The translations under genes and the position numbers were made by a program. A DNA stretch of 30,342 nt, taken from a virus. The stretch is taken from the IMG/VR virus record IMGVR_UViG_3300007509_000039, positions 1 through 30,342 of that record. One strand, 5' to 3'. Shown one piece after another: positions 1 to 30,342 of the stretch (position 1 is its first letter; every line of letters begins with the position of its first letter). Below the pieces are notes generated by a model. That model saw only the letters and a list, made by a program, of their open reading frames with translations. It was not told the DNA's origin and ran no database searches.

Positions 1-305
1 AAAATGTTAATTATGAAGATAGTTATGCTGGGAGTTTAACAGATACAAGAAGAATAACATATAGTTTAAGTTTTACAGCAAAGATATACCTATATGGACC
101 AATCAGTACATCTGCCGTAATTAAGAAAGTATCGGCTGATTTATATGACAACACATCTGACCAAGGCCCTTCAAGAAAAGAAAGAGTTACTGTACAACCA
201 AATCCAACATCGGCTGATAAAGACGATACTTATACATACACTACAACATTAGATTTTTTTGATGATACTTTAAACTATGATGAAGAAACAGGCAATGATG
301 TCTGA
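1..305 (+). CDS. 15: Tail sheath stabilizer/completion protein, gp15-like (3' end only)
   Basis: The open frame runs from the window edge (codons starting at position 3) to a TGA at 303-305, so about 100 C-terminal residues are present and the start lies outside. The visible part contains a beta-rich stretch around 'RRITYSLSFTAKIYLYGP' followed by 'VIKKVSADLYDN', which resembles the conserved core of T4 gp15, the hexameric protein that caps the sheath and joins tail to neck. The acidic tail after it is poorly conserved in the family. Context supports this: in T4-like phages gp15 lies immediately before the terminase genes 16 and 17, as here. The name rests on partial similarity recalled by eye plus gene order; another neck protein is possible. 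Confidence 0.7.
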   Translation, partial: NVNYEDSYAGSLTDTRRITYSLSFTAKIYLYGPISTSAVIKKVSADLYDNTSDQGPSRKERVTVQPNPTSADKDDTYTYTTTLDFFDDTLNYDEETGNDV

Positions 306-323
306 TTAATTATATAAAAAATT

Positions 324-737
324 ATGAGTAATATTGATGACAAACTAAATGAAGTTTTGAATATTGCAGCTGATGTTTTGCCTGCAACAACTCCAGAAGA
401 ACCCACAGAATTAGTCGTACCACAAGACAAGGATCCAGATGTTGATTTTGAAACAGGTAGAGAAAACCTCTATAAACTGTTAGATAAGGGCAATGATGCA
501 ATAGACGGCATACTAGCATTAGCGAAAGAAGGAGAACATCCTCGTGCTTATGAGGTTGCAGGACAACTGATAAAAACAGTTGCAGATGTTTCTAAAGATT
601 TACTTGAAATGCAAGAAAAATTGAAGAAACTTAAAGAAGTGCCCAAAACAGGACCAAAAAGTGTTACTAACGCATTGTTTGTCGGTTCAACGACAGAATT
701 ACAAAAATTATTAAAAGATAAAAAACAAAATGGATGA
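324..737 (+). CDS. 16: Terminase small subunit, gp16-like
   Basis: A 137-residue, mostly helical, charged protein. In T4-like phages the small terminase recognises concatemeric DNA and regulates the gp17 motor. The central part (about residues 40-105: 'GRENLYKLLDKGNDAI', 'LAKEGEHPRAYEVAGQLIK', then a coiled-coil-like 'LLEMQEKLKKLKE') fits the oligomerising core of this family, and the basic C-terminus resembles the tail that contacts DNA or gp17. It is slightly shorter than T4 gp16 (164 aa). It lies just before the gene 17 homologue, separated only by a small overlapping gene. No Shine-Dalgarno is evident; an AT-rich stretch precedes the ATG. Confidence 0.88.
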   Translation: MSNIDDKLNEVLNIAADVLPATTPEEPTELVVPQDKDPDVDFETGRENLYKLLDKGNDAIDGILALAKEGEHPRAYEVAGQLIKTVADVSKDLLEMQEKLKKLKEVPKTGPKSVTNALFVGSTTELQKLLKDKKQNG

Positions 738-984
738 TGATAATACTTTAGATATACAACAAAATGTTGGTGATGTCGGAGGAGATTTTACAAAAACTAT
801 TGTCGTAGGTGATGATATAGATTTTGCTGATGATGGCGCTGGCGCTGAAATGGGCGATGTCGAAGCAGTAATAGATTTAACTTATAATATATTTCAGTAT
901 ATTCCAGAATTGATTTTTGTTTCAATCTATGGACTGATTATGTATTCTGCTGTACTTTTAATAACTAGAATAATAAAAAAATAA
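730..984 (+). CDS. Small membrane-anchored protein of unknown function between gp16 and gp17
   Basis: 84 residues: a strongly acidic N-terminal half (about residues 1-48, many Asp/Glu) followed by one hydrophobic segment (about residues 58-79, 'FVSIYGLIMYSAVLLI') and a short basic end (TRIIKK). This looks like a single-pass membrane protein with an acidic domain. It overlaps the end of the gp16 gene by 8 bases, and its TAA shares one base with the ATG of gp17, so translation is probably coupled across all three. I do not recognise a family. A membrane protein locked inside the terminase operon is unusual for T4-like phages. A small holin-like or packaging-related role could be imagined, but nothing in the sequence proves it. 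Confidence 0.75.
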   Translation: MDDDNTLDIQQNVGDVGGDFTKTIVVGDDIDFADDGAGAEMGDVEAVIDLTYNIFQYIPELIFVSIYGLIMYSAVLLITRIIKK

Positions 985-2630
985 TGAGTAATAAAGAGCA
1001 ATATTTAGGAAACCCTAATTTAAAAAAGGGTCATACTAAAACTAGGTTTACAAAAAAACAGATTGAAGAGGTCATCAAATGTTTAGATGACCCAAAATAT
1101 TTCATTTCAACTTATTTGAAAATTGTTACAATCGATAAAGGTCTTGTGCCTTTTAAGATGTATGATTTTCAGCGGACAATGGTCGAAACTTTCCACGATA
1201 ATCGATTTACGATTTGCAAATTACCGAGGCAGAGTGGAAAATCAACAATCATTGTTTCTTACCTCTTACATTATGTTTTGTTTAACGATAATGTAAATGT
1301 TGCAATCCTGGCAAACAAATCCTCAACTGCGAGAGATTTGCTAGGACGATTGCAATTGGCTTACGAGCATATGCCTAAATGGTTACAACAAGGCGTTCTC
1401 AACTGGAATAAAGGTTCTATTGAATTAGAAAACGGAAGTAAAATCGTAGCGGCGAGTACATCTTCTAGTGCTGTTCGTGGTAGTACCTTTAATATCATAT
1501 TCCTTGACGAGTTCGCCTATGTTCCTAATAATATCGCAGAAGAATTCTTTAGTTCTGTTTATCCTACAATTTCATCTGGTAAATCATCTAAAGTGATGAT
1601 AGTTTCTACTCCACACGGAATGAATATGTTTTATAAGCTGTGGGTTGATGCAGAGAACAAACGAAACGATTATGTGCCAATCGAAGTTCATTGGTCAGAA
1701 GTTCCTGGTCGAGATGAAAAGTGGAAAGAACAAACAATACGAAATACATCGGAAGCACAATTTCAGACTGAGTTTGAGTGTGAGTTCCTTGGTAGTATGG
1801 ATACTCTTATTACTGCAAGTAAAATTAAAACAATGGCTGTTATTAACCCAAAACGAAGTGGCGGATTAGATGTATATGAGTTACCAAAAAAAGACCACAC
1901 TTATACAGTAACAGTTGATGTTTCGAGAGGACTTTCTAATGACTATTCGGCGTTTGTTGTTGTAGATGTAACGCAAGCGCCATATAAGATAGTTGCTAAA
2001 TTCAGAGATAACGATATTAAACCAATCGTTTTTCCAAGTATTATAGAAAGAGTCGCAAAACATTATAACACAGCATATGTTTTGATTGAAATAAACGATT
2101 TGGGGCAACAAGTTGCAGATAGTATGCAATTTGAGTTAGAGTATGATAATATGATGATGGTTACACAACGAGGTCGTTCAGGACAGGTATTAGGTGGAGG
2201 ATTTAGTGGTCGAGGTAATCAATTGGGTTTGAGAATGACGAAAGGTACGAAAAAAATCGGAACTTCTAACTTGAAAAGTTTAATTGAGGGAGACCAATTG
2301 ATTATCAATGACTTTGAGATTATTGCCGAATTGTCTACTTTTATTGCGAAAGGAAAATCATTTCAGGCAGAATCAGGTGCTTCAGATGACTTGGTTATGT
2401 GTTTGGTGATATTTGCGTGGTTATCAAATCAACGATATTTTAAAGAATTAACAGATGTTGATGTGCGTGGACAATTATTTTCTGAGCAACAAAATGCGAT
2501 TGAATCGGATATGGCGCCATTTGGGTTTATAGATAACGGACTTGATGACCCTGAAGGTCGCAACAGTTCGTTTTATGATGACGCTGGCGTACTCTGGCAG
2601 CCCGTAACCTATCGCAGAGGCGAAAACTAG
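984..2630 (+). CDS. 17: Terminase large subunit (packaging ATPase/nuclease), gp17
   Basis: 548 residues (T4 gp17 is 610). This is the motor that pumps DNA into the prohead and cuts the concatemer. The N-terminal ATPase has Walker A 'PRQSGKST' at residues 81-88, Walker B 'IIFLDEF' at 171-177 (Asp175, catalytic Glu176) and the coupling motif 'VSTPHG' at about 207-212. The C-terminal RNase H-like nuclease begins with 'TVDVSRG' near residue 310 and has further acidic residues downstream ('IEINDLG', 'SGASDDLVMCL'). No intron, intein or frameshift is visible. The ATG overlaps the stop of the preceding small membrane gene by one base. Confidence 0.97.
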   Translation: MSNKEQYLGNPNLKKGHTKTRFTKKQIEEVIKCLDDPKYFISTYLKIVTIDKGLVPFKMYDFQRTMVETFHDNRFTICKLPRQSGKSTIIVSYLLHYVLFNDNVNVAILANKSSTARDLLGRLQLAYEHMPKWLQQGVLNWNKGSIELENGSKIVAASTSSSAVRGSTFNIIFLDEFAYVPNNIAEEFFSSVYPTISSGKSSKVMIVSTPHGMNMFYKLWVDAENKRNDYVPIEVHWSEVPGRDEKWKEQTIRNTSEAQFQTEFECEFLGSMDTLITASKIKTMAVINPKRSGGLDVYELPKKDHTYTVTVDVSRGLSNDYSAFVVVDVTQAPYKIVAKFRDNDIKPIVFPSIIERVAKHYNTAYVLIEINDLGQQVADSMQFELEYDNMMMVTQRGRSGQVLGGGFSGRGNQLGLRMTKGTKKIGTSNLKSLIEGDQLIINDFEIIAELSTFIAKGKSFQAESGASDDLVMCLVIFAWLSNQRYFKELTDVDVRGQLFSEQQNAIESDMAPFGFIDNGLDDPEGRNSSFYDDAGVLWQPVTYRRGEN

Positions 2631-2643
2631 TGTTTTCAAAAGT

Positions 2644-2651
2644 TATAAATA
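2644..2651 (+). promoter_or_regulatory. T4-type late promoter element upstream of gp18
   Basis: Exact TATAAATA, the element read by the gp55 late sigma (itself encoded at 16410). Taking its last A as -6, the predicted +1 is 2657, giving a 42-base leader with a strong AAGGAG Shine-Dalgarno at 2685-2690 before the gp18 ATG. The leader can form an AU-rich 6-bp hairpin (2667-2672 with 2679-2684). Confidence 0.85.
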
Positions 2652-2698
2652 TTGTCAAAGGGTTGAAAATAATAATTTTTATTTAAGGAGAACTAAAT

Positions 2699-4696
2699 AT
2701 GGCTTTTCAAGTATCACCAGGAGTCTCCGTAACTGAAAAGGATTTAACAAATGTTGTTCCTGCTGTATCGACATCAAGCGGCGGAATAGTATTAGTTGCA
2801 GAAAAGGGACCAATCGGTGAAATAACTTCTATTTCATCTGAAAAACAATTGGTAGATGTGTTTGGAAAACCAAATGCTTCTAACTTTGAACAATGGTTTA
2901 CTGCTGCTAACTTTTTAGGATATGGAAACAACCTGAAGGTAGTAAGACCGGTTACAGGCATGGTAAATGCTTGCGTATCTGGTACTGCTATCATAATAAA
3001 GAATACTACTGATTATACTGATAATTATGGTCATGCTGCTAGTTTTGCTGCTAATGTTGGTGCATTTGCTGCTAGAGAACCAGGAACTTTAGGAAACAAT
3101 CTTAAAGTTGCTGTGTGTTCAAACTCTACTGCTTTTGGACCACATTCAATGAGTGGCAATCTAGTTAATGACAGTTCTGCGGCTATCGGAGATACAACTG
3201 TAACGGTTGATGATGGTAGTTTAAATCAAGTTGGTGACATTTTAGAATTTGGAGATGCAAGTAATGTACCTTCAACTGACGGCGCACCTTCAGGACATTT
3301 TTATAAAGTAACAGCAATAGCTACCAATGTATTAACAATCGCAAGATTTAATCCCTCAACTGGTAAAACAGAAACGGGTGGATTAAGACACGCTGTTGTT
3401 GATAATGCTAAATATCTAAGGCATTGGGAATATTACTTTAACTTTGCTAATGCACCAACAACTACAGATGATGTACTTGCTGCTAGTGGTTCATTAGACG
3501 AGATGCATATTGCGGTGGTTGATGAAGATGGCGGAATCACAGGAACTGCAGGACACATTTTAGAAACATTTGAAGGAGTATCACAAGCATCTGATGCTAA
3601 GACATCTTCTGGTGCAAGCAACTACTATGCTGATGTAATTTACAATCAATCGGCGTATGTGTATGTTATGGACCATGAAACTACACTTGCTAATGCAGGT
3701 AGTGCTAAGAAAGGTCAAACATTTGACCAAGCAGGCGCTGCTTCACATTCAGCATTTTCTTACTCACTTGCTAGTGGCACGGATGATTATACAATCACTA
3801 ACGCTGAATTTGCGACTGGATATGATTTCTTTGCAGACGCTGAAACTGTTGATTTAGCATTACTACTTTGTGGACCATCAAACACAGCTGCTGACGCCAC
3901 AGGCGACACAAAAGCAACTTATGTTATGGATATCGCAACTGCAAGAAAAGATTGTGTGGCATTCATTTCACCTGCTAACGCAGATGTTGTCGGTGTTACA
4001 AACACAGTTACACAAACTCAAAATGTTGTAGGATTTGCTGATGGTCTTCCATCAACAAGTTATGCAGTAATTGATAGTGGTTACAAGTATATGTTTGACA
4101 AATACAATGATGTATACCGTTGGGTACCTCTTAACGGAGATACTGCCGGTCTTTGTGCAAGAACAGATAGTATTGCAGACCCATGGTTTTCACCAGGCGG
4201 TTTCAATCGTGGACAAATTAGAGGCGCAGTAAAACTTGCCTATAATCCAACACAACTACAACGAGATGAACTTTACAAAGCTAGAGTAAATCCAGTTACT
4301 TCTTTCCCTGGACAGGGAACTGTGTTGTTCGGCGATAAGACTGCTCAATCTAAACCAAGTGCGTTTGATAGAATCAATGTTCGTAGATTGTTCATTGTTC
4401 TTGAGAAAACAGTTTCTACGGCTGCTAAATTCCAACTATTTGAATTCAATGACGAATTCACTAGGGCGAACTTTAGAAATCTAGTAGAACCGTTTTTGAG
4501 AGATGTACAAGGTCGTAGAGGTATTACTGACTTTGCAGTAGTTTGTGATGGTTCAAATAATACAGCGGATGTTATAGACAGAAACGAATTTAGGGCGGAC
4601 ATTTTTGTCAAACCTAATCGGTCTATTAACTTTATTCAACTTAACTTTGTCGCTACTAGAACGGGCGTTGCCTTTTCAGAAGTAGCTGGCGCTTAA
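2699..4696 (+). CDS. 18: Contractile tail sheath protein, gp18
   Basis: 665 residues, close to T4 gp18 (659). It forms the contractile outer tube of the tail. The N-terminus ('VSPGVSVTEKDLTN') and the C-terminal sheath core ('AYNPTQLQRDELYKARVNPV', 'FDRINVRRLFIVLEKTV', 'FNDEFTRANFRN', 'IDRNEFRADIFVKP') are hallmark segments of phage sheath proteins. The middle, about residues 130-400, is rich in Ala, Thr and Asp and is the variable exposed region. A good Shine-Dalgarno lies 9 bases before the ATG, and a late promoter stands just upstream. Confidence 0.96.
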   Translation: MAFQVSPGVSVTEKDLTNVVPAVSTSSGGIVLVAEKGPIGEITSISSEKQLVDVFGKPNASNFEQWFTAANFLGYGNNLKVVRPVTGMVNACVSGTAIIIKNTTDYTDNYGHAASFAANVGAFAAREPGTLGNNLKVAVCSNSTAFGPHSMSGNLVNDSSAAIGDTTVTVDDGSLNQVGDILEFGDASNVPSTDGAPSGHFYKVTAIATNVLTIARFNPSTGKTETGGLRHAVVDNAKYLRHWEYYFNFANAPTTTDDVLAASGSLDEMHIAVVDEDGGITGTAGHILETFEGVSQASDAKTSSGASNYYADVIYNQSAYVYVMDHETTLANAGSAKKGQTFDQAGAASHSAFSYSLASGTDDYTITNAEFATGYDFFADAETVDLALLLCGPSNTAADATGDTKATYVMDIATARKDCVAFISPANADVVGVTNTVTQTQNVVGFADGLPSTSYAVIDSGYKYMFDKYNDVYRWVPLNGDTAGLCARTDSIADPWFSPGGFNRGQIRGAVKLAYNPTQLQRDELYKARVNPVTSFPGQGTVLFGDKTAQSKPSAFDRINVRRLFIVLEKTVSTAAKFQLFEFNDEFTRANFRNLVEPFLRDVQGRRGITDFAVVCDGSNNTADVIDRNEFRADIFVKPNRSINFIQLNFVATRTGVAFSEVAGA

Positions 4697-4714
4697 TAGA
4701 GAGGAGAAAGAATA

Positions 4715-5242
4715 ATGCCAAACATTAATGAATTTAAATCTCGACTACAAGGCGGCGGTGCAAGAGCGAATCAGTTTAAGGTCACTATGTCCTTTCCTGG
4801 TTATGCTGAAGTTGGTGGAGAAACATCTGATTTATCGTATCTCTGTACTGCAACTTCAATTCCTGGACAAAGTTTAGGAACTGTTGCTGTACCATTCAGA
4901 GGTCGTGTACTGAACCTAGTGGGCGATAGAACATTTAGTCCATGGTCTGTTACTGTATTGAATGACACAAACTTCAAAATATATCGTGCATTTGAAAGAT
5001 GGATGAACGCTATGAATAACATGACTGATAATGAAGGGTTAACAAATCCTGGCAATTATCAAACTGATATCATAGTACAACATCTAGACAGAAACGGTGC
5101 AACTCTAAAAACTTATATTTTAAGAGGCGCATTTCCAACAACACTAGATGCCATTACTTTGTCTGCTACTGATAACGATTCTGTTGAAACATTCGATTGT
5201 TCGTTTGTATATCAATACTTTGAAACAGATACAACTACATAA
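4715..5242 (+). CDS. 19: Tail tube protein, gp19
   Basis: 175 residues (T4 gp19 is 163). It forms the rigid inner tube of the tail. Segments such as 'FKSRLQGGGARANQFKVTM', 'TSIPGQSLGTVAVPFRGR' and 'RTFSPWSVTVLNDTNFKIY' followed by 'FERWMNAMNN' match the tube-protein fold of T4-like phages. It is preceded by a strong GAGGAG Shine-Dalgarno and follows gp18 by only 18 bases, so the two are probably cotranscribed. Confidence 0.95.
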   Translation: MPNINEFKSRLQGGGARANQFKVTMSFPGYAEVGGETSDLSYLCTATSIPGQSLGTVAVPFRGRVLNLVGDRTFSPWSVTVLNDTNFKIYRAFERWMNAMNNMTDNEGLTNPGNYQTDIIVQHLDRNGATLKTYILRGAFPTTLDAITLSATDNDSVETFDCSFVYQYFETDTTT

Positions 5243-5272
5243 TTTTAACTAAGTTATAAGGAAAAATATAAT

Positions 5273-6817
5273 ATGGCAAATCTACTTGGATTCCAAATAA
5301 CGAGAAACAAAGATTCAGAGAAGCCAGTAGATGCGAAACAAGCGTTTACTGTTGCTTCTCCTGATGACGGTACTACTACTATATCTGCTGGCGGTTATTT
5401 TGGCCAATACTTGGATATGGAAGTCAATGCCAAGAACGATATTGATTTAATTAAGAGATATCGTGAAATCGCACAACACCCAGAGTGTGATATGGCGGTT
5501 GAAGATATCATCAATGAAGTCATTGTTTCGGATGAAAGAGATGCTTCGGTATCCGTATCACTAGATAAACTAGCAATATCAGATAATATTAAAACAAAAG
5601 TTCGTGATGAATTTGACGAAGTTTTGCGTTTGCTTAACTTTGACGAAAAAGGTCACGATATTTTTAGACGCTGGTATGTGGATGGAAGAATCTATTTTCA
5701 TAAAGTTATCGACCCGAACAGTCCACGAAAAGGACTGACGGAAATAAGATATATCGACCCACGAAAAATTAAAAAAGTTCGTGAGCTTAGTAATAAGCGA
5801 GACCCAAAATCTCTAGGCCTTGAGATGACAGAAATCACGGCAGAGTGGTTTGTTTATAATGAAAAAGGAATATCAGCTGCAAATTCAAATGCTGGTCTTA
5901 AAATTGCTCCCGATTCGATAACTTATGTAACATCCGGTGTTGTTGACCAAACCAGAAACATGGTTATGGGTCATTTACATAAAGCAATTAAACCTGTCAA
6001 TCAACTAAGAATGATTGAAGATGCTGTTGTTATTTACAGAATAGTAAGAGCACCTGAAAGAAGAATATTCTATGTTGATGTTGGTAACTTACCAAAAGTA
6101 AAAGCAGAACAATACCTTAGAGATGTTATGGCAAGATATAGAAATAAACTTGTCTATGACGCCTCAACAGGTGAGATTAGAGATGACAGAAAACATATGT
6201 CAATGCTTGAAGATTTCTGGTTACCTCGTAGAGAAGGTGCAAAAGGCACAGAAGTTTCTACACTTCAAGGTGGTCAAAATCTTGGTGAGATTTCAGATGT
6301 ACAATATTTTCAAAAGAAATTATATCAATCTTTGAATGTGCCAATCTCAAGAATGGAATCAGAAAATGGTTTCAATATGGGAAGAGCCGCAGAGATTACA
6401 AGGGACGAATTGAAGTTTACTAAATTCGTTCAGAGATTAAGAAAGAGATTTAGTCAAGTCTTTAATGATATACTCAAGACACAATTGGTCTTAAAGGGTA
6501 TTATTACAATTGAAGATTGGGTTAAGATAAAAGAACATATACAATATACTTTCTTGAAAGACGGATATTTTGCAGAATTAAAGAATGCTGAAATATTGAG
6601 AGAAAGAATCGGTCTTGCACAAGAAATTAGTCCGTATGTTGGTAAATACTATTCTGTTGAATATGTAAGAAAAAATATCTTACAACAAACAGATGAAGAT
6701 ATACTTGAAATTGATAGTCAGATTGCTGGCGAAATTAAACAAGGAATTATCGCATCACAAGATTTTGGAGATGATGAGAGCTTTGATGATTCCGATATAA
6801 ATATAGGAGATGAATAA
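5273..6817 (+). CDS. 20: Portal vertex protein, gp20
   Basis: 514 residues (T4 gp20 is 524). The dodecameric portal is the packaging channel, the initiator of prohead assembly and the site where the tail joins. Family-typical segments include 'AQHPECDMAVEDIINEV' near residue 68, 'RYIDPRKIKKVRE' near 160, 'FYVDVGNLPKVKAEQYL' near 267, and 'LYQSLNVPISRMESENGFNMGR' near 355, split here only for naming. The C-terminus is acidic. The gene follows gp19 and precedes the gp67-like gene, as in T4. Confidence 0.96.
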   Translation: MANLLGFQITRNKDSEKPVDAKQAFTVASPDDGTTTISAGGYFGQYLDMEVNAKNDIDLIKRYREIAQHPECDMAVEDIINEVIVSDERDASVSVSLDKLAISDNIKTKVRDEFDEVLRLLNFDEKGHDIFRRWYVDGRIYFHKVIDPNSPRKGLTEIRYIDPRKIKKVRELSNKRDPKSLGLEMTEITAEWFVYNEKGISAANSNAGLKIAPDSITYVTSGVVDQTRNMVMGHLHKAIKPVNQLRMIEDAVVIYRIVRAPERRIFYVDVGNLPKVKAEQYLRDVMARYRNKLVYDASTGEIRDDRKHMSMLEDFWLPRREGAKGTEVSTLQGGQNLGEISDVQYFQKKLYQSLNVPISRMESENGFNMGRAAEITRDELKFTKFVQRLRKRFSQVFNDILKTQLVLKGIITIEDWVKIKEHIQYTFLKDGYFAELKNAEILRERIGLAQEISPYVGKYYSVEYVRKNILQQTDEDILEIDSQIAGEIKQGIIASQDFGDDESFDDSDINIGDE

Positions 6818-6819
6818 TT

Positions 6820-7149
6820 ATGTCAAATGAAAATGTAGCAAGTATGGTTGATTCTTTGGCGAGTGGAGATAATGTTGCCGCTCAAAATGCGTTTAAGAGT
6901 GCATTGACTGATAAAATTGGTGATGCGTTAGATGCTAGAAGGCAGACTGTAGCTAATGATTGGTTAAATGCTGGTGATGAATTAGAGGCAGTACAAGATG
7001 CTGCTGGTTTAGATGATGCTGGTGGTGTTGCTCCAGACGGAACAGTAGATTTAGAAGGTCAACCTAATGATGTTGACTTTACTGGTACTGAACCACCTGA
7101 AGTAGCAGAACCTTTTGAAATTGATGACGAATCAGTAGAGGAAGAATAA
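6820..7149 (+). CDS. 67: Prohead core protein, gp67-like
   Basis: 109 residues. The N-terminal half is helical, of the type 'SLASGDNVAAQNAFKSAL', followed by 'KIGDALDARRQTVAND'; the C-terminal half is very acidic. This matches the plan of T4 gp67, a short prohead core component with an amphipathic helix (a small residue/'AA..F..A' pattern) and an acidic tail that the gp21 protease trims. It begins 2 bases after the portal stop codon, the same place as gene 67 in T4. Sequence identity is modest by eye, so the assignment leans on architecture and position. Confidence 0.75.
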   Translation: MSNENVASMVDSLASGDNVAAQNAFKSALTDKIGDALDARRQTVANDWLNAGDELEAVQDAAGLDDAGGVAPDGTVDLEGQPNDVDFTGTEPPEVAEPFEIDDESVEEE

Positions 7150-7404
7150 ATGAGCGACCTGTCGTTTAAGAAGTTTACAAGACAACTGAATGAGCGCAGG
7201 TATATCGGACCTCAAGGTACTGCGGAGTTTGAGAAATTATCTCCAAAGATGAGGGCTGCAATTAATGATGTTTATTCTATGGTTAATAAGGCAGCGGATC
7301 CTATTGTGTCAAAGATTGAAGGTATAATTAGGGCAGTATCAAGAAAGCACGGAGTTAGTACTTATGATATTGAAGATTATTTTGACAACGAATTAATTAA
7401 ATAA
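7150..7404 (+). CDS. Small protein of unknown function in the head-core gene position (possible gp68 analogue)
   Basis: 84 residues, soluble, predicted largely helical ('FEKLSPKMRAAINDVYSMV', 'IVSKIEGIIRAVSRKHGV') with an acidic C-terminal 'YDIEDYFDNE'. Its ATG comes immediately after the gp67-like stop, so translation is likely coupled. Gene 68 sits at this place in T4, but I cannot see convincing similarity, so this is only a positional analogy. The N-terminal 'LSFKKFTRQL' looks like the short amphipathic start common to small core proteins in this group. Confidence 0.7.
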   Translation: MSDLSFKKFTRQLNERRYIGPQGTAEFEKLSPKMRAAINDVYSMVNKAADPIVSKIEGIIRAVSRKHGVSTYDIEDYFDNELIK

Positions 7405-7415
7405 AGGAATAAAAA

Positions 7416-7844
7416 ATGGCTATTGCAACAAGAACACTCAAAGATACAAAAATTGCTTCAGGTAGTGGTGCTGCTGGTGGTAAAGTTACTGTTATAGCAA
7501 ACATGAACGACAACACTACGGCGGACTCTGTTATATTGGACGCAAGTGCGTTGGCGGGACACGCTAATGGTGCAAAATTAGATATAACGAGAATATGGTG
7601 GGGATTAGTACAAGGTACTGCTGACGACAACACTGGTTGGGCGTCTGTTGAATTTGTAGGTGCATCTGCTGATACATTGGCAATCAATCTTGCAGGTACA
7701 GGACACTATGATGGTACTGCTGGTAAGATTGAGAACAATGCAACAAATACTGGTGCAACATCAGGAGACCTAAAGTTAAACGCTTATGGTGTTTCTGGTT
7801 ATGTATTAATTGAGTTAAGAAAAGACGAAAGCTTTACTGCTTAA
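7416..7844 (+). CDS. Virion-associated-looking beta protein A (paralogue of 8189-8608)
   Basis: 142 residues, rich in Gly, Ala, Thr and Asn and probably all-beta, like decoration or fibre-head proteins. It shares a layout with the product of 8189-8608: 'LDASAL' (residues 41-46) against 'MDASAL' (37-42), 'RIWWGL' (59-64) against 'KIWWAV' (55-60), then a Gly-rich 'GHYDG' against 'FHDYYTAG', 'NNAT' in both, a 'GDLKL' against 'GDLLL' strand, and a C-terminal strand 'YVLIELRK' against 'YTVIIEVR'. It has a fair Shine-Dalgarno (AAAGGA) and lies in the head operon, so a capsid-surface role is inferred. I recognise no named family. Confidence 0.8.
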   Translation: MAIATRTLKDTKIASGSGAAGGKVTVIANMNDNTTADSVILDASALAGHANGAKLDITRIWWGLVQGTADDNTGWASVEFVGASADTLAINLAGTGHYDGTAGKIENNATNTGATSGDLKLNAYGVSGYVLIELRKDESFTA

Positions 7845-7850
7845 TTTCTT

Positions 7851-8189
7851 ATGGAAAATACAGAGGTTGTAGACACTACTTCCAAGTATATTGTTAAGTC
7901 TACAGGTATTGGAAGTGAAACTAATCTTGGAAAATGGTTAGTTGATGCTGAAGAACTTACTGGAGGAACAGATAAGTCAAAAGTAAGTTTAATTGAGTGC
8001 TACCATTTGATAGAGGGCACAGGAACATTGACAATTAGTACAGGTAGTGAAGATTTGACTTTAACTGGTAAAGGTAAGTATGGATTACGACCTGGACAGT
8101 TAAAATTTGGTAACGATAAACAATTTAAACTAACAACTGACGAAGATGTAAAGAGTTATTTGTTAGTAACAGAATTTAGGAGAAACTAA
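7851..8189 (+). CDS. Small beta-rich protein of unknown function between two paralogues
   Basis: 112 residues, dominated by alternating polar/hydrophobic strands ('GTLTISTGSEDLTLTG', 'QFKLTTDEDVKSYLLVTEF'). It ends like its neighbours, with a hydrophobic strand and a basic tail ('YLLVTEFRR'), and may be a diverged member of the same structural group. Its ATG follows the previous stop by 6 bases with no visible Shine-Dalgarno, and its stop overlaps the next ATG by one base, so translational coupling in this small operon is likely. Function unknown; a virion component is inferred from location. Confidence 0.75.
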   Translation: MENTEVVDTTSKYIVKSTGIGSETNLGKWLVDAEELTGGTDKSKVSLIECYHLIEGTGTLTISTGSEDLTLTGKGKYGLRPGQLKFGNDKQFKLTTDEDVKSYLLVTEFRRN

Positions 8190-8608
8190 TGGCTGATGCT
8201 GTAACAAGTCAAACTTTAGTAGATACATCTGGTACAAAAACCGTGATGAAATTTACTAATATGAGTGATGGTTCAGGTGAAACACTTGTAACAAAAATGG
8301 ATGCTAGTGCGTTGACATTTATGACTGAAGATGCGACTAAATCAATCGCAAAAATTTGGTGGGCTGTCAACACAACTAATGGTAAATCAGGCGTAGAGTT
8401 ATTGTGGGCAGGTAGTGGTTCGAGTGCCGCTAATTCTACAATATGTTTTTTATCTGGCAGAGGGTTTCACGACTACTATACTGCAGGAAACTCTATTCCA
8501 AATAATGCAACATTGACTGCAAACACTTCTCCTGCAGGCGATTTATTGCTTTCGACAAAGGGGTTTGTTGCTGGCGATAATTACACAGTAATAATAGAAG
8601 TAAGATAG
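8189..8608 (+). CDS. Virion-associated-looking beta protein B (paralogue of 7416-7844)
   Basis: 139 residues with the same sequence plan as protein A at 7416-7844: an N-terminal strand region, 'MDASAL', a Trp-Trp motif at residues 57-58, an 'ELLWAGS' strand (A has 'EFVGAS'), 'NNATL', 'GDLLL' and a final beta strand. The two were probably made by gene duplication and are now well diverged. It is preceded by AGGAGA at a good distance from the ATG. A structural role, for example head decoration, is an inference from composition and position between portal and protease genes. Confidence 0.8.
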   Translation: MADAVTSQTLVDTSGTKTVMKFTNMSDGSGETLVTKMDASALTFMTEDATKSIAKIWWAVNTTNGKSGVELLWAGSGSSAANSTICFLSGRGFHDYYTAGNSIPNNATLTANTSPAGDLLLSTKGFVAGDNYTVIIEVR

Positions 8609-8794
8609 ATGAGTAAAAGAAAACCTAAAGACCGTTCCCGTGCAATATTAGAAAGAATAGTCGGAACAAAGTCAAAGGCAACTTTGGCAGAAGCGTTTAA
8701 ATTGGCATTTGCAGAAAAATACGATATTAAACGAGAAGAAATTAAACAGGGTATAGTCGATAAAGTATACAACAAAGAAAAGGTGGAGAAATGA
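8609..8794 (+). CDS. Small basic helical protein of unknown function upstream of gp21
   Basis: 61 residues, about one third Lys/Arg, predicted helical throughout ('RAILERIVGTKSKATLAEAF', then 'KLAFAEKYDIKREEIKQG'). It begins directly after the stop of the preceding gene, and its last four bases overlap the gp21 start (ATGA arrangement), so it is translationally coupled to the prohead protease. A small basic protein here could be a core or internal head protein, but nothing identifies it. Confidence 0.7.
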   Translation: MSKRKPKDRSRAILERIVGTKSKATLAEAFKLAFAEKYDIKREEIKQGIVDKVYNKEKVEK

Positions 8795-9438
8795 AACTAA
8801 TTACAGAAATAGTTGAAGATGTCGAAATTTTAACAGAGGGCAACGCTAAAGGTGGTAAAGACTACAAGATTAGAGGTGTCTTTATGCAGGCGGATATCAA
8901 GAACCGTAACGGTCGAGTTTATCCAGTTGACACTTTGTCAAATGAAGTTAAACGATATACAACAGAATTTATCAATAAGAAAAGAGCTTTCGGCGAACTG
9001 GGGCATCCTGATGGACCCACAGTTAATCTCGAAAGAGTTTCTCATATGATAACTAGTCTTAAACCAGAAGGAAAGAACTTCATTGGTGAGGCTAAAATAA
9101 TGGATACTCCTTATGGCAAAATCGTCAAGAATTTAATTGACGAGGGCGCACAGTTGGGTGTATCTTCAAGAGGTATGGGTTCCATTCAACAATCGAATGG
9201 AAGAGGCGTTGTTGGTAAAGATTTTTATCTCGCAACAGCAGCTGATATTGTCGCAGACCCGTCAGCGCCAGATGCTTTCGTTGAAGGCATTATGGAAGGC
9301 AGAGAATGGATATGGGACAATGGCGTACTGAAAAGTAAAACCGTTGAAGAATACAAAGAAGAAATAGAAAAAGCAAGAAGTCGTGAGTTGGCTGAAGTCA
9401 AATCAAAAGTTTTTGCTGATTTTATGTCTAAATTGTAA
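8791..9438 (+). CDS. 21: Prohead maturation protease, gp21
   Basis: 215 residues (T4 gp21 is 212). This serine protease sits inside the prohead core and cleaves scaffold and capsid proteins after hydrophobic-X-Glu motifs. The fold signature is clear: 'GELGHPDGP' supplies the catalytic His (His72) and 'GVSSRGMGS' the catalytic Ser (Ser125 or Ser126), with an acidic 'DIVADPSAPDA' downstream. 'DIKNRNGRVYP' near residue 35 is a family signature. A good GGAGA Shine-Dalgarno lies inside the previous gene. A possible pseudoknot begins 5 bases after the stop codon. Confidence 0.95.
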   Translation: MKLITEIVEDVEILTEGNAKGGKDYKIRGVFMQADIKNRNGRVYPVDTLSNEVKRYTTEFINKKRAFGELGHPDGPTVNLERVSHMITSLKPEGKNFIGEAKIMDTPYGKIVKNLIDEGAQLGVSSRGMGSIQQSNGRGVVGKDFYLATAADIVADPSAPDAFVEGIMEGREWIWDNGVLKSKTVEEYKEEIEKARSRELAEVKSKVFADFMSKL

Positions 9439-9443
9439 AAAAA

Positions 9444-9481
9444 TACGCAAAAAACCATCAATGCGTACGGCTTGAGATGGT
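9444..9481 (+). promoter_or_regulatory. Candidate compact H-type RNA pseudoknot 3' of gp21
   Basis: Two perfect 6-bp complementarities interleave: TACGCA (9444-9449) with TGCGTA (9462-9467), and ACCATC (9454-9459) with GATGGT (9476-9481). Loops would be 4, 2 and 8 bases, which is feasible for an H-type pseudoknot; the two stems could instead be mutually exclusive hairpins. The element starts 5 bases after the gp21 TAA and ends 6 bases before a late promoter. It has no T-run, so it is not a standard terminator. Confidence 0.5.
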
Positions 9482-9487
9482 AATTTG

Positions 9488-9495
9488 TATAAATA
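9488..9495 (+). promoter_or_regulatory. T4-type late promoter element upstream of gp22
   Basis: Exact TATAAATA. With the last A as -6, +1 falls at 9501, exactly the first base of a perfect 6-bp hairpin with a CCAA tetraloop (AATTAA 9501-9506 with TTAATT 9511-9516). A strong AAAGGAG (9528-9534) precedes the gp22 ATG at 9540. Confidence 0.85.
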
Positions 9496-9539
9496 ATTAT
9501 AATTAACCAATTAATTAATTTTTTAATAAAGGAGACCGA

Positions 9540-10583
9540 ATGTCTGAAACCGAAGTTAACAAAGAAGTAGAATTAGATGAGGCACAAAACGCACCTATTA
9601 AGGATGCGGTCGCTTCTGAACCTGCTCACCTTCAAAACGACGCTGAAGATTTGGGTGCACCAGTAGTTAAGCCTACTGATAGTAACCCTGACTCAACGAA
9701 AAAGGTTAAAAAAGCATCAGACCCAGCACTCAAAAACGCAAAAGATGGTTCTTTAGATAAAGATAACAAACCATCTGCGATTGCTGATGAAGTAGAAACT
9801 GAGGACGAAGTAATTGCCGAAGATTCTACTGACGAAGTAGAGATTGATTTGTCTGATGATGTTAAGGCACTAGTTTCATCTGACGCTGACTTATCTGAAG
9901 ATTTTAAAGATAAGGCTGCGACAATTTTTGAAACTGCTGTTAAGACTAGAATCAAAGAACAGACGAAAATCCTAGAAGCACAGTATGAAGAAAAACTTGC
10001 ATCTGCTACTGAAACAGTAAAAGAAGCTATGGTCGAGAAAGTCGATTCATATCTAAACTATGTTGTTGAAGAATGGATGAAAGAGAATGAGCTTGCAGTT
10101 GAAAGAGGTATTCGTACCGAAATCGCTGAAGATTTCATTACTGGACTTAAAGGACTTTTCAAAGAACATTATATTGATGTTCCTGAAGAAAAATACAATG
10201 TACTAGAAGATTTAACTGACCAAGTTAAAGAATTGGAAGGCAAACTTAACGAACAGATTGAGAAAAATGTCAATCTTTCTAAGGATGTTTCTGAATCAAA
10301 TAGAGAAAAACTAATCGCTTCCGTATCTGCTGATTTGGCAGAAACAGAAAAAGAGAAGTTTGCTTCTATGGCTGAGAATGTTGAATATGATAGTGCAGAG
10401 AAGTTCCAGGAGAAATTAGAAACTATTAAGGAATCTTATTTTCCTAAAACAAAAATAGAAGAAACTGCATCTGGTGATGAAGTTGACTCTGTGGCGGCGA
10501 ATATACCTGCTGACGCTGGTACATCCGATGCTATGGCTGCATATACGGCCGCTATTTCAAAAAATCTTAATGCTTTAAAGTAA
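9540..10583 (+). CDS. 22: Prohead scaffold/core protein, gp22
   Basis: 347 residues, longer than T4 gp22 (269), highly charged and strongly acidic. The first 110 residues or so are low-complexity (Asp/Glu/Ser/Lys), followed by a long helical, coiled-coil-prone region of about 180 residues ('FETAVKTRIKEQTKILEAQY', 'DLTDQVKELEGKLNEQIEKN') and a C-terminal 'AAYTAAISKNLNALK' typical of T4-like scaffold proteins, where the tail contacts the capsid protein. The gene lies between the protease and capsid genes, as in T4. Cleavage by gp21 during maturation is expected from the family. A late promoter and a strong Shine-Dalgarno precede it. Confidence 0.93.
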   Translation: MSETEVNKEVELDEAQNAPIKDAVASEPAHLQNDAEDLGAPVVKPTDSNPDSTKKVKKASDPALKNAKDGSLDKDNKPSAIADEVETEDEVIAEDSTDEVEIDLSDDVKALVSSDADLSEDFKDKAATIFETAVKTRIKEQTKILEAQYEEKLASATETVKEAMVEKVDSYLNYVVEEWMKENELAVERGIRTEIAEDFITGLKGLFKEHYIDVPEEKYNVLEDLTDQVKELEGKLNEQIEKNVNLSKDVSESNREKLIASVSADLAETEKEKFASMAENVEYDSAEKFQEKLETIKESYFPKTKIEETASGDEVDSVAANIPADAGTSDAMAAYTAAISKNLNALK

Positions 10584-10625
10584 TAAGAGTGATAACAATT
10601 AAAAATAAATAAAAAGGAGAGATAA

Positions 10626-11972
10626 ATGTATCTTACTGAAAATTTACAAGAAAAGTGGCAGCCAGTATTAGAGCATCCAGATTTGCCAAAAATCGAAGAT
10701 TCTTATAAGCGTGCTGTTACTACTGTTATTCTTGAGAATCAAGAAAAAGCAGTAAGGGAAGATGCTCAGTTTATGTCTGAAGCTGCACCAGCTAACTTTG
10801 CTGGTACACACGGCGGCGCACCTGCTGGTAGCGTTCAAAACTGGGACCCTGTACTAATCTCGTTAGTACGAAGAGCGATGCCTAACTTAATCGCTTATGA
10901 TATCTGTGGCGTTCAACCAATGACAGGACCTACTGGTCTTATCTTTGCAATGAAATCTCGCTACGGTACACAAGCTGGTGCTGAGGCATTATTTAACGAA
11001 GCTGACACAGACTTTGGCGCTAGGGACGCTGCTGGTGGTTCTGGTTCTCCAGATGCACACGCTGGTACTAACCCTGCGACATTGAATGATAGTCCATCTG
11101 CTGGTACTTATACTACTGGTTCTGGATTTACTACGCTTCAGGGTGAAACATTAGGTGACGGAACTGATGAGTTTGCTGAAATGGCTTTCTCAATCGACAA
11201 AGTTACTGTAACTGCTAAGACAAGAGCTTTGAAAGCAGAGTACACAATGGAACTTGCTCAAGACCTTAAAGCAATTCACGGCTTAGACGCTGAAACTGAA
11301 CTTGCTAACATCTTGTCAAGTGAAATTCTTGCTGAAATCAACCGTGAAGTAGTTCGTACAATCTATTCACACGCTAAGGCGGGTGCTCAGGTTAATACTA
11401 CTACTGCTGGTATCTTCGACCTTGACACAGACTCAAATGGTCGCTGGTCAGTTGAGAAGTTCAAAGGACTTCTTTACCAACTAGAAAGAGATGCTAATGC
11501 GATTGGTCAGTTAACTCGTAGAGGAAAGGGTAACCTAATCATCTGTTCTGCTGATGTTGCTTCTGCACTTCAAATGGCTGGTGTATTAGACTACGCTCCT
11601 GCACTTTCAACTAACTTGAATGTTGATGACACAGGCAATACTTTTGCTGGTGTACTTAATGGCAAGTTTAAAGTGTATGTTGACCCATATAGTGCGAATG
11701 TAGCTGCAAGTCAATTCTATGTTGCTGGTTATAAGGGTACTTCACCATATGACGCTGGTTTATTCTACTGCCCATATGTTCCATTACAAATGGTTCGTGC
11801 AGTTGGACAAGACAGTTTCCAACCAAAAGTTGGATTTAAGACTCGTTACGGAATCGTGCAAAATCCATTTGCAACTTCTGATGGTGACGGTGCTGTTGAT
11901 AATTCAGGCGCAGTTGCGGCTGGAAAAGCTAACTTATACTACAGACGAGTTAAAGTTACTAACATCATGTAA
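10626..11972 (+). CDS. 23: Major capsid protein, gp23
   Basis: 448 residues (T4 gp23 is 521; marine relatives are commonly shorter). HK97-fold capsid subunit. Family landmarks: N-terminal delta domain, then 'WDPVLISLVRRAMPNLIAYD' near residue 75, 'GVQPMTGPTGLIFAMKSRY' near 96, 'KTRALKAEYTMELAQDLKA' near 200, and 'EILAEINREVVR' near 235. 'MSE/A' at residues 50-53 is a plausible gp21 cleavage site (hydrophobic-X-Glu), which would remove about 52 residues. A strong AAAAAGGAG Shine-Dalgarno lies just before the ATG. Transcription stops at the strong terminator 20 bases downstream. Codon choices are richer in GC than in the accessory genes, as expected for a highly expressed gene. Confidence 0.97.
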   Translation: MYLTENLQEKWQPVLEHPDLPKIEDSYKRAVTTVILENQEKAVREDAQFMSEAAPANFAGTHGGAPAGSVQNWDPVLISLVRRAMPNLIAYDICGVQPMTGPTGLIFAMKSRYGTQAGAEALFNEADTDFGARDAAGGSGSPDAHAGTNPATLNDSPSAGTYTTGSGFTTLQGETLGDGTDEFAEMAFSIDKVTVTAKTRALKAEYTMELAQDLKAIHGLDAETELANILSSEILAEINREVVRTIYSHAKAGAQVNTTTAGIFDLDTDSNGRWSVEKFKGLLYQLERDANAIGQLTRRGKGNLIICSADVASALQMAGVLDYAPALSTNLNVDDTGNTFAGVLNGKFKVYVDPYSANVAASQFYVAGYKGTSPYDAGLFYCPYVPLQMVRAVGQDSFQPKVGFKTRYGIVQNPFATSDGDGAVDNSGAVAAGKANLYYRRVKVTNIM

Positions 11973-11991
11973 TCTACTCACAGAGAGTACG

Positions 11992-12021
11992 AAAAAAGAC
12001 ACCTTCGGGTGTCTTTTTTTT
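11992..12021 (+). terminator. Strong intrinsic terminator after gp23
   Basis: A 12-base arm AAAAAAGACACC (11992-12003), a UUCG-type tetraloop (12004-12007) and GGTGTC followed by eight T (12008-12021). GACACC/GGTGTC forms a 6-bp core extended by A:T pairs. Because the A and T tracts are symmetrical it may work in both directions. It closes the late head transcription unit. Confidence 0.95.
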
Positions 12022-12036
12022 GTCTGCTGGAACTCT

Positions 12037-12044
12037 TATAAATA
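12037..12044 (+). promoter_or_regulatory. T4-type late promoter directly abutting the gp3-like start codon
   Basis: Exact TATAAATA beginning 15 bases after the terminator T-run. With its last A as -6, +1 is 12050, the A of the ATG of the next gene, so the transcript would be leaderless. No Shine-Dalgarno lies between. Confidence 0.8.
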
Positions 12045-12049
12045 GTATT

Positions 12050-12649
12050 ATGACAACGACAAATGTACAAACTAGAGAACCGTCTAAAATGGACTATGCA
12101 AGTCCTATTCAGTTTAGGTTCAAAATATCAAAACTACCAGAAGTAGAATTTTTTATACAGACGGTAAATCTTCCTGGCATTTCTATAGGCTCGGCAACTG
12201 TGCCAACCCCTCTTTATGATTTTCCTGTTCCTGGAGATGAGATTTCTTTTCAAAGTTTAGATGTATCGTTTCTTGTAGACGAAAATTTGAACAATTATAA
12301 AGAATTGCACGACTGGATATCAGGTTTAGGATTTGGAAAATCACATCAACAATTTGCAGATTTACAAGCAACTTCTGAGGATAGATTTCCTGGTTCAACA
12401 AAAGGTTCTCTTGTTGCTGGCGTAGAAATACCTGCACCGCTTTCTGAAGGTGGTATATACTCAGACGCTACATTAACGATTTTAAATAGTAAAAATATCG
12501 CTAAAACTGAAGTAAGATTTCAGAATGTTTTTCCAACATCTATTGGCTCACTATCATACAATGTACAAGCAAGTGATGTAGATTATTTAAAAGCACAGGC
12601 GAGTTTTTCTTATTTAAACTATGATATAGTGCAGATTTCTACTACATAA
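12050..12649 (+). CDS. 3: Tail completion / tube terminator protein, gp3-like
   Basis: 199 residues from the ATG at 12050; an upstream TTG at 12020 is open in frame but would read through the late promoter, so it is rejected. The product resembles tail-tube-fold proteins: 'FFIQTVNLPGISIGSATVP' near residue 38, 'FQSLDVSFLVDENLNNYKEL' near 68, then 'HDWISGLGF'. The combination 'PGI...P...D..V.F.VDE.L..' followed by a 'W(I/M)' helix recalls T4 gp3, the hexameric cap on the tail tube, and in marine T4-like phages gp3 lies between gp23 and uvsY, as here. gp54 or another gp19-fold paralogue is the main alternative. Confidence 0.75.
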   Translation: MTTTNVQTREPSKMDYASPIQFRFKISKLPEVEFFIQTVNLPGISIGSATVPTPLYDFPVPGDEISFQSLDVSFLVDENLNNYKELHDWISGLGFGKSHQQFADLQATSEDRFPGSTKGSLVAGVEIPAPLSEGGIYSDATLTILNSKNIAKTEVRFQNVFPTSIGSLSYNVQASDVDYLKAQASFSYLNYDIVQISTT

Positions 12650-12652
12650 CCC

Positions 12653-12681
12653 TTGACAAAATCACTAAAAGGTGATATAAT
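12653..12681 (+). promoter_or_regulatory. Consensus sigma70-type promoter for uvsY
   Basis: TTGACA (12653-12658), 17-bp spacer, TATAAT (12676-12681). Predicted +1 near 12688 leaves a 22-base leader before the uvsY ATG with only a weak Shine-Dalgarno (CTGGA). Host-polymerase early transcription is expected. Confidence 0.9.
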
Positions 12682-12709
12682 AGCTACACTATAAACAACT
12701 GGATATACT

Positions 12710-13138
12710 ATGACGCTAGAGGAATTGCAAGAGTCGGTTGACAGAGATTTCAAATTAGATGACACCGAACTCGATTCAGAATCAATCAAAATACCCCTAC
12801 TTCACAACAAATACTTACAACATTTCAATAAGTTTTCTTTATTATTAAAGAAAGCGGAATATGACCGTAAGGTTCTTGCTAGAGAAAAGTGGGAATATTA
12901 CACAGGCAAAGCAGACGCTTCAGTATATCGAGAAAAGCCATTTGATTTGAAAATATTAAAATCTGATGTTCACATCTATATGGACTCGGATGAAGAATTA
13001 CAACGAGCAGACCAAAAAGAAGCATACTTAAAACAAGTGGTAAACTATCTCGAACAAGTATTACGAAGTATAAACACTCGAAACTTCATAATTAAAAACG
13101 CAATAGAGTGGAAAAAATTCACTAGTGGAGCAATATAA
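12710..13138 (+). CDS. uvsY: Recombination mediator, UvsY
   Basis: 142 residues (T4 UvsY is 137). UvsY loads the UvsX recombinase onto gp32-coated single-stranded DNA. 'MTLEELQESVDRDFKLDDTE' at the N-terminus parallels the T4 opening 'MRLEDLQEELKKD'; the mid-region 'LAREKWEYYTGKADASVY' matches the family's 'Lys...YY.G..D' motif; and 'LRSINTRNFIIKNAIEWKKF' matches the C-terminal 'I..R.F.IK......F' helix. It has its own sigma70 promoter. The stop overlaps the next ATG by one base. Confidence 0.92.
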   Translation: MTLEELQESVDRDFKLDDTELDSESIKIPLLHNKYLQHFNKFSLLLKKAEYDRKVLAREKWEYYTGKADASVYREKPFDLKILKSDVHIYMDSDEELQRADQKEAYLKQVVNYLEQVLRSINTRNFIIKNAIEWKKFTSGAI

Positions 13139-13743
13139 TGGAACATTACAAATTATTTCCTACACATCTTTTTGTATTTGATGATTTTTATAAACATGAT
13201 GTGGCCGCTATGAAAAAATATATTTCAGACCTATGGGATAAAAGAGATTATGATAATAATTGGCAGACTAAATCTGCTGATTTACACAAGCAACCAGAAT
13301 TTGCCAATTTAGCTAAAGATATTATTACTGAAAATAAAACAATAATTAGTAAAGTTTTAAAATATTATGCAAAAGATATTGTTATAACTGATATGTGGGC
13401 AAATGTATTAAAGCCTGGAGAAATGCATCCACCTCATACTCATTCTAATAATTTTTTGAGTGGTGTTTGGTATTTAGAATCAGACGGTAGTGCTGGTATA
13501 TTTTTTAAGGATCCAAGGGGCGAAGCAGATGTATTTGTTCCTAGAAAATCGGAAGCGAATACAGAAAATTCAAATATTATATCCTTTGTTTCATTGACAA
13601 ACAGAGCGATAATATTTCCTTCTTGGTTTCAACATTGGGTTCCTATTAATCATTCCAAGAAAAATCGCATAAGTATTGCCTGGAATATACAAATAAAAGG
13701 ACAAGTAGGAGAACATCATGAATTCCAATCAGCAAGTTTCTGA
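13138..13743 (+). CDS. 2-oxoglutarate/Fe(II)-dependent oxygenase (I)
   Basis: 201 residues. A double-stranded beta-helix oxygenase that would use Fe(II), O2 and 2-oxoglutarate. Visible signature: 'HPPHTHSNN' at residues 97-105 gives the first iron ligands (His100/His102 with a nearby polar residue), 'FPSWFQHWV' supplies the distal His166, and Arg177 is placed to bind 2-oxoglutarate. It resembles the 'putative 2OG-Fe(II) oxygenase' family common in marine T4-like phages; the substrate is unknown (protein, nucleotide or lipid are possible). The ATG shares a base with the uvsY stop, and the 3' end overlaps the next oxygenase by 26 bases. Confidence 0.85.
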   Translation: MEHYKLFPTHLFVFDDFYKHDVAAMKKYISDLWDKRDYDNNWQTKSADLHKQPEFANLAKDIITENKTIISKVLKYYAKDIVITDMWANVLKPGEMHPPHTHSNNFLSGVWYLESDGSAGIFFKDPRGEADVFVPRKSEANTENSNIISFVSLTNRAIIFPSWFQHWVPINHSKKNRISIAWNIQIKGQVGEHHEFQSASF

Positions 13744-14275
13744 TTATATCTACTACTATCCAAAGGTTTTAGATAGTAATATATGTAATAATATCATAAA
13801 CTATTTCGATAAAAACGCCAAATGGGCAACATCTACATTTTCAACAGCATATAAAAATACTGGTACATCACAAGTTACAATGGACGAATATTGGATTAAG
13901 TCTAAAGATGAATACTATAATGATTTGAAAAGTGGATTTGAACAATCAGTCAATGATTATGTTAGTGTTTTTGATAAAATTAAAATACAAGCATACACTC
14001 AATTTAGAATCAATCGTTATGGCGAAGGCGGTTTTATGAATACTCATATTGATAATATACATTATAGTCATGGTCAACAACAAGGATATCCTCACCTCAC
14101 ATCTTTAATCTTTTTAAATGATGACTATGAGGGTGGTGAATTTGTTTTATGTGGTGAGCCTTTGGAAATTAAGCAAGGGGCTGCTGTTGTTTTTCCTTCT
14201 AATTTTATGTACCCACACGAAGTTAAAAAAGTAATAAAAGGGATTCGATTTAGTGTAATGACATGGATAATCTAG
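13718..14275 (+). CDS. 2-oxoglutarate/Fe(II)-dependent oxygenase (II), prolyl-4-hydroxylase type
   Basis: 185 residues. The His-X-Asp iron motif is 'HID' at residues 110-112, the distal ligand His167 lies in 'YPHEVKKV', and Arg177 ('GIRFSVMTW') would hold 2-oxoglutarate. 'QFRINRYGEGGFMNTHID' and 'LTSLIFLNDDYEGGEFVL' are typical of the prolyl-4-hydroxylase-like subgroup, distinct from the upstream oxygenase. The start is a strong AGGAG-preceded ATG inside the end of that gene, so the two are translated together. Substrate unknown. Confidence 0.88.
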   Translation: MNSNQQVSDYIYYYPKVLDSNICNNIINYFDKNAKWATSTFSTAYKNTGTSQVTMDEYWIKSKDEYYNDLKSGFEQSVNDYVSVFDKIKIQAYTQFRINRYGEGGFMNTHIDNIHYSHGQQQGYPHLTSLIFLNDDYEGGEFVLCGEPLEIKQGAAVVFPSNFMYPHEVKKVIKGIRFSVMTWII

Positions 14276-14276
14276 T

Positions 14277-15755
14277 ATGGATACTCTTATCATTGAAAAG
14301 AAAGATGAGGTGTATCTTACGATTGAATGTGACCCAAATGTTCAGCGTGAGATTTCAGAATTTTTTACCTTTTATGTTCCAGGATATAAATTTATGCCCT
14401 CGTTCCGCAATAGAATGTGGGACGGAAAGATAAGATTATTCTCTCAGAAGTATAAAGAAATATATTTTGGATTGTTCCCATACATCAAGGCGTTTGCAGA
14501 AGAGCGTGGTTATAATATAGTTTGTGGTGATGGTGTCAACATTGATAATAAAGTCAATAAAGATATTGTTAAAAAATTTGCAAACAGTTTAGGTCAATCT
14601 TTTGAGGCTAGAGATTATCAGATTGATGCAATTTATCATAGTTTAAGATTTAATAGAGCATTATTATTAAGTCCGACTGCAAGTGGTAAGTCATTTATCA
14701 TTTATGCTCTTATTCGATACTATACTCATCTATTAAAAGATAACCCGAAGAATAGATGTTTATTGATTGTACCTACAACATCTTTAGTAGAGCAAATGTA
14801 TACTGATTTTCAATCGTATGGTTGGAATGTAGAAAACAATTGTCATAGATTGTATAGTGGATATTCTAATGTAACAGATAAGAAAGTTTTAATATCTACA
14901 TGGCAAAGTTTACACAGATTGCCGAAAGAATATTTTGACCAGTTTGGTGTTGTGTTTGGTGATGAAGCACATTTATTTAAAGCAAAATCATTAACTGAAA
15001 TAATGACTAAGTTGGTTGATTGTAAATATCGTATCGGATTGACAGGCACATTGGACGGCGCCTTGACTCATAAACTTGTATTAGAAGGATTGTTTGGTGC
15101 TGTCAATAAAGTTACATCAACTAAAAAACTGATAGACAAAAAACAACTATCGAATTTGGCCGTCCGTTGTTTGATTTTAAAACACACAGAAGAAAATGCC
15201 AAAATAGTTTCAAAAGGAAAGTATCAAGACGAGATTGATTATCTAGTCAGTAGCAAATCACGACAAAATTTTATTCGTAACCTAGCGATTAAATTAAAAG
15301 GTAATACTTTAGTTTTGTTTCAGTTAGTAGAGAAACACGGTAAAAATTTATATAAATTGATATATGAAAAAGCAGACGAAAATCGAAAAGTTTTTTATAT
15401 TTTTGGTGGAGTAGAAGCAGATGAAAGAGAATCAATAAGAGGTATAGTAGAAAAAGAAAATAATGCGATTATTGTAGCAAGTTATGGAACATTTTCTACT
15501 GGTATTAATATTAAAAATCTACATAATATTGTATTTGCTAGTCCATCTAAAAGTAGAATAAGAAATTTACAATCTATTGGTCGTGGATTAAGACTAGGAG
15601 ATAACAAAATTAATGCAGCTTTATATGATATTGCTGACGATTTAACATATAAATCAAGAGAAAATTACACATTAAAACACTTTCAAGAAAGAATAAACAT
15701 TTACACAGAAGAAGAATTTGACTATGAAATACACAATATACAACTGAAGGAATAG
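14277..15755 (+). CDS. uvsW: UvsW superfamily II helicase
   Basis: 492 residues (T4 UvsW is about 500). An RNA-DNA and branched-DNA helicase that unwinds R-loops, so that late replication shifts to recombination-dependent initiation. Domains: an N-terminal DNA-binding region (residues 1-100), Q-type 'RDYQ' at 112-115, Walker A 'SPTASGKS' at 132-139, 'DEAH' at 229-232, 'GLTGTL' (motif III) near 254, 'SYGTFSTGINIKNL' (motif V) and 'QSIGRGLRLG' (motif VI) near residue 430. It starts one base after the previous stop. Confidence 0.94.
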   Translation: MDTLIIEKKDEVYLTIECDPNVQREISEFFTFYVPGYKFMPSFRNRMWDGKIRLFSQKYKEIYFGLFPYIKAFAEERGYNIVCGDGVNIDNKVNKDIVKKFANSLGQSFEARDYQIDAIYHSLRFNRALLLSPTASGKSFIIYALIRYYTHLLKDNPKNRCLLIVPTTSLVEQMYTDFQSYGWNVENNCHRLYSGYSNVTDKKVLISTWQSLHRLPKEYFDQFGVVFGDEAHLFKAKSLTEIMTKLVDCKYRIGLTGTLDGALTHKLVLEGLFGAVNKVTSTKKLIDKKQLSNLAVRCLILKHTEENAKIVSKGKYQDEIDYLVSSKSRQNFIRNLAIKLKGNTLVLFQLVEKHGKNLYKLIYEKADENRKVFYIFGGVEADERESIRGIVEKENNAIIVASYGTFSTGINIKNLHNIVFASPSKSRIRNLQSIGRGLRLGDNKINAALYDIADDLTYKSRENYTLKHFQERINIYTEEEFDYEIHNIQLKE

Positions 15756-15762
15756 ATAAATA
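15755..15762 (+). promoter_or_regulatory. Late-promoter-like element (7/8 match) abutting the next start codon
   Basis: GATAAATA differs from the late consensus TATAAATA only in the first base. Its spacing to the downstream ATG (5 bases) is identical to that of the exact element at 12037, and the intervening bases are nearly the same (GTAGT against GTATT), so +1 would again be the A of the ATG at 15768. Confidence 0.5.
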
Positions 15763-15767
15763 GTAGT

Positions 15768-16226
15768 ATGGAGACAATAAACGAACCCAATCATCCAACC
15801 GATTACAGAATAGCTAAGTTGATGGACGGAAGTCTGGTAATGGGAACTATTTCTGTTGACGACAATCATATGAGAATTGAAAATCCGTTAGAACTGACAA
15901 CAATTCCTCGTATGACGGAGTTTGGCCTGAAAGAAGATACAACATTATCAAAATGGATTCCATTCACTAGCGATAGCGAATTCGTTGTTACAAAAGACAA
16001 AGTGGTTGTTATATCTTTAGCAACTGTTGAATTAGCACACTTTTATGAAGTTGTATTGAATAAAATGAAAGTTGATGCTAAAAACGCCAGACCACCTTTA
16101 ACACCAGAGGACATTGATAGAATATTAGATATTGCTGAAGAAATGGATAATGCAGAGTTTATGAGAGATGATGAACCACATGATATGATTGGTGGACATA
16201 CAATAGAATCAAAAACATTTCATTAA
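15768..16226 (+). CDS. Conserved small protein of unknown function after uvsW
   Basis: 152 residues. The N-terminal half ('RIAKLMDGSLVMGTISVDDN', then 'HMRIENPLELTTIP') has the short-strand pattern 'L.DG..V.G.I......I.NPL' of Sm-like (LSm/Hfq-type) beta barrels; the C-terminal half is acidic and helical ('EDIDRILDIAEEMDNAEFM'). If the Sm-like reading is right, an RNA- or protein-binding role is possible, but I cannot confirm the fold. It lies 12 bases after uvsW. A possible Shine-Dalgarno (AAGGA at 15747-15751) is too far (about 16 bases) for good use, which fits the leaderless promoter proposed above. Confidence 0.75.
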   Translation: METINEPNHPTDYRIAKLMDGSLVMGTISVDDNHMRIENPLELTTIPRMTEFGLKEDTTLSKWIPFTSDSEFVVTKDKVVVISLATVELAHFYEVVLNKMKVDAKNARPPLTPEDIDRILDIAEEMDNAEFMRDDEPHDMIGGHTIESKTFH

Positions 16227-16241
16227 AATGAGCTTTGGCTC
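16226..16241 (-). terminator. Possible weak minus-strand terminator
   Basis: Read on the minus strand: GAGC, loop CAAA, GCTC, then A and four T. The stem is only 4 bp. It lies about 30-45 bases downstream of the predicted +1 (16272) of the minus-strand promoter at 16279-16307, so it could end a very short RNA; most polymerases would probably read through. Confidence 0.3.
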
Positions 16242-16278
16242 TATAGCTAAGCTTACTCTCACCCTAACTACATAGGTG

Positions 16279-16307
16279 ATTATACACTACTTTTTAGAGC
16301 CTGTCAA
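16279..16307 (-). promoter_or_regulatory. Consensus sigma70-type promoter on the minus strand (antisense to the uvsW operon)
   Basis: On the minus strand, TTGACA (16307-16302), 17-bp spacer, TATAAT (16284-16279): a perfect match in both hexamers and spacing. Predicted +1 is near 16272. It points toward the 3' end of the gene at 15768-16226 and uvsW. No minus-strand gene with credible coding character follows. It is divergent to the gp55 promoter, with the two -35 boxes 35 bases apart. The 183-base gap 16227-16409 is occupied by this promoter, the weak hairpin and the gp55 promoter. Confidence 0.75.
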
Positions 16308-16342
16308 GCGATTATTCCAAATAATTTATTTTCAGCATATGC

Positions 16343-16371
16343 TTGACAACCCTTTACGAATATAGTATAAT
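16343..16371 (+). promoter_or_regulatory. Consensus sigma70-type promoter for gp55/gp47/gp46
   Basis: TTGACA (16343-16348), 17-bp spacer, TATAAT (16366-16371). Predicted +1 about 16378; the leader carries GAGAGGA (16396-16402) before the gp55 ATG. Early or middle expression of the late sigma fits the T4 programme. Confidence 0.9.
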
Positions 16372-16409
16372 GAGTGAAACATTAAAAAATCTTATGAGAG
16401 GATTATAAT

Positions 16410-16922
16410 ATGGCAGAAGAAGAAAAAGTAAAACCAAAACAAAAACCTCATTATGTAGATAATAAGAAGTTTTTGCAAGCGATGACTGAATATCGTGCAT
16501 TAAGAATTAAGGCTGAAGAAGAAGGTAAACCTCGACCTCAAGTTACTAATTATATAGGTGAATGTTATCTAAAGATTGCCAATCACTTATCATATAGACC
16601 AAATTTCATTAACTATACTTATCGAGATGATATGATATCAGATGGTATAGAGAATTGTCTACAATATATGGACAACTTCGACCCCGAAAAAAGTAAGAAT
16701 CCCTTTGCATATTTTACACAGATAATCTATTATGCATTTATTCGCAGAATCCAAAAAGAGAAAAAACAACAACAAGTTAAACAAAGAATGATTGCGAATT
16801 TTGGCGAAGAACAAATGATGGACCAGCTGGAAGGCGATGATACATTATATCAAAGTCAAATGTTGGAGTTTTTGAGAAGAAATAGTAGAGAAGAGGAACC
16901 TGTAGTTAAAGAAAAAAAGTAA
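16410..16922 (+). CDS. 55: Late transcription sigma factor, gp55
   Basis: 170 residues (T4 gp55 is 185). A minimal sigma70-family protein that directs host RNA polymerase to TATAAATA late promoters, activated by the gp45 clamp. The region 'YIGECYLKIANHLSYRPNFI' and 'YRDDMISDGIENCLQYMDNF' matches sigma region 2, with 'FDPEKSKNPFAYFTQIIYYA' and 'FIRRIQKEKKQ' as the region 2.3-2.4 promoter-recognition helix. The C-terminus 'MLEFLRRN' sits where the T4 protein has its short clamp-binding tail. The five exact late elements found in this window are its likely targets. Confidence 0.93.
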   Translation: MAEEEKVKPKQKPHYVDNKKFLQAMTEYRALRIKAEEEGKPRPQVTNYIGECYLKIANHLSYRPNFINYTYRDDMISDGIENCLQYMDNFDPEKSKNPFAYFTQIIYYAFIRRIQKEKKQQQVKQRMIANFGEEQMMDQLEGDDTLYQSQMLEFLRRNSREEEPVVKEKK

Positions 16923-16937
16923 TATTATAAGGTAGGT

Positions 16938-18011
16938 ATGAAAATAGCATTATTGAATGACACCCATTTCGGTGCCAGAAACGATAGTCTTATTTTTGAT
17001 GATTATTTCCACAAATTTTACAACGATATATTTTTTCCTTATTTAAAGGAACATAATATAAAAACACTCATTCATCTAGGTGATGTTGTAGACAGAAGAA
17101 AATTCATTAATTTTAGGATTGCACACAATTTTAGACACAAGTTTTTACAACGACTATGGGACGAGAAAATCGACACCCATATCCTTATTGGTAATCACGA
17201 CATTTATTACCGAAACACAAACAAAGTAAACGCAATAAAAGAATTATGCACAGCGCCTGATGGCATCAATGAGCCGTGGATATATGAAGAAGCAAAGGTT
17301 GTTGATTTTGATGGTTTAAAAATATTGATGTTGCCATGGATAAATCCAGAAAACGAAGCTTCATCACTTGACTTAGCAAGAACATCTGAAGCAGATATTT
17401 GTATGGGACATTTGGATTTAAATAATTTTGCAATGAATGATGCAATGATACAGACACACGGACACGATAAAAGCATTGTTAAACGATTTGAGAGAGTATA
17501 TAGCGGTCATTTTCATCACAAAAGCGATGATGGACAGATATTTTATTTGGGCAATCAGTATGAAATAACATGGTCAGATTATAACAATCAAAAGGGATTT
17601 CATATATTTGATACTGAAACGAGAGAGGTAGAATTTGTTCCTAATCCATATACGATATTTAAAAAACTTATGTATAATGATATAGAAACGAATTATGATA
17701 AGTTTGATGTAACAGATTATAATCAAAAATTTGTCAAATTGGTTGTTGTAAATAAAAAAGACACTCAAATGTTCGACAGATTAGTTGAACGAATGTATAA
17801 CGACATATCAGTCCACGAATTAAAAATATTAGAAGATTATTCTGATTTGTCAGCTTCTAATGTGAGTGATGATGTTGCTGAAGGCTCAGAAGATACAATG
17901 AAACTGGTGAGCAATTATGTTGACCAGTTAGAGGTCGACCTTGATAAAGAAAGATTGAAAGTTATGATTAAAGAGATGTATATTGAGGCACAAGATAGTG
18001 ATATAAAATGA
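16938..18011 (+). CDS. 47: Recombination nuclease subunit, gp47 (Mre11/SbcD type)
   Basis: 357 residues (T4 gp47 is 339). The nuclease half of the gp46/gp47 complex, which resects DNA ends for recombination-dependent replication. Metallophosphoesterase motifs are all present: 'NDTHFG' (Asp8, His10), 'HLGDVVDRR' (second metal Asp), 'IGNHD' (catalytic His), 'MGHLDLNN' and 'YSGHFHHKS' (last metal His). The remaining C-terminal part is acidic and helical and would contact gp46. A GGTAGGT Shine-Dalgarno precedes the ATG. Confidence 0.95.
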   Translation: MKIALLNDTHFGARNDSLIFDDYFHKFYNDIFFPYLKEHNIKTLIHLGDVVDRRKFINFRIAHNFRHKFLQRLWDEKIDTHILIGNHDIYYRNTNKVNAIKELCTAPDGINEPWIYEEAKVVDFDGLKILMLPWINPENEASSLDLARTSEADICMGHLDLNNFAMNDAMIQTHGHDKSIVKRFERVYSGHFHHKSDDGQIFYLGNQYEITWSDYNNQKGFHIFDTETREVEFVPNPYTIFKKLMYNDIETNYDKFDVTDYNQKFVKLVVVNKKDTQMFDRLVERMYNDISVHELKILEDYSDLSASNVSDDVAEGSEDTMKLVSNYVDQLEVDLDKERLKVMIKEMYIEAQDSDIK

Positions 18012-18688
18012 TTTCGTTTTTAGAGAAGTTAAATTATGTTCCGCCTGTAATTAAACCCTATGACAAAAATGGCGTAGTTGTTTATAAAGACAAAGATTCT
18101 CGTTGGCATTTAACTGTTGATGGTGACCAAATGATGTTATATACTGTAGGACACGAACAAGCACTACACTTTTATTCTCATTATAAGTTAGCTTTCGGTC
18201 ATGTTATTTGTACAGGTTTAGGATTTGGCGTGAGAGAACAATGGTTAGCAACAAAACCAGAAGTAACTAAAATAACTGTATTAGAAAAAAACAAGGCAGT
18301 AATAGATTATCACAAAGATATTGGAACACCGTGGTCAGATAAGATTGAAATTATAAATTGTGATGCAAATGAATATAAAGGTAGTTGTGATTTTTTATCA
18401 ATAGACCATTATGAAAGACACAGCACAGCAAGTATTATTAATAGTATAAGAACTACAGAAAAAAATATTGATTGTCGTTCTAGTTGGTTTTGGTTGTTAG
18501 AAAGATGGTTAGATAGTGGATGTATTGAAAGTAATAACGAAGATTATGTTTATTATCAACCTTGGGAGAAAAATGACCTTTATCAGGCGTACAATAAATT
18601 GAAAACATTTCTTGATTTAAAAAGTTTGCCAGAGTTGAATATTAAACAATTGACAGAGTTTGTTGATGTATATTGGAACAGAGTATGA
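18008..18688 (+). CDS. SAM-methyltransferase-like Rossmann protein between gp47 and gp46
   Basis: 226 residues. Residues 65-135 look like a class I methyltransferase or spermidine-synthase-like Rossmann core: 'VICTGLGFGVRE' (Gly loop, 70-74), 'ITVLEKNKAVID' (acidic residue Glu93 at the end of strand 2, the usual ribose contact), 'IEIINCDANEY' (Asp119) and 'CDFLSIDHYE' (strand 4 with Asp133). No clear catalytic motif for DNA (PPY) is present, so it may act on a small molecule or protein, or be a binding-only relic. It overlaps gp47 by ATGA and gp46 by 4 bases, so it is translated within the recombination nuclease operon. Confidence 0.75.
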   Translation: MISFLEKLNYVPPVIKPYDKNGVVVYKDKDSRWHLTVDGDQMMLYTVGHEQALHFYSHYKLAFGHVICTGLGFGVREQWLATKPEVTKITVLEKNKAVIDYHKDIGTPWSDKIEIINCDANEYKGSCDFLSIDHYERHSTASIINSIRTTEKNIDCRSSWFWLLERWLDSGCIESNNEDYVYYQPWEKNDLYQAYNKLKTFLDLKSLPELNIKQLTEFVDVYWNRV

Positions 18689-20400
18689 TAGTATTTAAAA
18701 AAGTAAGATATAAAAACTTTTTATCAACAGGGCAACAATTTATAGAGATTGGTTTGAATGAGGCGCCCACAACACTAGTTGTTGGTGATAATGGCGCTGG
18801 TAAATCTACAATGTTAGATGCTTTGTGTTTTGGTTTGTTTTCAAAACCATTTCGCAGTATTAAGAAAGACCAACTCGTCAATACAATCAATGAAAAGGAA
18901 TGTGTTGTTGAAGTAGAATTTATTATTGGTAAAAAACAATATAAGGTTGTCAGAGGTATCAGACCAAATAATTTTGAGATATGGTGTGATGGTGATATGT
19001 TGAATCAGGATGCGGCTGTAAGAGATTATCAAAAGCATTTAGAACAACACATATTGAAATTAAATTATAGGTCATTCACACAAGTTGTAATATTGGGCAA
19101 CGCTTCATTTGTTCCTTTTATGCAATTGAGGGCGAGATACAGGCGTGAAGTTGTGGAAGAAATATTAGATATTGAAATCTTTTCCAAACTGAATTTAATG
19201 TTCAGAGAGAAACAAAAGGCACAAGATGAAACAATCAAACAAGCAGACTTTGATTATCAATTATTAGATGGCAAAATAGATACACAACAAAAACATATTG
19301 ATGAAATTAACAGTAAAAATAAAGATACTACCGAGTCAAAGAAACTAGACATTGAAAACGCAGATACAGACATAGACAATTATAAAGAAGATATTGCTCG
19401 TGTAAGGCGAGATATTGCCGAATTGCAAGTAGAAACGCTTGATGAAACAAAACTAAAAGACAAACACGGCAAGCTTATGACTATGGAAGCAAAGATAGAA
19501 AATACTTGTATCAAACATAAAAAAGAATTGAAATTTTTTAAAACACATGACGATTGTCCGACTTGTCAGCAATCTATTGATGAAGCATTTAAAAAGGCAA
19601 CAATAGCTGTGAAAGAAGCCAAAGTTACAGAACTAGAACTTGGTATGGAACAACTTGATAATGCAATTAAAACATCACAAAAGAAACTGGATAGAATACA
19701 CGAACATATTGTCGCAATACGAGAAAAAGAATTATTGATTAATCGTTACGAAACTTCCATAGAAGAAATTGAAAAATATAAAGCAAAGATACAAGAAGAA
19801 ATATTAGAATTATCAGACGAAAAATTTTCAACAGGCGTTGCAACAGGCGAATTAAATCAACTGCAAGAACAATTAACAGAAGCTGGAAAAGATAAATTAA
19901 AACACAAAGAAGAAAAACTCTATATAGATACTGCTAGACATCTTATGCAGGATAGTGGAATTAAAACTAAAATTATCAAACAATACCTACCGATAATGAA
20001 CCACTATATCAATAAGAATTTAGCGGATATGGACTTTTTTGTTAATTTTACTCTTGATGAGGAGTTTAATGAAACAATTAAGTCAAGGCACCGAGATGAG
20101 TTCAACTATCACTCTTTTAGTGAGGGTGAAAAATTGAGAATTGATTTGGCAATACTATTCACCTGGCGTGAAATTGCTAAACTTAAAAACTCAACAAATA
20201 CAAATCTACTTATACTAGATGAAATATTTGACAGTTCGTTGGACTCATCTGGTACTGAAGAATTTATGAGAATACTACATTTTACAATGAGTAAGGAAAA
20301 TGTGTTTGTTATATCTCACAAGGCAGACACTCTAATAGATAAGTTCCCGAGAGTGATGAAATTCGAGAAATATAAAAACTTTACACGGATGGCAGAATAA
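18685..20400 (+). CDS. 46: Recombination nuclease subunit, gp46 (Rad50/SbcC type)
   Basis: 571 residues (T4 gp46 is 560). SMC-like ABC ATPase partner of gp47. Walker A 'GDNGAGKS' at residues 34-41, a long coiled coil split by the zinc hook 'DCPTCQ' near the middle, signature 'SFSEGEKLRIDLA' near the C-terminus, and Walker B 'NLLILDEIFDSSLD' followed by an 'ISHKAD' switch His. The start is taken at the ATG at 18685, which overlaps the previous stop as ATGA; an in-frame TTG at 18673 is also open but less likely. The gene ends one base into the next ATG. Confidence 0.95.
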   Translation: MIVFKKVRYKNFLSTGQQFIEIGLNEAPTTLVVGDNGAGKSTMLDALCFGLFSKPFRSIKKDQLVNTINEKECVVEVEFIIGKKQYKVVRGIRPNNFEIWCDGDMLNQDAAVRDYQKHLEQHILKLNYRSFTQVVILGNASFVPFMQLRARYRREVVEEILDIEIFSKLNLMFREKQKAQDETIKQADFDYQLLDGKIDTQQKHIDEINSKNKDTTESKKLDIENADTDIDNYKEDIARVRRDIAELQVETLDETKLKDKHGKLMTMEAKIENTCIKHKKELKFFKTHDDCPTCQQSIDEAFKKATIAVKEAKVTELELGMEQLDNAIKTSQKKLDRIHEHIVAIREKELLINRYETSIEEIEKYKAKIQEEILELSDEKFSTGVATGELNQLQEQLTEAGKDKLKHKEEKLYIDTARHLMQDSGIKTKIIKQYLPIMNHYINKNLADMDFFVNFTLDEEFNETIKSRHRDEFNYHSFSEGEKLRIDLAILFTWREIAKLKNSTNTNLLILDEIFDSSLDSSGTEEFMRILHFTMSKENVFVISHKADTLIDKFPRVMKFEKYKNFTRMAE

Positions 20401-21017
20401 TGGTAGAATCAACAAATATAAATTATGAAATTTTTACTTTAGGCACTAGTATAGTAAAATTTAATTTACCTATGGAATTAGTAGATGATATTAATAAGGC
20501 GTATGATGAAAATTCAGAAGATTTAAAACCACACAACGATAAACTTGCTGGTAAAATTGCCGAAGAAAAGGTAGTTGATGAAATATTAACTCCCGATATT
20601 CAAAAGGAGTTTCTAGGATGTTTTAACCAATATTTAAAACTTACTCAAAAGATAAAATGGAATCCTGTTTTAGCTAAAGCTTGGATAAATGAAATGAAAT
20701 CAGGTGAATATAATCCCATACACTATCACACAAGTAAAAATAGCGAAGTAGGATTATCGTCTGTATTGATGTTGAAACGACCTGATTGGTATGGTGTGGA
20801 AGCATCTAATGAAGATAGACCTGCAAACGGATGGTTAGGATTTTCTGGTGGTGACCAAGCGCCACTTTCTAGGTCGCAAACCAGAGTAGATGCACAAGTA
20901 GGGGAGTTTTTTGTATTCCCATACTCTCTGTTACATGGTGTATATCCGTTTAATAGTACAGATGAAGTAAGACGAACATTATCTTATAATTGTGATTTAA
21001 TTAGAGAAGGAGCATAA
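20400..21017 (+). CDS. 2-oxoglutarate/Fe(II)-dependent oxygenase (III)
   Basis: 205 residues. 'NPIHYHTSKN' at 105-114 gives the first iron ligands (His108/His110), 'FPYSLLHGVYPF' the distal His179, and 'EVRRTLSYN' the Arg (191/192) for 2-oxoglutarate. The spacing and the long insert between strands ('NEDRPANGWLGFSGG') resemble the phage putative 2OG-Fe(II) oxygenase family also seen at 13138, but the sequences are clearly diverged. Its substrate is unknown. It is coupled to gp46 through a one-base ATG/TAA overlap. Confidence 0.85.
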   Translation: MVESTNINYEIFTLGTSIVKFNLPMELVDDINKAYDENSEDLKPHNDKLAGKIAEEKVVDEILTPDIQKEFLGCFNQYLKLTQKIKWNPVLAKAWINEMKSGEYNPIHYHTSKNSEVGLSSVLMLKRPDWYGVEASNEDRPANGWLGFSGGDQAPLSRSQTRVDAQVGEFFVFPYSLLHGVYPFNSTDEVRRTLSYNCDLIREGA

Positions 21018-21018
21018 T

Positions 21019-21723
21019 ATGGCAAAAAAACTAACACCAGAAACAATAGAAGCGGCCGCTCAACATTTAGAGAATATACAAACTGGTAAAACACCTATTC
21101 TTAATGGAAAAGGTTCAGAAGAAAAATCTAAATCAACATACACGATTGGTAAAAAAGAAAAACAACAAATTTTCCCTTTAATACCACCAAACGACCCTAG
21201 ATTGTTAATGCAGATTGCACCTTTTATGGACGATACTTTAGAACAATTTGGTTTTAAAGATAGAAAGGAATTAGCAAAAATGATGTATGAAAATATGACC
21301 AAATATGGCGGACTTGGTTTGGCGGCGAATCAACTTGGTTTGCCATATCGTATGTTTGTTATGGGCGGACATCCAGAGATTGAAAATGGCAAAACCAGAT
21401 ATATTTTTAACCCAATAGTTAATGATGTAAGTGAAGAATCAATAGTATTAAAAGAGGGTTGTTTATCATTTCCATTTTTGTTTTTATCTATCAAACGACC
21501 TAAATGGGTATCTGTAAAATACACAGACGAAAATGGTGAAGAAATAGAAGAAACTTTACACGGAATGTCGGCACGAATATTTCAACACGAAAATGAACAT
21601 ATGAATGGATATGTTTTTACAGATTTAGTAAGTAAGTTGAAGTTAGAACGAGCCGAAAAGGCAAAAGAAAAAATGATTAAAGAAATAAAGAGGAGACAAA
21701 GTGCCCCGAAAATTATCCACTAA
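21019..21723 (+). CDS. def: Peptide deformylase
   Basis: 234 residues. Removes the formyl group from nascent proteins using a His2Cys-bound metal. All three motifs are present: 'GLGLAANQLG' (98-107), 'EGCLS' (146-150, Cys148 ligand) and 'QHENEHMNG' (189-197; His190 and His194 ligands, Glu191 catalytic). In the last motif Glu193 replaces the usual Asp. Marine phage deformylases often lack the C-terminal extension but are close to 130-150 residues; this one has an additional N-terminal segment of about 50 residues (before 'FPLIPPNDPRLL') rich in Lys, Glu and Gln, and a charged C-terminal helix. A strong AGGAG precedes the ATG. Confidence 0.93.
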   Translation: MAKKLTPETIEAAAQHLENIQTGKTPILNGKGSEEKSKSTYTIGKKEKQQIFPLIPPNDPRLLMQIAPFMDDTLEQFGFKDRKELAKMMYENMTKYGGLGLAANQLGLPYRMFVMGGHPEIENGKTRYIFNPIVNDVSEESIVLKEGCLSFPFLFLSIKRPKWVSVKYTDENGEEIEETLHGMSARIFQHENEHMNGYVFTDLVSKLKLERAEKAKEKMIKEIKRRQSAPKIIH

Positions 21724-21946
21724 GAAATATATCCATGTAAATCAACATAAGATTAGAGCAAATCTAAAACACGGTACTGTTGAACCTGTAATCACAATTA
21801 AAGAAGGACGCAAGAATACTTATTGCCACGAAGTAGAAATATTGGGTCCAAGTAAGGTTGTTTATGGGGAAAACGGCGAGAAGATATTAGGGTGTGGTGC
21901 TAGGGTTGTTGTTGAAACAGACTCAGAATACAGGGTTATACGCTAA
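21701..21946 (+). CDS. Small basic conserved phage protein (GTG start)
   Basis: 81 residues beginning at a GTG preceded by a strong AGAGGAG at a 5-base spacing; the start lies 23 bases inside the end of the deformylase gene. The opening 'PRKLSTKKYIHVNQHKIRAN' is a pattern I associate with a small gene widespread in T4-like cyanophages, but no function is known to me. Predicted structure is short strands ('EPVITIKEG', 'CHEVEILGPSKVVYG', 'ARVVVETDSEYRVI'), compatible with a small nucleic-acid- or protein-binding beta fold. It ends just before a new sigma70 promoter. Confidence 0.8.
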   Translation: MPRKLSTKKYIHVNQHKIRANLKHGTVEPVITIKEGRKNTYCHEVEILGPSKVVYGENGEKILGCGARVVVETDSEYRVIR

Positions 21947-21970
21947 ACACTACTCTTAGAGCAACGAGGA

Positions 21971-21999
21971 TTGACAAGGAACGACTTTTATAGTATAAT
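21971..21999 (+). promoter_or_regulatory. Consensus sigma70-type promoter, next ATG at +1/+2
   Basis: TTGACA (21971-21976), 17-bp spacer, TATAAT (21994-21999). With the last T as -7, +1 is 22006, one base before the ATG at 22007. The mRNA would be leaderless or nearly so. Confidence 0.88.
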
Positions 22000-22006
22000 A
22001 GACCAA

Positions 22007-22513
22007 ATGATACACGCAAAAGATACAGATTTTGAAGAAATAAAAGCAATATTCAAACAACATAAAGAATGGTTTGGGTTTGTTAGGTCTGATTATATTG
22101 AGCGAACAATTATAAACAATGGAGAAAAGTTTAATTTTCCGGTGTCGTTTGATAATAAACATCAAAGTAATAATTATTTGATATTTGAAGATGATGTAGT
22201 AATAACATACGCTATTAACAAAGTTAAACATAAACTTGGAAAGTTTCCAAATGTGTGCAATATAGACACATATAAGGGTGATGTTATTTTACATCAAATT
22301 GCGGCTAAGAATAGAAATGGTTCTGCAAGTAAAGTACTTCAAAAGTTTTTTAAAGAATACAGACGGGTTTTTCTAACTGTTCGTAGTGATAATGAAATTG
22401 CAAAGAAATTTTATAAGAAGAATGGCATGAAGCTTATAGGTCATACTACCTTTTCAGGCACAATACCTGGCGATATCTATTTTCACGATAATTTAGAAGG
22501 AATATTTGAATGA
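22007..22513 (+). CDS. GNAT-like acetyltransferase
   Basis: 168 residues from the ATG at 22007; the longer frame from a TTG at 21971 overlaps a perfect promoter and is rejected. The C-terminal half has the GNAT pattern: a strand 'GDVILHQIAAKN', a helix 'GSASKVLQKFFKEY', a strand 'RVFLTVRSDNEIAKKFYKK' and 'NGMKLIGHTTF', which mirrors 'a..LY...GF' at the end of GNAT domains. The classic Q/R-x-x-G-x-G/A loop is not clear ('NRNGSASK' may replace it), so acetyl-CoA use is plausible but unproven. The stop overlaps the next ATG as ATGA, linking it to the DNA methyltransferase-like gene. Confidence 0.75.
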   Translation: MIHAKDTDFEEIKAIFKQHKEWFGFVRSDYIERTIINNGEKFNFPVSFDNKHQSNNYLIFEDDVVITYAINKVKHKLGKFPNVCNIDTYKGDVILHQIAAKNRNGSASKVLQKFFKEYRRVFLTVRSDNEIAKKFYKKNGMKLIGHTTFSGTIPGDIYFHDNLEGIFE

Positions 22514-23592
22514 ATGATGAATTAGTACAACAAGTATATGATGATTGGAAAGAAAGAGGATTTCCATATTACCCGACTGATGAAGATTGGAGGAACCATA
22601 TATATAAGCAACTGGTATCTTTTAAAAGGGATACTATTGTTGATAGAAGAATAAAGGTAATAGGTCAATCAGCACATGGATTGAACCTTGCGTGGTCATT
22701 TATGGAACACGCTTGGGGAATCAAGTGTGGTAAGATGAACACTCCTATGGAGATTTGGAATAGTGAGGAACATCTGAAAAAAGGACTTGCCAAGATTCTA
22801 TCGGGCACCTTCTTTCCAAAGAAGCTTGCCCATAAAATCACCGAGTCTGACATGAGAAGTATGTTGAGGCGTTATTCTGGTACCCAGATGGTGTCAAATT
22901 TCAGACCAACGGCAGCGGCGGCGATGTACGATATATTCGTAGATAAAGATAGTCCATTAGAAGGGACTGAAGCCGGCACAGTATGGGATCCAAGCATGGG
23001 ATACGGTGGTAGATTACTAGGGGCTATAGCCGCCGGTGTTAATTATATCGGTACTGACCCGTGTGTTCCGACATACGAGGGGTTAAAACAAATCAGAGAT
23101 ACTTATGGTCATTCCCATAAGACATATACATTACTCAGACAGGGTAGTGAAACTTACATACCACCAGAAGAAAGTTTAGATTTTGTCTTTACTAGTCCAC
23201 CTTACTTTGCTTGGGAAGCATATGGTGATGAACCAGAACAATCCAGTATCAAGTTTAAAACAGCTGATGTTTGGAAAGAGAAGTTTTTAAAACAGACTAT
23301 CGCCAACGCACACCATGGTCTTAAAACAGGCAAATATCTTGCACTCAATGTTGCAAACACAAAACAATATAAAACTTTCGAGGAAGATACAGTATCACTT
23401 GCAAAAGAAGTGGGATTTGAACACACCGATACTTGGTGGTTAGCATTGAGTACTCAACAAGGCGGTTCTGCTGTTGCAACTCTAGATGGTGATGTTACAG
23501 AAACCAAACAGAAACAGAAATATATGGGCGAGTATATTCGGCCCGATATTCCAGGTCGCAAGTTTGAACCAACTTTTATCTTTAAAAAGTAG
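22510..23592 (+). CDS. DNA methyltransferase-like protein (SPPY motif)
   Basis: 360 residues. AdoMet-binding motif I 'WDPSMGYGGRLLGA' begins at 159, motif II-like 'YIGTDPC' near 179, and the catalytic motif IV 'TSPPYF' at 229-234, typical of amino-methyltransferases acting on N4 of cytosine or N6 of adenine. Motif I precedes motif IV, so the order is not the beta order usual for many SPPY enzymes. The first 150 residues are a helical domain with 'SNFRPTAAAAMYD' near 129 that could bind DNA. No restriction partner is nearby, so it would be a solitary phage enzyme, perhaps for host-defence avoidance. Target and activity are unknown. Confidence 0.85.
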   Translation: MNDELVQQVYDDWKERGFPYYPTDEDWRNHIYKQLVSFKRDTIVDRRIKVIGQSAHGLNLAWSFMEHAWGIKCGKMNTPMEIWNSEEHLKKGLAKILSGTFFPKKLAHKITESDMRSMLRRYSGTQMVSNFRPTAAAAMYDIFVDKDSPLEGTEAGTVWDPSMGYGGRLLGAIAAGVNYIGTDPCVPTYEGLKQIRDTYGHSHKTYTLLRQGSETYIPPEESLDFVFTSPPYFAWEAYGDEPEQSSIKFKTADVWKEKFLKQTIANAHHGLKTGKYLALNVANTKQYKTFEEDTVSLAKEVGFEHTDTWWLALSTQQGGSAVATLDGDVTETKQKQKYMGEYIRPDIPGRKFEPTFIFKK

Positions 23593-23593
23593 A

Positions 23594-23620
23594 TAGATGG
23601 CGGACTTAAAGCCCGCCCTA
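23594..23620. terminator. Possible bidirectional terminator hairpin between convergent genes
   Basis: GGCGG (23599-23603) pairs with CCGCC (23613-23617) around a 9-base loop, with an outer TAG/CTA pairing after a 2-base bulge. It lies in the 32 bases between the stop of the methyltransferase-like gene and the stop of hsp20 on the other strand. T-runs are poor on + and displaced by about 11 bases on -, so efficiency is uncertain. Confidence 0.5.
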
Positions 23621-23624
23621 TTGA

Positions 23625-24074
23625 TTATTTAATAGTAAACACCTTTGGTTTCTTTTCATCTGGAATTATTTTTTCCAAACTAACAGAAAGTAAACCGTCT
23701 TTTAGGTTTGCACCTTTGACTACAACATCATCTGCAATAGTAAAGTTTCTAGTAAAAGACCTTTTAGAGATGCCTTGGTGTATGATTTTTTCATCTTTGT
23801 CCAAAACTTCTTCTTTTTTGTCTACTGATTTAATAGATAAACGATTCTCAACCGATTTAACTTCAATATCTTTTTTACCAAAACCAGCAACCGCCAACTC
23901 GATTACATAATCGGTGTCGTTTATTTTGCGAATGTTGTAAGGTGGATAATGATTTATAGACGAACTGTTAAAAGATAACATTCTGTCAAAGTCATTAAAA
24001 AGATTATCAAAACCAATTGAAAATGGTTTGAAAGGTTCCCAATTAGTGTATTGGGCTAGCTCATGTCTTGTCAT
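23625..24074 (-). CDS. hsp20: Small heat shock protein, Hsp20/IbpA family
   Basis: 149 residues, the only minus-strand gene in the window. An ATP-independent chaperone that holds unfolded proteins. The alpha-crystallin domain runs from about residue 45 ('PYNIRKINDTDYVIELAVAG', then 'FGKKDIEVKSVENRLSIK') to 140, with the conserved 'DGLLSVSL' near residue 129 (family A-x-x-x-G-(V/L)-L-x-(V/I)) and an I-x-I/V-type tail 'VFTIK'. Marine T4-like phages commonly carry one. A strong AAGGAG lies 6 bases before the ATG. It has two stacked promoters: a sigma70 promoter at 24209-24181 and a late TATAAATA at 24144-24137. Confidence 0.95.
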   Translation of the reverse strand: MTRHELAQYTNWEPFKPFSIGFDNLFNDFDRMLSFNSSSINHYPPYNIRKINDTDYVIELAVAGFGKKDIEVKSVENRLSIKSVDKKEEVLDKDEKIIHQGISKRSFTRNFTIADDVVVKGANLKDGLLSVSLEKIIPDEKKPKVFTIK

Positions 24075-24107
24075 GTTTTTCTCCTTATATTAAGCAAGAT
24101 TGTAAAA

Positions 24108-24132
24108 TGATACCTCACCATTGAGCGTATCA
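24108..24132 (-). promoter_or_regulatory. Hairpin at the predicted 5' end of the late hsp20 mRNA
   Basis: On the minus strand TGATAC plus CTCA, tetraloop ATGG, then TGAG plus GTATCA, with one bulged G: a 10-bp stem. The predicted +1 of the late promoter (24131) is the second base of the stem. A TTTT follows the stem, so it could also weakly attenuate transcripts from the upstream sigma70 promoter. Confidence 0.65.
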
Positions 24133-24136
24133 CTAA

Positions 24137-24144
24137 TATTTATA
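24137..24144 (-). promoter_or_regulatory. T4-type late promoter for hsp20 (minus strand)
   Basis: Exact TATAAATA on the minus strand (24144 to 24137). With its last A as -6, +1 is 24131, at the base of the hairpin described above. This would allow hsp20 to be expressed late in addition to early. Confidence 0.75.
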
Positions 24145-24180
24145 AAAATTCCATGTACATTTTGAAATTTTTATGGGAAT

Positions 24181-24209
24181 ATTATATCATAGTTGGCTTA
24201 TTCTGTCAA
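24181..24209 (-). promoter_or_regulatory. Consensus sigma70-type promoter for hsp20 (minus strand)
   Basis: On the minus strand TTGACA (24209-24204), 17-bp spacer, TATAAT (24186-24181). Predicted +1 about 24174, giving a 100-base leader. The -35 box lies 14 bases from the palindrome at 24224-24240. Confidence 0.9.
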
Positions 24210-24221
24210 GCATATCAAATA

Positions 24222-24245
24222 AAGTTGAATTCAATTCAACCTAAG
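24222..24245. repeat. Palindromic operator-like repeat, copy 1
   Basis: GTTGAATT-C-AATTCAAC (24224-24240) is a perfect 8-bp inverted repeat with one central base, inside a 24-bp direct repeat shared with 27005-27028. It lies between the divergent hsp20 and VWA-gene promoters and is followed 40 bases later by the -35 box of the VWA gene, exactly as in copy 2. Confidence 0.85.
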
Positions 24246-24280
24246 GTGAATATTTTTCGAGAAAAAAGATGGAAAAGTCC

Positions 24281-24309
24281 TTGACATTTGTCCGAAACTA
24301 GTGTAAGCT
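24281..24309 (+). promoter_or_regulatory. Sigma70-type promoter of the VWA/metallopeptidase gene
   Basis: TTGACA (24281-24286), 17-bp spacer, TAAGCT (24304-24309) as a poor -10. The perfect -35 with a weak -10 suggests regulation, perhaps through the palindrome 40 bases upstream. The 40 bases between palindrome and -35 match those of copy 2 at 29 of 40 positions, including AAAAGATGGAA and TCC just before -35. Confidence 0.7.
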
Positions 24310-24341
24310 GTACATATATGATGAAAAAGGGTGATAAAAAT

Positions 24342-26741
24342 ATGAGTAAATTTGAGTTCAATAAAGAAGCAAAATCATATCTTGCAAAATTACTTGCTAC
24401 TGAAAATCTTACAGTAGAACACAGAAAAGTAAAAACTGCATATTTTGATTTAGAAAAAAGATTACTTGTCGTTCCTATTTGGAAAGAGATGAATGTTGAT
24501 ATTTTAGATTTACTTCTTGCCCACGAAATTGGTCACGCTCTTTACACTCCTCAAGATGAGTGGAAAGAAGCTATTGACAAAAAGATTCCTCATTCATTTT
24601 TGAATGTTGTTGAGGATGCTCGAATTGAAAAACTAATTAAAAGAAAATATCCAGGATTATCTCAATCGTTTATTAAAGGTTACAGAGATTTAATCGCTAA
24701 TGATTTTTTCAAAACTGCTGATAAAGATGTCAATGAAATGTTATTGATTGACCGATTGAATATGCATTTTAAATCTAGTCATGTTGAATCCACTATCGAA
24801 TTTAATGATGATGTTGAATTAGAGTTTGTTGACCGAATGGCGAATGTTGAAACATTTGCTGAAGTTGAAGTTCTTGCTAAAGATTTGGCAGAATATTGTA
24901 AAGGTGAATCTGAATTGAAAAGTTTGGATGACCACGATTTTGAATCTATTTTTGGTGATGATGGTGAAGATAATACCGAAGGCGACGCTGATGATGGCGA
25001 CAACAACGGCAACGGCGACGCTGATAAGAATGACGGCGACGGTGAAGAATCTGATGAAAATTCAAATTCAGGTTCAAGTAAAGATGGTGAAGAAGGTGAT
25101 GAAGAAGGTAAAAATGATGAATTTACTGATTCAAGTGGCGACCAATTTGATACATCAAATGACGGTGTTGCCCCAGGTGATTGGTATCCATCTTCTGAAA
25201 CAGATGATGCTTGGGAAAACCGAAAGAGTGATTTAATAGATGAAAAATCTAAAGATAATGTTTATTTTCATGTTCACGAATTTAAAAACTTGAATGAATA
25301 TGTATTTGATTACAAACGAGTTTTACAAGATTTTAGAGATAACAAGAATGACCGTGATAACCGACACAGTTATTACAAAGAGGCTTGGGTAGAGTTAGTT
25401 GCTGATTACAAAAAGTTTCAGAAAAAACAAAGTAAGGCAGTTAATTATATGGTCAAAGAATTTGAACTCAAGAAGGCCGCAACTGCTCATAGTCGTTCAA
25501 TGCAGGCAAACTCTGGCGTTGTTGACCCACTTAAATTACATAGTTACAAATTCAATGATGATATTTTCAAAAGATTGACAGTTACTCCTGATGGCAAAAA
25601 TCACGGATTGATGATGTTTATAGATTGGTCAGGAAGTATGTGCGATAAACTTGAAGCAACAATTCACCAGTTAATGAACCTAACAATGTTTTGTAGAAAA
25701 GTTCAAATACCTTTTGAAGTTTATGCTTTCAGTAATAACACAAGCTATAACAGAGTTTGGGTTGAAGGCAAAGATGAAAAACAGAGAATATATCCTAATG
25801 TAGATTATCAAAACGGCGATATAACAATTGATAGGCAACTTACATTGCTGAATTTAATTTCTTCAAAAATGTCTGCTAAAGAATATGAAGAAGGTATGAC
25901 TAATTTATATTTCGTTTCGATAAAATATGGATATGACCCTTATTCATATCGTAGAAGAAATTATGATTATGAAGCTGCAAAGGCAGAACAATGGAAAGGT
26001 GATTTAATGGGTATACCGTTGGGATACAACCTTAGTTCTACTCCATTAAATGATTCAATAATGGCTGCAATGAAGATGGTTCCCGCTTTTAAGAGAAAAT
26101 ATAATATTGATAAAATGAATACTGTATTTTTAACTGATGGATGCTCAGATGGTGGTGAAAAAATTGTTGTTACGGATTCAAAAGAAATTGATGATGGTAC
26201 GGTAGAGAGTTCCAAAAGTGGTTGGTGGGGTAGAAGAAGTGGTCAAGAAGGATTGCATTTTAAAGATTTTAATTCTTGGCAAGTTAATAAACTAATGACC
26301 GACAGACTTACTAAAAAGACCTTTAAAGTTGGTGATAATCGGGACGGATTAACTGATGCTTTGTTAAAGATTTTGAAATTACGAACTGGTTCTAAAGTTC
26401 TTGGGTTCTATGTTGCTGAAAAAACTACTATTGACGCTGGAACTTTAAACAGATATTTTCCAGAGAATAATTATTATGCTGAACCTGGTGTTAAACTTTA
26501 TGATAGAAAAAAAGTTAAGGCTGAATTCAGAAAAAACAAATGTTTAGTTGTTACAGAAAAAACAGGATATGATGAACTTTATCTCCTTGCTGGGGGTAAT
26601 ATGAAAGTTTTAGATGGTGAAATGGCGACACCATCTGAAAATGCTAAAAAGGGTGAAATAAAAAGATTGTTTGCTGGTTCTCTAAAGGCCAACAAATCAA
26701 GTCGAGTTGTTCTAAACAAGTTTATTTCAAAAATCGCCTAA
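24342..26741 (+). CDS. Zinc-metallopeptidase/VWA protein (CobT-like), partner of a MoxR AAA ATPase
   Basis: 799 residues from the ATG at 24342, which has an AAAGGG Shine-Dalgarno; a longer frame from a TTG at 24288 overlaps the promoter and is rejected. The N-terminus carries 'HEIGH' (61-65) and a following 'NVVEDARIE' (88-96), the arrangement of gluzincin-type metallopeptidases (HExxH plus a downstream Glu). Residues about 200-300 are an extremely acidic Asp/Glu/Gly/Asn linker. The C-terminal third is a VWA domain with MIDAS 'DWSGSM' (428-433) and 'FLTDGC'. This mix, next to a MoxR ATPase, resembles the VWA/metallopeptidase family found with MoxR proteins in bacteria. Phage homologues are usually labelled CobT-like, but a vitamin B12 role is not supported here. 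Confidence 0.85.
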   Translation: MSKFEFNKEAKSYLAKLLATENLTVEHRKVKTAYFDLEKRLLVVPIWKEMNVDILDLLLAHEIGHALYTPQDEWKEAIDKKIPHSFLNVVEDARIEKLIKRKYPGLSQSFIKGYRDLIANDFFKTADKDVNEMLLIDRLNMHFKSSHVESTIEFNDDVELEFVDRMANVETFAEVEVLAKDLAEYCKGESELKSLDDHDFESIFGDDGEDNTEGDADDGDNNGNGDADKNDGDGEESDENSNSGSSKDGEEGDEEGKNDEFTDSSGDQFDTSNDGVAPGDWYPSSETDDAWENRKSDLIDEKSKDNVYFHVHEFKNLNEYVFDYKRVLQDFRDNKNDRDNRHSYYKEAWVELVADYKKFQKKQSKAVNYMVKEFELKKAATAHSRSMQANSGVVDPLKLHSYKFNDDIFKRLTVTPDGKNHGLMMFIDWSGSMCDKLEATIHQLMNLTMFCRKVQIPFEVYAFSNNTSYNRVWVEGKDEKQRIYPNVDYQNGDITIDRQLTLLNLISSKMSAKEYEEGMTNLYFVSIKYGYDPYSYRRRNYDYEAAKAEQWKGDLMGIPLGYNLSSTPLNDSIMAAMKMVPAFKRKYNIDKMNTVFLTDGCSDGGEKIVVTDSKEIDDGTVESSKSGWWGRRSGQEGLHFKDFNSWQVNKLMTDRLTKKTFKVGDNRDGLTDALLKILKLRTGSKVLGFYVAEKTTIDAGTLNRYFPENNYYAEPGVKLYDRKKVKAEFRKNKCLVVTEKTGYDELYLLAGGNMKVLDGEMATPSENAKKGEIKRLFAGSLKANKSSRVVLNKFISKIA

Positions 26742-26742
26742 A

Positions 26743-27006
26743 ATGGGAAAAGTTATGAAAATGGAAGATATAAAGTTAAACCCACGCCAAGAACGATTTG
26801 TTAAATTGGCAAATGACGAGGGTTTTACTAACAAAATTTCTCGAAAAGATATTGTTATTTTACAGGCTAAATATGGTATTAAAAAACCCACTTGGTTGAT
26901 GAAAAATACTATTTACCGATATTCTAGAGGAGTTTATAAATTGCCTTCTTTATTGTCGGTAGAGGAACATATTCTGAATATGGTTAAATCTTATGGTGAA
27001 GATTAA
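26743..27006 (+). CDS. Small stand-alone copy of the AAA gene's N-terminal domain
   Basis: 87 residues, or 83 if the second ATG at 26755 is used, which has a better upstream purine stretch. Residues about 44-68 ('KYGIKKPTWLMKNTIYRYSR', then 'GVYKLP') closely parallel residues about 32-56 of the AAA protein at 27142 ('NPSWLKNEKYKVSRGVYSLP'). It looks like a small helical/winged domain ending in an Arg-Gly-Val-Tyr-(K/S)-Leu-Pro strand. It sits one base after the VWA gene and immediately before the second palindrome. It may compete with or guide assembly of the ATPase, or bind nucleic acid; function is unknown. Confidence 0.8.
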   Translation: MGKVMKMEDIKLNPRQERFVKLANDEGFTNKISRKDIVILQAKYGIKKPTWLMKNTIYRYSRGVYKLPSLLSVEEHILNMVKSYGED

Positions 27007-27028
27007 GTTGAATTCAATTCAACCTAAG
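27005..27028. repeat. Palindromic operator-like repeat, copy 2
   Basis: The same 24 bases as 24222-24245, with the perfect palindrome GTTGAATTCAATTCAAC at 27007-27023. It starts at the stop codon of the small gene and lies exactly 40 bases before the -35 box of the AAA gene. Confidence 0.85.
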
Positions 27029-27063
27029 TTGTCCATTTTTCATCCGAAAAGATGGAATAATCC

Positions 27064-27092
27064 TTGACTTTGAGATGAAAAGAGAGTAAAAT
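27064..27092 (+). promoter_or_regulatory. Sigma70-type promoter of the MoxR-type AAA gene
   Basis: TTGACT (27064-27069), 17-bp spacer, TAAAAT (27087-27092): one mismatch in each hexamer. Predicted +1 about 27099 leaves a 43-base leader with AAAGGA before the ATG at 27142. Confidence 0.85.
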
Positions 27093-27141
27093 AGGACTTG
27101 AAAGATTGAGAAATACTAATTACATTATGAAAGGAAAAAAT

Positions 27142-28341
27142 ATGAAAAATTTAAATGCGACACAAACCGAACAAGTAGAAGCTTTGTTCAAACATTATGG
27201 ACGAACTGAACTCCATCGTTCTGAAATTAACGATTTTGTCAAGTCTGGCAAAATCAAAAATCCAAGTTGGTTAAAAAACGAAAAATATAAAGTTTCTCGT
27301 GGAGTTTATTCATTGCCGATTGAGGGTAATGATTTCTCACCAACACTTACTGATGTTCCACTAGTTGAAGAAACTCCAAAAAATGAAACTGTCAATCAGG
27401 CCGCTTTTGTTGTTTCAAGTTTAGTCGGCAACATTGTTCCTGAAAAAGACCCAGTTTTTGTTCCTTGGGGATATTTTAGAGATATTAAAAAGATTGTTAC
27501 TTCAAAACAATTTTATCCAATATTCGTTACCGGTCTTTCTGGTAATGGTAAAACTATGAATGTTCAACAGGCTTGCGCTCTGGCAAAACGAGAGTGTATT
27601 CGAGTTAATATTACGATTGAAACTGATGAAGATGATTTGCTTGGTGGATATCGATTGCAAGACGGTCAAACTGTCTGGCAGAACGGACCGGTTATCGAGG
27701 CAATGGAACGAGGTGCTCTATTGTTGCTTGACGAAATTGACCTTGCTTCAAATAAGATTATGTGTCTACAACCAATCCTTGAAGGCAATGGAGTTTTTCT
27801 GAAAAAGATTAACCGATTTGTTAAACCTGCTAAAGGGTTCAATGTGATTGCTACTGCTAACACAAAAGGTCAAGGTTCTGATGATGGTAAGTTTATCGGA
27901 ACTAACATTCTGAATGAGGCGTTCCTTGAACGATTCCCAATTACTATCGAACAGGCTTATCCTTCAAATAAGATTGAAAATAAAATCTTAATGAATGTAA
28001 TGTCCGACAAAGGACTTGCTTCTGCTGTTGATAGTGCGTTTGCTAAAGATTTAGTTACTTGGGCAGATATAATCCGTAAAACTTTTTATGAAGGCGGAGT
28101 TGACGAATTGATTTCAACTCGCCGTTTAGTTCATATCGTTGAGGCATTTTCAATTTTCAAAAACAAAATGAAGGCAATTGAAATGTGTACTAACCGATTT
28201 GATTTGGATACTAAAACTTCGTTTTTAGATTTATACACCAAGATTGATGGTGGCGAAGATGTTTCAAGTTGGTCAAGTTCAGGCGATTTAGAACCAGAAG
28301 TTGAATCCGATGATGATGAGGACGGTAATGTGAATTACTAA
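27142..28341 (+). CDS. MoxR-type AAA+ ATPase (CobS-like)
   Basis: 399 residues from the ATG at 27142 (AAAGGA Shine-Dalgarno); a TTG at 27106 is also in frame but gives a poor start. Residues 1-60 form a small N-terminal domain shared with the 26743 gene. Walker A 'GLSGNGKT' is at 131-138, Walker B 'ALLLLDEIDLAS' near 192-203, sensor 1 'VIATANTKG' near 236, and the arginine-finger region 'LNEAFLERF' near 255; the C-terminal tail is acidic. Marine T4-like phages commonly carry this gene as 'cobS'. MoxR ATPases usually act with a VWA-domain partner, supplied here by the 24342 gene, so a remodelling or chaperone role is more likely than cobalt chelation. Confidence 0.9.
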   Translation: MKNLNATQTEQVEALFKHYGRTELHRSEINDFVKSGKIKNPSWLKNEKYKVSRGVYSLPIEGNDFSPTLTDVPLVEETPKNETVNQAAFVVSSLVGNIVPEKDPVFVPWGYFRDIKKIVTSKQFYPIFVTGLSGNGKTMNVQQACALAKRECIRVNITIETDEDDLLGGYRLQDGQTVWQNGPVIEAMERGALLLLDEIDLASNKIMCLQPILEGNGVFLKKINRFVKPAKGFNVIATANTKGQGSDDGKFIGTNILNEAFLERFPITIEQAYPSNKIENKILMNVMSDKGLASAVDSAFAKDLVTWADIIRKTFYEGGVDELISTRRLVHIVEAFSIFKNKMKAIEMCTNRFDLDTKTSFLDLYTKIDGGEDVSSWSSSGDLEPEVESDDDEDGNVNY

Positions 28342-28367
28342 AAATTCATTTTTCATAATGTAACGAG

Positions 28368-28392
28368 TGGGCGGTTAATCCGCCCATTTTTT
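28368..28392 (+). terminator. Intrinsic terminator after the AAA gene
   Basis: TGGGCGG (28368-28374), loop TTAAT, CCGCCCA (28380-28386), then six T (28387-28392). A perfect 7-bp GC-rich stem plus T-run. It separates the AAA gene from the next promoter by 10 bases. Confidence 0.95.
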
Positions 28393-28402
28393 ACATATAT
28401 GC

Positions 28403-28431
28403 TTGACAGAACCAACAAAATAGAGTATAAT
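28403..28431 (+). promoter_or_regulatory. Consensus sigma70-type promoter upstream of the winged-helix-like gene
   Basis: TTGACA (28403-28408), 17-bp spacer, TATAAT (28426-28431). Predicted +1 about 28438, six bases before the first strand of a candidate pseudoknot. Confidence 0.92.
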
Positions 28432-28443
28432 AGTTAGAAAACA

Positions 28444-28491
28444 AACTCAATACTGATGTTGCCAAGTGTTGAGTTATGATTATCCGGCAAC
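28444..28491 (+). promoter_or_regulatory. Candidate 5' UTR pseudoknot upstream of the winged-helix-like gene
   Basis: Two perfect complementarities interleave: AACTCAA (28444-28450) with TTGAGTT (28469-28475), and GTTGCC (28458-28463) with GGCAAC (28486-28491). Loops are 7, 5 and 10 bases. A third weak pairing, CAAGT (28463-28467) with ACTTG (28498-28502), would reach the AAGGAG Shine-Dalgarno at 28503-28508 and could hide it. The layout suggests translational control, as for the 5' pseudoknot of T4 gene 32 mRNA, or a ligand-responsive element. Confidence 0.6.
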
Positions 28492-28515
28492 AAACTGACT
28501 TGAAGGAGTTATACA

Positions 28516-28854
28516 ATGGCATATAAAAGGCTAACGAAAAAACAAAAGGTATTAAATCTTTTGGCGAAAGGAAGACCAGTAACATGGACATCCTTGAGAA
28601 CAAGGTTTGATTTGACATCACCACGAGCAATGATTGACCAATTGCGAACTGAAGGACATATGGTGTATATTAACACAACACCAACTGGCACTACATATCG
28701 TATGGGCAGACCAACTAAATCAATTATCGCTGCTGGTGTTGATAAAGTATTTTATTTTGGTAAAGATGAAAAGACTACCAATCTAAACGAAATTGTTGCC
28801 GCTGGTATCGAATCTTTATACGGCACTCAAAAATACGCTTATTCTAACCAATAA
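28516..28854 (+). CDS. Small winged-helix-like DNA-binding protein
   Basis: 112 residues, basic N-terminal half. 'KKQKVLNLLAKGRPVTWTSL' plus 'RTRFDLTSPRAMIDQLRTEG' and 'HMVYINTTPTGTTYRMG' read as helix, helix, recognition helix and a two-strand wing: a plausible winged helix-turn-helix domain. The C-terminal half ('SIIAAGVDKVFYFGKDEKT', 'EIVAAGIESLYG') is a second small domain. A transcriptional regulator, possibly of early genes or of its own unusual leader, is inferred. A strong AAGGAG lies 7 bases before the ATG. The next 159 bases contain no gene but a structured region. Confidence 0.8.
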   Translation: MAYKRLTKKQKVLNLLAKGRPVTWTSLRTRFDLTSPRAMIDQLRTEGHMVYINTTPTGTTYRMGRPTKSIIAAGVDKVFYFGKDEKTTNLNEIVAAGIESLYGTQKYAYSNQ

Positions 28855-28866
28855 AGTATTTTGTTG

Positions 28867-28874
28867 TATAAATA
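28867..28874 (+). promoter_or_regulatory. T4-type late promoter upstream of a structured non-coding region
   Basis: Exact TATAAATA, 13 bases after the stop of the winged-helix-like gene. With the last A as -6, +1 is 28880, inside the first base pairs of a 7-bp hairpin (TGATAGG/CCTATCA). The bases after the element (GGAGTGATA) resemble those of the hsp20 late promoter (TTAGTGATA). Confidence 0.75.
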
Positions 28875-28878
28875 GGAG

Positions 28879-28988
28879 TGATAGGCTGCTCGTAAGTCCT
28901 ATCAATTCGAGGTAGAGTGTCATCCGCAATGACACCGCATATAAGGTTTCGAGTAGTTTCTCCTTTCAAGAAAAACTACTCACTTTTT
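28879..28988 (+). ncRNA. Candidate three-hairpin non-coding RNA (or structured leader) before gp45
   Basis: Three successive perfect hairpins: TGATAGG (28879-28885)/CCTATCA (28898-28904), loop 12; GTGTCAT (28917-28923)/ATGACAC (28929-28935), loop CCGCA; and GAGTAGTTT (28951-28959)/AAACTACTC (28973-28981), followed two bases later by five T (28984-28988), which resembles an intrinsic terminator. With the late promoter just upstream, a free RNA of about 110 bases is possible. No ORF lies in it and it does not fold as a tRNA. The alternative is a structured 5' leader of the clamp gene. Confidence 0.55.
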
Positions 28989-29013
28989 ACTTGACAATAT
29001 TATAGGAAACATA

Positions 29014-29691
29014 ATGAAATTAAATCAAAACACCCAAGATATTCTTAAAAACTTTTCTGAGATTAATACAAACATATTAATCAAACCAGGAAGTGAATTG
29101 AATACAATCTCCACTATGAAAAACATTTTAGCCAAGGCAACTATCAATGAAAGTTTTGATAAAGAATTTGGCATTTATGATTTGAATGAATTTCTTTCAG
29201 TAGTATCAAGTTTAGATAAACCTGAATTGACACTACAAGAAAAACATATGACAATCTCAACTGAAGGCAGTCGTTCAAAAGTTAAATACTTTTATTCAGA
29301 CCCATCGGTAATCGTTTCACCAACTAAAGATGTGAAAATGCCAGAATCAGATGTAACATTTAGTTTATCTGAATCCAATTTGAAACAACTATTAAAGATG
29401 GCGGCAATTTTAAGTTCGCCTGACCTTGCATTGGTTGGAACAAAAGGTGGTGATGTTGTTTTGAAGGTGTGTGATAAGAAAAATGATACATCAAATAAAT
29501 TTGATATTGTTGTTGGTGAAAATGCAACAGCAAACTATACTTTCTATTTCAAAGTAGAAAATCTTAAAATGATATCTGGCGATTATGATGTTGCCGTATC
29601 ATCAAAGTCTATTGCTCATTTCACAAACACAAAACTTCCAATTGAATATTGGATTGCACTTGAACCAGATAGTGTGTTTGACGCTGGTTAA
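29014..29691 (+). CDS. 45: Sliding clamp, gp45
   Basis: 225 residues (T4 gp45 is 228). The trimeric ring clamps DNA polymerase to DNA and, when loaded, activates late transcription with gp55. The protein shows two similar half-domains typical of the clamp: 'LSVVSSLDKPELTLQEKHMT' near residue 63 and 'VSSKSIAHFTNTKLPIEYWI' near the C-terminus, with 'FGIYDLNEFLSVV' and 'FKVENLKMISGDYDVAVSS' as landmark strands. AGGA lies 7 bases before the ATG. No clear promoter is adjacent, so it is probably transcribed by read-through of the upstream hairpin region. Confidence 0.93.
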   Translation: MKLNQNTQDILKNFSEINTNILIKPGSELNTISTMKNILAKATINESFDKEFGIYDLNEFLSVVSSLDKPELTLQEKHMTISTEGSRSKVKYFYSDPSVIVSPTKDVKMPESDVTFSLSESNLKQLLKMAAILSSPDLALVGTKGGDVVLKVCDKKNDTSNKFDIVVGENATANYTFYFKVENLKMISGDYDVAVSSKSIAHFTNTKLPIEYWIALEPDSVFDAG

Positions 29692-29719
29692 TTTTTTAAT
29701 ATTATGAACAAGGTGAATT

Positions 29720-30342
29720 ATGAGTACAGACTTCCTATGGGTCGAGGAGTATCGGCCTAAAACAATTGATGATTGTATATTACCACAATCTCTAAAAACA
29801 TTATTTCAGTCCTTTATCAAAAAGGGCGAAGTATCTAATCTATTATTTTCTGGTACACCAGGCGTTGGTAAGACCACAGTCGCAAAAGCATTATGTGAAG
29901 AAATGAATTGCGATTGGATTATGATTAATGGTTCCGAAGAAGGAGGCATTGATGTACTCAGAAATAAAATCAAAAACTTTGCTTCAACAGTATCACTCTC
30001 TGGTGGTAAAAAAGTAGTAATATTAGACGAGGCAGATTATCTCAATCCTCAATCAACACAACCTGCTTTAAGAGGTTTTGTTGAGGAGTTTCACAAGAAC
30101 TGTCGGTTCATTCTGACTTGTAATTTCAAGAACAGAATTATCGAACCACTTCACAGTCGATTTTCAAATATCGAATTCAGAATTAATCCTAAAGATAAAG
30201 GCAAGCTTGCAACGAAGTTATTTGAAAGAGTAACATATATTCTTAAAGAACAAAATATAGAATATGAAGAATCGGTCGTTGCAGAATTAATCAAGAAACA
30301 TTTTCCAGATTTCAGAAAACTCATAAACGAATTACAAAGATA
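29720..30342 (+). CDS. 44: Clamp loader ATPase subunit, gp44 (5' part)
   Basis: 207 complete codons are present and the frame runs out of the window (T4 gp44 is 319 residues). The RFC-like AAA+ subunit opens and loads the gp45 clamp. 'WVEEYRPKTIDD' (7-18) is the classic N-terminal RFC motif, Walker A 'GTPGVGKT' is at 45-52, Walker B 'VVILDEAD' at 99-106, sensor 1 'FILTCNFKNRI', and 'HSRF' the arginine-finger motif. A weak AAGGTG is close to the ATG. It follows gp45 by 28 bases, as in T4. Confidence 0.96.
   Translation, partial: MSTDFLWVEEYRPKTIDDCILPQSLKTLFQSFIKKGEVSNLLFSGTPGVGKTTVAKALCEEMNCDWIMINGSEEGGIDVLRNKIKNFASTVSLSGGKKVVILDEADYLNPQSTQPALRGFVEEFHKNCRFILTCNFKNRIIEPLHSRFSNIEFRINPKDKGKLATKLFERVTYILKEQNIEYEESVVAELIKKHFPDFRKLINELQR

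Follow-up and report, generated by a model that had tools for sequence, protein, structure and literature searches.

The locus analysed here is best read as encoding a remodelling machine of two proteins in a marine T4-like phage, in which a predicted VWA-metallopeptidase protein would work with a MoxR-type AAA+ ATPase and in which the operators of both genes would be bound by one regulator, likely an activator, of a small early/middle regulon. We regard this combined reading as slightly favoured by the available evidence.

The window, i.e., the whole stretch of 30,342 nucleotides that was analysed, is the entire 30-kb contig record, and the operator counts given for this phage cover that record. 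An earlier note on this DNA had described an identical 24-bp block in front of the VWA gene and the AAA gene, and this block (AAGTTGAATTCAATTCAACCTAAG) was found on the plus strand at 24222..24245 (operator block 1) and at 27005..27028 (operator block 2); 2e-5 shared 24-mers are expected in the window. Each copy contains a perfect 17-bp palindrome of 8+1+8 nucleotides, GTTGAATT-C-AATTCAAC, at positions 24224-24240 and 27007-27023, and no other perfect inverted repeat of the 8+1+8 type occurs in the whole window. The shuffled window yields a mean of 0.95 such repeats, which are of unrelated sequence. A third half-site follows on the same strand in both cases, namely a degenerate AAGGTGA at 24243-24249 and AAGTTGT at 27026-27032. 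The promoters, as read from the sequence, both lie on the plus strand and have a 17-bp spacer: the VWA promoter (24281..24309) consists of a -35 box TTGACA at 24281-24286 and a -10 box TAAGCT at 24304-24309, and the AAA promoter (27064..27092) of a -35 box TTGACT at 27064-27069 and a -10 box TAAAAT at 27087-27092. At both genes the palindromic block is located exactly 40 bp ahead of the -35 box, and the 40-bp stretches in between match at 29 positions, just as the earlier note had it. The two copies of the 88-bp cassette of operator and promoter are 76% identical.

The duplicated cassette does not stand alone, as the element of block 1 is also found in relatives, and the expected conservation of the palindrome was observed, since it recurs with the 40-bp spacing before the VWA gene, the AAA gene or both in close relatives. 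The spacing is kept at the VWA gene of L005 and before the AAA gene in L004, L005, L016, and L162, in which block 2 is preserved. A second clade has another inverted repeat, GTGTTGYA-N4-TRCAACAC, ahead of both the VWA and the AAA gene, 68 bp before the -35 box of the former and 53-57 bp before that of the latter. Three contigs of 19-38 kb show it in these two places alone. An interpretation of these GTGTTG...CAACAC repeats as terminators was dismissed because there is no T-run 3' of them and a separate G-rich terminator precedes the repeats in several loci. The earlier note took the shared block as direct evidence that one regulator is likely to control both genes. This conclusion stands in a weaker form: the second clade, with its different inverted repeat at both genes, strengthens it, but the evidence is indirect, and L004 has the operator before the AAA gene and none before the VWA gene.

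The operator of the first kind (operator A, AAGTTGAATT-N-AATTCAAC-NN-AAGTTGA) has three half-sites, and searches that demanded a perfect palindrome show it before several other marine phage genes as well. In the wider phage group, operator A is not private to the VWA/AAA pair, which corrects the earlier note. This wider operator set suggests a small early/middle regulon of which the VWA and AAA genes are part. In 20 of the 22 operators with a third half-site, which represent few independent promoter families, the distance from the operator to the -10 box (TATAAT) is 43, 52-53 or 63-64, and these three distance classes are about one helical turn apart; the two remaining operators are degenerate matches. 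Operator A is absent from the phages HTVC008M, Mosig, P-SSM2, and S-PM2. A search for the three-half-site pattern across 85,000 species genomes revealed no related operator at a bacterial promoter: the nine matches (Gemmatimonadota, Rickettsiales, an rplK leader, and others) resemble coding sequence or unrelated motifs, and a host regulon was rejected.

Between the VWA and AAA genes lies a small gene on the plus strand (26743..27006), the stop codon of which overlaps operator block 2. It encodes an 87-aa winged-helix-like protein, a candidate regulator, that is paralogous to the N-terminal domain of the AAA protein (hhalign probability 99.2, E 6e-20). Neither this gene nor the paralogous AAA domain is mentioned in the earlier note. 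The structure model of this protein has a pLDDT of about 90 for residues 11-70, and a Foldseek search with it gave no confident PDB match, so that the term "winged helix" rests on the order of secondary-structure elements. Pfam gave no support for regarding the xRGxYxLP domain as AbiEi-type. It might be that this small protein or the N-terminal domain of the AAA protein acts on the palindromes as a repressor that closes both promoters once product accumulates. The position of the candidate gene between the two operators, its paralogy to the AAA N-terminal domain, and the fact that the shared inverted-repeat pair was observed solely at loci that carry the small gene would fit such an autoregulatory repression. 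However, the operators do not cover the promoter and are instead some 84 bp upstream of where transcription presumably starts, the helical spacing classes fit activation better, and the operator also occurs before unrelated genes, including those of a 61-kb contig (G133, a fragment) on which neither the small winged-helix protein nor an HTH_39 protein was found. Overall, we consider autoregulation rather unlikely. The preferred reading of one regulator for both genes, for its part, has against it that winged-helix sequence and operator type show no clear co-variation, that the small protein has no confident fold match, that G133 has operator A and neither of the two proteins, that four phages are devoid of operator A, and that L004 has no operator before its VWA gene.

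A further explanation would be that the cassette was duplicated by recombination and kept as a strong promoter for the host sigma70, with the palindrome serving no regulator. The likeness of the 88-bp copies includes the promoter, and promoter modules of a similar kind are found again in related phages, which would agree with this. Nevertheless, L005, the VWA protein of which is 67% identical, has retained the palindrome and the exact spacing while the flanks have diverged, another clade has a different inverted repeat at both genes, and the palindrome is also accompanied by weak -35 boxes at other genes. A mere spread of a promoter module thus seems improbable, and a regulator acting on paired operators remains the preferred reading.

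The VWA-metallopeptidase gene (24342..26741, plus strand; 799 aa; phrog_459 "peptidase") is preceded by the SD-like sequence AAAGGGTG ahead of its ATG at 24342, and all of the following elements are encoded on the same strand. Counted from this start, the HEIGH sequence that had been reported occupies residues 61-65 (24522..24536) within a predicted helix (52-68) and is a predicted zinc-binding motif, whereby H61, E62, and H65 are invariant in 37 homologues. The glutamate motif said to lie downstream corresponds to EDARIE at residues 91-96, which together with N88 spans 24603..24629 and forms part of a predicted helix (84-102) that likely provides the third zinc ligand; N88, E91, D92, R94, and I95 are invariant in the 37 homologues. 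HExxH is present in 48/48 homologues and in all aligned ones, and ED.RI in 37/37 aligned homologues, so that an absence of HExxH from the homologues, which the earlier note had named as evidence against its reading, was not observed. An acidic, low-complexity linker follows at about residues 201-280 (24942..25181), which is predicted to be disordered (pLDDT <50 at 195-279). The VWA domain contains the proposed MIDAS sequence DWSGSM at residues 428-433, and the MIDAS positions D428, S430, S432, T567, and D599 (D428-W-S-G-S432 to D599, 25623..26138) are all invariant in the 37 aligned homologues. Pfam and PDB sequence searches with the VWA protein assigned no domain, and a search for DUF2201_N as a cellular relative gave one sub-threshold match. 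The top structure match of the VWA model is the NorQ-bound NorD VWA domain, and the fold also matches the MIDAS domain of midasin.

The second gene (27142..28341, plus strand; phrog_249, labelled CobS/porphyrin biosynthesis) encodes a MoxR-type AAA+ ATPase of 399 aa with an N-terminal winged-helix-like domain. It scores 67 bits with AAA_5 and lies above the cut-off of CbbQ_C, and its Walker A (GLSGNGKT, 131-138) and Walker B (194-198) motifs are invariant in 25 homologues. By score, its best PDB match is midasin (E 7e-45 over repeats). The VWA and AAA genes adjoin on one strand in all relatives covering both.

The earlier note had argued for a peptidase/VWA plus MoxR module that is not convincingly a cobalt chelatase, and the CobS, CobT, and CobN searches and the HExxH and MIDAS patterns support this view. 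A viral CobST has been suggested, in which the pair would be cobaltochelatase subunits that hijack the host CobN and raise cobalamin output, and in which the "peptidase" label would be mistaken (Liu et al., 2021, PMC8651126). In favour of it, CobT shares the layout of N-terminal domain, acidic linker, and VWA domain, and the AAA protein shares 69.3 bits with the CobS equivalog TIGR01650. This score, however, is far below the cut-off of 558.6, PF06213 (CobT) has no match in the contig and matches 1 of 37 homologues at E 0.079, CobN (PF02514) was not found in four complete phage relatives, and HExxH is missing in 16/16 cellular CobT proteins while HExxH and the ED motif are invariant in the phages. 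De novo cobalamin synthesis is not known from SAR11 hosts. Direct hhalign comparison of the phage family with CobT gives weak matches (E 0.008 for the N-domain, E 0.003 for the VWA domain). Also in favour of the CobST reading, the CobT N-domain matches mobile-element relatives (E 6e-6, probability 85), which in turn match the phage family (E 1e-14, probability 98), and only these intermediates, namely RHEph10, a Gordonia phage, and two plasmids, make the link credible. On these sequence grounds, the most fitting view of the phage VWA protein is that of a distant relative of CobT which has retained a metallopeptidase site and is not a chelatase subunit, and we hold a role as viral CobST to be very improbable.

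A MoxR AAA+/metallopeptidase-VWA pair has already been proposed for group 2.2 jumbo phages (ASV44729.1/ASV44728.2), with a suggested role in virion assembly and processing (Iyer et al., 2021, PMC7824862). The features of such a pair are present here, i.e., an ATPase with Walker A and B, a neighbouring MIDAS VWA protein, and an N-terminal HExxH domain with its motifs in predicted helices; the likeness is one of described layout, a MoxR ATPase gene adjoining that of a VWA protein with N-terminal metallopeptidase domain. Different are the marine T4-like phages, the inserted winged-helix-like paralogue, and the paired operators, and the changing, paired operators at both partner genes together with the inserted paralogue appear to be new. 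CobS/CobT likewise combine an AAA_5 ATPase with a partner whose N-domain is linked by intermediate profiles, but differ in the points given above. NorQ/NorD share the AAA+ protein with VWA partner and the conserved MIDAS DxSxS-T-D, whereas nitric oxide reductase is absent here and the HExxH domain of the phage protein is intact. Midasin (Rea1/Mdn1) shows the MIDAS fold match (TM 0.61 on target) but acts in eukaryotic ribosome assembly as one giant chain. Class I activator promoters of the CRP type likewise have a palindromic site upstream of the -35 box, at distances about one helical turn apart, a phasing that the operators, with their few promoter families, may share, while no CRP-like protein or site sequence is present here.

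Following the model for NorQD (PMC9976466) and by comparison with midasin, the VWA domain would dock on the AAA hexamer and the MIDAS metal would bind an acidic residue of the substrate. ATP-driven movement might then remodel the substrate, which the predicted zinc domain could clip or hold. The AAA gene of this lineage is served by a promoter of its own, located after the inserted winged-helix-like gene, and a sequence-specific, probably phage-encoded regulator may bind both operators and thereby keep the two products in step. This regulator would most likely be an activator bound at about -84, which is a class I position and faces the same side of the helix as do the other observed spacings. 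Cyanomyoviruses lack motA and their mechanism of early/middle transcription has been described as unclear (PMC2984593); the small regulon might replace the MotA system that is reported missing in these cyanophage relatives. More tentatively, MotA-less marine T4-like phages might use their own operator-binding activator, with a three-half-site operator helically phased to the sigma70 -10 box and a regulon that includes a protease-chaperone machine mistaken for a B12 gene, and clades might have swapped the operator at both genes in parallel; we consider this larger picture possible but doubtful.

The paired operators offer a testable handle on early/middle transcription control in these phages, a question that also concerns cyanophages and pelagiphages. 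Among the auxiliary genes of marine viruses, cobS has repeatedly been tallied as one for vitamin B12, and the "peptidase" annotation of its neighbour has been declared an error. That the pairing is kept in related viruses although the operator sequence differs suggests that the label "vitamin B12 gene" is wrong. The invariant HExxH/ED and MIDAS motifs, the motif loss in true CobT, and the missing CobN point to a putative proteolytic remodelling machine, and if this holds, much inference on viral metabolism would change.

The window, which spans the entire record of 30,342 bases, is a fragment of an uncultured marine T4-like phage, whose genes (several named by eye) include those for terminase, gp18-gp23-like proteins, UvsW, gp55, gp47/46, peptide deformylase and Hsp20, followed by the VWA/AAA locus, an HTH_39 protein and a gp45-like clamp. 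The VWA gene (24342..26741, +) and the gene of the MoxR-type AAA ATPase (27142..28341, +) are preceded by the identical 24-bp blocks described in the earlier note, located at 24222 and 27005; by chance, 2e-5 exact shared 24-mers would be expected. The blocks hold the only two perfect 8+1+8 palindromes of the window, the distance from block to -35 box is 40 bp at both genes, and 29 of these 40 positions match. The original observation was well made and is confirmed in full. Together with the promoters, the repeated unit comprises 88 bp with 76% identity between the copies. The two promoters are sigma70-like, each with a 17-bp spacer, and inspection by eye showed no T4-type late box. Block 1 lies ~14 bp upstream of the -35 box of the divergent Hsp20 promoter (24215-24170, -) and thus could act on this promoter too. 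The Hsp20 promoter and that of the HTH_39 gene (28397-28430, +) have ATATGCTTGACAGAA in common.

The VWA protein was assigned to phrog_459 "peptidase" with E 3e-202; the family of the ATPase is phrog_249 "porphyrin biosynthesis" (E 1e-120). VWA homologues were found in 463 annotated phage records, almost all of them from cyanophages and pelagiphages, and the VWA and AAA genes adjoin on one strand in every locus covering both, in some with intervening small genes. All 48 homologues carry HExxH, and H61, E62, H65, N88, E91, D92 and R94 as well as the MIDAS residues D428, S430, S432, T567 and D599 are invariant in the 37 that were aligned. In the AlphaFold model, HEIGH lies within helix 52-68 and EDARIE within helix 84-102, which is a predicted gluzincin arrangement; the N-terminal helices are followed by a disordered acidic linker and then the VWA fold, whose top PDB matches, with modest scores, are NorQ-bound NorD and the midasin MIDAS domain. 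The AAA protein has invariant Walker motifs; among PDB entries it is similar to midasin, CobS and NorQ.

Such pairs have also been read as viral CobST, with the "peptidase" label regarded as a mistake (Liu et al., 2021, PMC8651126). The EDARIE-type helix is common to both families, its CobT counterpart EQARVE being kept in nearly all of 16 cellular proteins, whereas HExxH is intact in the phage VWA protein and absent from all 16 CobT proteins fetched. The phage proteins did not reach the CobS and CobT family thresholds, and no CobN was found in four complete relatives. HExxH and the ED..IE motif are kept in RHEph10, Gordonia phage UBSmoodge, an IncFIB phage-like plasmid and an IncC plasmid, and the N-domain profile of these four mobile-element proteins matches the phage family (pairwise E 1e-14, prob 98) and CobT (pairwise E 6e-6, prob 85). 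Most simply, CobT and the phage protein would be distantly related, the metallopeptidase site having been kept in the phage line and lost in CobT. The peptidase/VWA plus MoxR module is of a known kind, a MoxR and metallopeptidase-vWA pair having been described in jumbo phages (Iyer et al., 2021, PMC7824862). HExxH-VWA homologues are located on the conjugative IncC and the IncFIB phage-like plasmids (L231:2878-4674, L230:2965-6404), adjoining an AAA ATPase on the latter.

For the palindrome element of both blocks (operator A), 2.9 million viral contigs were scanned with TTGAC required 35-48 bp behind it. One spacing dominates, 15 of ~45 distinct matches having exactly that of the window. When the matches are aligned, a third half-site becomes visible at 21 bp from the first, and the whole element reads AAGTTGAATT-N-AATTCAAC-NN-AAGTTGA. 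The three-half-site element precedes VWA in the window and the relative L005, AAA in the window, L004, L005, L016 and L162, an early-type small-gene cluster in L100, L106, L107, L143 and L184, and elsewhere a DUF6267 gene, a nuclease-like gene and others. In a second scan, with TATAAT at 37-67 bp, the distance was 43, 52-53 or 63-64 bp in 20 of 22 matches with the third half-site (the other two are degenerate), and it was spread in matches without it. The steps between these classes are ~10.5 bp. Relative to the presumed transcription start, the palindrome centre is ~64, 73 or 84 bp upstream, within the range of class I activators as known for CRP. This agreement is suggestive but not proof, the sequences being related and few promoter families independent. 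Operator A was not found in HTVC008M, Mosig, P-SSM2 and S-PM2. In L005, operator A heads a transcription unit in which a stand-alone 131-aa sigma-70 region-4 protein (5490-5882; PF04545, E 4.5e-18) is encoded directly before VWA; homologues of this protein were found neither in the window nor in the other independent loci. Operator A promoters at L203:2013-2260 and L283:2829 (-) are followed by a Fur-box-like GAATGAGAATCATTC.

In relatives with a 40-55% identical VWA protein, a different inverted repeat, GTGTTGYA-N4-TRCAACAC, precedes both genes, 68 bp from the -35 box at VWA and 53-57 bp at AAA. In the three contigs (38, 19.5 and 19 kb) in which both copies follow the strict pattern, it occurs exactly twice, at VWA and AAA only. 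Thus, the pairing of one inverted repeat with both genes holds in two clades, and with its differing sequences it is the best evidence for a putative co-regulation of VWA and AAA; the same protein may bind both copies. A counter-example is L004, where operator A precedes AAA and not VWA. In a third clade (L035:6307, L039:5900, L043:5898), another conserved promoter element, AAAATGGAAAA-GCGCAGAAAATAAGGG, precedes the AAA promoter; in L106 it sits downstream of operator A.

Since no host counterpart of operator A was recognised in 85,000 scanned species genomes, the regulator is probably phage-encoded. The nearest candidate is the 87-aa protein encoded between VWA and AAA (26743-27006), which is paralogous to the N-terminal domain of the AAA protein (prob 99.2, E 6e-20) and has a predicted winged-helix-like element order in a confident model core, for which no PDB match was found. 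Its gene is present in closer relatives and missing from cyanophages, pelagiphages and more distant contigs. Loci without it usually have the AAA start ~70-100 bp past the VWA stop, operon-like, and loci with it a separate AAA promoter. In two loci (L069:3468-3740, L071:7242-7496) the small paralogue follows the AAA gene instead of preceding it. However, a 61-kb operator-bearing contig lacks both this candidate and HTH_39. The HTH_39 winged-helix protein (28516-28854), also a regulator candidate, has homologues in 67 fetched loci and a conserved place before gp45.

From the observed gene pair, motifs, operators and operator spacing, a mechanism may be proposed in which the regulator, probably phage-encoded, would activate both promoters. 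By analogy to the NorQD model (PMC9976466), the AAA protein would form a hexamer onto which the VWA domain docks, the MIDAS would grip an acidic residue of the target, and ATP-driven remodelling would follow, whereby the zinc domain may trim or process the target. What appears to be new is the pairing of operators whose sequence changes between clades at VWA and AAA, the inserted winged-helix-like paralogue and the evidence bearing on the conflict between the CobT and peptidase readings. With sigma70-like promoters and a location among replication genes, the pair is probably expressed early or in the middle period, and therefore the virion would be no more likely a target than a host protein or a replication/transcription complex.
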